A stretch of 64,000 bases of DNA. Origin: Chloroflexota bacterium. Lineage in GTDB: Bacteria; Chloroflexota; UBA11872. The translations under genes were made by a program, and so were the position numbers. Under the pieces are notes generated by a model. It saw nothing but the letters and a program-made list of their open reading frames with translations, was not told the origin of the DNA and did not search any database. Of this stretch, positions 1 through 64,000 are shown piece by piece; position 1 is the stretch's first letter, and the number at the start of each line of letters is the position of its first letter. Location: contig JAJEGF010000030.1 in assembly GCA_022820025.1 (NCBI GenBank), positions 1-64,000 of the forward strand. The letters run 5' to 3'.

Positions 1-142
1 CGCCCGTCACGCCATGAAAGTCGGCAACACCTGAAGCCGGTGAGCTAACCCTTGGGAAGCAGCCGTCGAGGGTGGGGTTGGCGATTGGGGCGAAGTCGTA
101 ACAAGGTAGCCGTAGCGGAAGCTGCGGCTGGATCACCTCCTT
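1..142 (+). rRNA. rrs: 16S ribosomal RNA, 3' end (partial)
   Basis: The window begins inside helix 44 and its 3' flank of 16S rRNA. The universal block CGCCCGTCAC stands at position 1, GAAGTCGTAACAAGGTAGCC near 91-110, and the terminal GGATCACCTCC with the anti-Shine-Dalgarno CCTCC near 130-140. Only about 142 bases are present and the 5' part lies outside the window. The 3' end was placed just after CCTCCTTT by analogy with other bacteria and could shift by a few bases. What follows is not a 23S gene, which is unusual. The CCTCC anti-SD agrees with the GGAGG-type ribosome binding sites seen upstream of many genes here. Confidence 0.98.
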
Positions 143-452
143 TCTAGGGATGACACCTCCCGGCCTCGGCCGAGAGGTCACCCAGGTTGAGCGATCACGC
201 GGATCGCCGTTCACCAACGGCAGCCGCGCCAGACCCAAACCCATCGAGTCGACCGGAATGGCCCGACCTCGCACTCACTCTTGCCCTGCTAAGGAGCCCC
301 CACTCCAACGCGGTCATGTTTGTCTCTCTAGGCTTGCCCCTTGTGTATGCCCGCGCCGCCTCTTGATCCCTCTCCTGGCAGAGAAGGCAGGGTGAGGGGT
401 CTTCCGGGCAACCAACCCCCAAACGTCCCGCGCTGTGTGACCATGGGCACGA
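143..452. other. Spacer after 16S with a strong hairpin at 151-180
   Basis: This stretch separates 16S from RNase P RNA. I see no tRNA, no 23S start and no convincing gene in it. Nine bases after the 16S end there is an inverted repeat: ACCTCCCGGCC (155-165) faces GGCCGAGAGGT (168-178) with one C-A mismatch. It could be an RNA processing stem or a GC-rich terminator, although no T-run follows. Reading frames here look like chance frames in GC-rich DNA. Confidence 0.55.
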
Positions 453-774
453 GCGTCGGGCCGGTCAGGCGGCCGCTCCGGCTCACGCCGGAGAGGAAAG
501 TCCGCACTTCACAGAGCGCGGTAGCGGGTAACACCCGTCGCCCGAATCGGTTCGCGCCGGCAAGGGCCGGAATAGGGGCACAGTGACGATGCCCACGCCC
601 CCACCTCGGGAGCGCGGGAGTGAAACGGCTAACCTCTACCGGAAGCAAGGCCAAGTCGGGACGCCACCAGGCTGCTCGCCCAGTCCCAGGTAGGCTGCAC
701 GAGGCCGGCGGCAACGCCGGTCCCAGATAGATGGCCGCCCACGACAGAATGCGGCTTATCGACCGGTCCGACGC
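453..774 (+). ncRNA. rnpB: RNase P RNA (catalytic subunit)
   Basis: This is the catalytic RNA of RNase P, which trims tRNA 5' leaders. Conserved blocks are visible in order: GAGGAAAGTCCGCAC (CR-I) near 491-505, ACAGTGA near 579, GTGAAACGG near 612, ACCTCTACCGGAAGCAAG near 632 (CR-II/III region) and the 3' block GCCGCCCACGACAGAATGCG near 734-752. The ends were set from the P1 helix: GCGTCGGGCCGGTC (453-466) pairs with GACCGGTCCGACGC (761-774) with a single G-U. Length is about 322 nt, short of the roughly 375 nt of E. coli RNase P RNA. It sits between 16S and an initiator tRNA, so an RNA-only cluster occupies the first kilobase. Confidence 0.95.
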
Positions 775-898
775 TCACCGGTCATCGGGATCGCTCTCAT
801 CCCGTTTCCCCGGCGCCTTCTCGGTTCAGTACGCCTGCCCGGTCCCCACCTGCCCACAGTTCATCCCGCCCGTCCCCCGCCGGTTCGCTACAATAGCG

Positions 899-973
<75 letters not shown>

Positions 974-1120
974 CCCAATAGCGCAGCAACTCCTGAGGAC
1001 TCGCTCTCTTGGAGTTGGTCGCCTCCAGAATCTTGACGCGCTGATGTCTCTAGTCGCCTGAGACTCAAGAAGCGGACGGTTGGCTCGCACTCCCCGTGCG
1101 CCGTAGGCCGCCGAAGAGAG

Positions 1121-1148
1121 TTGATCGGGCGATATTGTCGGATATAAT
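1121..1148 (+). promoter_or_regulatory. Sigma70-type promoter of parDE
   Basis: TTGATC (1121-1126) and TATAAT (1143-1148) are separated by 16 bases, close to the vegetative consensus, and lie 32 bases ahead of the parD start. The intervening AT-rich ATATTG/ATATAA/AATATT repeats could be the operator for autoregulation by the antitoxin, as is known for ParDE systems. The operator part is inference. Confidence 0.6.
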
Positions 1149-1179
1149 CGGAAATATTCGCATCGCCACGGGAGACAAG

Positions 1180-1434
1180 ATGGCGCTGGTCAAGAAGAGC
1201 GTCACGGTGACAGATCGTCAAGAACAGTGGATCAGGGCACAGATCGCAAGCGGCGAATATGGGAGCGACAGCGAGTACGTCCGCGATCTGATCCGTCGTG
1301 ACCAGGAGCAGAATTCGGCATTTCGGGCCTTGAAGACCGCTATCCAGGATGGCCTGGCGAGCGGCGCTAGCGACAAGACCGTAAAGGAGATCTGGGCGGA
1401 AGCGGAGCAGCGCTACCGTGCCAGAAATCGCTGA
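1180..1434 (+). CDS. parD: ParD-family ribbon-helix-helix antitoxin
   Basis: An 84-residue protein with an N-terminal ribbon-helix-helix (KKSVTVTDRQEQWIRAQI, then the YGSDSEYVRDLIR helix pair) typical of ParD antitoxins. The charged C-terminal half would wrap the toxin. ParD neutralises the downstream ParE toxin and represses its own operon. The ATG at 1180 was chosen over an upstream in-frame start because GGGAGA lies just ahead and homology begins there. It overlaps the toxin gene by 17 bases, so the two are translationally coupled. It follows the tRNA-fMet gene closely, a common site for mobile stability modules. Confidence 0.88.
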   Translation: MALVKKSVTVTDRQEQWIRAQIASGEYGSDSEYVRDLIRRDQEQNSAFRALKTAIQDGLASGASDKTVKEIWAEAEQRYRARNR

Positions 1435-1723
1435 AGTCCGCCTTTCAGCTCGCGCCAAAGCAGATATTGCCTCAATCAGTGAATACACTCTTGAGAGATT
1501 TGGTATCGAACGAGCTCTGCACTATCGAGACGCCCTAGAGTCTTGTCTCAATCTACTTGCACAGAATCGAATGTTGGGCCGTCAAGCGGAGCGCCTTGCA
1601 CCTAGTCTGCGAAGCTACCAACACCGGTCACATACGATCTACTATATTCCCGATGGCGAGGGCATTTATGTCGTTCGCATATTGCACGTTCGGATGGACC
1701 CCTTACATCACATTGGATGGTAG
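1418..1723 (+). CDS. parE: ParE/RelE-family toxin
   Basis: A 101-residue ParE-type toxin starting at GTG inside the antitoxin gene. Typical features are the N-terminal LSARAKADIASISEYT helix, the SLRSYQHRSHTIYYI strand pair and the terminal VVRILHVRMDP strand. ParE proteins act on DNA gyrase, whereas related RelE proteins cleave mRNA, and sequence alone favours ParE. The DNA of the 3' part and the following 130 bases is clearly more AT-rich than the surroundings, which suggests recent acquisition. No gene is visible between 1724 and 1859. Confidence 0.88.
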   Translation: MPEIAEVRLSARAKADIASISEYTLERFGIERALHYRDALESCLNLLAQNRMLGRQAERLAPSLRSYQHRSHTIYYIPDGEGIYVVRILHVRMDPLHHIGW

Positions 1724-1859
1724 GCATAGAAGACTCCACATAAACTCAGAAACTATAGTGATCGTAAATTCGAATCCTGACTTTGTGAATTGAAGGACTT
1801 CTAGCGCTTGGATTGATCCTTGTCTGAGTTGTCCAATCCATCAAGCCCTAACTCGCATG

Positions 1860-2849
1860 TCAGCCTTGGCTGTCGACCTCTAGTGGGTAGATAGGCGTCT
1901 CACTCCCGTAATGCAATCGCAACGCCCAGTCCCAGATGCTGAAGTACGGCACCGGCGTCAGCCTCTCGCCGGCCAGCGAGCCGGATATCGCCTTGCCGCT
2001 CAGCCCATCCCAGCGGCTCCCGGTTTCCCGGTCGATGAGGTCGATTCCGTCGGCGTGGAAGGTGAGGCGACGTCCGTCGACCCGCGCTTGGTAGGTGCGC
2101 ACCAGCCGGCTCTCGGCGTCCGCAAAGGCCACCACCGGCGTGCCGCCCACCACTGCCTGCTGTACGCCGAGTCGCGCCGTCTCGTCGAAGTAGAACCCGG
2201 ACCCCGCGCCGTCGATGTCGACTCCGATGACCCAGATGTCCTTGGGCTGGCTCTGGGTGTGAAAGGCGCTGTTTGGCGCGCCGACCCCGAGCCGATGCTT
2301 CAGGACGAGTGTGGTCGGATGCCGCTCGAGCCAGGATCCCCAGGGCGTCAGTGAAGCGACGATCGGCCTGAGCTGCGCGCCGTCGAGTGGGCCGTCCAGC
2401 GCTTCGCCGAACACCTGGCTCCAGATGCTGCCGGTCTCGTGGTCCCACCAGGTCTGGGCGCCCTTGTAGAGCGCGCCTTGCACCCCCAGGGTCAGGGTTT
2501 GCCCCTCCCAGAGCCGTTCAAAGACCAGCCCGCTGTAGCACAGCGGGCACCAGGTAATGGCCACCGGCACGCCGCCCACCACGTCGTTCACGATCTCGTA
2601 GCTCACCAGCGGCTCGATGGGATAGGCGCGGGCGTCGCCGTTGATCTCCACCGCCAGCACCATCTCGTGCGGCTTCAGGTCGATGTTGTCCGGCGTGGTC
2701 AGACTTGGGTCGTAGATCGGCTGGATGGCGTCCCGCAATATCCGCACGTCCCAGCGCAACTCATACGCCGTCGACCGCTGCGGCAGGAACAACAGCGCCC
2801 CAACCACCGCCGCCATGGCCAGTAGGCCAAGCACATGCTGTCGTCTCAT
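1860..2849 (-). CDS. DUF3179 domain-containing exported protein
   Basis: A 329-residue protein with an N-terminal hydrophobic segment (about residues 7-25, signal peptide or anchor) followed by a DUF3179 domain. The diagnostic block is around residues 95-150: VAITWCPLCYSGLVFER, with a CPLC cysteine pair, then TWWDHETGSIWSQ. The family has no established biochemical role. The Cys pair and exported location suggest a metal- or redox-linked function, but that is inference. It is transcribed away from the following lipoprotein gene, with a 47-base divergent gap. Several further conserved blocks (YPIEPLVSYEIVND, VVAFAD) match the usual family pattern, so the protein looks intact. Confidence 0.85.
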   Translation of the reverse strand: MRRQHVLGLLAMAAVVGALLFLPQRSTAYELRWDVRILRDAIQPIYDPSLTTPDNIDLKPHEMVLAVEINGDARAYPIEPLVSYEIVNDVVGGVPVAITWCPLCYSGLVFERLWEGQTLTLGVQGALYKGAQTWWDHETGSIWSQVFGEALDGPLDGAQLRPIVASLTPWGSWLERHPTTLVLKHRLGVGAPNSAFHTQSQPKDIWVIGVDIDGAGSGFYFDETARLGVQQAVVGGTPVVAFADAESRLVRTYQARVDGRRLTFHADGIDLIDRETGSRWDGLSGKAISGSLAGERLTPVPYFSIWDWALRLHYGSETPIYPLEVDSQG

Positions 2850-2896
2850 GCCACGATCGTAGACGGAAGAAATTCAAGCGGGCCTGACGCGAGCTC

Positions 2897-4372
2897 ATGG
2901 AATGGTGCGAAGGTGGATGCGTTCGACGTGAGACGGCTCGCCGTGGACGAGCGTCCCTGAAGCCAAGGCGAATCTCCCGTCGACGTCTGCTGGCGCTGGC
3001 TTCGGTCGCGCCCGTGGTGGCGGCCTGCGGCGAGACGGTCGCGCCCCGCCGCCTCTCGCAGCTCTGGCCCGAACCCTCGCCCGACGGCGCCGCTGCCCTG
3101 GTCACGGCCGGCTGGCAGGGCTACTGGTATGCCCGCTACGTCGGGAGCCTCATCGCCACGCAGCCGGGCCTCGGCCTGCCGGCCAACACGCTTGAAGCCG
3201 AAAGCCATGCGGCCCTTACCGCCACGCGGCCGGATGCGATCCCGATTGCCCTGCCATTCGCCGCCGCCACCGTGGACGACCCGTCAACCCCGGGCGGACG
3301 GCCGCAGGTGAGGCAGACGGACGGCGTCATCCGCGTTCGCACCGCCGCCCTGTACATGCGGCTCCTCCAGGCCCTGGCCCTCACCCACACGCTGCGCGCC
3401 CCCGCAGCGCCGGCCGCCGCCCGAGCGCACGAACTCCGGCTCGCGGCGGCCTACACCGCCCTTGCCATCGAGGCCTCCGACCGCATCCAGGCCGACCTGT
3501 TCCGGCCCAGGCTGGGTGTCCTCTTCGACTCCGACGACACCTACGACCCGCTCGGCAACATCGACCTCATCTGGGCCACCGCCGATGCGGCAGGGCTGGC
3601 GCTCGCCTCCGGCTCCACGGAGACCGCCGCCAGGTTGCAATCCGCGGCCGACCAGCTCTATGCCTTCTACCGGAAGAGCCTCCCCGACACCGTCGATGAG
3701 GCTCACCGACTGGTCAGGGCACAGGCCCGGCTTGGCCCGGTGTCGGCCCGCGACGACTTCCGCGCCTTCATCCCCGTCCAGCAGCGCCGCCTCGCCTACC
3801 GGCTCCGCGACCAGCAACCCGCCAACATCCTCGAAGCCGCCAACGCCCTGCCCGCTCTGATCCGGCTGACCCCGCACATGCCACCCGACAGTGGCGTTAG
3901 GGAGCGCGCCGGCGACCTGTTCTTGGACCTGGCCACCTCGTTCGACCGGGACAACGGCTGGCTGCTTGACCGACTGACATATTCCGCCGACGACGTCGCG
4001 ACGCTCCTGCGCGCGCTCCGCCTGGCCGCCTTCCACGGACAGCCGCCCATCGAGCGCCGCTACGCGCGAGATCTCCTGGTGACGGCCTGGGACGCCCTGG
4101 TCAACCGCAGCGGCCTCCTGCGCGGCGCGCCCCCCGCCCGCGCCGAAGGCGTGGCCCAACCCTGGGAGCAGCACCTGGACGCCTCCGCCTATCGCCACCC
4201 CGCTGCCCCCACCAACACCGCCCCACTCTTCGCCCGCGCCGTATCCCGAAACGCCTCCGGCTGGACCTCCGTCGACCCCACACTCGACACCGCCTCCGCA
4301 CTCGAACTGGCCCTCGAATCCCTCTGGCTCCACCCCACCTTCGAAGCCCTCAGCAGGGACGCCGCCGCCTGA
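2897..4372 (+). CDS. Unknown lipoprotein with twin-arginine-like signal
   Basis: A 491-residue protein that I do not recognise. The N-terminus reads RRISRRRLLALA, followed by a short hydrophobic run and the lipobox VVAAC (Cys near residue 44). It is therefore probably exported, perhaps by Tat because of the RR-rich n-region, and lipid-modified by Lgt, encoded next door. The mature part is rich in Ala, Leu and Arg and looks all-helical, with a possible alpha/alpha-barrel character (for example AYTALAIEASDRIQADLF). It has no obvious catalytic motif. The unusually long n-region suggests the true start may be downstream, perhaps at a non-ATG codon. It converges on lgt with a 2-base gap. Confidence 0.6.
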   Translation: MEWCEGGCVRRETARRGRASLKPRRISRRRLLALASVAPVVAACGETVAPRRLSQLWPEPSPDGAAALVTAGWQGYWYARYVGSLIATQPGLGLPANTLEAESHAALTATRPDAIPIALPFAAATVDDPSTPGGRPQVRQTDGVIRVRTAALYMRLLQALALTHTLRAPAAPAAARAHELRLAAAYTALAIEASDRIQADLFRPRLGVLFDSDDTYDPLGNIDLIWATADAAGLALASGSTETAARLQSAADQLYAFYRKSLPDTVDEAHRLVRAQARLGPVSARDDFRAFIPVQQRRLAYRLRDQQPANILEAANALPALIRLTPHMPPDSGVRERAGDLFLDLATSFDRDNGWLLDRLTYSADDVATLLRALRLAAFHGQPPIERRYARDLLVTAWDALVNRSGLLRGAPPARAEGVAQPWEQHLDASAYRHPAAPTNTAPLFARAVSRNASGWTSVDPTLDTASALELALESLWLHPTFEALSRDAAA

Positions 4373-4374
4373 CA

Positions 4375-5181
4375 CTAGCCCGAATGTTTCACGTGAAACA
4401 TTCGGCCGGGCCATCGCCGCAGCACCAGCGCCCCAATCCCAAAGGTCGCAATACCCGCGCTCACGATCATCGCCAGGCGCAGTCCCTCGCCCACGATGAT
4501 TGGGTCGGCCCTAATTGACTCGATCCAGAACCGCCCCACCGAATACGCCGCCAACACCCCCAACGCCAGGTCCCCGGACCGCAGTCCACTCCCGCGCCGC
4601 ACCAGCGCCAGTGCGCCCAGAAACACCACCAGCGTCCATAGCGACTCATACAGAAACGTCGGGTGGAAGCCGTTCTGCTCCAGGTACAACAACGGCCGAA
4701 ACTGCTCATCAACCGACAATGCCCACGACAGGTCCGTCGGCGCCCCGAACGACTGCTGGTTGAAGTAGTCGCCCCAGCGCGCGATCACCAGGCTCAGCGG
4801 AAACCCGAGCGCTGCGGCATCAAGCCAGCCCAGCAGATCCAGCCGCGCCAGCCGCGCGTAGACCGCCATGCCCAGCAGCCCGCCCAGCAACGCCCCGTGG
4901 AGCGCCACCCCGCCTTCCCAGATCTGCCAGGCGAGACCCGGTTCATCCGCAAACCGCCGCTCCCACTCGAAGACCAGGTAGTAGATCCGCGCGCCCAGGA
5001 TTCCAGCCGGTACCGTGACCACTAGCAGCGGCAGCGCCTGCCTCGGATCCAGTCCTGTCCGTCCTGCCTGCCACCGCGCCACTCGCGCTCCCGCAAGAAC
5101 CCCCACTACCAGTAAAACGCTCCACCAGCGCAGCAAACCCCACGCCGGAACGATGAACTCCGAATAGGGCTCGGGAATCAC
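4375..5181 (-). CDS. lgt: Prolipoprotein diacylglyceryl transferase
   Basis: A 268-residue integral membrane enzyme that transfers diacylglycerol from phosphatidylglycerol to the lipobox Cys of prolipoproteins. About seven hydrophobic segments are visible. Signature blocks include GGVALHGALLGGLLG (with the essential His-Gly), FPLSLVIARWGDYFNQQSFG (Lgt signature with Arg and Asn) and HPTFLYESLW. It acts on the lipoproteins seen in this window. The last codons (RMFHVKHSG) are written by a perfect parS palindrome, so the C-terminus doubles as a chromosome-segregation site. It overlaps nothing and its stop lies 2 bases from the converging lipoprotein gene. Confidence 0.95.
   Translation of the reverse strand: MIPEPYSEFIVPAWGLLRWWSVLLVVGVLAGARVARWQAGRTGLDPRQALPLLVVTVPAGILGARIYYLVFEWERRFADEPGLAWQIWEGGVALHGALLGGLLGMAVYARLARLDLLGWLDAAALGFPLSLVIARWGDYFNQQSFGAPTDLSWALSVDEQFRPLLYLEQNGFHPTFLYESLWTLVVFLGALALVRRGSGLRSGDLALGVLAAYSVGRFWIESIRADPIIVGEGLRLAMIVSAGIATFGIGALVLRRWPGRMFHVKHSG
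4385..4400. promoter_or_regulatory. parS centromere site 1
   Basis: TGTTTCACGTGAAACA matches the bacterial parS consensus exactly, and the palindrome extends three bases further on each side (4382-4403, 22 bp). ParB binds such sites, loads as a CTP-dependent clamp and, with ParA and SMC, segregates the origin region. The site lies inside the 3' end of lgt. A second identical 16-mer is at 41992. Confidence 0.9.
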
Positions 5182-5184
5182 CGG

Positions 5185-5682
5185 CTATCTGGCGTTCGGG
5201 AACATCGCCGCCAACTCATCCACCATCTCACTGAGCACCGGAAACTCCTCGCGAGTCAACGTTGTCAGCCGGTCTTCGCCGGTGTCCACGTCGTACTCGT
5301 GACGGTGATACACCCCCGGCGTATGTGCATGCCCACTGTCGTAACGAAGCACGTTCCGCCCGACGCCGCCGCTGAAGATTCTGGCGTGGTATCTGTACTT
5401 GAGCCCACGTACCTCGACTCGGCCCAAACGAACCCGGACTTGGAGCAGTTTCGCGACTTCGATTTCTACACCGCCGCGACAGATCACAACGCCCTCACAC
5501 GAGTAGGCCTTCGGCCCCTCTCTCCCCTCCGTTGGCACGAACTGCGTACGGTCCGCAACGAGGAAAGGGTGCGCGGCCAGGACCTCTCGGTGCTTTATCT
5601 CGTAGCGGTCAAACCTGAGCCAGCCGTGTTTCTCGCCCCTTTGGCGGTCAGGAAGTCCAGCACGTCGGCGTCGTACTGCCAT
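5185..5682 (-). CDS. Putative toxin of a toxin-antitoxin-like pair (TumE/DUF6516-like)
   Basis: Up to 165 residues. The C-terminal half has a pattern I associate with TumE/DUF6516-type small toxins: strands around KYRYHARI, then NVLRYDSGHAHTPGVYHRHEYD, then a helical tail EFPVLSEMVDELAAMF. The start is uncertain because the ATG at 5682 lies 88 bases inside the upstream gene. The upstream partner has the look of the cognate antitoxin. It ends 4 bases before the lgt start on the same strand. Function is inferred from context and weak similarity only. A non-toxin DUF is possible. Confidence 0.5.
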   Translation of the reverse strand: MAVRRRRAGLPDRQRGEKHGWLRFDRYEIKHREVLAAHPFLVADRTQFVPTEGREGPKAYSCEGVVICRGGVEIEVAKLLQVRVRLGRVEVRGLKYRYHARIFSGGVGRNVLRYDSGHAHTPGVYHRHEYDVDTGEDRLTTLTREEFPVLSEMVDELAAMFPNAR

Positions 5683-5867
5683 TGCGAAATCTCGGCCGTC
5701 TCCCGGAGTTTGCCGGTCGCGGTTCGTTCGAGCATCTGCTCGGTGGTCATCTCGTAGCGCAGCTCAAACCGCTGAATCCGGCGGTGCAGCGTGCGCTTGT
5801 GGTCGCTGAGACGGCGAGGCTTCCTGTCCTTCGGAGGCTTTAGCAGCGCTCCGTTCCGCCTAGACAT
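5595..5867 (-). CDS. Putative antitoxin partner (small hypothetical protein)
   Basis: A 90-residue protein starting at the ATG at 5867. The N-terminus is basic (RRNGALLKPPKDRKPRR). The core FELRYEMTTEQMLERTATGKL...EISQWQYDADVLDFL resembles the helical antitoxin-like proteins of the pattern RYGMS..EF..R...GEL.D..DF.EW that often precede DUF6516/TumE genes. It overlaps the downstream gene, implying coupling. The call as antitoxin rests on this gene order and on the motif, not on any experiment. Confidence 0.5.
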   Translation of the reverse strand: MSRRNGALLKPPKDRKPRRLSDHKRTLHRRIQRFELRYEMTTEQMLERTATGKLRETAEISQWQYDADVLDFLTAKGARNTAGSGLTATR

Positions 5868-5958
5868 GGTGATTTCGCCGCAAGCAGCAGTGCCCAATCA
5901 GCATGCACCCGGATCCCCCCAGCAGCAAGCCATCGTCGGCAGCTAGCTGCTGTTCGTC

Positions 5959-6939
5959 CTAGTCCTCATCCCAGGTCAACAGCACTCCAAAGGCTGTCTC
6001 CGGATGGTCGTGGAGGAAGTGGAAGGCCTCGGGGGCCTGTTGGTAGGGGAAGCGGTGGGTGACCATGCGTTCGGTGGCGATGCGGCCCTGGGTGAGCAGT
6101 TCGAGGGAACGCTTGGAAGCCACGACCCGGTCGCTATCGGGCAGGGCGCCGCCGATCAGGCGCTTGCGCTGGATCTCGCTGGACGACAGCGGCAGCGGGT
6201 CGTCCTCATAGAGTCCTACCACCTGTAGCAGGCCGCCCGTGGCGGTCATGCGCTGGGCCTGGTCGAAGGCCCGCAGGCCGGCGCGCCCGCCCACGGCGTA
6301 GATCACCACGTCGGCGCCCTGGCCGTCGGTCAGCTCCCGCACCCGAGCCACCGGGTCCTCGTTGGACGCGTTGATCACCTCGTCGGCTTCCACTTCGGCC
6401 GCCAGCGCGCAGCGGTTGGGCAAGGCGTCCACCGCCACCAGCCGGCCCCGACCATTGGCCCGCGCCACCTGCAGCATCAGGCTGCCCACCAGGCCCTGGC
6501 CAACGATCGCCACCGTGTCGTCCGGCTGGATGTTGTCGTTTTCGATCCAGAGGACGGCGCTCGTGGTCAGCGGCCAGAACGTGGCTTGCTCGAAGTCCAG
6601 CGCATCCGGTAGGCGTACGATTCGCGGACCGTCCGAAGCCGACGCAATCCGGCTGTCCTGCACCACGAACTGTGCGTGCGGACCGGATACTCCCACCCGA
6701 TCCCCTGGCGCGAACCCCTCGACCTTGGCGCCCACGGCGTCCACCACGCCGGCCACCGAGTAGCCCATGATCTGCGGGTCCACCGCTTCCGGCCGGATGT
6801 ATCGGCGCCAGAGTTCCGAGCCTCGACTGATGAGGCTACGAACATTTCGCACGCGAACGTCGTGCGAGCCGACGGCCGGCAGGGGCGCGTCTTCCAACAC
6901 CACGTTGAACTTGCCCTCGGGCTTCGCTACCCGCTTCAT
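5959..6939 (-). CDS. Medium-chain dehydrogenase (zinc-type alcohol dehydrogenase-like)
   Basis: A 326-residue member of the MDR superfamily. The N-terminal GroES-like fold (residues 1-120, with PAVGSHDVRVRNVRSLISRGSE) is followed by a Rossmann fold with the nucleotide motif VGQGLVGSLMLQ. The classical zinc-binding Cys/His set is not obvious, so it may be a zinc-independent or bchC/sorbitol-type member. Start is the ATG at 6939 behind GAGGAGG, downstream of the preceding gene's stop. It is the third gene of a minus-strand run with a Gfo/Idh/MocA oxidoreductase and a D-2-hydroxyacid dehydrogenase, so a role in sugar or polyol oxidation is likely. The substrate is unknown. Confidence 0.8.
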   Translation of the reverse strand: MKRVAKPEGKFNVVLEDAPLPAVGSHDVRVRNVRSLISRGSELWRRYIRPEAVDPQIMGYSVAGVVDAVGAKVEGFAPGDRVGVSGPHAQFVVQDSRIASASDGPRIVRLPDALDFEQATFWPLTTSAVLWIENDNIQPDDTVAIVGQGLVGSLMLQVARANGRGRLVAVDALPNRCALAAEVEADEVINASNEDPVARVRELTDGQGADVVIYAVGGRAGLRAFDQAQRMTATGGLLQVVGLYEDDPLPLSSSEIQRKRLIGGALPDSDRVVASKRSLELLTQGRIATERMVTHRFPYQQAPEAFHFLHDHPETAFGVLLTWDED

Positions 6940-6965
6940 GGCGTCCTCCTCGCGGCCGTGAGGTT

Positions 6966-7967
6966 CTACTCGCTGAGCGCGACCCATTCGCCGCTACGCG
7001 CACTCTCGCGCACGGCGTCCAGCACCCGCATCTGGCGGATGGCCTCGTCGCCGTCCACCAGCGACGCCGCCTCGCCGCGGATCGCGTCGCCCAGATTCTC
7101 GACCTCGGCCTGGTAGGTGTCGAACGGCGGAAACAGCTCCGTCACCACCCCGCGCAGCGTATGGATCTCGATGCTCGTCGATTCACCCGGCGCCAGCACG
7201 TGGCGCTCGACCCGCAGGGTTCCCTCGGTTCCGACCAACTCCAGGAAGTGCCGACGGGAGGACAGAAAGCTAAACGCCACCATCGCGGTTCGACCATCGT
7301 CGAACTCCAGGAGCGCGTTCCCGTCAAAGTCCACGCCAAACTCCGGGTCGTCGGTCATTCGCGCGGCCAGACGTCTCGGCTCTCCGCCCATGTGCAGGCG
7401 GCTGACGCTTACGCAGTAGGTCCCCAGGTCGCCCAGAGCTCCGCCGGCAAGCTCGGTCGAGAGGCGTACGTTGGCGGGATCGCGGGTGATGGGGAAGCAG
7501 AACGCCGTGTTGATCTGCCGCAAGTCGCCGATCGCGCCTTCGGCGACTAGCTGGCGCAGCCTCGCGTGCCGCAGGTCGTAGCGGTACATGAAGCCCTCGA
7601 GCAGTTGCACCCCGGCCTCCCGGCAGGCGTGCACCATCTCCACCGCCTGGGCGGCGTCAACCGCAAACGGCTTGTCCACCAGCACGTGCTTCCCCGCCTG
7701 GGCCGCGGCGATCACCCAGCGGTGGTGCAGCGACGTGGGCAGCGGGATGTACACCGCATCGATCTCCGGATCCGCCAACAGATCTTCGTACGACCCATAA
7801 GCCGTCGGAATCTCGAGTTCCGCCGCGAACCCCCGCGCCCGCTCCAGCGACCGGCTCGCCACCGCCCCCAGCACTCCGTTCCGAGCCTTCCGAATCCCCG
7901 GCCCCACCGACCGCCGCGCAATCCGAGCCGTCGACAAGATTCCCCAGCGGATGGGGTCCGCGCTCAC
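6966..7967 (-). CDS. Gfo/Idh/MocA family oxidoreductase
   Basis: A 333-residue NAD(P)-dependent sugar or cyclitol oxidoreductase. The N-terminal Rossmann domain starts IRWGILSTARIARRSV, and the characteristic EKP-like motif appears as LVDKPFAVDA (the catalytic Lys region, with D in place of the usual E). The C-terminal half is the alpha/beta dimerisation domain with GGALGDLGTY. It overlaps the upstream dehydrogenase gene by 4 bases (7964-7967), so the two are co-translated. The VDKP variant is found in dimeric dihydrodiol/xylose-dehydrogenase-like subgroups. Substrate cannot be told from the sequence. Confidence 0.87.
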   Translation of the reverse strand: MSADPIRWGILSTARIARRSVGPGIRKARNGVLGAVASRSLERARGFAAELEIPTAYGSYEDLLADPEIDAVYIPLPTSLHHRWVIAAAQAGKHVLVDKPFAVDAAQAVEMVHACREAGVQLLEGFMYRYDLRHARLRQLVAEGAIGDLRQINTAFCFPITRDPANVRLSTELAGGALGDLGTYCVSVSRLHMGGEPRRLAARMTDDPEFGVDFDGNALLEFDDGRTAMVAFSFLSSRRHFLELVGTEGTLRVERHVLAPGESTSIEIHTLRGVVTELFPPFDTYQAEVENLGDAIRGEAASLVDGDEAIRQMRVLDAVRESARSGEWVALSE

Positions 7968-8998
7968 GACCGCTCCGGATAGCCTCGGCGGCGGAGGGGG
8001 TGGCGGGGTTGGACTTCGGGGTTGACGGTGTCGCGGGGCCAGTAGCCCTGGGCGATCCAGGCCATTTCTTCGGCGGAGCCCTGGCCGACGCGGTGGACGC
8101 TGACGGAGGTGGAGCCGCCGATATGAGGCGTCCAGATGACGTTGGGGAGGTTGATCAGCGGGGTGTCGGGGGTCGGAGGTTCCGATTCGAAGACGTCGAC
8201 GCCGGCGGCCGCGATGGTGCCGGACTCCAGCGCCGACACAAGGGCCGCTTCATCCACGATCGGTCCGCGAGAGACGTTGATCAGCGCGGCGGTGGATCTC
8301 ATCCGGGCCAGCAGGTCGGCGTCGACGAAATGGTGGGTGCGCGGCGTGTAGGGCAAATGCACTGAAACGATGTCTCCCTGTTCGAACGCCTCGTGCAGGT
8401 CCACCAGCTCCACGCCCAGGCCCTGCGCTTCCCAGGGGGAGACGGTGGGCGCGTAGGCAATGCAGCGGGTGCCGAAGGCCTGGGCGCGCGCGGCCACGGC
8501 GCGGCCGATCCGGCCAAGGCCGATCAAGGCCAGGGTGCTGGCGCGCATGTCGCCGATGTGGTCGACGCGGCGTTCCCACTCCGCGATGTTGCGGTGCCCC
8601 GCCTCCCACTCGTTGAGGATTCGCGGGATGCGACGCACCGCCCCCAGGATCAGGTACAGCGCCGTGTCGGCCGTCTGCTCGGTGGCGAAGGTGGGAATGT
8701 TGCCCACGACCACGCCGGCCGCCGTTGCCGCCTCGATGTCCACGTGGTCCACGCCCACCGTCGGCGCGATCACGCCCAGCAGGTCGGGCAACTCGTCGAA
8801 CGTATGCAGGCGGTAGTGCCCGTGCGAATAGATGACGCCCTGGTAGCCGGAAAAACGCTCCACGGCTTCCTCGTCGCTGGTCGGCGCCGGCACCACGTCC
8901 AGCGTGGCGCCAATAGCGTCCAGCGGCTGGCGGTGTTCAACGACGCGCTCGTGGCGCAGGCCGTCGGTCAGGGCAACGCGGAACGAATCGTCGGACAT
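7964..8998 (-). CDS. D-2-hydroxyacid dehydrogenase
   Basis: A 344-residue NAD-dependent D-isomer-specific 2-hydroxyacid dehydrogenase. It has the Rossmann motif LALIGLGRIGRAVAARAQAF, the catalytic Arg block INVSRGPIVDEAAL, the Glu in VDVFESEPP and the catalytic His in WTPHIGGST. It oxidises a D-2-hydroxyacid or reduces a 2-oxoacid. The start at 8998 (MSDDSF) was chosen because homology begins soon after and an in-frame upstream start adds only a low-complexity extension. It is the first gene of the minus-strand oxidoreductase run and overlaps the next gene by 4 bases. A second, truncated member is at the right edge of the window. Confidence 0.9.
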   Translation of the reverse strand: MSDDSFRVALTDGLRHERVVEHRQPLDAIGATLDVVPAPTSDEEAVERFSGYQGVIYSHGHYRLHTFDELPDLLGVIAPTVGVDHVDIEAATAAGVVVGNIPTFATEQTADTALYLILGAVRRIPRILNEWEAGHRNIAEWERRVDHIGDMRASTLALIGLGRIGRAVAARAQAFGTRCIAYAPTVSPWEAQGLGVELVDLHEAFEQGDIVSVHLPYTPRTHHFVDADLLARMRSTAALINVSRGPIVDEAALVSALESGTIAAAGVDVFESEPPTPDTPLINLPNVIWTPHIGGSTSVSVHRVGQGSAEEMAWIAQGYWPRDTVNPEVQPRHPLRRRGYPERS

Positions 8999-9076
8999 TG
9001 AAGAGCGGCCTCGCACGGTCAAGTCGCCGAACCGTAACGCATCAGCCGGCGGACGGCGCAGCAACCCTCAGTTCAG

Positions 9077-9499
9077 CTACCCGCCGGACTCATTCCAGAG
9101 ATGACGTCCGGTGGCCAGGGCCAGCACCACGAAGAGCGCGTTGACCAGCGGGAAGTAGATCAGGTGGGCCGTCACCGCATCGCCGGTCTCGCTGGAGGGA
9201 TTCAGCGTCCAGTACCACTCCCACAGCATCAGCATGACCAGCACGATGGCCCCGTAGTAGGCGAAGCTGCCCCGCAGGTATTCCACGGGGGTGACGTCCG
9301 AGCGTTCCGGGTCGCGTCGCCGTTGGAATCCAACCACCAGGATTACCATCGCCGCGGCCACCATGAACCAGTTCAGGACGCGCCAGATGGGGTAGTCGGT
9401 GGTTCCGTCGTTGTACACCGGCGTCAGGATGAAGTTCACGGCCACGGTGACACCGATAGCCACCAGGAAGAACGCCAGCAGCCGCTTCGCTACCGCCAT
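9077..9499 (-). CDS. Small four-helix membrane protein (paralogue of 38109-38516)
   Basis: A 140-residue protein with four hydrophobic segments: RLLAFFLVAIGVTVAVNFIL, NWFMVAAAMVILVVGF, YYGAIVLVMLMLWEWYW and LVNALFVVLALATG. A charged loop RRRDPERSDVTPVEYLRG follows the second segment. The order NWFMV, RRxxD, YL, FYGAI/YYGAI, W.W recurs in the product at 38109-38516, so the two are paralogues of an unnamed family. No function can be assigned. It is followed on the opposite strand by vapBC. Confidence 0.65.
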   Translation of the reverse strand: MAVAKRLLAFFLVAIGVTVAVNFILTPVYNDGTTDYPIWRVLNWFMVAAAMVILVVGFQRRRDPERSDVTPVEYLRGSFAYYGAIVLVMLMLWEWYWTLNPSSETGDAVTAHLIYFPLVNALFVVLALATGRHLWNESGG

Positions 9500-9662
9500 G
9501 ATCGACACTCTCGAGAGACTTGATACCAGCCGACGCGGCCACGCCGCCGCCCGCTGATCGCCGCCCGCGCCAAGTCTATGCCCTTGCCGGATCGACTTCC
9601 GTGCCCCCCCACGCTCACCGTCCCGGCACTCGCAACGGCCGCAGCGCCAAGGCGAGCGATAG

Positions 9663-9676
9663 ACACCACATGGTGT
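9663..9676. promoter_or_regulatory. Probable VapB operator
   Basis: ACACCACATGGTGT has six-base arms (ACACCA/TGGTGT) around a 2-base centre and abuts a TATAGT -10-like hexamer (9676-9681) just ahead of the vapB start at 9688. Palindromes overlapping the -10 are the usual site of antitoxin autorepression. The assignment is inference from position. Confidence 0.55.
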
Positions 9677-9687
9677 ATAGTAGCGTC

Positions 9688-9948
9688 ATGGGTCGAACAC
9701 AGGTCTATCTCGGCGACGAAGAGCTCGAGCTCCTGGAGCGCGCCGTCCGCGCCACCGGCGCGTCGCGGTCCGAGTTGATCCGGCGCGCGGTCAGGCGCAC
9801 CTTTGGCACAGTCTCGACGGCGGACAAGCTGCTGGCGATAAAAGCCACCGCAGGTCTGTGGTCCGACCGCCCATTCACCGGCGCCGAGTACGTGGACGCT
9901 ATCCGCGGTGACCTCAATGAACGGTTGCGCAAACTCGGTCTTGAATGA
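9688..9948 (+). CDS. vapB: Ribbon-helix-helix antitoxin (VapB-like)
   Basis: An 86-residue protein whose first 45 residues form a ribbon-helix-helix fold: [18 protein letters not shown] followed by [14 protein letters not shown]. The C-terminal part ([19 protein letters not shown]) would neutralise the PIN toxin. It overlaps the toxin gene by 4 bases (ATGA). A long upstream extension in this frame is not coding, because the ATG at 9688 follows a -10 box and a palindromic operator. Confidence 0.85.
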
Positions 9949-10322
9949 AGCTACTGGACTCTTCGGTAGCCATCGACCATCTGCGTGGAGTCGAGGCTTC
10001 CAGCACACTCCTGCTTAGCCTGATCACCACGGGCGAAACGGTGGCCGCCAGCGAAGTCGTACGTTTTGAGTTGCTGGCGGGCGTGCGCGATCACGAACGG
10101 GACCGCATGGAGCGCTTCTTCGCAGCGCTCACATGGGTGCCGGTCGATGAGCCCATAGTCCGCGCGGCCGGGTCTTTGGCCCGGAAATATCGTCGGGCCT
10201 ACCAGGGCATCGATGACGTTGACTATCTCATCGCCGGCACGGCGCTTCTCCTTGATGCCGACCTTCTGACCACCAACGTCAGGCACTTTCCAATGTTCGA
10301 CGATCTGAAGTCGCCCTACTGA
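9945..10322 (+). CDS. vapC: PIN-domain ribonuclease toxin VapC
   Basis: A 125-residue PIN-domain endoribonuclease. The acidic metal-binding residues are in place: Asp in [11 protein letters not shown], Glu in VVRFELLAG, and Asp in [14 protein letters not shown], with TTNVRHF near the end. VapC toxins cleave tRNA or rRNA and are held inactive by VapB. It starts with ATGA overlap on vapB, so the two are coupled. The length is normal and no residue is missing, so this module looks functional. Confidence 0.92.
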
Positions 10323-10414
10323 TCGCGCAAACTATCCAAGCCACGCCCCTGGCCGCGCGAGCGAGCGAGCCCCGGATCTCAGCGCACCAACGTCCGCAGG
10401 CCAATCCCCCACCC

Positions 10415-11227
10415 CTGGTCGTCGTTGACGGCATGAACCTGCTTTGGCGGGCCGCCTACGGATTCCCGGCGCGAATCCGGGACAGCGAAGGCGAGGACGT
10501 GACGCCCGCGTTCGGCTTCTTTGCTCTGCTTCGGAAAGCCATCCACGGCTTGATGCCCTGCGAGGCGGTGGTGGTCTTCGATGGGGAAGGCTCAACGGAC
10601 GCTCGCGTGGAGATGGCGCCGGACTACAAGGCGAACCGAGCCGGCGCGGACTATTCCCACCTGGCCTGGCTGCCGACCCTCTATGAGGGCTTGCGGACCA
10701 TCGGCCTTCAGTTTGAAGAGACGACCGGCGCCGAAGCGGACGATGTGATGGCCCACCTGGTGCGCGGCGCCGGCGCGGCCCGGTACCGCGTGATCGTGTC
10801 CACCGATCGGGACTTTTATCAGCTAATCGAGGACCACGTCGTCATCGCCAACACGATGCGCAAGAGCGGTGACCAGATCGTGGATGGCGCTGAGATACGC
10901 ACGCGCTTCGGCGTCGAGCCCTGGCAGTGGTGCGACTACATGGCCCTGGTCGGCGACACCTCGGACAACATTTCGGGCGTACGCGGCATCGGGCCCAAGC
11001 GCGCCGCGGCCGCGCTGGCCGGCGGGCGCTCGCTGGAGAGCCTGAACGGAGTCGTCAAGCAGGCCTGGTGGGGACGGTACTTCAATGGACGCACAGAGGC
11101 AGCACTAAAGGCTCGCGATCTGATTCGGTTCGCTTCGGACGTCCAGACGTCGATCCGGATCACCGGCCGCGAGTCCCGGCCCCTTCCTCTCGCGGCCGAC
11201 CTGCTCAGGACTATTGGCGTCTGGTAG
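10415..11227 (+). CDS. 5'-3' exonuclease (FEN/Pol I 5'-nuclease family), non-canonical start
   Basis: A stand-alone 5'-nuclease of the DNA polymerase I/Xni type that trims RNA primers or flaps. Motifs are VVFDGEGSTDARVEMAPDYKAN (DNA-binding arch Lys/Arg and Asp), EADDVMAHL, STDRDFYQL, and the helix-hairpin-helix SGVRGIGPKRAAA. The family's first metal ligand (VDG) lies upstream of the only ATG (10433), and no ATG, GTG or TTG is in frame between it and the vapC stop. The codons before the ATG read L-V-V-V-D-G. I therefore extend the gene to the CTG at 10415. A sequence error or AUG at 10433 cannot be excluded. Confidence 0.82.
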   Translation: MVVVDGMNLLWRAAYGFPARIRDSEGEDVTPAFGFFALLRKAIHGLMPCEAVVVFDGEGSTDARVEMAPDYKANRAGADYSHLAWLPTLYEGLRTIGLQFEETTGAEADDVMAHLVRGAGAARYRVIVSTDRDFYQLIEDHVVIANTMRKSGDQIVDGAEIRTRFGVEPWQWCDYMALVGDTSDNISGVRGIGPKRAAAALAGGRSLESLNGVVKQAWWGRYFNGRTEAALKARDLIRFASDVQTSIRITGRESRPLPLAADLLRTIGVW

Positions 11228-11234
11228 CCGGCGG

Positions 11235-11939
11235 TCAGCGCCGCAGGACCAGCGCCTGCAGTTCGCTGAGCCGCGCGATCGTGGAAACGCCTGGCGGCTC
11301 GCCACCCTTGCCGCTTCGGTCAAACCACACGCCCGTCAGCCCCGCGTCGCGGGCTCCAAGCGCATCCACGTCCAATCGATCCCCTACGTGCATGCAGTCC
11401 GACGGTGATGCGCCCACGGCGTCGCAGGCCGCCTGGAAGATCTCCGGTTGCGGCTTGGCGACGCCGATGTCCCCGGAGATCATCACGACAGCGAAGCGAT
11501 CCCGGATGCCGACCGACGCGAGCTTTTGACGCTGCTGCGTTGACGACCCGTTGCTGATGACTCCAAGGCGAAACCCACCCAAGGCGTCCAGGGTTTCGAC
11601 TGCATCGGGAGAAAGCCGCCAGGCCCCGTCGTAGAACTCACGGTAGACGGCATGGATGGCGTCGACTTCGGCGTCGGGCATTTGATCCGGTGTCAGTCCG
11701 AACAGATCGCGAATTCGTGCGCGGCGTTGGCCGATGAACGAGGTCTCGCCGCGCAGGTAGCGCTCGAAGTGGTGGTCCAGCAATGTGATCCAGCGTTGCA
11801 TAAGCCGTTCGTCACACCCGCCCAGCCAATCCCTATACCTATCGAACAAGCCCAGCGCGCCCGCTCGAGTCGCCGCGGCGTCATCAATCAGCGTGTCGTC
11901 GATGTCAAAGAACACGGCCTGGATGGGCGATGCTGCCAT
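11235..11939 (-). CDS. HAD-superfamily hydrolase (subfamily IA)
   Basis: A 234-residue HAD phosphatase, similar to YjjG/5'-nucleotidase-type members. Motif I is VFFDIDDTLIDD (nucleophile Asp and the Asp two residues on), motif II is GVISNGSS, and motif III/IV is AKPQPEIFQAAC with HVGDRLDVDALGARDAGL. It dephosphorylates a small phosphorylated metabolite, with substrate unknown. The start at ATG 11939 gives a normal length. Longer frames upstream run into non-coding sequence. It converges on the exonuclease gene. Confidence 0.9.
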   Translation of the reverse strand: MAASPIQAVFFDIDDTLIDDAAATRAGALGLFDRYRDWLGGCDERLMQRWITLLDHHFERYLRGETSFIGQRRARIRDLFGLTPDQMPDAEVDAIHAVYREFYDGAWRLSPDAVETLDALGGFRLGVISNGSSTQQRQKLASVGIRDRFAVVMISGDIGVAKPQPEIFQAACDAVGASPSDCMHVGDRLDVDALGARDAGLTGVWFDRSGKGGEPPGVSTIARLSELQALVLRR

Positions 11940-12107
11940 TCCACTCCGTCCGGTAGAACGAATTGCTGAACGCCAGCTTGCCTGCCACCGTGATCCCGCG
12001 CGCAGCGTCGACGCAGGGGCTGTCAATGAAACTGGCGGACCGGCCCGTAGATCGTGGGGCATGCGGCGGGGGCGCTACGCTCGCTCCCGTGCCTGATTCC
12101 ACCTCCG

Positions 12108-12896
12108 GTGCGCCGTGTGCGGATCTGCCTGATTGGTGACACCCACGGTTTCGTGCCCGGGCTGGAGGCGGCGCTTGGGGCGTGCCGGCGGCATGCGCCC
12201 GACCTGATCGTGCATTGTGGCGATTTCCTGACATCGCCGTTTTCGCCGGATCCGCCGGTCGAGACGATCGAGCTGCTGCGCGCGGAGGGCGTCGAGGTCA
12301 TCTACGGCAACAACGAGGCGTATTTGCGCGATTGGGCGACGCCGCGATGGATGGCGACGGTGGCCGAACGGCGGCGGCGGCCTGACTCGCCCGAGTACTT
12401 CCTGTCGCTGATCGAGAAGGGGCAGGCGAAACTCAGTGCCGCGGACCTTGCGTGGCTTCGAGCGTTGCCTGCCGAGCTATCGCTGGATGGGGCGCGGCAG
12501 GGCGATGTCTACGTCTGCCACGGCATGCCCGGCAACCCGTTCGCCACGACCTGGGACACGAATCCGGCGTTCACGCCGGATTTCACCGCCGAGGAGATTG
12601 ACGCCGCGCTGTCCCACGCGACCGTCGCCTCGGCCGACTTGATTCTCTGCGGCCATACCCCGGGCCCCACCCTGCTTCGCACCGCGCTCCCCAACGGCCG
12701 AGAGGCGCTGGTCGTCCGTAGCTCCGGCCACCTGCCGGGCGAGGGACCCGGCCCGTGGTACCAGGGCATCTGCGTGCTTACCGACCGCGGGGGGCCGCTC
12801 TCCGGGTTCGCGCGTTGGAGTATCGAGTTCGAGTGGGCGCCGTTTGAGCCCCGCGATCCGAATTGGTCGGGCCTGGCAACGAGCCCAACGATCTGA
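12108..12896 (+). CDS. Calcineurin-like metallophosphoesterase
   Basis: A 262-residue metallophosphoesterase (YfcE-like). The dimetal motifs are ICLIGDTHGF (Asp, His), VHCGDF, VIYGNNEAY (the GNNE/GNH equivalent), VCHGMPG and CGHTPGPTLL. The GTG at 12108 gives the expected start shortly before the first strand; an ATG at 12054 would add a low-complexity leader. It overlaps the next gene by 1 base, suggesting an operon. Substrate is unknown; members include phosphodiesterases and protein phosphatases. Confidence 0.87.
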   Translation: MRRVRICLIGDTHGFVPGLEAALGACRRHAPDLIVHCGDFLTSPFSPDPPVETIELLRAEGVEVIYGNNEAYLRDWATPRWMATVAERRRRPDSPEYFLSLIEKGQAKLSAADLAWLRALPAELSLDGARQGDVYVCHGMPGNPFATTWDTNPAFTPDFTAEEIDAALSHATVASADLILCGHTPGPTLLRTALPNGREALVVRSSGHLPGEGPGPWYQGICVLTDRGGPLSGFARWSIEFEWAPFEPRDPNWSGLATSPTI

Positions 12897-13588
12897 TGTC
12901 CGCCTACGACCCGATTGCCGACTGGTACGCGGCGCAAACCCGGTCGGGTTCGCTGCGACGGTTCCTCGATCACCTGGCTCGTGGCCTCCTCGAGATGGCA
13001 GGCGACGTATCCGGCACGAGAGTCCTGGACGCGGGCTGCGGCGAAGGTCACGTGGCGCGCCTGTTCGCGAGCCACGGAGCACGGGTCGTGGGCGTGGACA
13101 TCTCGCCGCGGCTCCTGGAGTACGCACGGGAACTCGAGGCGCGGAATCGGCACGGGATTGAGTTCGTGGAGGGGGACCTGGGCAAGGGGCTGCCTTCCCA
13201 CAAAGGCGCGTTTGACCTGGCGACGGCGAACATGATGCTCGACGACTGCGAGGACCTGACAGGTGTCCTTAGTGGGATTGCCGACGCCCTCAAGCCCGAA
13301 GGTCGCCTGCTGTTGTCGATGAACAATCCCTACGCGCTCGCCGCACGCGGCAAGGTGAAGGTGTACTTCGCGTCAGGAACGCTCTCCCAGACGTTCAGCA
13401 CAGACCAGGTCGAGTTTGAAGTCCCGTTCTACTACCGAACCTTCGAGGAGTGGGTGGCGGCGTTTCGGCAGGCCGGGTTCCTGCTGCGCAGCCTGGTGGA
13501 CGTTCCGCCCGACCCAGGCGACCCGCATCTGCCGGACGATCCGGTGCCCAAGATCATGCTGGTCGAGCTGATTCGTCGCGCGACCTAA
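12896..13588 (+). CDS. Class I SAM-dependent methyltransferase
   Basis: A 230-residue methyltransferase. The SAM-binding motif I is VLDAGCGEGHVARL, motif II has VVGVDISPRLLEYAR, and the motif IV region is DLATANMMLDDCEDL with ALKPEGRLLLS as motif VI. The N-terminus DPIADWYAAQTRSGS resembles the ubiE/type 11 pattern. Start ATG overlaps the stop of the upstream phosphoesterase by one base, so they are co-transcribed. The substrate is not evident. Confidence 0.88.
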   Translation: MSAYDPIADWYAAQTRSGSLRRFLDHLARGLLEMAGDVSGTRVLDAGCGEGHVARLFASHGARVVGVDISPRLLEYARELEARNRHGIEFVEGDLGKGLPSHKGAFDLATANMMLDDCEDLTGVLSGIADALKPEGRLLLSMNNPYALAARGKVKVYFASGTLSQTFSTDQVEFEVPFYYRTFEEWVAAFRQAGFLLRSLVDVPPDPGDPHLPDDPVPKIMLVELIRRAT

Positions 13589-13681
13589 GCGTTGCTGTCC
13601 GACGACGTTCGGGCTCATCCTCCAACTCGCGGTCGAGGCGATCAGCTTTCATCTCGCCGCAATACGGCGACGGACTTGGGC

Positions 13682-14107
13682 CTAACCCGACGTCGAGTCC
13701 GCCCGCCCTGCAATCCCGACGGGACCGCGCTTTCCTGGAACCAGCGTCACCAGCCTGGGGATCAGCCACTCCGATCCAATCTTTGACGCTCCCTGGATCC
13801 GGCCGTCTCCGGCCAGCTGCCGCACCCGCCGCTCCGAAACGCCCAACTCAACGGCCGCCTGCCGCACCGTGACGTTCGCCACGTCATTGGCCGGGGACTC
13901 GGATGCCAGCTCGAATTCGACCGGGCTCGGCTGCTTCAGCGTGCTCATCTCGTGAATCAGGAACCCGATCACCTCGCCGTCGTCGTCCAGCCGCTTGAGA
14001 ATTCGGTCGTCGTCGGTGGGGGTGAAATACCCCTCCCTGAACGCCCACAGGACTTCCAGCATGTCGCCTTCGTGGTCGTACCAGACGGACACTTTTCTGT
14101 TGCTCAT
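13682..14107 (-). CDS. DUF2283-like domain fused to an excisionase-type helix-turn-helix
   Basis: A 141-residue two-domain protein. Residues 1-60 follow the DUF2283 pattern (VSVWYDHEGDMLEVLW, then DDDRILKRLDDDGEVIGFLI), a domain usually found as a small antitoxin-like partner. Residues about 75-130 form an excisionase/MerR-like HTH (VRQAAVELGVSERRVRQLAGDGRI...WLIPR). It starts with ATGA overlap on a remnant of the preceding gene, so it was once the second gene of a toxin-antitoxin-type pair. It may now act as an orphan regulator. Confidence 0.7.
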   Translation of the reverse strand: MSNRKVSVWYDHEGDMLEVLWAFREGYFTPTDDDRILKRLDDDGEVIGFLIHEMSTLKQPSPVEFELASESPANDVANVTVRQAAVELGVSERRVRQLAGDGRIQGASKIGSEWLIPRLVTLVPGKRGPVGIAGRADSTSG

Positions 14108-14205
14108 GCTCCCTTGATGCTGCGCGCCAGATAGCCGGTGAGAATGAAGCCGTATGTCCTTTGCCGCTTCACAACCAGGCAGACGTAGCGGCTTCTGCCC
14201 GAAGT
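14104..14205 (-). pseudogene. C-terminal remnant of a small toxin-like gene
   Basis: About 32 codons reading SRYVCLVVKRQRTYGFILTGY then LARSIKGA. This resembles the C-terminal strands of the small proteins that normally precede DUF2283 genes, and it still overlaps the DUF2283 gene start by ATGA. No N-terminal part is present because the frame upstream runs into the truncated PIN gene. It is most simply the 3' remainder left by a deletion. Confidence 0.5.
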
Positions 14206-14209
14206 ACGG

Positions 14210-14374
14210 TTAGGCAAGCGTCCGTCGCAGTTCGGCCGTGAGCGGTGCAGAGGCCACGAGCTCGAGAGAGCCGTATCTCCACGCGTTGAGGATAAGCGCT
14301 GCCGGGCTTGCCTCAGCGTGGTAGGCGGCAAGGCCCGACGCCAGGACGTTTGTGTCCGCGACCACGCGAATCAC
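14210..14374 (-). pseudogene. Truncated PIN-domain toxin
   Basis: A 54-codon frame starting at GTG 14374, overlapping the antitoxin stop by GTGA. It reads VIRVVADTNVLASGLAAYH, with the first PIN Asp, then a helix and ASAPLTAELRRTL, before a stop at 14210. PIN toxins of this class are about 130-140 residues. The central Glu and the C-terminal Asp residues are gone, so it cannot form a PIN active site. The deletion seems to have fused the region to the remnant at 14104. Confidence 0.72.
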
Positions 14375-14703
14375 TCAGGCGCAAGTTGACGCTCCGCCCT
14401 GCGTCGACTTTCGGCTCGCACTTCGGCGACCGCTTGAGCTACGGCTTCCTCGATCTGCTCGGTCGTCTGATCACGAAACGCTCTGCCGAAACGCTCGAGA
14501 ATCTCAAAGTCGCGTTCCCGTTTCGCGTCCAGATCAGCCAGGCGCTCAATGTCACTGGCCGAGACGATCCCGGCCACCGGAGCGCCGTGCTTCTCCACTA
14601 CGAAGCGAACCTCGCCACTGACCACCCGGTTGATGACCTTGCTCCAGTTCCGCTTTGCCTCTGATGCGGCCACGGTCTGGGTCACGGCTTCATGCCCGCG
14701 CAT
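14371..14703 (-). CDS. Phd/YefM-family antitoxin (partner truncated)
   Basis: A 110-residue antitoxin. The N-terminal Phd/YefM fold is clear: VAASEAKRNWSKVINRVVSGEVRFVVEKHG, then PVAGIVSASDIERL. The C-terminal half is a charged helix. Start is the ATG at 14703 (MRGHEAV); an upstream start adds an unlikely leader. A TATATT box about 40 bases upstream could be its -10. The cognate toxin is only 54 codons long, so this is an antitoxin without a working toxin. Confidence 0.8.
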   Translation of the reverse strand: MRGHEAVTQTVAASEAKRNWSKVINRVVSGEVRFVVEKHGAPVAGIVSASDIERLADLDAKRERDFEILERFGRAFRDQTTEQIEEAVAQAVAEVRAESRRRAERQLAPE

Positions 14704-14913
14704 ATCAACCCTTTGCAACCTATTTCGACCAATATAGCACAAAACAGGCCAAATCACCCATTCTTCCAGCCCGTTTCAGTCCTGGATGTGTAAACCATGT
14801 CTCCGAACAGGTGTCAGCTGGGTCCCCGGTCAGCACATTCTGCCCGCGGAAGGGTCTTCCGACCGCCGCGCCGTAGGCTTGGCGCGTGGTTGCGGGACGG
14901 TGGGGAGGATTGC

Positions 14914-16008
14914 GTGGCTACGGACTTAACGGTGCTGGGGGCCGGGAATACCGGCTTCGCGGTGGCGGCGAACCTGACGCTGGCGGGGCATTCGGTGACC
15001 CTGGGCGAGCTGCCAGTGTTTCCCGAAGCCATTGTGCCGGTGCGCTCGTCGCGGACGATCGAGTTGCTGGGCGTCGCGCACACTGGCGCAGCCCGCATTG
15101 CCGACATCACCGACGACATCGCGGCGGCCGCGGCGGCCGCGGACACGCTGCTGGTCATCGTGCCGGCGTACGGTCACGCGCCGTGGGCCGAGGCGTTGGC
15201 GCCGCACCTGCGCGACGATCAGACGCTGACCCTGATGCCCGGCACGCTGGGCGCGCTGGAAGTGGCGCGCATCCTGCGTGAAGCGGGTGCGCCGCCGATT
15301 CCCGTGGCTGAGACGGACACGGCGCCCTACGTCTGCCGCAAGACCGGTCCCGCGGAGGCGACGATCTGGGGCGTGGTTCCGCACATGGGGTTGGGCGTGT
15401 TTCCGGCCTCGGCCACCGGGCGCGTGCATGCGGCGCTGGAGCGGTTCTTTCCAGGAATTGTTGCCCTGCCGGACGTCTTTGCCTGCGGCCTGGGCGCCAT
15501 GAACCCCGTGGTGCATCCGCCGGGCGTGCTGCTCAATGCGGGACGCATCGAGCGCTCGCGCGGCGAGTTCTACTTCTACGACGAAGGCGTAACCCCCGGG
15601 GTTGTGGACGCCATCATGGCGCTGGATTCGGAGCGCCGGGCGGTGGCCGCCGCCCTCGGCCACCAGTTGCCCGACGCCGCCCAAGCATTCCACGCGGCCG
15701 GTTTCGGTCCGCAAGCCGATCCGCCCGACCTCTGGGCCACCATCAACGGCAGCCAGATGCTCACGGCCCTGAAGGCGCCGGGCCAACTGGATACCCGCTG
15801 GCTATCGGAGGACGTGCCCTTCGGCCTCCGGGCCTGGTCCGGCCTGGGCGACGCCCTGGAGGTGCCCACGCCGGTGATTGACGCGGTGATCACCCTGGGC
15901 CTCACCGTTCTGCACGAGCCGCTGGATACCAACCGCCGCACGTTGGCGGATATGGGGCTGGAGGGGATGGATCGGGACGGGATGCTGGAGTACGTCCGCG
16001 AAGGCTGA
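14914..16008 (+). CDS. Opine/octopine dehydrogenase family NAD(P)-binding protein
   Basis: A 364-residue protein of the octopine/nopaline dehydrogenase family. The N-terminal Rossmann fold carries VLGAGNTGFAVAANL. The C-terminal opine-type domain includes GLGAMNPVVHPPGVLLNAGRIE, where the His of NPxxHPP is the catalytic residue in family members. GTG at 14914 follows GTGGGGAGG (RBS), deciding the start. Opine dehydrogenases reductively join an amino acid and a 2-oxoacid, but related enzymes in bacteria also make metallophore opines. No metallophore genes are nearby, so the substrate is unknown. It is followed by an alpha/alpha-toroid protein 30 bases on. Confidence 0.82.
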   Translation: MATDLTVLGAGNTGFAVAANLTLAGHSVTLGELPVFPEAIVPVRSSRTIELLGVAHTGAARIADITDDIAAAAAAADTLLVIVPAYGHAPWAEALAPHLRDDQTLTLMPGTLGALEVARILREAGAPPIPVAETDTAPYVCRKTGPAEATIWGVVPHMGLGVFPASATGRVHAALERFFPGIVALPDVFACGLGAMNPVVHPPGVLLNAGRIERSRGEFYFYDEGVTPGVVDAIMALDSERRAVAAALGHQLPDAAQAFHAAGFGPQADPPDLWATINGSQMLTALKAPGQLDTRWLSEDVPFGLRAWSGLGDALEVPTPVIDAVITLGLTVLHEPLDTNRRTLADMGLEGMDRDGMLEYVREG

Positions 16009-16038
16009 AGCTCCGGCGCCGACGAGAGGAACTGGAAG

Positions 16039-17157
16039 ATGCCGGCGGACATGGACGGCTTAGCGGATCGGGTCGCCCAGTCGCCCCTGATCACGCAGTC
16101 TGATGGCCTGCACAATCCGCCGCGCTGGCTGCGGGACCGGGTCGTTCGATATGTGGCGAGTGTTGAAGCGCGGCCGGGTGATCCGCTGCCGTTCCGCGAG
16201 AATCCGCAGGCGGGCGCCCCGGCCGATATCGAGACCACCGTCTGGGCGCTGGTGGCCCTGCGGCAGGTGGGCGCGGAGGATGCGATCGAGCGCGCACGGC
16301 CGCGGGCGCTAGAGGCGCTGCAGGCCGCGTACAACCCCGAGTTGGGCATGTATGAGCCGACATCGACCCAGATCGGCGGCGGGCCGGGCACCTGGCGGAT
16401 GCACTTTGACGCGGTGGTGCGAATTGGATTCGAGGTTCTGGGTGAGCCCGCGCGGCCGTTTCCGCGTGGATTGGATCGCCTGTCTGACTTGCCCTGGGTG
16501 CCGGTGGGCGACGAGGCCTGGCGGCCCTGGCTGGACGAGGCCTGGGCAAAGGATCCGCGCTCGGCGGCCAAGGCGGCGTTTCAGTACCTGTGGTTTTACA
16601 CCCGGTTCGCGGGCTGCGACGGCGTTGACGATCTGGACGATCAGAGCCGGCAGGTGCTTGCCTATATGGAGGCGCGCCGCGACTGGTCCACCGGCTTCAT
16701 TGGCATGGGGCCGGGGGTTGAACCGGGCTGGGCCATGCGCGGCCACCGCAACCTGGCGCTGAACCTGCTGTGGCCGCTTAGCGTGGACGAGCCGGAGATC
16801 GAGCGGATGATCGACGCCACCCTCGCCTGCCGGCGGCCCGACGGCCTGTTTCACGACGGCGGCATGTGCGCCAATATGGACGCCGTTCACCTGCTGGCCG
16901 AGTACGGACGGCGGAACCCGCATCGCCGAACCGAGGCCGTTGAGTCCACCCGCCGCTGCGTCGCGGCCATGTTCCGGCACCTGGCCTCGCCGGACGGCGG
17001 TTTTTGGTTCGAACTGGCCGAGCGCGACGCCACCGATGCGGCCGAGATTCACACCACCAACGGCCTGGCCTTTGCCCTCTTCACCCTCAACTACTGGCAA
17101 GCGCTGGATGCTGACGCTCGTGAGTATTTGGAGGAGGCGCTGGCGGGGATAGGGTAG
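16039..17157 (+). CDS. Predicted alpha/alpha-toroid protein
   Basis: A 372-residue soluble protein with repeated helical hairpins such as TTVWALVALRQVG, RNLALNLLWPL, MDAVHLLAEYGRR and TNGLAFALFTLNYW. Glycine-aromatic turns DGLFHDGG and DGGFWFE recall the QW-like turns of terpenoid cyclase/prenyltransferase toroids, though no DxDD motif is seen. Function is unknown, and a sugar- or lyase-type role is possible. It lies 30 bases downstream of the opine-dehydrogenase-like gene with an RBS (GAGAGGAACTGGAAG), so the two probably form an operon. Confidence 0.6.
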   Translation: MPADMDGLADRVAQSPLITQSDGLHNPPRWLRDRVVRYVASVEARPGDPLPFRENPQAGAPADIETTVWALVALRQVGAEDAIERARPRALEALQAAYNPELGMYEPTSTQIGGGPGTWRMHFDAVVRIGFEVLGEPARPFPRGLDRLSDLPWVPVGDEAWRPWLDEAWAKDPRSAAKAAFQYLWFYTRFAGCDGVDDLDDQSRQVLAYMEARRDWSTGFIGMGPGVEPGWAMRGHRNLALNLLWPLSVDEPEIERMIDATLACRRPDGLFHDGGMCANMDAVHLLAEYGRRNPHRRTEAVESTRRCVAAMFRHLASPDGGFWFELAERDATDAAEIHTTNGLAFALFTLNYWQALDADAREYLEEALAGIG

Positions 17158-17191
17158 GTTCAGGACGACAATGACATTGACATTGACGGAT

Positions 17192-17208
17192 ATATTGTCG
17201 CGCAATAT
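17192..17208. promoter_or_regulatory. Inverted repeat upstream of fic
   Basis: ATATTG and CAATAT are separated by TCGCG, giving a 17-bp palindromic site 91 bases ahead of the Fic gene. The half-site ATTGTCGCG recurs at 17262-17270. This AT-rich stretch stands out from the surrounding GC-rich DNA and is a likely operator/promoter for the Fic gene. The regulator is unknown. Confidence 0.45.
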
Positions 17209-17298
17209 CGTGTGTTCAACAGGTTTGCTTTGTAGTTCAACTGTACGACGACGGATGCGACATTGTCGCGCTTAGTGTCGTGAAGGCTGTAGGATTCG

Positions 17299-18438
17299 AT
17301 GCCTCAGTGGGATATCCATTTCAATGTCCGGGTTCGCGCCGGAGATCCGCGGCTGGTGCGGGCGGTAGAGCGCTCGCGCGCCATTGCCGAGACGATTCGC
17401 GGCATTCCGGTCACCGCTGGCGTGCGAAGGCGTCTCAACGCGCTCAACCTCGCGCGCGCCGTGCGGGGCACGACTGCCATCGAGGGCACGCGCATCTCCG
17501 AGGACGAGGCGCTGGCGGTGCTGGCGGCGGCCCCGGACCGGCCAGTGCTACCGACCAGCCGGGCGCGCGATGAGCGTGAAGCCCGCAACGCCCGAGCCGC
17601 ATTGGAGTTCGTACAGCGGACCGTGAGGACCGATCTGGGGCGGCCGCTCGACGAAGCGCTGATCAGGGAAATCCACCGACTGACGACGGACGGCCTCCGC
17701 TACCCGGGAAACGTGCCGGGCGAGTACCGCAGCCATGCCGTGACCGTCGGGAACTACCGCCCGCCGGCTACCGGCGAGGAAGTCCGCCGCCTGATGGCCG
17801 AGTTCGTGCGCTGGTTCAACCAGGGTGAGGCGCTGCACTGGGACCCCATCGCCCGTGCGGCGCTCGCCCACTTTTACGTCGTGAGTATCCACCCGTTCGG
17901 CGATGGCAACGGGCGCACCTCGCGCGCGGTCGAGAGCTTCATGCTTTGCCGCGCCGGTATCCACGCCTTCGGTTTCTACTCCCTGGCCAACTTCTACTAC
18001 GAGCACCACCACGAATACATTGACGCGCTGACGGCGGCGATGTTTCAGTCCGGCGGCGACCTGACGAACTTCGTGCTGTTCGCCGTGGAGGGACTGGCGG
18101 ACGAACTGGCGACGGTCCGCAGCGAACTGTTGGCGATGGTTCGCGTTATGACGTTCCGCGACTATGCGCAGGAACGGCTCGAAGCGGTTCCCCGACTTGG
18201 CCAGCAACGGCGGGCACGAATGCTGGACCTCATCCGGCGACTGACGGAGCAGTCGCTGCGCGGCGTGCCTGACCACCAGATGGCGACCGACGTATTGGTG
18301 GCCCTGGCGTATGGACGGACCGGTCGGCGCACCGTGCAGCGTGACCTGCGCCTGCTGCTCGATCAGCAATTGCTGGTCGAGCGCGACGGCCATCTGGTCC
18401 CCAATGTCGAGCTCATGTCCGAACTCGCTGAGGCATAG
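17299..18438 (+). CDS. Fic-family AMPylase
   Basis: A 379-residue Fic protein that transfers AMP or another nucleotide moiety to protein hydroxyls. The catalytic loop is canonical, HPFGDGNGRTSR (about residues 198-209). An N-terminal inhibitory helix matches S/T-xxx-E-G/N in TTAIEG, which would place the self-inhibited Glu close to the ATP site (class II). The C-terminal part, ending LRLLLDQQLLVERDG, looks like a winged helix, as in many Fic proteins. Upstream sequence holds an inverted repeat and a repeated half-site. No separate antitoxin gene is present, fitting internal inhibition. Confidence 0.92.
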   Translation: MPQWDIHFNVRVRAGDPRLVRAVERSRAIAETIRGIPVTAGVRRRLNALNLARAVRGTTAIEGTRISEDEALAVLAAAPDRPVLPTSRARDEREARNARAALEFVQRTVRTDLGRPLDEALIREIHRLTTDGLRYPGNVPGEYRSHAVTVGNYRPPATGEEVRRLMAEFVRWFNQGEALHWDPIARAALAHFYVVSIHPFGDGNGRTSRAVESFMLCRAGIHAFGFYSLANFYYEHHHEYIDALTAAMFQSGGDLTNFVLFAVEGLADELATVRSELLAMVRVMTFRDYAQERLEAVPRLGQQRRARMLDLIRRLTEQSLRGVPDHQMATDVLVALAYGRTGRRTVQRDLRLLLDQQLLVERDGHLVPNVELMSELAEA

Positions 18439-18460
18439 GGCGGCCGCCGGGTACCGCTGT

Positions 18461-19798
18461 CTAAAGTCCTGTGAGGTTGCGCAGGCCGGCGGGCATGCGG
18501 CCGGAGCTCATCATTTGCATGACCTGGCGCGCCTGCCGGAACTGGCTGAGGAGCTGATTGACTTCCTGGACCGAGGTGCCGCTGCCGAGCGCCACGCGGC
18601 GGCGGCGGCTGCCATTGAGGATGTCGGGATTGGCGCGCTCGGCGGGGGTCATGGAGAGGATGATGGCCTCGAAGCGCCCGACCACGTTGCCGTCCAGCGC
18701 GGCCTGAACCTCGGCCTTGTTGGCCATGGCGCCCATGCCGGGCAGCATGCCCAGCACCTGGCTGAGCGGGCCCATCTGGCGCACCTGGTTCAGCTGTTCC
18801 AGGAAGTCGTCCAGGCCGAAGGTGGCCTTGCGGAGCTTGGATTGCAGTTCCTCGGCGCGCTCGAGATCGACGACCTCTTCGGCGCGCTCGACCAGCGTGA
18901 CCACGTCGCCCATGCCGAGGATGCGGGAGGCGATGCGGTCGGGATGAAAGACCTCCAGCGGTTCGATTTGCTCGCCGGTGCCGACGTATTTGACCGGGAT
19001 CCCGGTCACGGTCCGAATAGAGAGCGCTGCGCCGCCACGCGCGTCGCCGTCCATCTTGGTGAGGATCAGCCCGGTCAGCGGGGTGCGGGCGTGGAAGGCC
19101 TGGGCGACGTTGACGGCTTCCTGGCCGGTGGTGGCGTCGGCCACAAAGAGAGTTTCGACCGGTTTGACCGCGCGGGAGATCTGTTCGATCTCGTCCATCA
19201 TCCGGTCGTCCAGTTGGATCCGGCCGGCGGTGTCGACGATCACGTGCGAGTGGGCGTTGCTGACGCCGAGTTCGAGGCCGCGCCCGGCGATGTCAACGGG
19301 ACTGGGCCCGGTGCCTTGCTGGTGTACGGGCACGTCAATCTGTTTGCCCAGGGTCTGCAGCTGGGCGATGGCGGCCGGCCGGTAGGTGTCGGCGGCCACC
19401 AACAGCGGGCGTCCGCCGTCCTTGCGAAACGCCAGCGCCAGCTTGGCCGCGGCGGTGGTCTTGCCCGAGCCCTGGAGTCCGACCATAAGAATGACCGACG
19501 GGGGACGTTGCGCCGTGGCCAAACGGACTGTCTCGCCGCCGAGCAGTTCCACCAGGTTGTCGTGGACGATCTTGGTGACCTGCTGGGCGGGGGTGACGCT
19601 CTGGGTGACCTCGCGGCCAACCGCGCGCTCGCGCACCGAGGCGACGAACTGGCGGGCGACGCGGAAGTTGACGTCGGCTTCCAACAGCGCCATGCGGACT
19701 TCGCGCAGGGCCGCGTCCACGTCCTTTTCGGACAGGCGGCCGCGGCGGCCGAGGTTGCCGAAGACGCCGGACAGGCGCTCGGTCAGGCTTTCAAACAT
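18461..19798 (-). CDS. ffh: Signal recognition particle protein Ffh (SRP54)
   Basis: A 445-residue GTPase that binds signal peptides and SRP RNA and docks with FtsY. The N domain (1-85) precedes the G domain with G1 GLQGSGKTTAAAKLA, DTYRPAA, G3 DTAGR, and G4 TKMDGDARGG. The methionine-rich M domain (from about 330) has QMGPLSQVLGMLPGM and the RNA-binding SRRRRVALGSGTSVQEVNQLL. All parts are intact. It is a housekeeping gene. The usual neighbour rpsP is absent here. It converges on the Fic gene and is followed upstream on the plus strand by tRNA-Glu. Confidence 0.97.
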   Translation of the reverse strand: MFESLTERLSGVFGNLGRRGRLSEKDVDAALREVRMALLEADVNFRVARQFVASVRERAVGREVTQSVTPAQQVTKIVHDNLVELLGGETVRLATAQRPPSVILMVGLQGSGKTTAAAKLALAFRKDGGRPLLVAADTYRPAAIAQLQTLGKQIDVPVHQQGTGPSPVDIAGRGLELGVSNAHSHVIVDTAGRIQLDDRMMDEIEQISRAVKPVETLFVADATTGQEAVNVAQAFHARTPLTGLILTKMDGDARGGAALSIRTVTGIPVKYVGTGEQIEPLEVFHPDRIASRILGMGDVVTLVERAEEVVDLERAEELQSKLRKATFGLDDFLEQLNQVRQMGPLSQVLGMLPGMGAMANKAEVQAALDGNVVGRFEAIILSMTPAERANPDILNGSRRRRVALGSGTSVQEVNQLLSQFRQARQVMQMMSSGRMPAGLRNLTGL

Positions 19799-19907
19799 GA
19801 GGCGGCATTGTCATGCGCAGGTCTGCTTCGATTGTACGGAGCGCCGGCGGCGGGCCAGGGCGCGGTCAAGTTTCGTAGCATAGGCGGCGTCGGGCTTCGG
19901 TCCGCAC

Positions 19908-19981
19908 GGGGCATTCGTCTAGCGGCCTAGGACACCGCCCTCTCAAGGCGGAGATCGCGGGTTCGAATCCCGCATGCCCTA
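19908..19981 (+). tRNA. tRNA-Glu (CTC)
   Basis: The anticodon stem CCGCC/GGCGG closes the loop CTCTCAA, giving anticodon CTC (Glu, GAG codon). The T arm reads CGGGTTCGAATCCCG and the acceptor GGGGCAT pairs with ATGCCCT (G-U at 1:72). CCA is not encoded. It stands alone between ffh and a block of degraded genes, and lone tRNA genes are frequent integration sites. Confidence 0.94.
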
Positions 19982-20235
19982 CCGCACAACTCGCCGGGTG
20001 GGGCGGCTCGAGGGGCAGGGGCTGAGCGGCCCGTTCGTGCGTTTCTTCCGCACTTCCGAGCCGCAGTCTGCCGTCACCGCGTACGTGGCATCGCTCCACC
20101 TGAGCGGATGGGGCGCCGGCATGTTTCCCACCTGGCTCAGCAACGACCGTCCGGGAGCCGACACGTCCGACACGGCGAGGGTCGTCGCCTGGCGATACGA
20201 CCGCGATACGGTCGGCGAAGCCTCGTTCTGATCGC

Positions 20236-20964
20236 TTGCGTCCCTTGCAGGAGAACGCACCAAGGCGGTCCAAGGCTTCCGCACACGATCCCTACAGTTG
20301 GACATCCGTGACGGCGGCCTACGTGCGGGCCACTGGGGACGATTCCGTTCTGGACGAGCGCGATTCTTACCTGGCCGGAGCGCCGCTGGCTCCTGGAGAA
20401 CATGAACGCTATGCGCATTGCGAGAACTCCACGCCGGGATCGCTGTTCGAACACTGCGAGCGGTCCCTCGAACGGGGCGTGACCCGCGGTCTGCATGACC
20501 TCCCGCTCATGGGCGCCGGAGACTGGAACGCTGGGATGAACGGTGTCCGGGCCCGCGGGGCGGGGGAAAGCATCTGGCTGGGTTGGTTCGCGATTGCCGC
20601 GATGCAGGGATTCGTGGCGCTTTACGAGTGCCGGGGCGAATCGCATCTGGCCGGGCACTGGCGCCGCAGAGCGAGTGACCTCGAAGCTGCGATCGAAGCG
20701 AGCGGCTGGGACGGAGCCAGGTACCGGCGCGCCAACGATGACGACGGTCGTCCCTGGGGCTCACGCGAGTCCGAAGAATGTCGCATCGACGCAGTCGCTC
20801 AGTCGTGGAGCGTTCTGTCGGGAGCGGCTGACGAGGACCGCGCACGCGAGGCGCTGCTGTCGGCCGAGGCTGAACTCGTTCGCGAAGAGGAGGGTATCGG
20901 TCGGCTTCTGTGGCCGCCCGTCAACGAGACCTTGCGCGGGCCGGGCTACATCAAGCCCTATCCG
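20236..20964 (+). pseudogene. Fragment of a GH94 phosphorylase/cyclic beta-glucan synthase
   Basis: About 240 codons match the C-terminal catalytic region of GH94 proteins of the NdvB/cyclic beta-1,2-glucan synthase type: a helix WTSVTAAYVRATGDDSVLDE, LFEHCERSL, the signature LPLMGAGDWNAGMNGV and GESIWLGWF, then RGPGYIKPYPP. Full proteins have over 1000 residues, so most of the N-terminus and the C-terminal end are missing. In intact members the signature is GDWND, whose Asp is the catalytic acid in characterised GH94 enzymes. Here it is Ala. The frame then runs straight into a P-type ATPase fragment. This is a dead gene. Confidence 0.78.
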
Positions 20965-21715
20965 CCGTGGTGCTGGTGGGTGTCGCGTACATCGCGGACG
21001 ATTCAGACCAGTTGATAGACGCGGGACGCATCGGCCTCATCGTGCTGCTCAGTGCGGAACTGGGCTTCACACAGAACTACAGGGCCAACAGGGGAATCGA
21101 GTCGCTCAGTCGACCGGGCGCCCCCTCCGCGACGGTGTTGCGAGACGGAGTACCCGACCAGGTGGATGCCAGCCTGCTGGTTCCCGGCGACGTCGTGCTC
21201 CTCGCAGAGGGTGCGCGCATTCCGGCCGATGGACGCCTCTTGCGCAGCGTCGACCTGCGGGTCGACGAGTCGGCTCTCACCGGCGAGAGTGCGGCCGCAT
21301 CGAAGCGTACCCACGCGGCGCCCGCGGGCGCCGCGCTCGCCGACCACGTGTGCATGGTCTACAGCGGCACGGTCGTAGTGCGTGGCCGCGGCCGGCTGCT
21401 GGTCACTGCCACCGGAATGCAGACCGAATTGGGCCTGATTGCAGCGGAGGTCCAGACGCCCCACGAGGAGCCGATCATCGTCCAGCGCGAGGTCGGGCGG
21501 TTGGCTTGCTGACGAGCAAGTGGTTGTGGGCCGCGGTGAGCGTGAGCCTTCTGCTGCAGGTCATCATTGTCTACACGCCAGTCGGGAGCACAACGTTCAA
21601 GACAGCGGCGCTGGGCTGGGAGCAGTGGGGCGTTCTCATTGCGGGACTCACCGTGGGATTCGTGGCTACAACTTTGGCGGGAAAAGTGGTCGTCAGGAGA
21701 CTCGGCCCAATCTAA
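20965..21715 (+). pseudogene. Internally deleted P-type cation ATPase
   Basis: Two fragments of one calcium/cation-type P-ATPase are joined. From about 20965 to 21500 one frame gives an early transmembrane part (IDAGRIGLIVLLSAELGF) and the actuator domain with DGVPDQVDASLLVPGDVVLL and the TGES loop (DESALTGESAAASK). At about 21500 the frame shifts and the sequence becomes the last transmembrane helices (SKWLWAAVSVSLLLQVIIVY ... GWEQWGVLIAGLTVG) to the end at 21715. The phosphorylation (DKTGT) and nucleotide domains are missing, so the protein cannot pump. The left junction with the GH94 fragment is at about 20964. Confidence 0.78.
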
Positions 21716-21918
21716 CGGCGGCCCACGCAGCCTATACGGCCGTGCAGCCGTCCATCTATCAATGCCTCTAATCGGGCCTCGGTCACGTGGCGTGCCATGC
21801 CAGCTACATAGTGGAGATGTGCGGGCAAAGGCGGGAGACAATCACTTCGTCGCCGGAATCCGAGCGTACGACGACACCGCGTGACCATTGGATAGACGAG
21901 ACCTGTGGAGATTCATGC

Positions 21919-21943
21919 ATTCGTTCTGATATGCTGAACGAAT
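21919..21943. promoter_or_regulatory. 25-bp inverted repeat upstream of the sterol methyltransferase gene
   Basis: Perfect 8-bp arms ATTCGTTC (21919-21926) and GAACGAAT (21936-21943) flank a 9-base spacer, 36 bases ahead of the ATG at 21979. The size and symmetry suit a TetR- or MarR-like operator. No such regulator gene is in the neighbourhood. The rest of 21716-21978 is AT-richer and appears non-coding. Confidence 0.55.
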
Positions 21944-21978
21944 ATACATGAGCTAGTTGCCCACCTGGAAACACTGTG

Positions 21979-23004
21979 ATGCGTGGGAAACTCTCCGACG
22001 TCTTGAAGGACGCAGAGAAGTCCTCCGGCGTTGAGCCTTCAGTCTGCAAATACGAAGAGCATTTCAAGAACGCCAAGCGCGGCGCAACAGAGAATGAGAA
22101 CAGTGACTACAAGACGTTCAACGATCTCTACTATGACCTCGTCACGGACTTTTACGAGTACGGCTGGGGCCGGTCGTTTCACTTTGCCCCGCGCGTCCCC
22201 GGAGAGAGCTTCAAGGCATCACTGGCTCGCCACGAGCACTATATGGCACACGCCCTCGGGCTGAGACCTGGAATGGTCGTCGCCGACCTCGGCTGCGGCG
22301 TTGGCGGGCCGCTGCGGGAGATCGCCCGTTTTTCCGGCGCAAAGATCGTCGGTGTCAATAGCAATGCCTATCAACTCGAACACGCCCGGAGATATACGGA
22401 AGAAGCGGAGTTGACGCATCTGGCTGAGTACAGGCACTGCGACTTCCTGCACGTCGATGCTCCAGACGACTCGTTCGACGCGGTTTACGCCATCGAGGCG
22501 CTATGCCATGCACCGGACAAGCTCAGTATCTTTGGCGAGGTACTTCGTCTGCTTAAGCCGGGCGCGCACTTCGGTTCCTACGAATTCAGTTTGACCGATC
22601 GCTTTAGTGCCCAAGATCCGATCCACCTCAAACTCAAGGCCGACATCGAGTTGGGGGGCGGCATACTGGAACTCGACGATCGCCAGACCATCGATAGCGC
22701 ACTGCGGACCGTCGGGTTCGAGGTGTTACGAACACAAGATCTTGCGGTACCGACCGGTCCATCTATTCCCTGGTACCAGCCTCTGGTCGGTTCGGGTATA
22801 TCCCTGGCAAGCTTTCGAAGTTCAAGGAACGGACGTTTGGTCACTACCAATACGCTCAAAGTGCTGGAGAAACTCCGCATCGTGCCGCAGGGGTCCGTTC
22901 GCGTCTTGAACAAGCTGAATCTCTGCGCGGTTGCGCTCGCGGAGGCGGGCCGGCTGGGCATCTTCACACCCATGTACTTCATCCATGCCCGCAAGCCGAA
23001 ATAG
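21979..23004 (+). CDS. Sterol C24-methyltransferase (ERG6/SMT type)
   Basis: A 341-residue SAM-dependent methyltransferase with the full architecture of eukaryotic sterol C24-methyltransferases. The aromatic sterol-binding block is YEYGWGRSFHFAPR, the SAM motif DLGCGVGGPLREIA, followed by IVGVNSNAYQLEHARRY, and the YAIEALCHAPDK block. The C-terminal region (about 230-341) is the Sterol_MT_C type, with IPWYQPL, FRSSRNGRLVTTNTLKVLE and IFTPMYFIHARKP. SMTs alkylate C24 of the sterol side chain. The length matches family members. No squalene epoxidase, cyclase or other sterol gene is in the window, so the native substrate could be a taken-up sterol or a related lipid. Upstream lie gene fragments and an operator-like repeat, which suggests a transferred gene. 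Confidence 0.88.
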   Translation: MRGKLSDVLKDAEKSSGVEPSVCKYEEHFKNAKRGATENENSDYKTFNDLYYDLVTDFYEYGWGRSFHFAPRVPGESFKASLARHEHYMAHALGLRPGMVVADLGCGVGGPLREIARFSGAKIVGVNSNAYQLEHARRYTEEAELTHLAEYRHCDFLHVDAPDDSFDAVYAIEALCHAPDKLSIFGEVLRLLKPGAHFGSYEFSLTDRFSAQDPIHLKLKADIELGGGILELDDRQTIDSALRTVGFEVLRTQDLAVPTGPSIPWYQPLVGSGISLASFRSSRNGRLVTTNTLKVLEKLRIVPQGSVRVLNKLNLCAVALAEAGRLGIFTPMYFIHARKPK

Positions 23005-23078
23005 CGCGGTACAAACCTGGCGAACCGATACTGAAGCCTGTAGGGACCCGTTAGTCCGCCTTGAAGGCTATGGAACGT

Positions 23079-23573
23079 CTAATGTCGAGCCGGGTCGAAG
23101 TTGACGCAGGCTTCGCAGACGGACTGCGGGATCAGGCCCCAGCGCATCAGGTAGTTGAAGACGAAGCAGCCGGCGCAGAAGCCCAGGAGTGACTCGAGCG
23201 CCGCGAAGACGGCGAGCAGGGCGACAACGACGCCTGCCGCTACCGACAACCCTGCGACGAAGTGCAGCACCAGGGCGGTTACCGAACAGGCAAGGCCGAC
23301 CGTTTGCGCAAAGCGCTTGGGCGGTCCCGGGACGAGCTTCGGTTGAGCTATTCGCGGCGCGATGAGCCTGGTCGACAACTGGCCCATCGGGCTCAGCGTA
23401 GGTCCGGTGGCTACGCGGGCCAAGAATCCGTAGGCGAGAAGGAATGCCAACCACCACTGGCCGGTCAGCAATATCGCAAGAGACAGGACCACGACCATGC
23501 CGGCCACGACTCGAGCCGCCACTTCATTGACCGGATTGGGGAAGCTGAAGACCTGGCGAAGCCGGGAAGACAT
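23079..23573 (-). CDS. DUF4395 membrane protein
   Basis: A 164-residue membrane protein with four hydrophobic segments (VVAGMVVVLSLAILL, WWLAFLLAYGFLARV, FAQTVGLACSVTALVLHF, VVVALLAVFAALESLLG). The cysteine signature near the C-terminus, FCAGCFVFN, is typical of DUF4395 and suggests a thiol or metal role. DUF4395 genes often accompany sulfur-transfer or thioredoxin-like genes elsewhere, but none is adjacent here. It is followed by a PHP-domain gene on the same strand, 18 bases away. Confidence 0.82.
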   Translation of the reverse strand: MSSRLRQVFSFPNPVNEVAARVVAGMVVVLSLAILLTGQWWLAFLLAYGFLARVATGPTLSPMGQLSTRLIAPRIAQPKLVPGPPKRFAQTVGLACSVTALVLHFVAGLSVAAGVVVALLAVFAALESLLGFCAGCFVFNYLMRWGLIPQSVCEACVNFDPARH

Positions 23574-23590
23574 CGATCAACGCTCGCTGA

Positions 23591-25972
23591 CTAGGGCTTG
23601 CTAAGGCGCACCCAGATGGGAGAGGCGTAGGCCACGGCGGGGGTGGACTGGGGGAGGGCCGGTTGGGCGGCCAGGCGGACGTAGTAGTAGCTGCGGCTGC
23701 GCGGGTTGCCGCGGTCAGTCCAGGTCCAGTCCAGGGTGTGGGTGTCCAGGGACTCGCGGTGGGCCAGGTCGCCGTTGCGGTAGACCTCAATCTCGCGGAG
23801 TGGCTGGGCGGACTCGGCGACGGCTCGTAGTTGGGGGTCGCCGGAGACTTCGCCTTCCCCGCCCATGGGGATGCCCGAAACCTCGGTGTGCAGCAGGATC
23901 TTGGCGGAGGCGGCGATGGTACGCCGATTCCAGATGGCGTCGAAGATGGCCTCGCGGGTCGGCTCGGTGGCCCAGACGCCGGTCATGCAATAGGCGAAGT
24001 GCCAGTGGCGGGCGTGGTCGCTGGCGCCCAGAAAACCGATCTTGGCGCCCTCGCGAAGGAAGGTCTCGATCCATTCGCGCTGATCGCCGCGCGTCTGGAT
24101 GATCTCCAGAGACGGTTCCCAGGCGGCGCGGTAGCCCTCGAAGACGTCGGGCTGCCGGTGGCCCTGGAAGTGGCGGGCGGCCAGCACCTCGCCAGCGGGC
24201 ATGCGGGCGTCCCAGCGTTCCATCAGGTCTTCGAGGCTGGGCGACATCAGCGTCAGCGCCCGCAGTTCCTCACCCAGCTGCTGGTCGCGGTAGAAGATGT
24301 TGGTGTGGCCGGGGTTGTTGCCCCATTCGAACCCGAAGAGGGGCTCGAAGCGGCCGTCGCTGGTGAAGGCGGCGACTGTTTCCTCGACCCGGCGCCACTC
24401 GTTGTAGCTCATATATTCCAGGTGCTCGGTCAGCGCCCACCAGTCCATGCGGTTGTGGTCGACGGCCCAGCGGAAGTGCTGCAGCGGCGTTCCGTCGTTG
24501 GGCGACATGCACTTGGAAAGGTGCGAGTGCCGGTGCATGTCGCCCCAGAGGAGCTGGTAGGTCTGGTCGCCGACGGAGATGGTGCGGCCGTCGCGGCGGG
24601 CCTGCGGGGTATGCCTGCGATCACCTTCATAGCGCGCGAACTCCACCCGCAGCGGGGGCTCCTCGGCCGGAGGCGGTGGGTCGACTGTCAGGATCTCGAT
24701 GCGCTCGCGCGAAACGGGCGCGCTGCCGGCGCGAAGTTTCGGCAGGCCGGCCGACGCACGCTCAACCGTCTGCATGGGGATGTACCCGGTGGCGTTGTGC
24801 GCCACCACGCGCCGCTCGTCCGGCAGCGCCGCCACACCGTATCGGGTGTCCGGCATGCCCTGGAACTGACTGACGGTCTCCGGTTCGGACCACGACGATC
24901 CGGCGTAAACGATGCGGTCGAGTTGCCAGCCGAAGTCTTTCTGGTGCCGGCTGCGGAAGCGTCGGAAGAACAGCTCAATGCCGTCGCGCCCCACGACCAG
25001 ACGCGGCGAGACGGGCACGATGTACTCCGCGCAGATGCTCTGCATGAAGCTCTCGATCGGGATCGGCGCCTGACCGGCGCCCCATGGGCTTTGGGCCAGG
25101 GAGACCTCGCCGCGGGCGTCAATCGCGGCCAGGACGAGATGCCGGATCTTGTTGAAACGGTGATCCTCACCCCAAGCTGGCGATTGCTCCCAGGTCACCC
25201 AGGCCGTGTCGTCCGCATCCACCGCGATGTCCGCATCCATGGCCAGCAGCGGCAGGTCGCTGACCTGAATGGCCGGGCCGAGCGTTCCGTCGGGAGCGAT
25301 GCGCCGGGCGAAGACGTGGAAGTGGTGCCCGGTCCAGGCATCCCAGGCCAACCACAGACCCTGGCCGGCCGACGCGCGAAGGACCGGCTGCCAGGCCGAA
25401 TGGCCGACAATGGAGGCCACTTTAGGCGGCGTCCACCCGTCCGGCTGCCGACGGCTCACGACGACCACGCAGACGTCACCGTCAAAGGCCTGCCAGGCGA
25501 CCCAGGGCTGCCCATCGCTATCGATGGCCGCAGCCGGTCGTGTTAGCGAGGCCGGGGTCGAGGCCACGGTTTCGACTTCGGCGCCGGTCCAGGCCCGCAC
25601 GACGAAGCGGTCGTCAATGCGCTCGCCCCAGGCCACCAAGCGCCTGTCGCCAAACGCGGCCACGGCGGGGTCCTGGATTGCGGTACGGCTTTCCGCCAGC
25701 TCGACTGGATTCAGTTCGTCGGCGTCCAGCTGGCCGGCGTAGACCCGGAAGCGCCCCTTGCCCAGGCGCGCCATAAGGTCGCGCTCGTCATGCCCCGGCG
25801 CGAATTGCCAGTGCCCGCCCGGGTGAGAGGTGCGCAGATCGAAGAGCGACTCTTCGGCCCAATCACTCCCGGCCCAGGCGCCAAAGGCGCCCCCGTCGGC
25901 GTCCGGCGCCACGTCGCAGGCGTAGGCGCCTTGCAAAACCGTGGGCGTGTCAGGCCCGGCAATCACCGACAT
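23591..25972 (-). CDS. PHP-domain metal-dependent hydrolase with N-terminal propeller-like region, copy 1
   Basis: A 793-residue protein. The N-terminal half (about 20-330) has repeated VAWQAFDG / LAWDAWTG / WVTWEQSP segments (Asp-rich, Trp-containing strands), like a beta-propeller sensor of about five or six blades. The C-terminal half is a DUF3604/PHP-type hydrolase: LLWGDMHRHSHLSKC (HxH), TEHLEYMSYNEW, FGFEWGNNPGHTNIFY, and LGASDHARHWHFAY. It probably uses a metal centre to hydrolyse a phosphoester or similar bond. No signal peptide is visible. Start M was chosen because the paralogue aligns from the same point. The paralogue lies at 30357-32738. Confidence 0.8.
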   Translation of the reverse strand: MSVIAGPDTPTVLQGAYACDVAPDADGGAFGAWAGSDWAEESLFDLRTSHPGGHWQFAPGHDERDLMARLGKGRFRVYAGQLDADELNPVELAESRTAIQDPAVAAFGDRRLVAWGERIDDRFVVRAWTGAEVETVASTPASLTRPAAAIDSDGQPWVAWQAFDGDVCVVVVSRRQPDGWTPPKVASIVGHSAWQPVLRASAGQGLWLAWDAWTGHHFHVFARRIAPDGTLGPAIQVSDLPLLAMDADIAVDADDTAWVTWEQSPAWGEDHRFNKIRHLVLAAIDARGEVSLAQSPWGAGQAPIPIESFMQSICAEYIVPVSPRLVVGRDGIELFFRRFRSRHQKDFGWQLDRIVYAGSSWSEPETVSQFQGMPDTRYGVAALPDERRVVAHNATGYIPMQTVERASAGLPKLRAGSAPVSRERIEILTVDPPPPAEEPPLRVEFARYEGDRRHTPQARRDGRTISVGDQTYQLLWGDMHRHSHLSKCMSPNDGTPLQHFRWAVDHNRMDWWALTEHLEYMSYNEWRRVEETVAAFTSDGRFEPLFGFEWGNNPGHTNIFYRDQQLGEELRALTLMSPSLEDLMERWDARMPAGEVLAARHFQGHRQPDVFEGYRAAWEPSLEIIQTRGDQREWIETFLREGAKIGFLGASDHARHWHFAYCMTGVWATEPTREAIFDAIWNRRTIAASAKILLHTEVSGIPMGGEGEVSGDPQLRAVAESAQPLREIEVYRNGDLAHRESLDTHTLDWTWTDRGNPRSRSYYYVRLAAQPALPQSTPAVAYASPIWVRLSKP

Positions 25973-26371
25973 TGCGTCACTGCCTGCGCCAGATCGTTCC
26001 GTGGGGAGCAATCATAGGGTTTGGTTCGCTCCTAAGACGCCTCCGCCTGTCCAGTATGACCATGTTAAGTCTCCAGCCAAGTGTGTCGTGTGCATACGAG
26101 ATCTTGGGGTATGCGAGCGTTGCTACTGCGTGCCTTGCCGCGTTTGAATGACGAATCTCCGGCTGATACGGTGGCTGCGACGCACCGATGTGGGAGCGAG
26201 GTGTCGGTTCGTTTGCAGCAGTGCGCCGGCTGCTCTGGTGGAAATGCGGATACGGTCCCTCACTGGACTTCCGGCGCGTGCCCCTGGATCGCAATCCCAG
26301 CCGACGCGCGCACGAGGGGTGCCCCTCGATTGATGCCGGACGCTTAAGCGAATGATGAAGTGGAGTGTTCC
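25973..26371. other. Intergenic region, no gene seen
   Basis: About 400 bases between the divergent PHP-domain and lipoprotein genes. I find no tRNA, no clear terminator hairpin and no frame that looks coding. It must carry the promoters of both genes, but no strong -35/-10 pair is evident. Confidence 0.5.
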
Positions 26372-27304
26372 GTGACTCAGGTTCGACGTCTCCCAATCGC
26401 CGTGTTGTTGATCACGTCCCTTTGCCTGGCCGCGGCCTGCGGGGACGATCCCGAGCCGACACCCGCCGCGCCGACGCCCGAACCTGCACCGGTGGTGGTT
26501 GCGACTCCGGCCCCAACAACGGCGCCTCCGGCGACCCCAACGCCAGAACCCACACCGACGCCAGAGCCCACGCCGACGCCGACACCGGAACCCACGCCGA
26601 CACCTATGCCGGAGCCGACGGCTACTCCGGAAGCGACACCGGAGCCCACGGCCGCCGGACCCGCGGATGCGGCAGCGGCGCAGGCGGGCCAGTTTCTCGC
26701 TGCCGTCGGGCAGAACATTGCGGCCATGTCCACGGCGAAGATCAGCATGGTCGACGAGACGGAGTCGGGAGCCCCGTTCTTCGGCACGATGTTAAAGCGG
26801 ATGGAAGCCTCGATTGAGACGCCTGACAAGCTGCACATGGTCGTCGACGTAGAGGCCCCCGGCTTTGGATTCGTAGAGATCGAGATTGTCCAGGTCGGAG
26901 ATCAGGCCTTCTTGAAGCTCTCCAAAGATGCCCCGTGGGCCCCGTTGCCGCCGGACCAGGTGCCCTTTGACTTTGCCGGCATTGCCAAGCTCTTCGAAAG
27001 TCTTCCGGCCGTGATTCAAGGTTTGTCTTTGACGGGACAAGACGTTGTCCAGGGTGCGCCTGCCGTCACCGTTCAAGGGTTGATCAAGTCGGAGGCGCTG
27101 TCTGATCTCATCACGACCGCGGAACCGGGTCACGACGTGACCTTGACTCTTTGGGTCGACCCAACGCAGGCGCTCTTGCGCCAGATCAGGCTTGAGGGGC
27201 GAATCTACGCCGCCGACGCCCCAGAGACATCGCGCCTGATAACCATCGAAGACATCAACGTTCCCGTCGAGATCGAGCTGCCGGACCTGACCGCCGGCCG
27301 GTAG
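26372..27304 (+). CDS. LppX/LprAFG-type lipoprotein
   Basis: A 310-residue lipoprotein. The signal peptide ends in the lipobox LAAAC (Cys near residue 22). It is followed by a long Pro/Glu/Thr repeat of the TPEP/TPTPEP kind (about residues 27-95), a spacer through the wall or away from the membrane. The mature domain (about 105-300) matches the LppX_LprAFG pattern: a KISMVDETESGAPFFGTM start, SIETPDKLHMVVDVE, ALLRQIRLEGRI and the SRLITIEDINVPVEIELP end. In mycobacteria LprG carries triacylated lipids in a hydrophobic pocket. GTG at 26372 sits behind TGGAG. It is 6 bases from a 14-helix MFS exporter, matching the lprG-P55 arrangement. Confidence 0.84.
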   Translation: MTQVRRLPIAVLLITSLCLAAACGDDPEPTPAAPTPEPAPVVVATPAPTTAPPATPTPEPTPTPEPTPTPTPEPTPTPMPEPTATPEATPEPTAAGPADAAAAQAGQFLAAVGQNIAAMSTAKISMVDETESGAPFFGTMLKRMEASIETPDKLHMVVDVEAPGFGFVEIEIVQVGDQAFLKLSKDAPWAPLPPDQVPFDFAGIAKLFESLPAVIQGLSLTGQDVVQGAPAVTVQGLIKSEALSDLITTAEPGHDVTLTLWVDPTQALLRQIRLEGRIYAADAPETSRLITIEDINVPVEIELPDLTAGR

Positions 27305-27309
27305 GCGGC

Positions 27310-28773
27310 ATGAGGTCACGTGCCAGCCGGCTGGGCTCGTCCCAGCCGGTTGTCCTGACCGTTTTATGTTTGGCGGTGTTTTCCACGGCCCTGGACCAGA
27401 CCGTGGTGGTCACAGCGCTGCCGCGCGTCATGGTGGACCTGGAAATACCCCTCACGGACCTGGATACCGCGTCGTGGATCATGACGGGGTATCTGATCAG
27501 CTACACCGTGGCCATGCCGCTGGCCGGGCGCCTGTCTGACGTCTATGGCCGAACCCGGATGTTCCAGGCGGCGCTGCTGGTATTCGCCGTCGGATCCGCG
27601 TTTGTGGCGCTTGCTCCGAGCTTCAATTGGATCGTGCCCGCCAGGGTGATCCAGGCCATGGGTGGGGGAGCGACGGTGCCCATAGGCCTGGCGATGGCCG
27701 TGGCGGCCGTATCGACCGAGAAACGCGGGGTTGCCATTGGACTCGTGGCCGCTTCCGCCGAAGCCGGATCGGTTGTGGGCCCGATTTACGGCGGAGCCAT
27801 CGTGGAGTGGATCGGCTGGCGCTGGATTTTCTGGCTGGACGTGCCGCAGAGCCTGCTGCTGGTTGCGCTGCTGGCCATCTTGCCGAACCGTGCCAATCCC
27901 GCGGCGAAGATGGACTACGCGGGGGCATTTGCGATCGCCGCGGCGCTCACGCTCCTCACATTCGCGCTGGCCCAACGAGGCATCTTCACCGGCGAATCTC
28001 TCGTCCCCTACCTCATGCTTGCCGCAGCGGTCGTCCTGGTCGGCGTCGTGATCGCCGTGGAGCGACGCGCCAGTCAGCCGCTCCTGGCGTCCTTCCTGTA
28101 CACCTCCAGGGCGTTCATGTCGTCCAACATCGCCCAGTTCCTGGTGGGGATCGCGCTGATCATGACGCTCGTTTGCGTGCCCCTCATGTCGAACACCGTG
28201 ATGCAGCGGGAGACCTGGGAAAGCGCTCTGAACCTGGTACGCCTGACGGCCGCCATTCCGGTCGGGGCGCTGGCAGGCGGCTACGTCCTTCGCTGGACGG
28301 GCGTGCGAAGTGTGTGCATCGTCGGGCTCGCGTTGATTGGGACCGGCTTGCTGTTGATGAGCGGCTGGGACAAAGACGTTGAGGGCCTGCCACTTACCTT
28401 GCCGTTGGTAGCGGCCGGTTTGGGATTCGGCCTGGTCATCCCGCCGATAGGCGTCAGCGCCCTGAGCGCGGCGCCCGACGACTACTGGGGTGTCGCCGCC
28501 TCATTGGTCACGGCATCCCGAATGGTCGGCATGGCGCTGGGGCTGGCGGCACTGTCCGCCTGGGGAATCGAACGCTTCTACAGCCTGACCGCCGAGGTGA
28601 CGCTGAGTGTGAACTTTGCCGAGACCCAGGCCAAACTGCTGGGAGCCGGCCTCACCGTGTTTCAGAATCTCTTCATGATTTCGGGCGTGCTAGCCCTGGT
28701 GGCCATCGTGCCAGCCCTGCTGATGAAGCCGGAAAAAGCTGGTGAACCGGCCGAATCTGGTCTGACGTCTTGA
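27310..28773 (+). CDS. MFS transporter, DHA2/P55-like
   Basis: A 487-residue 14-helix major facilitator. It has the motif D-like TALDQTVVVTALPRV, motif A PLAGRLSDVYGRTRM, and motif C GSVVGPIYGGAIVEW. Such proteins use the proton gradient for export, and Rv1410c (P55) works with LprG in exporting lipids and drugs. The 6-base gap to the lipoprotein gene and identical order argue for the same two-part system. The C-terminal end (LLMKPEKAGEPAESG) is short and soluble. Substrate is not known, and a lipid or amphiphile is the inference. Confidence 0.88.
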   Translation: MRSRASRLGSSQPVVLTVLCLAVFSTALDQTVVVTALPRVMVDLEIPLTDLDTASWIMTGYLISYTVAMPLAGRLSDVYGRTRMFQAALLVFAVGSAFVALAPSFNWIVPARVIQAMGGGATVPIGLAMAVAAVSTEKRGVAIGLVAASAEAGSVVGPIYGGAIVEWIGWRWIFWLDVPQSLLLVALLAILPNRANPAAKMDYAGAFAIAAALTLLTFALAQRGIFTGESLVPYLMLAAAVVLVGVVIAVERRASQPLLASFLYTSRAFMSSNIAQFLVGIALIMTLVCVPLMSNTVMQRETWESALNLVRLTAAIPVGALAGGYVLRWTGVRSVCIVGLALIGTGLLLMSGWDKDVEGLPLTLPLVAAGLGFGLVIPPIGVSALSAAPDDYWGVAASLVTASRMVGMALGLAALSAWGIERFYSLTAEVTLSVNFAETQAKLLGAGLTVFQNLFMISGVLALVAIVPALLMKPEKAGEPAESGLTS

Positions 28774-28858
28774 TGCTTGTCGCCGGACATAGCCGGATCG
28801 GGGTTTGTGTAAGCCCTGCGATCGGACCTTGCGGCTTCCGCGTAGTCCGCGAACGCGC

Positions 28859-29833
28859 ATGCCCTTGAGCGCACTGGAACAGCGCCCCCTGGGACGGACC
28901 GGCGATCAGGTGACCACCCTCAGCCTGGGGGGCTGCGGGCTGCCGCGCGTGTCGTTTGCCGAGGGCGTGGCGACGGTACAGCGGGCGCTGGAACTCGGGG
29001 TCAATTGCTTCGACACCGCGCCGTCGTATAGCAGCGGGGTGGCGCAGGCGATTCTCGGCGTCGCGCTGCAGGGGCGGCCGGAGCCGCACCTGGTCTCGAC
29101 CAAGGTGGGCAACCTGGCGCAGCGCAGCCGCTTTCGCTCGCCTGACGCCCTGCACACGCAGCTCGAAGAGAACCTGCGGATTCTACGGCGCGACTGCGCG
29201 GACATCGTCCTGATTCACGAGGCCGACCATCACTACTGGTGGACGGACGAGCCGAGCGACGACCTGTTCGTGGACCTGGAATCCGAGCCCGACGTGGTGA
29301 ACGCGCCGGTGATGCAGGTGCTACAGGAAGCGCGGGCTGCGGGCCGCTGCCGTTACGTCGGCATCAGCGGCAACAGTCCGGACCACCTGGCGCACGTTTT
29401 GCGCGCGGCGGGCGACGCGGAAGTGGATGTTTGCCTGAGCGCCCTGGCCTATGGCCTGATCGACCGCGGCATCCGTCACCAACTACTGCCGGTGGCCGGT
29501 GAGCGCGGTACCGCGATTGCGTTGGGCGGCGTCTTCCGTCGTGGTCGCCTCGCGGCGATCCGCCCGGAGAGTCTTCAGACAGCGCCAATCTGGGCGGGCG
29601 ATATGACGCCTGAAGAACAAGCACGGGTTCCGCGTCTCATCGAGTTGCAACAGGAGAGCCAGCTGTCGCTGGTCACGCTGACCCTGCGATACCTCGTAGC
29701 TGATCGCAGCGTCGCCACCATCCTGGTCGGCGCGGCCACACCGGCCGAAATCGAGGAAAGCGTGGCAGCCGTCCAGGCGGGACCGCTACCGAACGATCTG
29801 CACCAGGCCGTGGAGGCCCTGGGCCTGCCCTGA
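28859..29833 (+). CDS. Aldo/keto reductase
   Basis: A 324-residue (alpha/beta)8 NADPH-dependent reductase. Visible parts are the N-terminal RPLGRTGDQVTTLSLGG, the Asp/Tyr pair in NCFDTAPSYSSG (catalytic tetrad), the Lys in VSTKVGN, HEADHH for the His, and the C-terminal SVATILVGAATPAEIEE cofactor-binding block. The start at 28859 lies at the family's usual position, whereas a start 54 bases upstream would add only a low-complexity leader. A related family member often oxidises or reduces sugars such as galactose. No clear operon partner exists. Confidence 0.9.
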   Translation: MPLSALEQRPLGRTGDQVTTLSLGGCGLPRVSFAEGVATVQRALELGVNCFDTAPSYSSGVAQAILGVALQGRPEPHLVSTKVGNLAQRSRFRSPDALHTQLEENLRILRRDCADIVLIHEADHHYWWTDEPSDDLFVDLESEPDVVNAPVMQVLQEARAAGRCRYVGISGNSPDHLAHVLRAAGDAEVDVCLSALAYGLIDRGIRHQLLPVAGERGTAIALGGVFRRGRLAAIRPESLQTAPIWAGDMTPEEQARVPRLIELQQESQLSLVTLTLRYLVADRSVATILVGAATPAEIEESVAAVQAGPLPNDLHQAVEALGLP

Positions 29834-29856
29834 CGCTGCGCAGCCGCCGGTTCGAC

Positions 29857-30243
29857 CTAGCGCGCCTCGTCGTGGGTCTCGAACTCGGCCGGCATGGTGA
29901 TTTCCAGTACCTGCCAGTCGTCGGAGTACTCCAGCACCTCATGTCTGACCCCCGGCGCCTGGTACCAGGCATCACCCGCCTCCACCCGGATTTCGCCGAT
30001 GTCTTCGAAATAGAGCCGCGCCCAGCCGCTGATCAGGTAGACCATCTGGAATTCAAGATCGTGGGAGTGATAGCCCATGGGGCCGTCGCAGGGTTGCTCG
30101 GCGCGAATGATGTGGGCCAGCACCTTACCCTCGGTCGCGTCCCTGATTCCCAGGTCGCGGTAGGCGAAGTAGGGCCGAAGGTCCTTGCCCCAGCGGGCGT
30201 CCCTGGCGTGGGCTGCGAATGACCCGGTCGTCTTCTCGGTCAT
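29857..30243 (-). CDS. Cupin-domain protein
   Basis: A 128-residue single-domain cupin. Motif 1 GYHSHDLEFQMVYLISGWA carries the HxH-type metal ligands and the Glu; motif 2 EAGDAWYQAPGVRHEVL carries the last His. Cupins of this size bind a divalent metal and act as isomerases, dioxygenases or sensors. No specificity can be assigned. The gene stands alone, between an aldo/keto reductase and a PHP-domain gene. Confidence 0.82.
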   Translation of the reverse strand: MTEKTTGSFAAHARDARWGKDLRPYFAYRDLGIRDATEGKVLAHIIRAEQPCDGPMGYHSHDLEFQMVYLISGWARLYFEDIGEIRVEAGDAWYQAPGVRHEVLEYSDDWQVLEITMPAEFETHDEAR

Positions 30244-30356
30244 GCTGGACCTCCTTGCTTACGTCGGCAGCGATTCGGGCAGCCATCAATCACCGGTGCG
30301 GTTCAGCTTGGCGGCGTGCCCATCGGTCGGCAAGCGGGTGTCATACCCGGCGCCGC

Positions 30357-32738
30357 CTAGGACTCGCTGGCATGCACCCACACCGGCGAGGCGTAGGCCA
30401 CGGCGGGGGTGGCGAGCGGGTGGACGGTCTCGGCCGTGAGCTTGACGTAGTAGTAGTTCTGGCTGCGCGGGTTGCCGCGGTCGGTCCAGGTCCAGTCCAG
30501 GCTGGACCCGTCCACGGACTCCCGGTGAACCGGCGCGCCGTTGCGGAAGACCTGGATCTGACGTAGCGGCTGGGCGGATTCGGCCGTCACGCGCAACCGC
30601 GGATCGCCCCTGATCTCGCCCTCGCCGCCCATCGGGATCCCGGACACCTCGGTGTGCAGCAGGATCTTGGCCGACGTGGCGATGGTTCGGCGGTTCCAGA
30701 TGGCGTCGAAGATCGCCTCGCGGGTCGGCTCGGTGGCCCAGACGCCGGTCATGCAGAAGGCGAAGTGCCAGAAGCGCGCGTGGTCGGTGGCGCCGATGAA
30801 GCCGATGCGGGCGCCTTCGCGCAGGAAAGTCTCGATCCACTCCCGCTGGTCGCCGCGGGCCTGCATGATCTCCATGGCGGGCTCCCAGGTGGGACGGAAG
30901 CCCTCGAATACGTCCGGCTGCCGGTGGCCGTGGTAGTGACGGGCCGCCATAACCGCGCCGGGCGGCATGCGGGTGTCCCAGCGCTCCATCAGGTCTTCAA
31001 GGCTGGGCGACGTGAGCGTCAGGGCGCGTAGCTCTTCGCCCAGTTGCTGGTCGCGGTAGAAGATGTTGGTGTGACCGGGATTGAGGCCCCACTCGAAGCC
31101 GAAGAGCGGCTCGAAGCGGCCGTCGTTGGTGAAGGCCGCCACCGTCTCCTCAACCCGGCGCCACTCGTTGTAGCTCATGTATTCCAGGTGCTCGGTGAGC
31201 GCCCAGAAGTCCATCCGGTTGTGGTCGATCGCCCAGCGAAAGTTATGCACGGGCGACCCGTCGTTGGCGGCGATGCACTTGGAGAGGTGCGAGTGCCGGT
31301 GCATGTCGCCCCAATAGAGGTGATAGGTCTGATCTCCGACGGTGACGGTGCGGCCGTCGCGGCGGACCCGCGGGGTGTCCTCGCGGACGCCTTCGTAGCG
31401 AGGGAAGGCAACGCACAGCGGGGGCTCTGCGGCGGCCGATGGGGGATCCAGCGTCAGGACTTCGATTCGCTCACGATTCGCGGGGGAGGCGCCGCCGTGG
31501 AGGAACGGCAGTCCGGCCCGCCAACGCTCGATAGTCTGCATGGACGCAAAGTCCATGGCGTTATGCGCCACGACGCGCCGTTCATCCGGCAGCGCCGCCA
31601 CGCCGTAGCGCGTGTCGGGGGTGCCGTGGAAGGGGCTTACGGTCTCTGGATCCGACCAGGTCGAGCCGGAGTAGACCATGCGCTCCAGCCGCCAGCCGAA
31701 GTCCACGTAGTCGGTGCTGCGGAAGCGCTGGAAGAACAGCTCGATGCCGTGTGGCCCCGCGATCAGGCGCGGCGAGACGGGCACGATGTACTCGGCCGAT
31801 TGCACGTGCGTGAAGGTCTCGATGGGAATCGGGACCTGCCCGGTGCCCCACGGGATTCGGGGCTGGTAGACATCGCCGCCGGCGTCAGTCGCCGCCAGCA
31901 CCAGTTGCCGCGTCTCGTTGAACCGATGGTTCGAGCCCCAGGGCGGCGATTGCTCCCAGGCCAGCCACGCCGTGTCGTCCGCGTCCACCGCGATATCCAC
32001 GTCCATGGCGAGCAGCGGCAGGTCGCTGACCTGCACCGCCGGGCCGAGTGCGCCGTCCGGCGTGATACGGCGCGCGAATACGTGAAAGTGGTGCCCGGTC
32101 CAGGCGTCCCAGGCCAGCCAGACGCCGTGGGTGGCCGACGCGCAGAGGGCCGGCCGCCAGGCCGATTGGCCGGGGACCGAGGCAACGCTGGGCGGGGTCC
32201 AGCCCCTGACGGACCGTCGGCTCATAACGACGGCGCAGCCGTCGCCATCGAAGGCCTGCCAGGCGACCCAGGGCTGCCCGTCCGAGTCGATGGCGGCGTC
32301 GGGTCGGGTCAATGAGGCCGGGGTGGAGGCGACAGTCTCGACCTCGGCGCCGGTCCAAGCCCGTACGACAAAGCGGTTGTCGAACCGCTCGCCCCAGACC
32401 ACGAGGCGCTGGTCGCCAAGGACGGCCACAGCCGGGTCCTGAATGACGGTATGGCTCTCGGCTAGCTCGATCGGCGCGAGGTCCTCTTCGCCCAGTTCGC
32501 CGGCGTATACGCGATAGCGCGCGGCGCCCAGGCGCGCCATGAAGTCGCGCTCGTCCCGACCCAGCCCGAACTGCCAGCCGCCGCCCGCGGTGTTGGAGCG
32601 CGCCACGAACAGCGTCTCCTCGGCCCAGTCGGTACCGGCCCAGGCGCCAAAGGCCCGCCCGTTGCCATCCGGCGCCAGGTCGCAGGCGTAGGCGCCTCGC
32701 AAGGCCGAGGGGGTGTCAGACCGGTTTTCCTCCGGCAT
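30357..32738 (-). CDS. PHP-domain metal-dependent hydrolase with N-terminal propeller-like region, copy 2
   Basis: A 793-residue paralogue of the product at 23591-25972, alike along its entire length. Conserved blocks include the N-terminal WGDMHRHSHLSKC (about residue 480), ALTEHLEYMSYNEWRRVEE, FGFEWGLNPGHTNIFYRDQQ, and GFIGATDHARFWHF. Differences cluster in surface loops of the propeller part. Both copies start with the block DTPSALRGAYACD or its equivalent. The RBS GAGG precedes the ATG. Two near-full-length copies on one strand within 7 kb indicate a fairly recent duplication or parallel retention with divided substrates. Confidence 0.8.
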   Translation of the reverse strand: MPEENRSDTPSALRGAYACDLAPDGNGRAFGAWAGTDWAEETLFVARSNTAGGGWQFGLGRDERDFMARLGAARYRVYAGELGEEDLAPIELAESHTVIQDPAVAVLGDQRLVVWGERFDNRFVVRAWTGAEVETVASTPASLTRPDAAIDSDGQPWVAWQAFDGDGCAVVMSRRSVRGWTPPSVASVPGQSAWRPALCASATHGVWLAWDAWTGHHFHVFARRITPDGALGPAVQVSDLPLLAMDVDIAVDADDTAWLAWEQSPPWGSNHRFNETRQLVLAATDAGGDVYQPRIPWGTGQVPIPIETFTHVQSAEYIVPVSPRLIAGPHGIELFFQRFRSTDYVDFGWRLERMVYSGSTWSDPETVSPFHGTPDTRYGVAALPDERRVVAHNAMDFASMQTIERWRAGLPFLHGGASPANRERIEVLTLDPPSAAAEPPLCVAFPRYEGVREDTPRVRRDGRTVTVGDQTYHLYWGDMHRHSHLSKCIAANDGSPVHNFRWAIDHNRMDFWALTEHLEYMSYNEWRRVEETVAAFTNDGRFEPLFGFEWGLNPGHTNIFYRDQQLGEELRALTLTSPSLEDLMERWDTRMPPGAVMAARHYHGHRQPDVFEGFRPTWEPAMEIMQARGDQREWIETFLREGARIGFIGATDHARFWHFAFCMTGVWATEPTREAIFDAIWNRRTIATSAKILLHTEVSGIPMGGEGEIRGDPRLRVTAESAQPLRQIQVFRNGAPVHRESVDGSSLDWTWTDRGNPRSQNYYYVKLTAETVHPLATPAVAYASPVWVHASES

Positions 32739-32804
32739 CGCGTCAACGCCTCTCGGCCGAACGGCAACCGTCGCCAAGCGTGGGCAGCGTAGCGCGGGAG
32801 CTGA

Positions 32805-33929
32805 TCAGGCCTCGAACGGATCGGGGATCGGCGTACGGTCGCGATGGATCGACGCTTCGAGACCGGTGAGCTTCTCCGAGGCGACGTAGTAGCGGCCGCG
32901 CCTTTGCCCGCGCGCCTCCAAGAGCCCCGCGCCCGCCAGCAGCTGTAGGTCGCGGCCGGCCACGACCTGGCTGACCTCGGCGAGTTCGCGGTAGACGGCG
33001 TTTCGAATGCGGAAGCCCTGGGCGGCGTCGAACAGGCCGGGGATCGATCGCTCCGGCAGGCCCCCAGCCTGAATCTCCCGCTCCAGTAACTCCCAGCGGC
33101 GCTCGGCCTCGTCGGCCCGACGACGCAGGGTCTGGATCTGCCGAAAGTGCGCGGTCAACGCGAAACGGACCCAGGGGCGAGCATCTCGGCATGGCTGCCA
33201 CGAGCCGCCGCCAACCTCACCCAGCACCGCGTAGTAGGCCTCGGTGTTTTGTCCCAGGTACTCCTCGATGCTGGCGAAGGTAGGGGCAAGAACGCCCGCA
33301 CGCGCCAACACGAGGGACTGGAGCGCCCGCGCCATCCGGCCGTTGCCGTCCCGGAAGGGGTGAATCATGACCAGGTTCAGGTGCGCCATGGCCGCCCGCA
33401 CCACCGCCGGTTGTGCGTCATCCGGCTCGCGAAGCTCAGCGACGAGTTCGGCCACAAGGTTTGGCACTTCTAGAGCGTCAGGACCCTCGTAGACAAGCTC
33501 CTGCGTTCGCTCGTCGCGCACGTAGACGTGCCCTGACCGCAAGCGGCCAGGACCGCTCCGCATGTCGTCCTTCGTCATCATGAAATGCAGGCTCTTCAGC
33601 AGCGACGCGTCGTAGACAAAGCTGGGATCGTCCGCCAGTTGCAAGATGAACGTCAGGGCGTCGCGGTAACCCTGAATCGCGGGCCACACATGGGGAGCCG
33701 CGTCCAGTGGATCGCCCCCGCCAACGGCCGCCACGGCGTCGTCAAGCGTGACGTGCAGGCCCTCGATGCTGTTGGAGCCCTGAATGGCCCGGGCACCCGC
33801 GACACGCCGCAGCATCCCGCTCCAGCGCCGTTCGTCGGCGACCTGATACCGCAGCGCCGCGCGAAGACTGTCCAACTGCGCACAGACGGCAAGCTCGCGC
33901 TCGTCAAGCGTGGGCGCTGCGAACAGCAT
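32805..33929 (-). CDS. Fic-family AMPylase, second copy
   Basis: A 374-residue Fic protein. The catalytic loop HPFRDGNGRMAR is canonical, and the inhibitory Glu is present in SNSIEG (S/T-xxx-E-G). It has an N-terminal helical region and a C-terminal winged-helix part (VVAGRDLQLLAGAGLLEARG). It differs strongly from the Fic at 17299, so it is a distinct subgroup. Upstream sequence is AT-rich and contains an inverted repeat at 33958-33978 near the start. No antitoxin partner is present. Confidence 0.9.
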   Translation of the reverse strand: MLFAAPTLDERELAVCAQLDSLRAALRYQVADERRWSGMLRRVAGARAIQGSNSIEGLHVTLDDAVAAVGGGDPLDAAPHVWPAIQGYRDALTFILQLADDPSFVYDASLLKSLHFMMTKDDMRSGPGRLRSGHVYVRDERTQELVYEGPDALEVPNLVAELVAELREPDDAQPAVVRAAMAHLNLVMIHPFRDGNGRMARALQSLVLARAGVLAPTFASIEEYLGQNTEAYYAVLGEVGGGSWQPCRDARPWVRFALTAHFRQIQTLRRRADEAERRWELLEREIQAGGLPERSIPGLFDAAQGFRIRNAVYRELAEVSQVVAGRDLQLLAGAGLLEARGQRRGRYYVASEKLTGLEASIHRDRTPIPDPFEA

Positions 33930-33957
33930 GTCGAGTTTATGCTTTCATCACGACGTA

Positions 33958-33978
33958 GAGTCTTATAATAAACGACTC
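33958..33978. promoter_or_regulatory. Inverted repeat and -10 box of the second fic gene
   Basis: GAGTC (33958-33962) and GACTC (33974-33978) flank an AT-rich centre, which on the minus strand reads TTTATTATAA and carries a TATTAT -10-like hexamer. It lies 29 bases ahead of the Fic start at 33929. An operator overlapping the promoter is the likely reading. Between 33979 and 34218 nothing else is recognisable. Confidence 0.45.
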
Positions 33979-34218
33979 CATTGTTCATTCAATATGACTA
34001 TCGAACACTCGGGATCGACAATTCTGGGTGCTTTGTAGGCCGGAATCTGGGAATCTCCGCTCAATCGCCGACCCGATTGGTCCCAACCAATCGAAGCGGA
34101 CCGGCGTTTATCCGCCGAACGACCTCGGGCAACGTGCGCCCGCGCGGTGTAACGTAGTCGGGCGGGGCATACGGCGAGGTCGGCTGATGCGCGGACGGAC
34201 TCTCAGGGTGGCCGCGGC

Positions 34219-35304
34219 GTGACGCCGCGCCGCATTGGCATCCTCACGGCCGGGGGCGATAGTCCCGGGCTGAACGCGGCTATTCGCGCGGTGGGCAAGG
34301 CGGCCATTGGGCGCTACGGCATGCGCGTGGTGGGGATTCGCGACGGGTTCCGCGGCCTGGTGGAGAACCGGGTGGAAGAGTTGGACTCCGAGTCGCTGGC
34401 CGGGATCCTGACCCGCGGCGGCACGATCCTGGGCACCAGCCGCGACAAGCCGCACAAGTTGCGGATTGGCGATCAGAAGATCGATATGACGGCCAAGGTC
34501 TGCGAGAACTACGCCAACCTGCACCTGGACGCGCTGGTCTGCCTGGGCGGCGGCGGCACCCATTCCAGCGCCCAACGGCTGCTGGACGCCGGACTCAACA
34601 TCATTACGTTGCCCAAAACGATTGACAACGACATTGCCCACACGGACACGACGATCGGCTTCGACACGGCGCTGTCCATCGCGACCGAGGCCATCGACCG
34701 TCTGCACAGCACGGCGCACAGTCATCACCGCATCATCGTGGTGCAGCTGATGGGTCACAACGCGGGCTGGCTGACGCTGGGGGCTGGATTGGCAAGCGGC
34801 GCGGATGTGGTGTTGATCCCCGAACTGCCGTACGACGTGGAATATGTGGCCGATTCGATCCGTCAGCGCAGCGTGGGCGGCCACGGGTTCAGCATCGTGG
34901 CCGTGGCGGAACGCGCGAAACCGCAGAACCCGGAGGCTTTGGGCCTGACGGACGAGGCGGCAACCGACGGGCTGGCGTTCGAGTTCGCCGGTCCCACCCT
35001 GGCGCTCACACACCGCCTGGAGTCGCTGACGCGACTGGAAGCCCGACTGACAATCCTGGGCCACGTGCAGCGCGGCGGGACGCCGACCGCCACCGATCGC
35101 ACGCTGGCAACCCGGCTGGGCACGGCCGGCGCGGAGGCGCTGGCCGACGGGGCCAGGGGCGTGATGGTGGCGGCCCGAGGTGAAAGCACGGCGCTGGTGG
35201 ACGTGGCGGCCGTGGCCGGCGAGCGCAAGACGGTGCCGCTGGACCACCCCTGGATCCTGGCCGCCCGCGATACGGGCCTGTGCCTGGGAGCGCCGTTGGA
35301 CTAA
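34219..35304 (+). CDS. pfkA: 6-phosphofructokinase, Lys124 type
   Basis: A 361-residue phosphofructokinase phosphorylating fructose 6-phosphate at C1. Blocks are [32 protein letters not shown] and the catalytic LPKTIDNDI. In the standard numbering, Gly104 with Lys124 (PKTID rather than PGTID) marks the mixed-substrate group III subgroup, in which phosphoryl donor cannot be inferred from one residue. The Asp103 position of the GGDGS motif is Gly. Downstream MGHNAGW, PELPY and [10 protein letters not shown] are intact. GTG at 34219 was taken as the start. It is the only glycolytic gene in the window. Confidence 0.9.
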
Positions 35305-35474
35305 CGCCGCGGCGACTGGGCTGACCGCATCGCGGCGACCCGCGCTTCGCTGACTATCGGCCCGCGCGGGATTCCACCGCACGTCCAGGTTTTGCCGCGT
35401 TCCACGGATGTTTCCGAGAGCCGGAGTACTCTCGGAGAGACGGCTGTGCGCCGAATCCGCCGAGGGAGTTGAAT

Positions 35475-36206
35475 ATGCTGCGCCGAGTCTGGACTGCTTT
35501 GGTTATCGCCGTTCTGGCGCTGACGGCGGTTATCGCCACCGCCGGCGCGTCCTCGGGTGAAGACGCGTATCCCGCAGCGTTGCGCACCCTCAGTGTGAGT
35601 GGTGACGGCGCGGCGTCCGCCTCCCCGGACATCGCGGACCTCGAGCTTGGGGTTCAGACGATCGACGAGGACCCGACCGTCGCCATCGTCGACAACACCA
35701 CCGCGATGGCCAACGTGATTGAGACGCTGATCGATCTCGACCTCCACGAAGACGATATCCAGACATTGAGCTTCAATATGTGGGTCGAGCAGGTCTACGG
35801 CTCCGATGGGCCGACCGGCGAATTCCTGTACCACGTGGTCAGCCAGATCCTGGTGCGGGTACGGGACCTGGAAATGACCGGGGACGTACTGGGCGCGGCG
35901 CTGGCGGCAGGCGTCAACAACGTCGGCGGCATCAGGTTCGGCGTGGAGGACACGCAGGCGCTGGAAGTGGCGGCGCGCGATGCGGCCGTGGATAACGCCA
36001 TGGCCAAGGCCGAGCAGCTGGCGGAACGCCTGGGGGTCAACGTGGGCAACGTGCGGCACGTCATCGAGACCACGGGGGACTTCCCGCAAGAGCCCCGCCT
36101 TGAGCGAGCGATGGCGCTCGACGCCGGCGGCGCAAGCGTGCCGGTTTCTCCCGGCGACTTCACGGTTCGCGTGTCCGTGAGCATTGTGTTCGACATTGAG
36201 TTCTAG
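35475..36206 (+). CDS. SIMPL-domain (DUF541) exported protein
   Basis: A 243-residue protein with an N-terminal signal peptide (VWTALVIAVLALTAVIATAGA) and a SIMPL domain. The motifs LSVSGDGAASASPDIADLELGVQ at the start, then DIQTLSFNMWV and ARDAAVDNAMAKAEQLAERLG are typical. SIMPL proteins are found in periplasm or surface locations, often with no known activity. ATG at 35475 gives the signal peptide at the right place. It precedes tRNA-Arg on the same strand. Confidence 0.87.
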   Translation: MLRRVWTALVIAVLALTAVIATAGASSGEDAYPAALRTLSVSGDGAASASPDIADLELGVQTIDEDPTVAIVDNTTAMANVIETLIDLDLHEDDIQTLSFNMWVEQVYGSDGPTGEFLYHVVSQILVRVRDLEMTGDVLGAALAAGVNNVGGIRFGVEDTQALEVAARDAAVDNAMAKAEQLAERLGVNVGNVRHVIETTGDFPQEPRLERAMALDAGGASVPVSPGDFTVRVSVSIVFDIEF

Positions 36207-36277
36207 TCCCGGCCGGGCAGAGACGGCGTCGTGGTAAAGGGGCGCTCGGTATCGTTAGCTGGGCGGCGCCGTTCCAT

Positions 36278-36349
36278 GGCCCCGTAGCTCAGTGGATAGA
36301 GCGGTGGTTTCCTAAACCATGCGCCCCGGTTCGAGTCCGGGCGGGGCTA
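36278..36349 (+). tRNA. tRNA-Arg (CCT)
   Basis: The anticodon arm GTGGT-TTCCTAA-ACCAT gives anticodon CCT, which reads AGG. The D arm GTAGCTCAGTGGATAGAGC and T arm CCGGTTCGAGTCCGG are standard. The acceptor GGCCCCG pairs with CGGGGCT (G-U at 1:72). CCA is not encoded. It reads a rare codon in a GC-rich genome. Its position between the SIMPL gene and a DUF1932 gene has no obvious meaning. Confidence 0.94.
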
Positions 36350-36467
36350 CCGCGCCGTGCCGGCTCGGACACCGCGGGCCGCTGCGTCGGGCGCTGCGCG
36401 GTCGGTCCACTCCGGCATCATGCAGTGGTGCGTCGAGAGTTGCCTGTTCCAGGCCGAGGAGTTGAAC

Positions 36468-37334
36468 ATGGCCGTGCAGACCGTTGGCATCCTGAGTCCG
36501 GGCGAGATGGGCGCGGGCGTCGGCGGGGCTCTGCGCGCCAGTGGGCTTGCCGTCCTGACCTGCCTTGCGGGACGCAGCCCGGCCTCGCACCGACGCGCAC
36601 AGGCCGCTGGCATCGAGGACGTGCCCGACCTGGCCGCGCTGGTCGAGCGCTGCGACCTGATCCTGTCGATCCTGGTGCCGGCGCGCGCCCGCGGTGTGGC
36701 CGCCGAGGTGGGCGCCGCGGCGCGTGCGGCTGGCGCCGGCACCGTGCTGGCCGACTGCAACGCGATCGCCCCGCAGACGGTGCAAGCCATGGAGTCAGAC
36801 CTTCACTGCAGCGGCGTGACCCTCGTCGATGCCGGCATCGTGGGCGGACCGCCGCGCAACGGGCAGGGACCGCGCGTCTACGCGTCAGGGTCGGCGGCCC
36901 ATCTGCTCGGCGAGCTCGACGGCCGCGGCATCGACGTGGTGGACGTCGGACCTGAGATCGGCAAGGCCTCGGCCGTGAAGATGTGCTACGCGGCCATGAC
37001 CAAGGGGACCACCGCGCTGCGCACGGCGCTGCTGGTGGCCGCACGCCGGCTGGACGTGTACGACGAGTTGATCGCCGAAATGGAGCACAGCCAGGCCGCC
37101 GCCCTTGGCGCGGCGACACAGGGCATGCGGCGCCTGCCCACGGTCGCTTACCGCTGGATCGGCGAAATGGAAGAGATCGCCAGCACCTTTGACCACGTTG
37201 GCGTCACCCCCGACTTCCACACGGGCGCGGCCCACGTGTATCGCGAGGTGGATGCCGCGTTCGTCCGCGGCGAGGACCTGTCCGACCTGGCTGAGGCGGT
37301 TGCCCGGCTGGCCGGGACCGAAAACCAAGTCTAG
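36468..37334 (+). CDS. NAD(P)-binding dehydrogenase with DUF1932 C-terminal domain
   Basis: A 288-residue protein of the 6-phosphogluconate-dehydrogenase-like superfamily. The N-terminal Rossmann fold begins VGILSPGEMGAGVGGAL (GxGxxG-like, with E in the middle), and the C-terminal part KMCYAAMTKGTTALRTALLV carries the catalytic-type Lys and the DUF1932 helices. ATG 36468 follows GAGGAG. Such enzymes oxidise beta-hydroxyacids. The substrate is unknown. It directly follows tRNA-Arg and precedes the thioredoxin-like gene by 75 bases. Confidence 0.85.
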   Translation: MAVQTVGILSPGEMGAGVGGALRASGLAVLTCLAGRSPASHRRAQAAGIEDVPDLAALVERCDLILSILVPARARGVAAEVGAAARAAGAGTVLADCNAIAPQTVQAMESDLHCSGVTLVDAGIVGGPPRNGQGPRVYASGSAAHLLGELDGRGIDVVDVGPEIGKASAVKMCYAAMTKGTTALRTALLVAARRLDVYDELIAEMEHSQAAALGAATQGMRRLPTVAYRWIGEMEEIASTFDHVGVTPDFHTGAAHVYREVDAAFVRGEDLSDLAEAVARLAGTENQV

Positions 37335-37409
37335 ATGGATCGAGGGAGAGTTGACACGCAGCGCCAAGGCTATGCTGGGTACGTCGCCTGCCGGAGGACG
37401 CGCTGACCG

Positions 37410-38012
37410 GTGAATGGGAAGAACGCCCCCACGCTCGCGCTGCGCATCCTGGCCCTGGCATTGGTCGTTGGCTTGGTTCCGCTTGCGGCTGCCTGCGGCG
37501 AGGGTGAGGGCGGCGGAGCGAGCGTGCGGGATCCCGAGGTCAGCGGCGCCAACTTGGCCGCCTTTCAGCAGCCAGTCCCGGATAACGCGGCCGGCCAGCC
37601 GGCGCCGGAGGTGCGCGGTACGTCGTTTGACGGGGCGGCCGTGTCGATCACCAACGACGGGCGAACCAAGGCGCTGGTCTTCCTGGCGCACTGGTGACCG
37701 CACTGCCAAGCCGAGGTGCCTGTCGTACAGGCCCTTGTGGACGCCGGGGGCGTACCAGACAACATCGATATCTACGCGATCGCGACGGCCATTGATTCGG
37801 GGCGGGCCAACTACCCGCCGGAGGCCTGGCTGGAACGTGAGGGCTGGACCTCACCGGTCATCGTGGACACCCGCGACGAGGTCGCCCACGCCTATGGGCT
37901 GGGAGGCTTTCCGTTCTGGGTGTTCGTGAACTCCGACGGCACCACCGCGCTGCGCGTGGGCGGGCGGATCTCGGCCGACGAGTTGACCGTAATTCTCCAG
38001 CACTTGCAGTAG
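37410..38012 (+). CDS. Thioredoxin-like lipoprotein with in-frame TGA, probable selenoprotein (U-P-H-C active site)
   Basis: A 200-codon TlpA-like protein. The signal peptide ends at the lipobox LAAAC (about residue 29), and the TlpA fold starts at GQPAPEVRGTSFDG. At the active site, where relatives have W-C-x-x-C, the reading frame shows codons for H-W, then TGA (37695-37697), then P-H-C-Q-A-E-V-P. The frame is open on both sides: 95 codons before and 105 after, ending GGFPFWVFVNSDG (cis-Pro) and a short helix. Translation as Sec gives W-U-P-H-C. A hairpin just downstream has bacterial SECIS features. The alternative is a nonsense mutation of a Cys codon. It would act as a membrane-anchored outside thiol-disulfide or selenenylsulfide reductant. 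Confidence 0.8.
37715..37734 (+). promoter_or_regulatory. Candidate bacterial SECIS hairpin
   Basis: After the TGA at 37695-37697 the sequence folds as GG (37715-37716), bulged T (37717), GCCTG (37718-37722), loop TCGTA (37723-37727), CAGGC (37728-37732), CC (37733-37734). The loop centre lies about 28 bases after the TGA. Known bacterial SECIS elements have a short apical loop containing G and a bulged U in the upper stem, 16-37 bases downstream of UGA, and SelB binds there. Every part of that description is met except a strict GU order, which is present as G-U at 37725-37726. Confidence 0.65.
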
Positions 38013-38108
38013 TCGTCGCTCGGCAGCCAGCGCACGTATCGCTTCTATACTCTCGTGCCAGCGGCATGGTTGGTCTGGGGCCATCAAGATCGAGAGGCGG
38101 TGACAAAG

Positions 38109-38516
38109 ATGGTGTTGCGAGTCGTGGCGGGCTACCAGATTCTGATGGCGTCGGCGGTCGGTATCCACTTCATCATCACGAGCCTCTACCACCCCGGAGG
38201 CGATGAGCCGTTCACCGCGTGGCACGTCATGAACTGGTTCATGGTCGTCAGCGTGGTCATCGCGCTCGGGCTGAGCTTCCGGCGCAAGCGCACGTTGGAC
38301 AACGATCCCCACTGGCGGGACTACCTGGAAACCAACCTCACCTTCTACGGCGCCATTCTGTTGGCGCTCTGGTTCTTCTGGAACTGGTTCGGCGTTTTCA
38401 GCGGCCAGGACAGCGGCACGTTCTGGGGATTCATCAACCCCCTATTCGTTCTGGTGGTGGGCTCCCTGGGGTGCCGCATGTGGAGCCGCCTGGCGGCACT
38501 GCGCCGTTCGTCCTGA
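38109..38516 (+). CDS. Small four-helix membrane protein (paralogue of 9077-9499)
   Basis: A 135-residue protein with four hydrophobic segments (VVAGYQILMASAVGIHFII, HVMNWFMVVSVVIALGLSF, FYGAILLALWFFWNWFGVF, FINPLFVLVVGSLGC). A charged loop with RRKRTLDNDPHWRDYLE lies after the second helix. The pattern NWFMV ... RR..D..YL..N..FYGAI..AL.F.W.W is shared with the product at 9077-9499. The family is not known to me. ATG 38109 has an RBS-like GAGGC upstream. It follows the selenoprotein candidate by 96 bases, so co-expression is possible. Confidence 0.65.
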   Translation: MVLRVVAGYQILMASAVGIHFIITSLYHPGGDEPFTAWHVMNWFMVVSVVIALGLSFRRKRTLDNDPHWRDYLETNLTFYGAILLALWFFWNWFGVFSGQDSGTFWGFINPLFVLVVGSLGCRMWSRLAALRRSS

Positions 38517-38673
38517 TTCCCGGCTGACGTCCCGCCGGCCAAGATTCCAGTCCTCGCAGGAGTGGCAGGCCGCCTCGCAGGGTGGTGGCCGGTGAGAGCG
38601 GCGGTCCTCTGAATTGCTTACCGGCTGGCACGCGGGTACCGTGCCTGTTGTAGCCGTGCGCGAGGGCTGGCCG

Positions 38674-39657
38674 ATGGTGCGCTGGGGAATCGTGGGCTTG
38701 GGAGACATTGCGGCCAGGGCCGTCGCGCCCGCCATCCAGGCCCACGAGGGCAGCGAACTCGTCGCGATCTGCCGCCGCGACCCACAGCTGCTGGAACAGT
38801 ACGCGCGGCAGTTCGAGGTCTCAAACGCGTACACCAGCTACGACGACATGCTGGACGCGGGCGGGCTGGACGCCGTGTACGTGGCGACACCGGTGAACCT
38901 GCACGGGCCGCAAACGCTGGCGGCGCTCGAGCGCGGGCTGCACGCGCTGGTCGAAAAGCCCATGGCCATGAACGCTGTCGAGGCCGAGCGGATGGTGGAG
39001 ACGGCGGACCAGGCCGGGCTGAGATTGGGCATCGCCTTCTATCACCGCTTCTATCCGATCAACCTGCGGGTGCGCGAGATCGTCGAGTCCGGCGACCTGG
39101 GCGACCTGATCGCCCTGCACGCCAACACCTCAGGGCCCTTCACCATGACGCCGGACGATCCCAAGTACTGGCGCGTCGACCAGGCGCAGAGCGGCGGCGG
39201 CCCGCTGATGGATCTGGGCAGCCACCGGCTGGACATCTTCTACAGCCTGGCCGGCAAGGCCGCGCGCGTAGCCGCCTTCAGCGACCAACGCGTGATCCCC
39301 GGCGACGTGGAAGACACCACGTCGGTGATCGTCCAGTACGAGTCAGGCGTCCAGGCCACGATCTCGGCGCTTTGGTCCATCAACCCGGCGCGCGGCGACT
39401 ACGAAGTCTGGTGCACCGAGGGCCACATCAACGTGCCCTTCGCGCGCGGCGAGGAATTCACCGTCGAGCGCCCCGACCGCTCGGAGACGTTCACCCTGGC
39501 CGAGCACGAGCTGCACGACCTGCCGCTGATCGCGGACTTCGTCGAAGGGGTTAACGGCGGCACGCCCGTACTGACAGGCGAGGGCGGCCTGGAAGTCCAG
39601 CGCGTAATCAACGCCGCCTACACGTCAGCAGCCGAAAGCCGGGTGGTGACGCTTTAG
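38674..39657 (+). CDS. Gfo/Idh/MocA family oxidoreductase
   Basis: A 327-residue NAD(P)-dependent sugar oxidoreductase. The Rossmann motif VRWGIVGLGDIAARAVAP and the canonical EKP block (HALVEKPMAMN) are present. The dimerisation domain has GGGPLMDLGSHRLD. Compared with the copy at 6966, the EKP motif is canonical (E instead of D). ATG 38674 was chosen as it begins the Rossmann strand. Substrate cannot be assigned. It is separate from the neighbouring genes. Confidence 0.88.
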   Translation: MVRWGIVGLGDIAARAVAPAIQAHEGSELVAICRRDPQLLEQYARQFEVSNAYTSYDDMLDAGGLDAVYVATPVNLHGPQTLAALERGLHALVEKPMAMNAVEAERMVETADQAGLRLGIAFYHRFYPINLRVREIVESGDLGDLIALHANTSGPFTMTPDDPKYWRVDQAQSGGGPLMDLGSHRLDIFYSLAGKAARVAAFSDQRVIPGDVEDTTSVIVQYESGVQATISALWSINPARGDYEVWCTEGHINVPFARGEEFTVERPDRSETFTLAEHELHDLPLIADFVEGVNGGTPVLTGEGGLEVQRVINAAYTSAAESRVVTL

Positions 39658-39689
39658 CGCGAGCCAAAGTAAGTCTGCGCCGAAGGCCT

Positions 39690-40424
39690 TCAGTCTTTGG
39701 GTGCGCGGGCGAAGGCGTAGAAGCCGGAGGCCAGGTCTTCGGCGGCGGGGCGGTCGGCGACGAAGCGGTCCAGGAACTTGACGGGGGTGGTAAGCCAGGC
39801 GGCGACGAACTCGGCGGCGCGTTCGCGCAGCCGGTGGCGGGAGAAGCCGCTGAGCAGGCCCTTGACGTAGCCGCGGAGCACCCAGCTGAGCGCCGAACTG
39901 GGCCCCACGCACACGCCGACCTCGATGTCCTCAAAGTCCCGCAGCAGTTCGGCCACGCCGCTGCTGGTGTAGCGCTGGTAGTCGTGGGGCGAGGCGTGGA
40001 AGCCCTGCAAGAACGGCACCTCGATATAGATCAACGCGCCGGGCGCGCAGACGCGCGCGACCTCGGCCATGGCCTCGCCGGGACGGCGCACGTGCTCCAG
40101 CACGGCCGTGGAGAGGGCGCCGCCGAAGGCATGTGAGGCAAACGGCAGGCGGGCCGCGTCGGCCAGCACATGCACGCCGGGGTGCCGTTCGACATCAATA
40201 TTGACGATGGCCTGGCGCACGAACCCGTCCAGCGTGCCGGGCGGGAACTGCCGGCCGCCGCCGCCAACGTTGAGCACGCGCACGCCATCGCGCCGGGTCG
40301 GCTCCGAGAGGGCGCTGCCAAAGCGCTGCAGGTTGCGGTGCGAGGCGTGGTTATACGTGGGGCTGGGCACGCGGTAGACGCGCCGGGCAATGCCCATCAG
40401 TCGGGCGCGAGCCTGACCAGTCAT
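39690..40424 (-). CDS. Class I SAM-dependent methyltransferase (type 11)
   Basis: A 244-residue protein. The SAM motif is degenerate: VRVLNVGGGGRQFPPG in place of DxGxGxG, while the rest, NIDVERHPGVHVLADAARLPFASHAFGGALSTAVLEHVRRP, is typical of type 11 methyltransferases. The C-terminal region is basic and helical, ending VKFLDRFVADRPAAEDLASGFYAFAR. It may act on a polysaccharide or lipid-linked sugar. The start overlaps the HAD gene by 4 bases, so the two form an operon. Confidence 0.78.
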   Translation of the reverse strand: MTGQARARLMGIARRVYRVPSPTYNHASHRNLQRFGSALSEPTRRDGVRVLNVGGGGRQFPPGTLDGFVRQAIVNIDVERHPGVHVLADAARLPFASHAFGGALSTAVLEHVRRPGEAMAEVARVCAPGALIYIEVPFLQGFHASPHDYQRYTSSGVAELLRDFEDIEVGVCVGPSSALSWVLRGYVKGLLSGFSRHRLRERAAEFVAAWLTTPVKFLDRFVADRPAAEDLASGFYAFARAPKD

Positions 40425-41170
40425 GCGGCGCGTTCCTGCCGATCCAGGTCGGCAATCGCCGGGATCAGGTCGCCAAGATCGTCAATGACGGCTGCGGCGG
40501 ATTCATCGCGCGGACGTACGTCGGCCGAGCGCAGCCAGATGGCTCGAATCCCCAGGCGTTGGGCGGCCCGCACATCGATCTCCCAGTCGTCTCCCACCAT
40601 CACCAGGGTCCGTGGCGAAAGGCCCAGGCGTTGTGCCGCCGCCCGGTAGGGGGCCGGATGGGGCTTGAGCCAGCCGAGTTCGGTGCTGAGCACCACCGCA
40701 TCCAGATGCGGGGCCAAACCCACCGCCCGCAGGCGCTCGAGCAGCAAGTCTTCACCGTAGAGGACGTTGGCTATGGCGGCGATTCGGAGACCGGCTTCGC
40801 GCAGCAGTTGCAACACGCGGACGGCCTGCGGCAGCGGCTGCATGGCCTTGAACCAGGGATTGAAGTAGGCCGGCAGCAGCACTTCGATGGCCTCGGAGGA
40901 AGGTTCCCAGTCCATTTCGTCGAGCACGTGAGCCAGGATTCCGTGGGCGTCGGGCAGGGCGCACTCGCGCTGATACGCGTCCACCAGCGCTTCCTGCAAG
41001 GCTTCGCCGAACGATTCGGCCAGCTGTTCATCGGTGAGTCCCGCCTTGATAAACGGCCGAACCAGCGGCGCGATAGCGGCGGCGCCGCGCAGATTGCTCG
41101 ACGACCCAACCAGCGGCTCCTGGGTGAGGAGCGTGTCGCCGACATCAAAGATCACACCGCGAATTGGCAT
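40421..41170 (-). CDS. HAD-superfamily hydrolase (subfamily IA)
   Basis: A 249-residue phosphatase. Motif I is GVIFDVGDTLLTQEP, with Val-Gly between the nucleophile and second Asp; motif II is IAAIANVLYGED, where the usual Ser/Thr is unclear; motif III is LKPHPAPYRAAAQ, motif IV VMVGDDWEIDVRAAQRLG. ATG 41170 was chosen because the upstream frame is low complexity. Overlap of 4 bases with the methyltransferase gene suggests coupling. A distinct HAD gene is at 11235. The substrate is unknown. Confidence 0.87.
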   Translation of the reverse strand: MPIRGVIFDVGDTLLTQEPLVGSSSNLRGAAAIAPLVRPFIKAGLTDEQLAESFGEALQEALVDAYQRECALPDAHGILAHVLDEMDWEPSSEAIEVLLPAYFNPWFKAMQPLPQAVRVLQLLREAGLRIAAIANVLYGEDLLLERLRAVGLAPHLDAVVLSTELGWLKPHPAPYRAAAQRLGLSPRTLVMVGDDWEIDVRAAQRLGIRAIWLRSADVRPRDESAAAVIDDLGDLIPAIADLDRQERAA

Positions 41171-41301
41171 CGTCGTCGAGTGTACGCGCGAGGCGAGGTC
41201 GCGCTCGGCGGGCGGCAGGTGCCCGCTGGTGAGATACTGCCGCGAGGGGTACCACGGACAGCGTCGCCGTGCGGTGTTGTCCGAACGCGAACGGAGGCGG
41301 C

Positions 41302-41916
41302 GTGAGGGATCCGACCGACCGGGACCGCGAGCCGCCGCCGGAGTCTCCGGACGATCCGCCGGCCAGCCGCGATTGGCCCGAGCCTCTGGATTCGGACGAC
41401 CGGCCGCCGGCAACCGGCGGGCTGGGAGGCTTCGCCGCCGATTCGGGGCTGGTCTACCGGCGCGTGGGCGCGTACGTCATCGACTCCCTGCTCGTCGCGC
41501 TGACGACGACCGTGATAGGCGTAGCCTCGGGCATCATCAGCATGGACCTCGAGGCGCCGGCTATCGACCCGTCGCTGGCACTGTGGATGCTGATTTTCGA
41601 GGTGCTTTATCGCTGGTCGGTGCAGTCCGCCTTTGGATTCACGCTGGGCAAGCTGGCGCTCGGACTGCGGCTCGTCGGTTCAGACGGCGGTCCGGCCGGG
41701 CCTCTGCAAATCCTGGTTCGCGAGATCGCCCTGGGCGCCATGCTTGGGGTCGCCCAAGCCACCGGCTGGGCCATCCTGCCGGCCCTGGTGCAGGTACTGC
41801 TGGTGTACGTGGTTATCCACCGGCCGGACCGGCGCAGCCTCCACGACCTGACGGTTCAAACGCGCGTGATCCGGGTAAAGCCCAGCGACTCCGATACGCC
41901 GATGCGGCCCGCCTAG
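41302..41916 (+). CDS. RDD-family membrane protein
   Basis: A 204-residue protein starting at GTG behind GGAGG. The first 45 residues are a soluble, Pro/Asp/Arg-rich tail (SPDDPPASRDWPEPLDSDD). The RDD domain then has three hydrophobic segments with the landmark RRVGAYVIDSLLVALTTTVI (Arg and Asp), FGFTLGKLALGLRLV and the final DRRSLHDLTVQTRVI. RDD proteins are small transporters or scaffolds with little known function. It ends 75 bases before the second parS site. Confidence 0.84.
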   Translation: MRDPTDRDREPPPESPDDPPASRDWPEPLDSDDRPPATGGLGGFAADSGLVYRRVGAYVIDSLLVALTTTVIGVASGIISMDLEAPAIDPSLALWMLIFEVLYRWSVQSAFGFTLGKLALGLRLVGSDGGPAGPLQILVREIALGAMLGVAQATGWAILPALVQVLLVYVVIHRPDRRSLHDLTVQTRVIRVKPSDSDTPMRPA

Positions 41917-41991
41917 TCGGAAACCAACCGCACGCGCGCTGCCTGCGGTCGCCCCGGCCGTTCAGAGCGCCACGCCATGCCGGTTCGCGGA

Positions 41992-42007
41992 TGTTTCACG
42001 TGAAACA
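41992..42007. promoter_or_regulatory. parS centromere site 2
   Basis: TGTTTCACGTGAAACA, identical to the site at 4385, with the palindrome extending one base further on each side. It is located in an intergenic stretch between the RDD gene and the threonine-synthase-like gene. The presence of two exact copies supports a genuine ParB target. ParA/ParB genes are not in the window. Confidence 0.9.
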
Positions 42008-42072
42008 TTCCCCTTTCGCGAGCGCTTGCGCGGCAGCCGACGGCTACCGGGGTTCGTGCGAGCGGTGGCGGT

Positions 42073-43149
42073 TCAGACGCCGGCGTCCTTGAGCCCGCTG
42101 CCGGTCGCCGCGATCAGCACCCGGTCGTCGGGTCCGACTGCGCCCGAGTCCCGCAGGCGCGCCGTCGCCGCAAAGGCCACGGCGGAGGTGTATTCGAGAT
42201 CCAGGCCCTCAAGTCGCGACAGCTCGGCGCGCGTGAGACGAGCAACCGCGTCGTCGACATCCACGATTGTTCCGCCCGAGGCTCGGACGGCCCGCAGCAC
42301 CTCGGCGCCGCGCGCCGGACGGCCCACGGCCACGCCGCCGGCCACGGTGGGTTGCGCCTGAATCGTCGCCGGCGCGTCGGCGCCCGCGGCGAACGCCGCG
42401 GCCAGCGGCGCGCAGGCCGAGGCCTGCGCGGCATGCAGGCGGGGCAGCGATGCCGGGAAACCCGCCGCCGCCAGTTCGCGGTAGGCCTTGAACGCGCCGA
42501 GCAGCAGCCCGCCATTGCCCACCGGCAACACGATGTGCAGCGGCGGATCGTCAACCAGCGCGGTCGCAACCTCCAGGCCAAAGGTCTTGGTTCCCTCCAC
42601 GAAGGCCGGGTGGCGCGCATGCGAGGCGTAGGCCACGTCGGGTGCATGGGCCGCGTGTTCGGCCGCCGTCGCCACGTCCTCGCGGGTGCCGGCGACCGCC
42701 ACCACCTCCGCGCCATAGCCCGCAATCTGGTCGCGCTTGGCCGCGGGCGCGGACTCGGGTACGAAGATCTGCGCCCGCAGGCCGCCGCGCGCCGCGTATG
42801 CCGCCATGGCGGCGCCGGCGTTGCCCGATGAGTCTTCAACGACGGACGTCACACCCGCCCCGGCCAGCACCGCGATTACGGCCGCTGCCCCGCGATCCTT
42901 GAACGATCCCGACGGCGACACGTACTCCAGTTTTGCCAGGACTCGCCGCATGCCGTGCGCCGACCCCCAGCGTTTGAGCGGAACGATCGGCGTGTCGCCT
43001 TCGCCCAGGCTGATCTCCGGGATACCCGCGGGCAGCCCAAGCGCGGGGCGATGCCGCCAGATGCCGTTTCTGTTCGGATCGCGCAGCGCTGGCCAGCCGC
43101 GCGAGGCCCTGGGCAGCGCTGCCGGCAGCAACGGGTCCGGTGCGTCCAT
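42073..43149 (-). CDS. Threonine synthase-like PLP-dependent enzyme
   Basis: A 358-residue fold-type II PLP enzyme. The PLP Lys is in SPSGSFKDRGAAAV, followed by the DSSGNAGAAMAAYAA loop that holds the phosphate, LPVGNGGLLLG as the glycine-rich loop and VLIAATGSGLKDAG at the end. Threonine synthases convert O-phosphohomoserine to threonine. This copy starts MDAPDPL, ends short of the full-length plant type, and could instead act on a related substrate. It overlaps nothing, and the neighbouring zincin gene starts 1 base from its end. Confidence 0.85.
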   Translation of the reverse strand: MDAPDPLLPAALPRASRGWPALRDPNRNGIWRHRPALGLPAGIPEISLGEGDTPIVPLKRWGSAHGMRRVLAKLEYVSPSGSFKDRGAAAVIAVLAGAGVTSVVEDSSGNAGAAMAAYAARGGLRAQIFVPESAPAAKRDQIAGYGAEVVAVAGTREDVATAAEHAAHAPDVAYASHARHPAFVEGTKTFGLEVATALVDDPPLHIVLPVGNGGLLLGAFKAYRELAAAGFPASLPRLHAAQASACAPLAAAFAAGADAPATIQAQPTVAGGVAVGRPARGAEVLRAVRASGGTIVDVDDAVARLTRAELSRLEGLDLEYTSAVAFAATARLRDSGAVGPDDRVLIAATGSGLKDAGV

Positions 43150-43572
43150 CTAGGCAACCCCCAGTCGCTCAAGGTCGGCGTCGGAGAGGCCGAAGAAGTG
43201 AGCGAACTCGTGAATGACGGTGGCACGAATCTCGTCCTTCAGCTCATCGACATCGCTGAAGGCCGCAAGCAGCGGACCGCGGTAGATCGTGATGCGGTCG
43301 GGCAGCACCATGTTGTAGCCGGAGGTTCGCTCGGTTAGCGGCACGCCCGAGTAGAGGCCGAAGAGCGTGTAGCCCTCCGGGACTTCGGCGGCTCTCAGGT
43401 CGCCATCGGAGGGCCATTGCTCAATCAGCACGTCCACGTTGGCCAGGCGCGCACGCAGTGCGTCCGGAATAGAGGCGATGGCCTCCAATACGACACCCTC
43501 AAAGGCCGCCGGTGTGAGGTTGGCCACGGCTACGTCGGGCTCCAGGGAAGCGTGAAGCCCCTGTGATAGCAT
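43150..43572 (-). CDS. Zincin-like metallopeptidase family protein (DUF1025 type)
   Basis: Up to 140 residues. The core motif HEFAHFFGLSD (HExxH plus Asp) is the zinc-binding site of the small minimal gluzincin-type metallopeptidases of the Zincin_1/DUF1025 class. Preceding TVIH are strands TERTSGYNMVLPDRITIYRGPL, typical of the family. The start is uncertain: ATG 43572 has a GAGG-like RBS, whereas GTG 43527 gives a 125-residue protein. It lies 1 base from the threonine-synthase-like gene, in the same direction, so the two are co-transcribed. Confidence 0.78.
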   Translation of the reverse strand: MLSQGLHASLEPDVAVANLTPAAFEGVVLEAIASIPDALRARLANVDVLIEQWPSDGDLRAAEVPEGYTLFGLYSGVPLTERTSGYNMVLPDRITIYRGPLLAAFSDVDELKDEIRATVIHEFAHFFGLSDADLERLGVA

Positions 43573-43605
43573 CCCGCGCCCTCGCTCTGGGAGCCACGCG
43601 CCAGC

Positions 43606-44892
43606 ATGGACGACGTACGCGAGCATGCGCTCGCGAACGGGCTGGCGGTGCTGACCCGCGAGGTGCGCACTGCCCCCATCGCCACCTTCTTCATCTGGTA
43701 CCGGGTCGGCGCACGGGACGAACCCCAGGGCATGAGCGGCGCTTCCCACTGGGTCGAGCACATGATGTTCAAGCGTACCCAGAAGCTGGCCCCCGGTGAC
43801 ATTGGCCGCATGGTGGAAGGTGTAGGCGGCACCTTCAACGCCTTTACCTACGAAGACGCCACCGCATACCACGAGACGCTGCCAGCCGAGCACCTGGACC
43901 TGGCGCTCGAGATCGAGTCCGACCGCATGCTGAACGCGGTGTTCGACCCGGATGATGTGGAGGCCGAACGCACGGTCATCATCTCCGAGCGGGAGGGGCA
44001 CGAGGCCTCCCCTATGTTCCGGCTCATGGAAGCGGTGGAATCCACGGCCTTCAAGGTGCATCCCTACGGTCACGGCGTGATCGGCAGCAAGGCGGACCTG
44101 CGCTCGATGACGCGCGACGATCTCTTCGGTCACTACCGGAAGCACTACGGTCCGAATAGCGCCGTGATCGTGGCCGTCGGAGATTTCGCCACGGACGACT
44201 TGCTGAACCGGATCGATCAGCACTTCGGGGGCTTTCCGGCGAGCAGCGCGCCGTCAGGCGAGGCCGAGCGGGAACCCGCCCAGGACGAGGCGCGGCGCGT
44301 GGAAGTGCATCATCCTGGGCCTTTCCCGGTGCTGATGCTCTGCCATCACACCCCGGAACGCACGCACGCGGACTGCGCGTCGCTCCTGGTGTTGAACGCG
44401 TTGCTCTCCGGACCACCAAGCGGACCCTTTGGCGGCGGCGGCACGCTGCGCACCTCGCGCCTCTACCAGCGATTTGTGGCGTCGGGCATTGCCGCTTCGG
44501 TGGGCGCGGACGTTGGAGTGAACATTGATCCGTCGCTCCACCGGGTGGTGGTGATCCTGCACCCGGGCGGCGCACCGGAGCCGATCGAGGAGGCCGTTCT
44601 GGACGAGGTCCAGCGGCTGCATGACGAGGCGCCCAGCCAGGCGGAGCTTGATCGCGTCGTCCGGCAGACCTATGCCAAGCGGGCCATCGCGCTGGAAAGC
44701 GTCACGGCGCAGGCCGTGCAGTTGGGCATGCTGGAAATGGCCGCCAGTTGGCGGATGGCACAGACGCTTACGGACGATCTGCGACGGGTGACGCCGGCGG
44801 ACGTGCAGCGCGTGGCTCGAACCTATCTGCGCAAGCCGGCCCGGGTGACGGGCTGGTTCCTGCCGGCGGCGGCCAACGGCGCGGCGGCGTGA
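43606..44892 (+). CDS. M16-family zinc protease, catalytic subunit
   Basis: A 428-residue M16B-type protease. The inverted zinc site is present, HWVEHMMFK (HxxEH), and a Glu 70-plus residues later (YHETLPAEHLDLALEIESDR) would complete it. The C-terminal half is the inactive-like lobe with RRVEVHHPGPFPVLMLCHHTPERTHAD. It would degrade small peptides. The following gene encodes the partner without a zinc site, and the two overlap by 4 bases, so they probably form the heterodimer typical of processing-peptidase-like M16 enzymes. Confidence 0.92.
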   Translation: MDDVREHALANGLAVLTREVRTAPIATFFIWYRVGARDEPQGMSGASHWVEHMMFKRTQKLAPGDIGRMVEGVGGTFNAFTYEDATAYHETLPAEHLDLALEIESDRMLNAVFDPDDVEAERTVIISEREGHEASPMFRLMEAVESTAFKVHPYGHGVIGSKADLRSMTRDDLFGHYRKHYGPNSAVIVAVGDFATDDLLNRIDQHFGGFPASSAPSGEAEREPAQDEARRVEVHHPGPFPVLMLCHHTPERTHADCASLLVLNALLSGPPSGPFGGGGTLRTSRLYQRFVASGIAASVGADVGVNIDPSLHRVVVILHPGGAPEPIEEAVLDEVQRLHDEAPSQAELDRVVRQTYAKRAIALESVTAQAVQLGMLEMAASWRMAQTLTDDLRRVTPADVQRVARTYLRKPARVTGWFLPAAANGAAA

Positions 44893-46205
44893 CCTCAGGC
44901 TCCCGCCACGCGATCAACGCGGACAGCGTCGCTCGCCACACACTGCAAAACGGCGCGACGCTGCTGGTCTATCCGAATCCGGCCTCGCCGTCCGTCGCGG
45001 TCGGGGCCTACCACGCGGCGGGCTCCGTGCTTGAGACCCGCGAGACCGCCGGGCTGGCCAGCCTGACGGCCGACGCGCTGAACCGCGGAACACAAGACCG
45101 CACGTATCTCGAATTCAGCGAAGAACTGGACCAGGTCGGGGCCTCGCTGGCATTCCACGCCGACACCGAGTACGCGGCTCTCGGCGGGCGTGCGCTGGCC
45201 GAGGACCTGGAATTGCTGCTGACCCTGTCAACCGACGTCCTGGCGAATCCAACGTTTCCCAATGACGAAGTCGGGCGCGTGCGCGAACAGACGCTGACCG
45301 TGCTGGCCCACGCCGAGGACAACCCCGGATCGCGGGCGTCCCGGCGCTTTCGCGAGTTGCTGTACGGGCCGTCGAATCCCAACGGTTGGCCGGAAGACGG
45401 GTACGCCGCGTCGGTTCGCGAGTTTCAGGCGGATGACCTTCGGAGTTTTCACGCGCGCGCTTATGCGCCGGGATCGCTGGTGCTGGCGGTGGTCGGCGCG
45501 GTGGATCCACCCGCCGTGCGGGACCTGGCCGAACGAACCATCGGCGCCTGGGCGCCGGCGCCTGGCGCGGTGACGAAGGCGGGCTGGCGGGAGGCGCTGG
45601 CGGCGGCCGACGCGCCTCAGGCGGCGCCCGCCGAGTCCAGGCGCGAGGACATCGCCATTGAAGGCAAGACGCAAACCGAGTTTCTGCTCGGCTGGATGGG
45701 GATCCGGCGCACCGACCCGTCCTACTACGCGACCATCGTTGCCAATTTCATCCTCGGGCAGTTGGGCCTAGGGGGACGGATCGGCTCCAATGTGCGCGAC
45801 ACGCAGGGATTGGCCTATCACGCCTCCAGTTACGCGATTCCGGGCCTGACCCGGCAGCCTTGGTCGATTCGCGCCGGGATCAACCCCGCGAACGTGGACC
45901 GCGCTATCGAGGCCAGCTTGAAGGAAGCGCGTCAGCTGGCCGAAACGCCGCCTGATGACGAGGAGTTGCGCTTGAGCAAGCAGGCTCTGGTTGGGTCGCT
46001 GCCGTTGCGCCTGGAACGCAACGACGGAATCGCGAACATTCTGCTGATGATGGAGCGCTACGAGTTGGGCCTTGACTACCTGGGCGGGTATCCAGCCCTG
46101 GTTGACGCGGTAACGGCGGACGACGTGCGCGACGTCACCGCCGCTGTGATGGCGCACCCGGCCTACACCCTGGTGACGGCCGGGCCTGAACTTAGAGCCG
46201 TCTAA
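44889..46205 (+). CDS. M16-family non-catalytic subunit
   Basis: A 438-residue partner of the protease above. The N-terminal lobe matches M16 (LQNGATLLVYPNPASPSVAV, ETAGLASLTADALNRGT), but the HxxEH motif is replaced by a segment without His or Glu ligands (GLASLTADALN). The later parts (NPNGWPEDGYAASV, GLGGRIGSNVRDTQGLAYH with the conserved R and Y pair) are intact. GTG start overlaps the stop of the catalytic gene (GTGA). In heterodimeric M16 enzymes this subunit supplies the substrate-binding R/Y residues. A similar arrangement exists in many bacteria. Confidence 0.9.
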   Translation: MTSGSRHAINADSVARHTLQNGATLLVYPNPASPSVAVGAYHAAGSVLETRETAGLASLTADALNRGTQDRTYLEFSEELDQVGASLAFHADTEYAALGGRALAEDLELLLTLSTDVLANPTFPNDEVGRVREQTLTVLAHAEDNPGSRASRRFRELLYGPSNPNGWPEDGYAASVREFQADDLRSFHARAYAPGSLVLAVVGAVDPPAVRDLAERTIGAWAPAPGAVTKAGWREALAAADAPQAAPAESRREDIAIEGKTQTEFLLGWMGIRRTDPSYYATIVANFILGQLGLGGRIGSNVRDTQGLAYHASSYAIPGLTRQPWSIRAGINPANVDRAIEASLKEARQLAETPPDDEELRLSKQALVGSLPLRLERNDGIANILLMMERYELGLDYLGGYPALVDAVTADDVRDVTAAVMAHPAYTLVTAGPELRAV

Positions 46206-46212
46206 GGGGTCG

Positions 46213-47670
46213 TTAGTAGGACGAAACCCTCGGCGGGCCGGGGTCGGCGGCCAGGACAGTGGCGTCAAAGCTGCGCTGCATCAGATCCAGCTTGATGTCC
46301 TGGTGGGCCGGGCTGTCCCACAGGCTGGTGTGCTCGTGCGGGTCGGCCTCCATGTCGAACAGCTCGCCGATGCCGTGGCCGTGGTAGACGTTCAGCTTCC
46401 AGCGACGATCGCGGTACATGGTGGCGAAAGTGTGATCGGGCTTTTCCACCGCGTCCAGGTACTCGCAGCGCACGAATTCGCGGTGCGTGTCTGGCGGAGC
46501 CTCGCCGGCCAGGATCGGCCGCAGCGTGCGTCCCTGCATGGCCTCGGGCACCGGCAGGCCCGCGTACTCCAGCAGTGTGGGCGCGATGTCGGTCAACTCG
46601 ACCAGGGCGTCGCTGCGCAGACCCGCCTGGATCTGGCCAGGCAGGCGCCAGATCAACGGCACGCGGCTGAGGCCGTCGAAGAAGCGGCAGCCCTTCTGGG
46701 TGAGGCCGTAGTCACCGGCCGACTCACCGTGGTCGCTGGTGAAGATGACGATGGTGCGCTCGGCCTGGCCTGACGCCTCCAGCGCGTCCATCAGCCGGCC
46801 GAACTGCTCGTCGATCTGCTCGATCATCGCGTAGTAGGCGGCCTGGACTTTCTTGCCCTCAAAGGCTTCCGGCCGTTGCGACTCGCTCTGGAAGTCGATG
46901 CCGGAGGCCGTGAGACGGCCCTGATGCTCCAGGTCGGAGGGGCGGAAGTACGGTCCCGGCAGCGCGTCCGGGTCGTAGCGGCGGTAGTACTCCCAGGGAG
47001 GGTTGAAGGGGGGATGCGGGTCATACATGCTGACGCTGAGGAACCAGGGTTGGTCGGCGGGGCGCGGCTGGTTGATGAACTCGATCGACGCCTCCGTGCC
47101 CCAGGTGGTCTGGTGAACCTCCGGCGGCGTGTTGTCCCGCTCCGGCGTGGGCTCCATCAGCGCCCCGGTGAGGTGGCGGCGGTCAAAGTTATGCAGCAGG
47201 ACTTCGTAGGGATCGACGCCCTGCGCGTGCACCCAGGCGGCGTAGTCGTGCTGGTCCAGCGGCCAATCGTTGCGTGGCGCGTGGCTGTACTTGAAGTAGC
47301 GGTAGCCGTCGTTGACCCGCGGCTCGCGCCCGTTGAAGGCCCCGGCCAGGTGCAGCTTGCCGACCAGCCCGCCGTCATACCCGGCCTCGGCCAGCTGACG
47401 CGTGACGAGGTTGGCGGCGACCTCGCGATGAACCCAGCCGTTACCGTTGCGCGGGTTATGCACCCGGCTGGGATACATGCCCGTCAGAAAGCTGGCTCGG
47501 CTGGGCGTGCAGATGGGGCTCTGGCAATAGGCGTGGGTGAAGGCCGTCCCCTCCGCCACAAAACGGTCCAGGTTCGGCGTGCGGATATCCGGGTTGCCCA
47601 ACGCGCCGATGGTGTCGAAGCGCTGCTGGTCGGTGCAGTACCACAGGATGTTGGACCGTTGGTTCGACAT
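46213..47670 (-). CDS. Type I sulfatase
   Basis: A 485-residue sulfatase. Metal-binding N-terminal block is ILWYCTDQQRFDT, and the FGly site is CTPSRASFLTG (C-x-P-S-R) at about residue 54, which needs a formylglycine-generating enzyme from elsewhere. Downstream are the block TIVIFTSDHGESAG and the His-rich substrate pocket (GKLHLAG). No signal peptide is evident, so it would act in the cytoplasm or on small imported substrates. It hydrolyses sulfate esters, likely on sugars. The gene ends 8 bases from the M16 subunit gene, in a converging layout. Confidence 0.92.
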   Translation of the reverse strand: MSNQRSNILWYCTDQQRFDTIGALGNPDIRTPNLDRFVAEGTAFTHAYCQSPICTPSRASFLTGMYPSRVHNPRNGNGWVHREVAANLVTRQLAEAGYDGGLVGKLHLAGAFNGREPRVNDGYRYFKYSHAPRNDWPLDQHDYAAWVHAQGVDPYEVLLHNFDRRHLTGALMEPTPERDNTPPEVHQTTWGTEASIEFINQPRPADQPWFLSVSMYDPHPPFNPPWEYYRRYDPDALPGPYFRPSDLEHQGRLTASGIDFQSESQRPEAFEGKKVQAAYYAMIEQIDEQFGRLMDALEASGQAERTIVIFTSDHGESAGDYGLTQKGCRFFDGLSRVPLIWRLPGQIQAGLRSDALVELTDIAPTLLEYAGLPVPEAMQGRTLRPILAGEAPPDTHREFVRCEYLDAVEKPDHTFATMYRDRRWKLNVYHGHGIGELFDMEADPHEHTSLWDSPAHQDIKLDLMQRSFDATVLAADPGPPRVSSY

Positions 47671-48014
47671 CGGGAACCCGTATGGCTGGCTGCCGGGCAG
47701 CGAACCCTACCGCACGGACGCGCGCTGGGGCCCGCGGCGGTGCTTGATATTTCCAGGTCGACGATTCGGTGCGGCCAATGCGTGATAGATTGCGCGTGGT
47801 GACCTTGGGATTGAATCTTCCGTCTGCCGCCGTCTGCGAGGTTTCTCGTTCACACCAAGCCTTTCGATTCTCGAACGGTATCCCTGAATCGACCTTTCCG
47901 ACATCTGGTTCACTGCGGCGTTTCGTTGACTGACGGATGGTCTGGACCTCCCGCGCGAAGGCGGGTGTAGACGGACGCGCGTCCACGGCGACGGCGTCCA
48001 GGAACGATTTTCGA
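47671..48014. other. Leader/divergent promoter region of the RRM gene
   Basis: About 340 bases between the divergent sulfatase and RRM genes. No frame looks coding. Cold-shock-type RRM genes often have long 5' leaders, and this could be one, but I see no clear promoter pair or structure. TTGATA (47743) and TAGATT-like boxes near 47787-47792 are weak candidates only. Confidence 0.4.
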
Positions 48015-48356
48015 ATGAACATTTATGTCGGCAACTTGCCGTATTCGACCACCGAGGAAGAACTGCGCGAGCAGGCCTCGCAGTACGGCGAACTTACGTC
48101 GTGCACGATCATCATCGACCGTGAAACCGGTCGGTCGCGTGGCTTTGGCTTCATCGAGATGGCCAATGAGGATGAAGCCCTGGCACTGATCGAGGGCCTG
48201 AACGGCAGCAACATGGGCGGCCGCATGCTCACGGTCAACAAGGCGCGTCCGCGTGCGCCCCGCGGCGGTGGCGGCGGCTACGGCGGCGGCGGTGGCGGCT
48301 ACGGCGGCGGTCGTGGCGGCGGCGGTGGCGGCTACGGCGGCGGCGACCGCTACTAG
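48015..48356 (+). CDS. Glycine-rich RRM RNA-binding protein
   Basis: A 113-residue protein with one RNA-recognition motif. RNP2 is NIYVGNLPYSTT and RNP1 is RSRGFGFIEMA, both intact, followed by GLNGSNMGGRMLTVNKARP. The last 30 residues are a GGYGGG/RGGGG repeat. Such proteins are known from cyanobacteria and other phyla, and they bind RNA in cold or stress responses. ATG 48015 begins at the usual place. It ends 45 bases before an 11-bp perfect hairpin. Confidence 0.94.
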   Translation: MNIYVGNLPYSTTEEELREQASQYGELTSCTIIIDRETGRSRGFGFIEMANEDEALALIEGLNGSNMGGRMLTVNKARPRAPRGGGGGYGGGGGGYGGGRGGGGGGYGGGDRY

Positions 48357-48400
48357 GCGGCTACCCCCGTCGGGCCAAGCGCCCGATGGACATCTGATTC

Positions 48401-48427
48401 GGAAGCGCCGGCCTGTCCGGCGCTTCC
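48401..48427. terminator. Intrinsic-type bidirectional terminator hairpin
   Basis: GGAAGCGCCGG (48401-48411) and CCGGCGCTTCC (48417-48427) form an 11-bp perfect stem with the loop CCTGT. It lies between the convergent ends of the RRM gene (48356) and the FAD oxidoreductase gene (48432). There is no clear U-tract, so it could act with Rho or as a stabilising 3' hairpin. It could serve both directions. Confidence 0.65.
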
Positions 48428-48431
48428 GGCG

Positions 48432-49934
48432 TTAAGCGACGCCCAGGTCAGCCAGGCGGGGCGGCTCGCCCAGGTAGTAGCCAACATCCACCAGCGCGCG
48501 CTGCAGCTCACGGATGTTGACGTGGCGCGGGGGCACGCCTTCGGCCACGGCGCAGGCGGCCGCCATGCCGGCCACGCCGCCCGTGACCTTGGCGATCCAG
48601 CGCCAGCGCAGGCTGGCCGTCCGGTCCCGGCCGATGGAGCGTCCCGCCGCCAGCATTCCCTCCACGCCTTGCGGCAGGAACTGGCCCAGCGGCATGTCGA
48701 AGTGGTGGCCCTCTTCGCGCTCGCGCAGGTTGACGAGCTGGCGAGTCCGGCCGCCCTTGCGTGCCTCGTCGTCGTAGCGATAGAGCGTGGTCAACACATG
48801 CACCACGTCGTCGAACCGCCGCTCGGCCACGATGTCGTCGCGACTGAGGGTGTAGTCGGGAACGATCGTGCGGCTCCAGCGCGTGCCCATGTACGGCGCG
48901 ATCTGGCTGACGCGGGCGTTCTCGAATCCCGGTACGTGGCGCTTGTAGAACTCGATGGTGTCGTACGCGTGCAGCCGGGCCGAGGACTCGATGGTGGAGC
49001 GCTGCATGGCGTTCAGCGCCGACAGGGTGTGATCGGGCCAGCGCGTTTCAATGGTCGTGACGTCCTGGTCGTGGGTGGCGAAGGGGATCTTGTAGGCATG
49101 GGCGCCGCCCGGGATTGAGGCCACGTACTTGTACTCGCCGGACTCCCAGTCGGCCATCATGAACGGCAGCAGCTCGCGCGGATAGTTGGCCCACACGCGC
49201 TCCAGAGCCACGAACAGCACCTCGTCCACCCAGCGCGTTTCCTCGTCGCTCAACGGCTTGTCACGCTCGGCGGCCCGGAACTCCTCGTAGGTTTCCCAGT
49301 CCACGTCCTCGACGCGGAAGAAGAGTCCGAAGCCGGCTTCGGCGCTGGCGTAAGCATCCTCGGTTTCGGCGCCGGCCGCGGCGGCCACGTCGGCTTCACC
49401 GGTGGTGTCAATGACGACCTTGGCCCTGATCGCGCGCCGGCCTTCGCCGGTCTCGAAAATCACGCCGCCGACGTGGCCGTCCTCAACGATCGCTCCGGCC
49501 ACGGTGGTGGAGAGCAGCAGGGCAACGTCCAGGTCTCGCAGCCGCTGCAGGGCCAGCCGCTGGAACTCGTTGCGGTCGATGACGGGAATGTGGGCCATGC
49601 CGTCCCAGCGCCAGGGCACGTTGTCGCCGCCGCTGATGAAGTCGAAGGTCTTGATACCGCCGCGCGCGTCCAACCGATCCAGGAAGTCGCCCACCTGGCC
49701 GCCCAGGCCGCGGTCGTGCTGCTGCGGCGCTTGCCAGAGGTCGTGGCGCGAGCCGAGCCCCGGCCCGTAGTTGCCACCCACGGCCGAATACTCGTCAACC
49801 AACGTAGTGCGAGCCCCCGCCGCCGCGGCCTCAAGCGCCGCGTACAGCCCCGAAATGCCCGCCCCCGCCACCAGCACCTCGGTGTCATGCAACACCGGCA
49901 CCTCGCGAGCCGCTTCATGGATCACGTCTGCCAC
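48432..49934 (-). CDS. FAD-dependent oxidoreductase
   Basis: A 500-residue flavoprotein of the FAD_oxidored type. The dinucleotide motif is VLVAGAGISGLYAALEAAAAG, followed by DEYSAVGGNYGPG, and the second FAD contact VVIDTTGEADVAAAAGAE. The C-terminal block EGMLAAGRSIGRD is the conserved GxRxIGxxR-like end. Such proteins often oxidise or reduce unusual acids or sugars. The substrate is unknown. Start M at 49934 gives a normal length. It lies divergent to the ABC exporter with a 230-base gap. Confidence 0.88.
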   Translation of the reverse strand: MADVIHEAAREVPVLHDTEVLVAGAGISGLYAALEAAAAGARTTLVDEYSAVGGNYGPGLGSRHDLWQAPQQHDRGLGGQVGDFLDRLDARGGIKTFDFISGGDNVPWRWDGMAHIPVIDRNEFQRLALQRLRDLDVALLLSTTVAGAIVEDGHVGGVIFETGEGRRAIRAKVVIDTTGEADVAAAAGAETEDAYASAEAGFGLFFRVEDVDWETYEEFRAAERDKPLSDEETRWVDEVLFVALERVWANYPRELLPFMMADWESGEYKYVASIPGGAHAYKIPFATHDQDVTTIETRWPDHTLSALNAMQRSTIESSARLHAYDTIEFYKRHVPGFENARVSQIAPYMGTRWSRTIVPDYTLSRDDIVAERRFDDVVHVLTTLYRYDDEARKGGRTRQLVNLREREEGHHFDMPLGQFLPQGVEGMLAAGRSIGRDRTASLRWRWIAKVTGGVAGMAAACAVAEGVPPRHVNIRELQRALVDVGYYLGEPPRLADLGVA

Positions 49935-50166
49935 GGCGGACCTCTCTCCAGTTCATCGGCGTCGTCACGAGTCCGGCGCCCAAGCTTGTCTGGCCGGGCA
50001 CGGTAGCAGAGCGCGGCTCGGGGCAGGTCGAGAATTCGCGGCTGCCAAGGCCGCTTGTGTAAGCGAAGTCTCAACAGTGGCGGCTCGCGTGCGTCATGAT
50101 CTGCCGGTAGCGAAGCTGAGGCCGGCTCAGGGCGGGCGCCGACCGGACAGACGACAGGAGCAGAGG

Positions 50167-51192
50167 ATGACCAACGGTCCGGCCGTCCTGGTGGAGGGAC
50201 TGGGCAAGACCTATCCAGGCGGCGTGCGCGCCGTGGACGGGATCAGCTTTGAGGTGGCGCGCGGCGAGTTCTTCGGTTTCCTGGGGCCGAATGGCGCGGG
50301 CAAGACCACCACCATCAAGATCCTGGCCACGCTGCTGCCCAAGTCGGAAGGGCACGTGGAGGTGGCCGGCCTGGACGTGACCCGTGATCCAAAGGCCGTG
50401 CGGCAGGCCATCGGCGTGGCGCTGCAGGAAGTCGGGCTGGACGATCTCTCGAAGGGCCGCGACTTCCTGGAATTGCAAGGGCTCCTGTACGGCCTGACAC
50501 GCGCCAAGGCCCGGGATCGGGCCGCCGTACTGCTGGAACTCGTGGGGCTGTCGTCGGTCGCCGATCGGCGAGTGGGCTCTTACTCCGGCGGGATGCGGCG
50601 GCGGATCGACCTGGCCGGGGCCCTGATGCACAACCCCGGCGTCCTCTTCCTGGACGAGCCGACCACGGGGCTGGACCCGCAAAGCCGGATTGCCGTCTGG
50701 GAGCACCTGGAAGAACTCAACGCGCAAGGCGTCACGATCTTCCTGACCACGCAGCACATGGACGAGGCCGACCGGCTCTGCCGTCGGCTGGCGATCATCG
50801 ACCACGGTCGCCTGGTCGCGGAAGGCTCGCCGGCCGAACTGAAGGCCGGCGTGGGCGGCGACATAGTGCACGTGGCTTTTGACTCGGACACTTCTGCCGA
50901 CGGCAGCTTGGACGTTGCCCTGGCGGCCGTGCGCGACTTGCCGGGAGTCCGGCAAGCGGACATTGCGGAGGGTGGCTTGACCGCAACCGTCGGCGACAGC
51001 GGGGCCGCGGCACCGGCCATCATGGGCGCGTTTCAAGACGCCAATCTGTCCATCGCCAACCTGTCCATCACCCGCCCATCCTTGGACGAGGTCTTTCTGC
51101 AACACACGGGCCGTCAGATCCGCGACTCGGACGCAGACGGCGACGCCGAAGACCGCATGTGGAGCCAGTGGATGGGCGTGAACCGGAGGTAA
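50167..51192 (+). CDS. ABC transporter ATP-binding protein (DrrA-type)
   Basis: A 341-residue ATPase. Walker A is GPNGAGKTTTIK, the signature YSGGMRRRIDLAGAL, Walker B VLFLDEPTTGLDP and the H-loop TTQHMDEAD. A C-terminal domain after about residue 225 ends in LSITRPSLDEVFLQHTGR, which is typical of the DrrA/NodI class. It drives export by the permease encoded immediately downstream. ATG 50167 has AGGAGCAGAGG upstream. The stop at 51192 lies 5 bases before the permease start. Substrate is not identified. Confidence 0.93.
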   Translation: MTNGPAVLVEGLGKTYPGGVRAVDGISFEVARGEFFGFLGPNGAGKTTTIKILATLLPKSEGHVEVAGLDVTRDPKAVRQAIGVALQEVGLDDLSKGRDFLELQGLLYGLTRAKARDRAAVLLELVGLSSVADRRVGSYSGGMRRRIDLAGALMHNPGVLFLDEPTTGLDPQSRIAVWEHLEELNAQGVTIFLTTQHMDEADRLCRRLAIIDHGRLVAEGSPAELKAGVGGDIVHVAFDSDTSADGSLDVALAAVRDLPGVRQADIAEGGLTATVGDSGAAAPAIMGAFQDANLSIANLSITRPSLDEVFLQHTGRQIRDSDADGDAEDRMWSQWMGVNRR

Positions 51193-51197
51193 TGCCA

Positions 51198-51962
51198 ATG
51201 CTTGTCCTGCGCGAGAGCTACTTCATCTACGTCCGTAACCTGAAGACCTGGCTGGCGCAGCCCTGGATGATCGTGGCGGCGGTGCTGTCGTCGGCCTTCA
51301 TGTTCCTGTTCTTCGGCGAGCCGCTGCGCGGCATCACGGCGCTGCCCGGCTTTCCGGCCGACGACTACCAGGCCTTTCTGGCCGCCATGGTGATCGTGAT
51401 GGCGGTGGTCTTCAGCGGCAGCGATATGGCAATGGTGCTGCTTACCGACATGATGTCGGGCTACGTGGACAAGCTGCTGCTGTCGCCCGTGAACCGCTTC
51501 TCGATCTTGCTGGGCACCCTGCTGATCGGCGGCACGCGCGCCATGGCGCAGGTGCTGGCAATCATCCTGGTGGCAACCGCCATCGGCGTGCGCTTCGAGG
51601 GCGGTGTCCTGGGCATCCTCGGCGTCATCGTCGCCACCACCTTGTTGGGCGTGGCGATGGGCTGCGTGGGCCTGATCGTGGCCATGCGCACGCGCAGCGT
51701 GCAGGTGACGGTCAACAGCTGGCTGCTCTTCATGCCGCTGGCGTTTCTGACCTCGGCCTTCATGCCGCGCGACCTGCTGACCGGCTGGTTCCAGGTAGCC
51801 GTGGGCCTGAATCCCATCGAGTACATCATGGTGGCCGTGCGCGCCGTGATCATCGAAGGCTGGGTCTGGGACAGCATCCTCCCCGGCATCTGGATCCTGC
51901 TGGCAACCACGGCGGTACTGGTGGGCGCGGCAACCTACGAGTACCGGCGGGCGACTAATTGA
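51198..51962 (+). CDS. ABC-2 type transporter permease
   Basis: A 254-residue permease with six hydrophobic segments. The first follows RNLKTWLAQPWMIVAAVLSSAFMFLFF, and later ones include FSGSDMAMVLLTDMMSGYVDKLLLSPVNR (the ABC-2 core motif). It is DrrB/NodJ-like in layout. GGAGG at 51185-51189 lies 8 bases from ATG 51198, favouring this start over an ATG at 51192. It pairs with the ATPase to export an unknown substrate such as a lipid or antibiotic-like molecule. Confidence 0.92.
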   Translation: MLVLRESYFIYVRNLKTWLAQPWMIVAAVLSSAFMFLFFGEPLRGITALPGFPADDYQAFLAAMVIVMAVVFSGSDMAMVLLTDMMSGYVDKLLLSPVNRFSILLGTLLIGGTRAMAQVLAIILVATAIGVRFEGGVLGILGVIVATTLLGVAMGCVGLIVAMRTRSVQVTVNSWLLFMPLAFLTSAFMPRDLLTGWFQVAVGLNPIEYIMVAVRAVIIEGWVWDSILPGIWILLATTAVLVGAATYEYRRATN

Positions 51963-52055
51963 TGCCTCGTCCGCAGAGGCATGATGAACTCTGGAGTGCC
52001 CGAACTCCAGACTTGGGAGCTACCGCTAGTGACTGCCGGCCATAGGGGCGCGAAC

Positions 52056-52334
52056 ATGACCCCTGCGCATCCCGGCGACTTTGTCCGCACGGAAGTCATC
52101 GAGGAGTTGGGACTCAGCGTTACGAAGGCAGCCGAGATTCTGGACGTCGGGCGGGCGACGCTCTCGGACCTGCTGAACGGACGCGCCTCGCTCTCGCCGG
52201 AAATGGCGCTGCGCATCGAGAAGGCATTTGACGTGCGCATGGATCTGCTGCTGCAAATGCAGGCGTGGTACGACGCCGCGCGGATGCGCGCCCAAGCCGG
52301 CGAAATCAGCGTCCGTCGCTACCAGCCCGCCTGA
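52056..52334 (+). CDS. HigA-family antitoxin without a visible HigB
   Basis: A 92-residue HTH XRE/HigA-type antitoxin. It starts MTPAHPGDFVRTEVIEELGLS, has the helix-turn-helix VTKAAEILDVGRATLSDLLNGRASLS and the tail ARIEKAFD-like helix. HigA usually follows a HigB toxin gene, but the gene immediately upstream is an ABC permease. It is therefore an orphan antitoxin or a solo regulator. Start ATG 52056 matches the family. It is one of several antitoxins between 52.0 and 53.8 kb. Confidence 0.83.
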   Translation: MTPAHPGDFVRTEVIEELGLSVTKAAEILDVGRATLSDLLNGRASLSPEMALRIEKAFDVRMDLLLQMQAWYDAARMRAQAGEISVRRYQPA

Positions 52335-52366
52335 CCGCCAGTTGTCGTCCGCCCAGCCACCTGTCG

Positions 52367-52618
52367 ATGAGGACAAAGATCGTGCGGTTTGGAGCTTCGG
52401 GATTCGTCCGCCTACCTGAGTCGTTCATCGACGAGGCCCACCTCGGAGAAGAAGTCCAGTTGCGTGTCGTGGCGGCTGGGATTCTGATTGAGCGTGGATT
52501 CCCTGTACGGGCCGGGTGGGCCGAGGCTGCGGCACGGCTACGAACTCAGGGCGACGACCAGTTGCTTGACGCAGCGCTGCCCTCAAACTTCGATAGGGAC
52601 GAGTGGGAATGGGAGTGA
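52367..52618 (+). CDS. MazE/AbrB-like antitoxin without a visible MazF
   Basis: An 83-residue protein starting MRTKIVRFGASGFVRLPESFIDEAHLGE, matching the SpoVT/AbrB swapped-hairpin DNA-binding fold of MazE antitoxins. The C-terminal tail ends FDRDEWEWE, the type of acidic/aromatic tail that binds MazF. No MazF-like gene follows: the next gene on this strand is absent and the next feature is on the other strand. It lies 32 bases after the HigA-like gene. Confidence 0.72.
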   Translation: MRTKIVRFGASGFVRLPESFIDEAHLGEEVQLRVVAAGILIERGFPVRAGWAEAAARLRTQGDDQLLDAALPSNFDRDEWEWE

Positions 52619-52666
52619 GCGAACGCCGAGAACCGCGAGGCCTTTCGCTGGACGCTTGAGCTCAGT

Positions 52667-52993
52667 TCACGCGTGCAGTAAACGCCTCTGGAGCAACGTC
52701 CGCATGTCGCGTCGCCCGTCAGCGATGAGATAAACGTTTACGGTTTGATCCGTCACTCGGTAGACGATCCGGTAGGGCGTGATGAAGATCTCCCGATACT
52801 CGCGAATCCCAACGTCCAACAGTTCCTTTGGGAAACCACCGCGGTGCGGGTACTCGGACAGGCTGCTCAAGGCCTGTTCGATTCGCTCCAACACGTGCTC
52901 CGCCGCGACTGGCGAGCGGTACCGGCGGATGTAGTCGCAGACAGCGTCCAGATCGAGCACCGCGTCCTCGGTCAGCTGAACCTTGAAGGACAT
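52667..52993 (-). CDS. RelE/ParE-family toxin
   Basis: A 108-residue toxin. Helical N-terminal part FKVQLTEDAVLDLDAVCDYIRR, then HVLERIEQALSSLSEYP, and strands REYREIFITPYRIVYRV and VNVYLIADGRRDMRTLL. The end matches RelE/ParE toxins. It overlaps the antitoxin gene by 1 base at 52993, so translation is coupled. It is the only complete toxin in this antitoxin-rich island. Confidence 0.9.
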   Translation of the reverse strand: MSFKVQLTEDAVLDLDAVCDYIRRYRSPVAAEHVLERIEQALSSLSEYPHRGGFPKELLDVGIREYREIFITPYRIVYRVTDQTVNVYLIADGRRDMRTLLQRRLLHA

Positions 52994-53268
52994 CAGCGCG
53001 CCGATAGACGCTCCCGCAGTCTGGCCAGGACATCGGCGGCAGGCTGCACTCGACCCTCGGCGATCTGCCGGTTGCCCAAGGCCAGAATCTTGAGGAGCGC
53101 CAGCGTCTCCTGCGTTTCCTCGTAGGCGTCAATGTCCTGCAGGACCGCCTTGGCCTCGCCGTTCTGCGTTATGACTAGCGGCTCCGGCTGCTCGTCAAGC
53201 GTTCGAATAATTTCAGCGGCATGGGCCTTGACGTAGCTGATCGGCCTGATCCGAGTTGAAAGACTCAT
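52993..53268 (-). CDS. Phd/YefM-family antitoxin
   Basis: A 91-residue antitoxin. The N-terminal Phd fold RIRPISYVKAHAAEIIRTLDEQPEPLVITQNGEAKAVLQDIDAYEET is clear. The ATG at 53268 is 6 bases after AGGAGG, better than a TTG two codons earlier. The promoter region around 53297-53311 shows GACC/GGTC arms and AT-rich centre that could be the operator. It neutralises the toxin encoded immediately downstream. Confidence 0.88.
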   Translation of the reverse strand: MSLSTRIRPISYVKAHAAEIIRTLDEQPEPLVITQNGEAKAVLQDIDAYEETQETLALLKILALGNRQIAEGRVQPAADVLARLRERLSAR

Positions 53269-53448
53269 GTGCAACCTCCTGATCGGACTAAATATAGACC
53301 ATCAATAGGTCGTCATTCGACTCGAGAAAACTGGCGTGTCGCCGGAAATCTCGCTGGTCAGGGTCGGCAGCGCTCTGACGGGAGCTGCGCCTGATGGCTT
53401 GAGTACTCATGTTGGTAGCGCTAAACGGAAACGATGGGACGTCACGGC

Positions 53449-53787
53449 CTATTCCCTCGCGTAGGCCGTGACTGCCTCCAACCGGCGGCCCAGCCGGTCT
53501 TCGGCGGTCTCCAGGTCGTGCTGACTTTGCAGGCCCATCCAGAATGTGGCCGAGTTCCCGAAGAAGCGCGCGAACAGTAGTGCGGACTCGGCCGAGATTG
53601 CCCGCTGGCCATGGACGATCGCATGAATCCGGCGGGGGTCCACCCCGATGGCCTTGGCCAGCCGGTACTGGCTCAGGCTGAGCGGGCGAAGGAATTTCTC
53701 CATCAGAATCTCGCCAGGGTGGATAGCGGGAAGCTTGGCCTGTTGGCGTGCCGCCGCAAAGCTGTTCGATTCCTTTCGCTCGGTCAC
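53449..53787 (-). CDS. HigA-family antitoxin without a visible HigB
   Basis: A 112-residue XRE/HigA antitoxin. It has IHPGEILMEKFLRPLSLSQYRLAKAIGVDPRRIHAIVHG (HTH), then QRAISAESALLFARFFGNSATFWMGLQSQHDLETAE. The neighbouring upstream gene is an oxidoreductase, so no HigB toxin is present. It is the second HigA-like antitoxin in this block. Confidence 0.83.
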   Translation of the reverse strand: MTERKESNSFAAARQQAKLPAIHPGEILMEKFLRPLSLSQYRLAKAIGVDPRRIHAIVHGQRAISAESALLFARFFGNSATFWMGLQSQHDLETAEDRLGRRLEAVTAYARE

Positions 53788-53824
53788 GTCGTGCTCCTGG
53801 GGGCGACTCGCGGCTGCGCCCGCG

Positions 53825-54994
53825 CTACACCCCTCCCAAGGTAACCGTCTGCGTCTGGCCGGTATCGGAAGCCCGCCTCGCGGCCCAGGCGGTTTCGTGC
53901 ATCCAGAGGGCGTCGTCGGCGCTGACCGGCGGCTCGCCGTTGCCCAGGCAGGCCTGGAAGAACTCGTGCTTGAACTGGTCGAACCCGCCGCTCACCCCGG
54001 TGTCGGTGAAGCTGAGGCGGCGCTCGGGCGCCGTGATGCCCGTGCCTTCGCGCGTGAACCACTCGAAGCCGTCGTCGGACTCGGGGTTGAAGCGCAGCCA
54101 GCCGCGGCTGCCCCAGATCTGCAGGCCGTCGTGCTTCTGGCTGGAGGGCGTCATGAAGCCGCCGGTGAAGGTGCCGACCATGCCGTTGTCAAACCGAAGG
54201 CTGATGGCGTAGGCGTCTTCGGCGTTGATCGGTTCGCCGCCCACGTTGTCGGCGAAGCCGGCCACCTGGCGCACGTTGGCGCCGGTGATATAGCGCATCA
54301 GGTCCAGGTAGTGACAGCCCAGGAAGATCAGGTGCCCGCCGCCGCGGTCGCGGTCGTACATCCAGCCGTCGGCCAGTTCTTCCCAGAGCCAGGTGCGCGG
54401 GTGCTCGGCCACGTAGTGCACCTGCATGCCAAACAGCCGACCCAGCGCGCCGCTCTGCACGACCTGCCGAGCCTCGCGCACCGCCGCCAGGCCGCGCATG
54501 TTGAAGGCGACGCAGAGGTGAGCGGACGAGCGGTTCGCCGTTTCGACAACGCGCCGATAGTCCTCGATGCGTCCGCAGGCCGGCTTCTCATGAAACACGT
54601 GCACGCCGGCTTCCAGGCAGTCGACCAGCACCGGCGGCATCTTGCGCGGCTCCATCGTGACCAGCACGGCGTCCGGCTTGTATTCGTCGAGCAACCGGCG
54701 ATGGTCGGTAAAGCTGGCGACCAGCTTGTCGCCCAGGATGGCCGCGGTATTTACCTCGCGTCCGTACTTGGTCCAGCCGGGCGGCGGGCCTGAGCCCGGT
54801 TCATGCTCGCGGGCCTGCCAATGTGGATCCGGCGAAGAACCTGTGATGGGACGAAAAACCCCGGCAACCTGGCCGGTGACGTCGGCAACCGCGACTTCGC
54901 CGACTTCAGGATGCTCGGCACACACATTGATCAGGCCGTCCAGGTGCCAGCCGGCCGGCTCGGCGATCAGGCCAACGCGAAGCGTGTCAGACAT
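53825..54994 (-). CDS. Gfo/Idh/MocA family oxidoreductase
   Basis: A 389-residue protein, larger than the two other copies in the window. The N-terminal domain begins RVGLIAEPAGWHLDGLIN, and EKP-like motif is FHEKPACGRIEDY. The second domain has GGGHLIFLGCHYLDLMRYITG. The longer insertion after the Rossmann fold (TGSSPDPHWQAREHEPG) sets it apart. A redox role on a sugar or cyclitol is likely. No adjacent oxidoreductase shares its operon. Confidence 0.87.
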   Translation of the reverse strand: MSDTLRVGLIAEPAGWHLDGLINVCAEHPEVGEVAVADVTGQVAGVFRPITGSSPDPHWQAREHEPGSGPPPGWTKYGREVNTAAILGDKLVASFTDHRRLLDEYKPDAVLVTMEPRKMPPVLVDCLEAGVHVFHEKPACGRIEDYRRVVETANRSSAHLCVAFNMRGLAAVREARQVVQSGALGRLFGMQVHYVAEHPRTWLWEELADGWMYDRDRGGGHLIFLGCHYLDLMRYITGANVRQVAGFADNVGGEPINAEDAYAISLRFDNGMVGTFTGGFMTPSSQKHDGLQIWGSRGWLRFNPESDDGFEWFTREGTGITAPERRLSFTDTGVSGGFDQFKHEFFQACLGNGEPPVSADDALWMHETAWAARRASDTGQTQTVTLGGV

Positions 54995-55070
54995 AGCGAA
55001 ATCTCAAGCATGGCAGTGAGGCCGGATTGTAGGTTGTGAGAATCCGTCGGCAGTTACTGCAGGCGTCGTC

Positions 55071-56414
55071 CTACGGGGTGTTGGCCACCGCACGTCGGCG
55101 CCGACGCCGGCTGCGGCGACGCGGCCTCTCCGACTCACCGTTGGCCGCTGGGGTCCGCTCGCGGTCCTCCGCCGGCCTGCTGGCGCGACGATTGGCGCTC
55201 AGGCTCTCGCCGGGCAGCACCTTGAGTCCACCCGCGCCGACCTTCGCGGCGGCGGCCAGGTCGCGCGCTGTCTGACCGTTGGTTGCGCCGTTCTCGCCTT
55301 GAATGTCTCGCCAGGTGCGCCTGACCAGCTTGCCACCCAGGATTCGTTCGATGGCATTCAGGGCGCCCAGGTCCGCGCCGCTGACCAGCGTGATCGAGCG
55401 GCCCAGGCCGCCCATACGGCCGGTGCGGCCGGTGCGGTGGGTGAAGAGGTTGGGGTCTTCCGGCACGTCGTAGTTGATCACCTGCCCCAGGCCGGCAATG
55501 TCCAGCCCGCGGGCGGCCACGTTGGTGGCGACCAGGACGTCGATACGTGAACTGCGCAGGCGCTCGATCACGCGGCTGCGCGCCTGCTGCGCCATGGCGC
55601 CCTGGATCGAGTCGACGCGCATGCCCAGGTCCTTCAGCCGCGCGCCCAACCGCGACACCTGGTGCCGCGTGCGCCCGAAAACGATCGTTGGCGTACCGCG
55701 CGTCTCGTCCAGGATGTGCTGGACGGCGGCGAGTCGCTCGACCTCCGGCACGATCCAGACCTCGTGATCGATGTCGGGCCGATCCTCGGGTTCGGTGTCC
55801 AACTCGATCCACCTGGGATCGCTGAGCTGTCGCTCGGTGATGCGCCGCACCCACTCGGGCACGGTGGCCGAGAACAGCGAGGTCTGCCGGTCGGCGGGGG
55901 TATGGCGCAGGATGGCTTCCACCTGCGGCGCCATGCCTATGTCGAACATCAGGTCGGCTTCGTCCAGCACCACAACGCGGATGGACTGGGTGCGAAGGCT
56001 GCCGCTCTCAATCAGGTCCAGCGCCCGGCCGGGCGTCGCCACGACGATCTGCGCGCCGGCGTCCAGCGCCTTGCGCTGCGGGCCGTAGCTGACGCCGCCC
56101 AGGATTCGAACAACTCGCGCGCCGAGCCGCTCGGCCAGCGGTTCGGTCACGGAGGCAATTTGCTCCACCAGTTCGCGCGTGGGCCCCAGCACCAGGGCTT
56201 GCTGCTCCCGGCTGTCGGCGTCGATGCGTTCCAGCAACGGCAGCACGTAGGCCAGCGTCTTGCCCGAACCGGTGCGGGCCTGGCCCACGACGTCATGGCC
56301 GTTCAGCAGAAGGGGGATACAGGCGGCTTGGATGGGGGTGGGATCGGTTATGGACTGGTCGGCGAGGTCGTCGGCGAGGTCTTGGCGAACTCCGAGGTCA
56401 ATGAAACTAGCGAT
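55071..56414 (-). CDS. DEAD-box RNA helicase, non-canonical start
   Basis: About 447 residues. The Q motif (ITDPTPIQ), motif I ARTGSGKT, PTRELVEQ, DEAD, SAT, IVFGRTRHQ and HRTGRTGR are all present. The C-terminal tail is Arg-rich (RPRRRSRRRRRRAVA), typical of RNA-binding helicases in cold adaptation or ribosome biogenesis. The only GTG or ATG start begins after the Q motif. The upstream in-frame codons encode the whole Q motif back to about 56414, where an ATC codon follows AGGGAG by 8 bases. I extend to that codon. The canonical alternative is GTG 56288. Confidence 0.87.
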   Translation of the reverse strand: MASFIDLGVRQDLADDLADQSITDPTPIQAACIPLLLNGHDVVGQARTGSGKTLAYVLPLLERIDADSREQQALVLGPTRELVEQIASVTEPLAERLGARVVRILGGVSYGPQRKALDAGAQIVVATPGRALDLIESGSLRTQSIRVVVLDEADLMFDIGMAPQVEAILRHTPADRQTSLFSATVPEWVRRITERQLSDPRWIELDTEPEDRPDIDHEVWIVPEVERLAAVQHILDETRGTPTIVFGRTRHQVSRLGARLKDLGMRVDSIQGAMAQQARSRVIERLRSSRIDVLVATNVAARGLDIAGLGQVINYDVPEDPNLFTHRTGRTGRMGGLGRSITLVSGADLGALNAIERILGGKLVRRTWRDIQGENGATNGQTARDLAAAAKVGAGGLKVLPGESLSANRRASRPAEDRERTPAANGESERPRRRSRRRRRRAVANTP

Positions 56415-56602
56415 GGGAAGTGCTCCCTGGATCAGGCACGCAAGCTCAACATGGCGATAGGCGCGCAGTTTCCGATGTTCGCGCGCACTCGTTTTTCTGC
56501 TGCGCGCGGTGGCTGGTTATGTTTCAACCATACCCTATAGCCGTCGCGCTTGAGCCGGTTCCGGTGAGGTGGCTCAAGCAGCAGCCGACGGATGGCTAGC
56601 CG

Positions 56603-57496
56603 CTACCCCTCGTCCGTCCAGACTTCCTGGAGCGCGAACCAGCTCGGGTACGCGCGTCGGATCAGGACCGTCAACGCGTCAGCCATGCGCTGCACGCCAA
56701 TGGCGATGCCCTCGGCGTTTGGCCTGAGGTCCGATAGCTCGACCTGATCCAGGAACTCGACAAAGACCGTGCCGTCGGGCTGCCGTTCGATGGCCGTTGG
56801 GAGCATGGGCGCGCCGTTACGCAGGGCCAGCCACACCGGACCGACGGGCAGGTGAGCCGTCCGGCCGCACAGCTCCACGTCCACACCCGGCCCTGCCACC
56901 GGCCGGTCGGCGACGAGCCCAATGATGTCGCCGTTGCGCAGAGCTCGTAGCAACGGACGGGCGGCGTTCATCGGATCGTAGAGGCGCGTGCCCGCCCCGC
57001 GCCTGACTCGATTCGTCAGCAAACCCAGCCACGCCGGCTCCACCGATTCGCCCGCGCTATGAAAGGCGCCGTAGCGGCGCGCGCACTCCGAGGCGGCCAG
57101 GTCCCAGTTGCCCGCGTGAATGCCAAAGAGCACCACGCCGTTTCCCTGTCCCTTGGCCTGCCGCAGCGTCGTCTCGTCAACAACCAGCCGCCGTCGCCGC
57201 CCCCAGAGATCCGGCCAGTGCATGGTGAAGAACTCCGCCTGGTACTGCCCGTAGGCGGCGTACACGCCTTCGGCCAGCGACTCGATCCGCGAATCCGGCG
57301 CGTCGGACCCAACCACCACGCGCAGGTTGGCGCGCAGCCGGTCGGCGCGGGAACCCGCGCGCCGGTAGACCTGGCGGCCAAGGCGGGCGGCCAGGGCGTC
57401 GACGAGCCTGGCCGGAATCAGCGCCACCAGGCCGGTCGCCAGCAGCGCCAGGCCGTAGAGCGCGGTGTCGCGCAGAGATCGCACGCGGTCAGTCAT
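56603..57496 (-). CDS. LpxL/HtrB-like lysophospholipid/PIM acyltransferase
   Basis: A 297-residue acyltransferase. The motif HAGNWDL (HxxxxD) is the catalytic pair, and an N-terminal hydrophobic segment (LRDTALYGLALLATGLVALI) anchors it. The order YAAYGQYQAEFFTMHWPDLWG and RPLLRALRNGDIIGLVADR is of the LpxL/PatA class. In organisms without lipid A this class includes phosphatidylinositol mannoside acyltransferase (PatA). With LprG-like lipoproteins present, a PatA-like role is plausible but not proven. Confidence 0.85.
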   Translation of the reverse strand: MTDRVRSLRDTALYGLALLATGLVALIPARLVDALAARLGRQVYRRAGSRADRLRANLRVVVGSDAPDSRIESLAEGVYAAYGQYQAEFFTMHWPDLWGRRRRLVVDETTLRQAKGQGNGVVLFGIHAGNWDLAASECARRYGAFHSAGESVEPAWLGLLTNRVRRGAGTRLYDPMNAARPLLRALRNGDIIGLVADRPVAGPGVDVELCGRTAHLPVGPVWLALRNGAPMLPTAIERQPDGTVFVEFLDQVELSDLRPNAEGIAIGVQRMADALTVLIRRAYPSWFALQEVWTDEG

Positions 57497-57584
57497 GGGC
57501 TGGATTCTGCTCGGCCGCTGACCAATGGTCGTTGTCTCCGGAGGACCCGATGGTTGGGCCTTCGAGTCCCCGAGTGCCAGGCAA

Positions 57585-58007
57585 CTACGACCAGGCGGCG
57601 AGCAATCCGGTCATCAGCACGACGCCGACGAGGTGGTAGGCGTTGTTGAAGGCCCACAGGCGCAGTCCGCGCCCGGCAAACACGTACACGCCCAGGCTGG
57701 TGGTAGCCACGATCCCGACCAGGAGCCAGATACCAAGGACCACGCCTTCGCCAAACCCAGCCGCGCCGGTCATTTTGACCAGCAGCGCCAGCACGTAGGA
57801 CTGCACGAACGCGCCGATCAGCGTCAGCCCCATCGCGGGCCCGGATCCACCGCTCTCCTGGATCTCCTCCTGGGTCATGCCGACCAGCCCCAGCCAGATG
57901 TCGCCCAGGCCAAACTTGGGTGCGTACCACCACATGCCGAGCGCCATGGGGATAAGCGCCGCCACCACCACGGCCACGTAGTTCAGTTCGCCGGTCCAGA
58001 GGGTCAT
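57585..58007 (-). CDS. DUF1761 membrane protein
   Basis: A 140-residue membrane protein with four hydrophobic segments. MTLWTGELNYVAVVVAALIPMALGMWWYAPKFG at the start and FNNAYHLVGVVLMTGLLAAW at the end match DUF1761. ATG 58007 follows AGGCAGATCGAC. Function unknown. The family occurs across bacteria as one-gene units. It stands alone between the acyltransferase and the exopolysaccharide locus. Confidence 0.86.
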   Translation of the reverse strand: MTLWTGELNYVAVVVAALIPMALGMWWYAPKFGLGDIWLGLVGMTQEEIQESGGSGPAMGLTLIGAFVQSYVLALLVKMTGAAGFGEGVVLGIWLLVGIVATTSLGVYVFAGRGLRLWAFNNAYHLVGVVLMTGLLAAWS

Positions 58008-58265
58008 GTCGATCTGCCTTTCCGCGCACGCGGGCGCACCGCCGCTCAAGGTGTAGTCGGCGCCCGCGCCGTGCGTCAAGCGGCGGCGGCTCTCGCCTCC
58101 TTATTCGAACCGATCCCAACCGGCGCAGCCGCACGACGCTGAACGCAGCCTTTGTATCCTGTCCGCCGGCTGGATGCGTGCCCACGGGACGTCCGGCCTA
58201 AGACGCACATTCACCACGAGCCGCGGCTGACGGGCGGAGCGCAGCTCTTCCCGAAAGGTTGTGGT

Positions 58266-59648
58266 GTGGAGCCCCGCTGGCTGTCGGCCGTCATCGTGCG
58301 CTGGTGGTGGGTGCTGCTGCTCGGCCTGGCAGCCGGCGGTTCCGCGGCCTGGGGCGTCGCAAAGCTGGTCAATCCCACCTACCGCGCCGTGGCCACCATC
58401 GTCGTCAACCAGTCGGCCGCGCCCGGCACGGTGACCTATAGCGACGCGCTGCTCAGCCAGCAGTTGGTCAAGACGTACGCCCGAATGGCCACGCAGCGGG
58501 TCGTACTGGAGCAGGTTGCTGACAAGCTCCAGTTGGCCGTCGGTCTCGACGACCTGGACGACCTGCTCAGCGGCATCGCCATCGCGCAGACCCAGTTGCT
58601 GGAGATCCGGGCCGAGACGCCGGACCCGGAACTCTCGCGCGACCTTGCTAACGCTGTGGCGCGCGTCTTCATCGAACAGCAGCAGCCGTTCCTGCCACCG
58701 GGGCGTGCGGCGCAAGTACTTCGCATCGCGCAGCCCGCAACGCAACCCAGCGTCCCAATCGCTCCCCGCCCGGTTGTCAACGCCGTGCTGGGCGCGCTGG
58801 CCGGCCTGCTGGCCGCCGGGGCTATCGCCGCCGCGCTGGAGTACCGGGACGACACGGTCAAGTCGCCCGACGACGTGGAATCGCTGGGATTGGCCCCGCT
58901 CGGTGTCGTGGGCGTTCTGAATGGTGGCGAGACCGGTACACGGAGCGCCGGACACCTTGCGCCCCCTGCGGCGGAGGCCTTTCGCAAGATCCGAACCAGC
59001 ATTGACCTTTGGGGCCTTCCTCAACCCGTCCGCCTGTTGATGACAAGCGCCGGTCAGGGCGAAGGCAAGTCGACTACCGCCGCCAACCTGGCCGTCGCAT
59101 TTGGGCAGTCGGATCGGCGCGTGGTTCTGGTGGACGCCGATCTCCGGCGCCCGCACCTACACACGCTGTTCGCCCTGCGCAATACGCGCGGCCTGACCAG
59201 CCTGCTGGTGAATCGGGAGGCGGCGGCGCGCGACGCGTTGCGCTCCACCGCGTTCCCCAACGTCTCGCTCGTTGCGGCCGGCGCGTCGCCGCCAAACGCC
59301 GCCGAATTGCTGGCCTCGGCGCGGATGCGCGGGGTGCTGGACGAGCTTGGCGAACTGGCCGATGTCGTCATCGTCGACAGCCCGCCGGTGCTCGGCGTGT
59401 CCGACCCGGTCATCCTGGCGGCCACCGGCGGGGCTGCGGTTCTGGTCGCGCAATCCGGGGTCACGCGCCCTCGATCGCTGCTACGTGCGCGGGACGCGCT
59501 GCTTAAGACCGACGTCGTGCTCCTGGGCGCCGTCATCAACGCGGCGCGGCCACGGGTCACCGCGGAGTACTACGGCGACTACGTGTACGGGGGACGCGCC
59601 CCGGACTCGACCGAAACCACTTCCGTGGATCCGTCGAAGCGTGCCTGA
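58266..59648 (+). CDS. Wzc/CpsD-type bacterial tyrosine kinase (polysaccharide co-polymerase)
   Basis: A 460-residue protein joining a Wzz-type membrane domain to a BY-kinase. One hydrophobic segment (VLLLGLAAGGSAAWGVAK) and another near 185-205 (VNAVLGALAGLLAAGAIAAALEY) flank the extracellular loop. The kinase has Walker A AGQGEGKST, Walker A' VVLVDADLRRP and Walker B DVVIVDSPPVLG, and a C-terminal Tyr cluster YYGDYVYGG as autophosphorylation sites. It controls chain length of exopolysaccharide. The GTG at 58266 begins just before the first helix. It overlaps the next gene's GTG alternative. Confidence 0.92.
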   Translation: MEPRWLSAVIVRWWWVLLLGLAAGGSAAWGVAKLVNPTYRAVATIVVNQSAAPGTVTYSDALLSQQLVKTYARMATQRVVLEQVADKLQLAVGLDDLDDLLSGIAIAQTQLLEIRAETPDPELSRDLANAVARVFIEQQQPFLPPGRAAQVLRIAQPATQPSVPIAPRPVVNAVLGALAGLLAAGAIAAALEYRDDTVKSPDDVESLGLAPLGVVGVLNGGETGTRSAGHLAPPAAEAFRKIRTSIDLWGLPQPVRLLMTSAGQGEGKSTTAANLAVAFGQSDRRVVLVDADLRRPHLHTLFALRNTRGLTSLLVNREAAARDALRSTAFPNVSLVAAGASPPNAAELLASARMRGVLDELGELADVVIVDSPPVLGVSDPVILAATGGAAVLVAQSGVTRPRSLLRARDALLKTDVVLLGAVINAARPRVTAEYYGDYVYGGRAPDSTETTSVDPSKRA

Positions 59649-59655
59649 GAGACAG

Positions 59656-60831
59656 ATGCCGCTCGGCGCCGTGGAGTCGCGCTGGACTCGGATTCGACGT
59701 CGATATGCGCTGGCCGTCGCCCTGATTCTCAGTGGAGCGGTCATCGGCTTCACGGCTCGCTGCGGGCTATCCGCTCTGTTCGTCAACGTGGGAAACCTGG
59801 CCCTGCTGCATGGGTCGGACCAACTGGCCAGTTCCGCCTTCGAGGCCGCTGAAGCTACCGACCCAGCCAGCGACGCCGCAGGCAATTTCCGGCTGTCACA
59901 AGCCCTCGTTCGGGGCGACTTCGACGCCGCAGCCGACGAGTTGGCCGTGCTTCGTTCCCTCGGAGGCACGCCGCGCGGGGCTGCCAGCACGTCGAGCGTT
60001 CTGCTGCACCTGGAAGCGATCCTGGCCCGGAGGATTGGTGACTCGAAGCGCGCGCTGGCGCTCATTCGTGAGTCAGTCGCACGAGCTGGCGTCAATGCGC
60101 CGGACGCTGCGCTGCGGCTCCTGAACGAACTGCTGCAGGATGCGGCTCGAACGCCCTACGGCCCCGCGCTGGCGACCATCGAGCTTCCGGTCGATCCGCG
60201 CCGAGACACGTGTGGCGACGGGCGTCGCCTGACGCGCGTCCAGCTTTCCCGTAACGACGTTGCCGCGGGCGGGTCGGTTCGCGCGGAGTTGGGCTGGCTG
60301 GATTCCGCCGGTCGTCCCGGCGAAGTGGAATCGCGCCGCTTGCGCAACCTGGCGCCCAACGGCGGGTTCACCTGGGGCGTTACCAGCGCCGGACTGCCGC
60401 TGGGGTTCACTCCGCATCCTCGGTCGCCCGCTGACGGTTCGGCCCCGTCCGGCGCGATCCATGTTGGCTTCGCAGACCTGGACGGCCAGCCGGTTTCCGC
60501 CCTGGTCATGGACAACCTGGACGGACCGGCCCGCACATCTCGTATTCGCGGCGATTGGATTTCGGCTACGCCCGGCGCGTGCTACCTGTTCGCCAGTGAG
60601 GTCTGGGTAGACGGCGGCCAGCCGCACTTCGGGCTGTATCTACGCGCGCCAGGACGAGCCGACACGGCGGTCTTCGCTCTGCAAGGCGGTCTGCCGGACG
60701 GCTGGTGGCGTCAAGCACGGTTGCTGCGATTGCCGGCCGACGTCGAGGCCGTCCAGGTCTTCTTTTGGAACTACCGCAGCAGCGGCGCGGTTGCGTTCAC
60801 GCTCGCGGTAGTGACGCGGATCGACTCCTGA
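59656..60831 (+). CDS. Secreted/anchored protein of the exopolysaccharide locus, unknown
   Basis: A 391-residue protein. One N-terminal transmembrane helix (YALAVALILSGAVIGFTARC) is followed by a helical part (about 50-190) resembling TPR-like repeats (ALLHGSDQLASSAFEAAEAT) and a C-terminal beta domain that could be a carbohydrate-binding-like fold (GVTSAGLPLGFTPHPRS, WISATPGACYLFASEVWVDGG, FWNYRSSGAVAFTLAV). I do not recognise a named family. ATG 59656 was chosen over a GTG at 59641 that overlaps the kinase stop. Its position between a BY-kinase and a glycosyltransferase implies a role in polysaccharide export. Confidence 0.6.
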   Translation: MPLGAVESRWTRIRRRYALAVALILSGAVIGFTARCGLSALFVNVGNLALLHGSDQLASSAFEAAEATDPASDAAGNFRLSQALVRGDFDAAADELAVLRSLGGTPRGAASTSSVLLHLEAILARRIGDSKRALALIRESVARAGVNAPDAALRLLNELLQDAARTPYGPALATIELPVDPRRDTCGDGRRLTRVQLSRNDVAAGGSVRAELGWLDSAGRPGEVESRRLRNLAPNGGFTWGVTSAGLPLGFTPHPRSPADGSAPSGAIHVGFADLDGQPVSALVMDNLDGPARTSRIRGDWISATPGACYLFASEVWVDGGQPHFGLYLRAPGRADTAVFALQGGLPDGWWRQARLLRLPADVEAVQVFFWNYRSSGAVAFTLAVVTRIDS

Positions 60832-60845
60832 CATGGCGACCCGGC

Positions 60846-61787
60846 GTGCTTGCGTCTAGACCAACTGGCCCGGCACATCCGCGGGTGACGTTCATCGTGC
60901 CCGCCTACAACGAAGCCCATCGTGTCGCGAACATCCTCGATTCGATGGACCGGCAGACACATCCAAGCGTCGAGCTCGTATTCGTGGATGATGGATCGAC
61001 AGATGGGACGCTCCGACGGCTCGTCCGGGTAGGGAGTGTCCGGCCGGTGCGCACCATTCGCCACCATGTGCCGCGCGGCGTCGCCGCCGCCCGCAACAGC
61101 GGCGCGCGCATTGCGGCGGGCGACATCCTGGTGTTCATGGACGCCGACCTGACGCTGCCCAGTGACTTCGCAGACCGAATCCTGGCTCACTTTGGCGCGG
61201 GGGCCGACTACCTGCTGGTTGGGTCGCGCGTGGCCGACCGCGCTCGGGCGCCCTCGCGCTACCTGCAAAGCGAGCATGAGCTGGCGCTGGCTGAACCCGA
61301 GCCACAGCGCAGCTCGCAAGCCTTCTCCGTTCGCTCGCAAGTAATCCAGGCGGTGGGCGGGTTTCGTGAAGACCTGCCGCGTGGCGACGATTCCGAGTTC
61401 GGCGATCGCGTGATGGCTGCCGGCTTTCGGCGAGTCGAGGACCTGACCATTGAAGTCCTGCACGACCGCCCGAAGACCTGGGGCGCGTTTCTGGCCCTGC
61501 AGCGCCGACGCGGCCGCAACTTCGCCTACAGCCGCCGCAAGCGGCGACGTCACGGTGTCGCCCACCTGTTGGCGGCGTCAATGGCCCGCACCGTCCTGAC
61601 GGCCGTCGAGATCGTCACGCTGGCCGTCCCGCTGCACCGGGCCCGTTGCCTGGCCGTGCGGTCGCCGCGTGGACCTTCCGACCTGGCGATCTTTGCGTTA
61701 CTGGATGCCGCGGCTCGCACGGCCCGCGCCCTCGGCGTCTGGCAGGGCGTGCACGAGGTACTGGCAGGCGTCTACAGCCCCCGCTGA
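60846..61787 (+). CDS. Family 2 glycosyltransferase
   Basis: A 313-residue GT-A glycosyltransferase. It starts at GTG 60846 and has VTFIVPAYNEAHRV, VFVDDGSTDGTL (DxD-like first Asp), ILVFMDADLTLP (DxD motif) and GDDSEFGDRV as the catalytic-type acidic region. A hydrophobic C-terminal segment follows at MARTVLTAVEIVTLAVPL. It adds a sugar from a nucleotide-sugar donor to a lipid-linked acceptor. Its end overlaps the Wzy-like gene by 16 bases in convergent orientation. Confidence 0.88.
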   Translation: MLASRPTGPAHPRVTFIVPAYNEAHRVANILDSMDRQTHPSVELVFVDDGSTDGTLRRLVRVGSVRPVRTIRHHVPRGVAAARNSGARIAAGDILVFMDADLTLPSDFADRILAHFGAGADYLLVGSRVADRARAPSRYLQSEHELALAEPEPQRSSQAFSVRSQVIQAVGGFREDLPRGDDSEFGDRVMAAGFRRVEDLTIEVLHDRPKTWGAFLALQRRRGRNFAYSRRKRRRHGVAHLLAASMARTVLTAVEIVTLAVPLHRARCLAVRSPRGPSDLAIFALLDAAARTARALGVWQGVHEVLAGVYSPR

Positions 61788-63310
61788 GCCCGACCACCGC
61801 CCATCAGCTTCGACGCGCAGGTAACCAACGCCAGCAAGCCCAGACCTACGGCCAGGGATCTGATGGCCTGTACGTACACCGGGATGATCTCGGCGTTCAC
61901 AAAGATGATCCGCCAGAACACCGCCAGGTACAGCACCGCGCCCACCGCCGTGGCGCCCGGCCGGTCCACCAGCCAGCCGTACAGCAGCCGGTACAGCAGT
62001 CCCAGCGACAGGCTGCCGATCACCACGCCTGGCAGGCCATGGCGCAAGTACAAGTCGCCGGTGTGCGTCATGCCGAACGACGTTCGATTGCCCTCCACGC
62101 CTCGGAAGGCGCTGCTGACCTGGGGCGAGAACGGCGCCGGCTTGTCCGGCCAGACCGCGCGCGGCACGAACGCAAAGGCGGGAATCAGTGCCAGGTCCGC
62201 GCCCGTGACTTCCAGGTCCACGGCGTCGCCGTTCGCCAGGATCGACGCCACGATTTCACCCGAGGTGTGCCGGTTCGCCAGCGTCCGCAGCGCCGCGTGC
62301 AGAAACTCGCGCGGGCCGGCCTTGACCAGTTCGCCAGCCAGCGCCAGGGGAGCGGTCGCTAGGCTCGCCGCATCCGTCGGCCGCTCAAGCACGCCCCGGT
62401 GGACCCGATCCCGGTAGATCGTTACCGCGCCGAACATCACGACCACCGCCGCCGCAACGGCGAGCGCGAACCGCAAGCCGCCCAGCCGTCGGACCCGGAA
62501 GTTGTAGAGCCCCGCCAGGCCCACCAGTAGAAATGCGAACACGTGCTTGGCCCCAAAGGCCACCGTGAACGTCGCCTCGATTGGCGCGATCACCGCAAGC
62601 ACCGCCGCTGCAGCTCCAGGCCTTACTCGTTCCCGCCGAAACAAATGGACGCCGGCCAGCAGCACGGCGAACTGGCTGAAGCCGCCGATCTGTAGCAGGA
62701 GGTTGAAGTCGTCGGTCAGCCGCTCCTGGAGATCGAGGCTGGCGAACGTAGCTCCCCGATCCAGCAGCAGCACGCCGCGGGCGATCACGCCAACGGCATA
62801 GATCAGGCCCACGACCATCCACGGCGTCTGCGCGGGCAAGGCCACTGGTATCTGCGGTATCCGCCCAACCGCGCGTCGCCACCACGGCGCGTAGTAGCCG
62901 GCGTACGTCAGCGTCAGCGCCAATATGGCCAGGGCCACCGCCGGCCCCCGCGTGTCGTCGATGTTGACGAAGATGAACGGTTCAGCCAGGTCGCTCCCGG
63001 CCTCGACCAGCAACGTCCGCATGCCGAAGTCGAGAAAGAAGAACAGTCCGATCGGCACGATCGGCTGGAACAGGTCGCCGCGGCTGATCAACGCATGTAC
63101 GGCGGGCGCCAGCGCCAACACCGACAGCACCACGGCCAGCGCGGAAACTGCGGATCCGGCGGGCAACGCGCCAATCAGGAGCGCGGCAGCCGCCCCCGCC
63201 ACCGCGGCGCCCGCGACGGCCAGCAAGGCGACCAGGAGCCGGCTCGAACGGCCCATGCCTAGAGTCGGCGCACGGCGCCGACCAATGACGTCCGCCCGGC
63301 GTGCACGCAC
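61772..63310 (-). CDS. Wzy-like oligosaccharide repeat polymerase
   Basis: A 512-residue membrane protein with about twelve hydrophobic segments (VALLAVAGAAVAGAAAALLIG, VALAILALTLTYAGYY, MVVGLIYAVGVIARGVLLL and others). The large soluble loop (about 290-400) with RDRVHRGVLERP, LANRHTSGE and GMTHTGDLYLRHGLPG resembles O-antigen polymerase-type domains. It would polymerise repeat units made by the adjacent glycosyltransferase. GTG 63310 follows GAGGAGG. The call rests on topology and context, not on a conserved signature. Confidence 0.72.
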   Translation of the reverse strand: MRARRADVIGRRRAPTLGMGRSSRLLVALLAVAGAAVAGAAAALLIGALPAGSAVSALAVVLSVLALAPAVHALISRGDLFQPIVPIGLFFFLDFGMRTLLVEAGSDLAEPFIFVNIDDTRGPAVALAILALTLTYAGYYAPWWRRAVGRIPQIPVALPAQTPWMVVGLIYAVGVIARGVLLLDRGATFASLDLQERLTDDFNLLLQIGGFSQFAVLLAGVHLFRRERVRPGAAAAVLAVIAPIEATFTVAFGAKHVFAFLLVGLAGLYNFRVRRLGGLRFALAVAAAVVVMFGAVTIYRDRVHRGVLERPTDAASLATAPLALAGELVKAGPREFLHAALRTLANRHTSGEIVASILANGDAVDLEVTGADLALIPAFAFVPRAVWPDKPAPFSPQVSSAFRGVEGNRTSFGMTHTGDLYLRHGLPGVVIGSLSLGLLYRLLYGWLVDRPGATAVGAVLYLAVFWRIIFVNAEIIPVYVQAIRSLAVGLGLLALVTCASKLMGGGRAQRGL

Positions 63311-63330
63311 CAGCGGGCGCCTCCTCGGAG

Positions 63331-64000
63331 CTAGGCCATTCGCTCCGCTTGCTCGCGCGAGATCTCGTGACGCAGCGGCTCACCGGCAACGTGGCGGGCG
63401 ATCTCGTCCACCATCCGGCCCATCTGCCGCGCTCGCGTTTCCAGCGTGAAACCGGCGATGTGGGGCGTGAGGACCGCGTTGGGCAGATCCCGGAACGGCG
63501 AGTCGGCCGGCAACGGCTCCTCGTCGAACACGTCCAGCACCGCATCGACATTCCCGGCGGCCAATACGTCGAGCAGCGCGTCCTGGTCCACCAGCCAGGC
63601 CCGCGCGCAGTTGACGAACAGCGCCCCCGGCTTCATCAGGTCCAGTTCCCGCCGTCCGATCATGTGGTGCGTCTCGGGCAGGATCGGCGCGTGCAGGGTC
63701 ACCACGTCGCTGGTGCGCATCAGCGTGTCCAGGTCCGCCAGTTGCACGCCCAGGTCGGCGGCCCCCTGCTCGTCGACAAACGGGTCGTAAAGCACCACGT
63801 CGGGCGTGAAGGCCCGCAGCAACGGGATCACGCGGCGCCCAACCATGCTGGCGGCAACCACGCCCACCCGTCGCTCGGCCAGCAATCCGCCGACGTTGGA
63901 ACCGCCGCTGGATTGTTTCCAGCCGCCGGCTCTCAGCGTCTCCTGGTGACCGATATATCCGCGCAGCCCCAGCAGGATGGCCCCAATGGTGTACTCCGCC
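63331..64000 (-). CDS. D-2-hydroxyacid dehydrogenase (partial at window edge)
   Basis: The C-terminal 222 codons of an NAD-dependent hydroxyacid dehydrogenase, running to the window edge. Visible parts: RRVGVVAASMVGRRVIPLL (Rossmann motif variant with Ala-Ser rather than GxGxxG), VTLHAPILPETHHMIG, FVNCARAWLVDQDALLDVL (catalytic Arg block) and LTPHIAGFT (catalytic His). The N-terminal substrate domain lies beyond the edge. A complete relative is at 7964. It lies 20 bases downstream of the Wzy-like gene in the direction of transcription. Confidence 0.86.
   Translation of the reverse strand, partial: AEYTIGAILLGLRGYIGHQETLRAGGWKQSSGGSNVGGLLAERRVGVVAASMVGRRVIPLLRAFTPDVVLYDPFVDEQGAADLGVQLADLDTLMRTSDVVTLHAPILPETHHMIGRRELDLMKPGALFVNCARAWLVDQDALLDVLAAGNVDAVLDVFDEEPLPADSPFRDLPNAVLTPHIAGFTLETRARQMGRMVDEIARHVAGEPLRHEISREQAERMA

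Follow-up and report, generated by a model that had tools for sequence, protein, structure and literature searches.

UxxC redoxin-like selenoproteins are already known: the table of prokaryotic selenoproteins in PMC13188914 includes UxxC proteins with the redoxin domain (PF08534), with PF00578 and with cd02966, as well as a TlpA family of the UGC type (PMC13188914). The conversion between selenocysteine (Sec) and cysteine has been treated (PMC1794560), and, under the counting rule stated in PMC9312934, proteins that share a domain and a Sec motif form one subfamily, so that the AHWUPHC protein described here would not be a new one (PMC9312934). What is new is the linkage of its Cys relatives to dsbB and the likely history of DsbB loss. 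Neither the AHWUPHC family nor the pairing of dsbB with an AHWC[PS]HCQ gene was found described in the literature titles or abstracts searched, and the words Chloroflexota and Chloroflexi are absent from the main text of PMC13188914. Taken as a whole, the explanation that best fits our results, and in which we have high confidence, is that the gene encodes a selenoprotein, with its UGA read as Sec, that probably derives from a Cys-containing ancestor partnered with DsbB.

The in-frame TGA and its decoding

The gene lies on the + strand at 37410-38012 of the window, that is, of the whole stretch of 64,000 nucleotides analysed, which comes from a Chloroflexota metagenome-assembled genome (MAG; G000, 93.6% complete). 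The sequence reads from a GTG start at 37410 through a TGA at 37695-37697 (+ strand) to a TAG stop at 38010-38012, with 95 codons before the TGA and 104 after it free of any other stop, and would give a TlpA/ResA-fold lipoprotein of 200 residues with Sec at position 96. GGAGG at 37393-37397 (+ strand), 12 bases 5' of the GTG, was picked out by eye as a possible ribosome-binding site. Positions 1-774 of the window, on the same strand, hold an RNase P RNA (457-774) and, at 1-143, the end of a 16S rRNA gene. The local protein context, FLAHW-[TGA]-PHCQAEVP, puts the TGA at the first Cys of a W-C-x-x-C site, AHW-U-PHC, with the codon of the resolving Cys99 at 37704-37706 (+ strand). A preliminary description had noted this frame, open on both sides of the TGA, and had called the gene a probable selenoprotein; both points agree with our observations, the second being supported by the Sec machinery of the genome, by the pairing of TGA with Cys among relatives and by the selection acting after the TGA.

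The selA, selB, selC and selD genes, whose presence the preliminary description had proposed as a check, were all found in the source genome. SelB scored 347 bits against a cut-off of 242 and also carries the SelB wing domain (PF09107); because the TIGR00475 search matches many elongation factors as well (in 14/14 control genomes), only the match over the cut-off was used. SelA (510 bits) and SelD (372 bits) were likewise over their family cut-offs. The tRNA-Sec reached 71 bits against an Rfam cut-off of 47, but the same model passes its cut-off in five of the 14 control genomes and, in G000 itself, a second match just above it is a tRNA-Ser; for that reason the candidate was checked with ARAGORN, which names it SeC(tca). 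The SelD of this genome (L058, G000:C18:47507-48433) is itself a selenoprotein, with a TGA in GAG-U-ACK, a sequence that matches the UxxK motif given for selenophosphate synthetase among the entries of PMC13188914 (PMC13188914).

A frame that stays open after the TGA could also be produced by a reassigned code, in which the codon stands for another amino acid, or by unprogrammed read-through. However, TGA behaves as an ordinary stop in this DNA, where it ends 15 of the 39 long ORFs of the window (ORFs picked by a GC3 rule), it occurs only where the aligned relatives have Cys, and tRNA-Sec, SelA, SelB and SelD are all encoded, which together render these readings highly improbable. The sequence data indicate that the apparent stop codon is very probably read as selenocysteine: SelB with Sec-tRNA would read the UGA at 37695, aided by a hairpin just downstream, and would place selenocysteine at the nucleophile position of the UPHC site.

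A hairpin is present where the preliminary description had placed it, in a candidate SECIS region at 37710-37737 (+ strand) that allows two alternative structures. The first, GG-U-GCCUG-UCGUA-CAGGC-CC, spans 37715-37734 and has a bulged U at 37717 and a five-base loop with G and U (37723-37727); in the minimum free energy fold the bulged-U hairpin extends over 37712-37737 and its loop closes to CGU (37724-37726). Its helix pairs in 89.6% of the cells among seven distinct Sec sequences, being partly broken in three of them, and its covariation is no better than that of shuffles, 211 of 500 of which reach the observed score. The second hairpin (37710-37732), with a five-base loop at 37720-37724 and an invariant GU at 37722-37723, pairs in all seven distinct Sec sequences, which vary too little there for a covariation test. 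No relevant match to a SECIS was obtained in an Rfam search. In eight of the 11 Sec genes, which are near-copies of each other, the stretch from +14 to +47 is more stable than 195 or more of 200 synonymous-codon shuffles, while in the other three (L022, L025 and L028) 28, 31 and 38 of the 200 shuffles were as low. Six of eight Cys genes were unremarkable in the same test, and the remaining two, L034 and L035, gave values as low as those of Sec genes (8 and 3 of 200). The hairpin right after the Cys codon in L034 and L035 could be due to chance, or be a remnant or forerunner of a SECIS. When only hairpins with GU in the loop were considered, the window beat 60 of 60 shuffles and the other Sec genes had 0-6 of 60 as low, with fairly good values in three of the eight Cys genes (L031 with 4, L034 and L035 with 9 of 60). 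It is plausible that the hairpin acts as a SECIS. With regard to the SECIS mentioned in the preliminary description, the structure is consistent with one, although the covariation analysis gives no proof of it.

Selenocysteine and cysteine among the relatives

Across 61 genomes searched, TGA occupies the Sec96 codon in 11 of the 13 belonging to the genus, including one, G011, whose gene is truncated by the end of its contig; the remaining two are G001, with Cys at this codon, and G002 (76% complete), which lacks an orthologue. Cys orthologues were found in the neighbouring genera as well, in five of six g2 genomes and in both g4 genomes. An alignment of homologues, the other check put forward by the preliminary description, comprises 19 genes, in which this codon is TGA in 11, TGC in five and TGT in three, and Cys99 is invariant in all 19 proteins. 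Protein identity to the window, measured across the TGA, is 84-95% for the 10 other Sec rows, one of them partial. In a stop-tolerant phylum search of 400 genomes sampled from a larger group, 21 of which had a match at E <=1e-25, Sec forms were confined to this genus. A scan of named genomes gave the same picture in its best 80 of 435 confirmed loci, with 10 TGA and 70 TGC or TGT; these 10 TGA loci, all in MAGs titled Chloroflexi or Chloroflexota, are the same organisms as ten of the 11 Sec genomes and hence no second sample, and Sec forms are under-sampled by the scan, since one of its two patterns requires HWC. Bin names of the Sec-bearing MAGs include RHO, COS, SB and jk18x. From seven sponge species, Rhopaloeides and Coscinoderma included, 242 Chloroflexota MAGs have been reported in a study whose text does not contain the short names COS and RHO (PMC8163846); judging by the bin names alone, the Sec-bearing bins may come from such sponges.

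The same TGA codon has been kept in 11 genomes whose mean pairwise synonymous difference in this stretch is 0.30-0.39, and is therefore not there by chance; a chance open frame was ruled out by this conservation together with purifying selection. Among the Sec genes, uncorrected pN/pS amounts to 0.022 for the 69 bases that precede the TGA and 0.047 for the 48 that follow it, and reaches 0.116 in each of the two stretches beyond, low values that indicate that the downstream half is translated and selected. These results bear directly on the alternative raised in the preliminary description, a pseudogene in which a Cys codon has mutated to a stop and the downstream half is decaying. Although a single-base change suffices to turn TGC or TGT into TGA, and Cys is likely ancestral, the presence of the same TGA in 11 genomes, with a downstream pN/pS of 0.05-0.12 and with neither frameshift nor further stop in any of them, contradicts such decay and makes a pseudogene scarcely credible. 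In known selenoprotein genes, decoding of the UGA competes with termination, and it could be supposed that the truncated product of 95 residues is also functional, the full-length protein being made only when selenium is plentiful. That product, however, would be devoid of Cys99 and of most of the fold, and selection is strong downstream of the TGA; we consider a functional truncated form very unlikely, and continue with the full-length selenoprotein.

In a tree of 81 rows and 140 columns, all 11 Sec rows fall into a single clade (support 100/99) among Cys rows, which suggests that Cys is likely the ancestral state at this codon. The other members of the 18-row set (99/98) that contains the Sec clade are the four Cys lipoproteins of the g2 type and three Cys proteins linked to dsbB; the branching order within this set is weakly supported (89/43). 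One genome of the genus, G010, carries a Cys copy (L074, G010:C24:24426-24989) in addition to its TGA copy. The former is likely a stray contig, since it lies inside the sister-genus clade and G010 is listed as 8% contaminated.

Linkage of the Cys relatives to DsbB and its probable loss

In 59 of the 70 Cys loci, dsbB is located directly upstream on the same strand; in two more (L108 and L114) it lies farther upstream by about 800 bases, three loci end too early for a judgement, and six (L071-L074, L089 and L130) do not have it. The pair formed by dsbB and an AHWC[PS]HCQ gene occurs in these 59 loci (among L075-L140) in Acidimicrobiia, Actinomarinales, Chloroflexota and others, and the partner of DsbB in it has a domain of the TlpA/ResA type, not a DsbA domain. 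Nine of the 59 neighbours were used to build the DsbB-neighbour profile and match it by construction; all nine independently match Pfam DsbB. Upstream of the Sec gene, dsbB was found in none of the nine loci with a readable upstream region, the tenth (L070) being cut. Searches with Pfam DsbB (24 genomes) and with the DsbB-neighbour profile (27 genomes) did not find DsbB in any of the 11 Sec genomes, nor in the g2 genomes examined, two with the former and four with the latter. The genomes in which it was found are G025, G027 and, adjacent to the Cys gene, G001, G020 and G023. As the Sec genomes are MAGs, dsbB could have been missed in one of them, but hardly in 11. For VKOR, the usual substitute of DsbB, a search of the 11 Sec genomes and of two g2 genomes gave no match.

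A gene for a small predicted membrane protein with no Pfam match (38109-38516, + strand) follows just 3' of the Sec gene. It is found just downstream in all 10 named Sec loci and also after the Cys gene of the g2-type loci L071-L074, and a GFO/IDH/MocA gene comes next in the same loci, further off in L069 and L070. Given these shared downstream genes, the Sec and g2-type Cys forms are taken to represent a single gene in a conserved position. For the small membrane protein, the best match in G013 lies about 31 kb away from the gene.

A CPHC site together with a DsbB partner suggests an oxidase as the ancestral form. The ancestor would have been a CPHC thiol oxidase, anchored in the membrane, with its DsbB encoded alongside; dsbB would then have been lost, the protein would have become a lipoprotein and Cys would have changed to Sec in most of the genus. 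We regard as likely this history of a DsbB-partnered CPHC oxidase, DsbB loss, lipoprotein and Sec, in which the order of events is our inference. The sister genus without DsbB keeps Cys, so the loss of DsbB alone does not explain Sec.

In the thioredoxin fold the first residue of the motif is the nucleophile. By this chemistry, Sec96 would attack a partner, presumably a disulfide or a thiol, and would form a mixed selenenylsulfide that Cys99 would resolve. Which way the electrons flow is suggested by the rest of the genome, where the gene of a CcdA-like protein (DsbD_TM, 37 bits against a cut-off of 27) immediately follows an ORF of 467 residues that contains an FGCINC site and that we would call DipZ-like. 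Elsewhere, G000 encodes a polytopic protein that has no Pfam match, next to two TlpA-like proteins with CPPC. Since the turnover of an oxidase without DsbB or VKOR has no known recharger, and a CcdA-like protein is present, we lean slightly, from context alone, toward a reductase or isomerase over an oxidase recharged by small oxidants; the CcdA-type protein would then be the electron source of the Sec lipoprotein.

It is possible, though improbable, that the protein is still a DsbA-like thiol oxidase that Sec enables to be recharged without DsbB, by small oxidants or by another partner. The title of a PDB entry for a ResA variant (3c71) describes CPHC as a DsbA-like motif, the Cys family is linked to dsbB, and no dsbB was found in the genomes that use Sec; on the other hand, the sister genus shows by keeping Cys that Sec is unneeded for life without DsbB, and a CcdA-like reductase partner is present in the genome. 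We are more doubtful still about a stronger proposal, that Sec rescued a DsbA-type CPHC oxidase orphaned by the loss of DsbB and made of it a self-sufficient extracytoplasmic selenoenzyme, whose selenenylsulfide would be recharged or discharged by small molecules or another partner. The protein offers a clean replacement of Cys by Sec: Cys versions occur in sister genera and in a single genome of this genus, and the loss of DsbB, with which the family usually exchanges electrons, can be seen in the same lineage. It is thereby a natural experiment on the reasons for which bacteria recruit selenium in extracytoplasmic redox proteins.

Fold, anchoring and comparison with known families

Both Redoxin (PF08534) and AhpC-TSA (PF00578) were over their cut-offs in a Pfam scan of the window protein, and a sequence profile search returned thioredoxin-family lipoproteins, StoA and ResA as matches. 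The AlphaFold model, made from a 19-row alignment with Sec modelled as Cys, has a mean pLDDT of 79, and its closest structure in the PDB by Foldseek is ResA (1st9; E 2.1e-9, TM 0.83 by target length). The term TlpA-like, used in the preliminary description, is thus appropriate for the fold but probably not for the ancestral role, the closest Cys family being linked to DsbB and having a CPHC site. No NCBIfam model reached its cut-off with the window protein: the ResA, StoA, DsbE and TlpA subfamilies all remained below, the best being StoA (43 bits against 210), with 39 against 170 for ResA and 27 against 300 for WAxxUGC_long (NF041054). Annotation that stops at the TGA would be expected to truncate or overlook the gene.

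The predicted signal peptide extends over 37410-37496 (+ strand), up to the lipobox Cys29 (codon 37494-37496), the lipobox of the window having been read by eye. By a regular expression combined with a hydrophobicity rule, a lipobox was found in all nine Sec loci with a readable N-terminus, in 4/4 g2-type (sister-genus) loci and in only 3/59 dsbB-linked loci. All 59 dsbB-linked proteins have a hydrophobic N-terminal segment, which we take as a transmembrane anchor. The Sec protein would be exported and anchored by lipid outside the membrane through Cys29, as far as its sequence allows us to infer.

Eleven other TlpA-like matches that bear a TGA were considered as orthologues and rejected, their motifs being WASWUxC in ten and WATWUGWC in one (L166). 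The ten WASWUxC genes (L162-L165 and L167-L172) are TlpA-like with a long C-terminal region, and two of them are from the genus (L165 in G002 and L171 in G005). Five were scanned, and each had NF041054 as its best NCBIfam model, at 126-161 bits, under the cut-off of 300; these scores relate them to that family without placing them in it. L166 (G042:C1:16700-18400), from the same phylum, has an N-terminal hydrophobic segment and ResA as its best model (97 of 170 bits), and looks like a separate UxxC selenoprotein.

With the TlpA/ResA/StoA oxidoreductases (PF08534/PF00578; NF002854, NF041202), the window protein shares the fold, the extracytoplasmic anchoring and the place of WCxxC, but it has Sec for the first Cys and PHC in the motif, and scores far under the NCBIfam cut-offs. 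The UGC-containing TlpA selenoproteins (NF041054) have a TlpA-like fold and Sec at the same turn, although their motif is U-x-C and not UPHC. The DsbA-like selenoprotein (PF01323), going by its published entry, has UxxC in a protein of the DsbA type, whereas the window protein belongs to another domain family and PF01323 is absent from its Pfam matches. The Redoxin family selenoprotein (PF08534, UxxC) and the thiol-disulfide isomerase-like selenoprotein (cd02966, UxxC), compared here by their listed description only, have the same broad domain and Sec position (PMC13188914). The DsbB-linked AHWC[PS]HCQ proteins of Acidimicrobiia, Actinomarinales and Chloroflexota are of the same family, with 38-65% identity and a motif that is near-identical apart from Sec, and differ from the selenoprotein in having Cys, in the dsbB gene that mostly adjoins them and in being for the most part without a lipobox.
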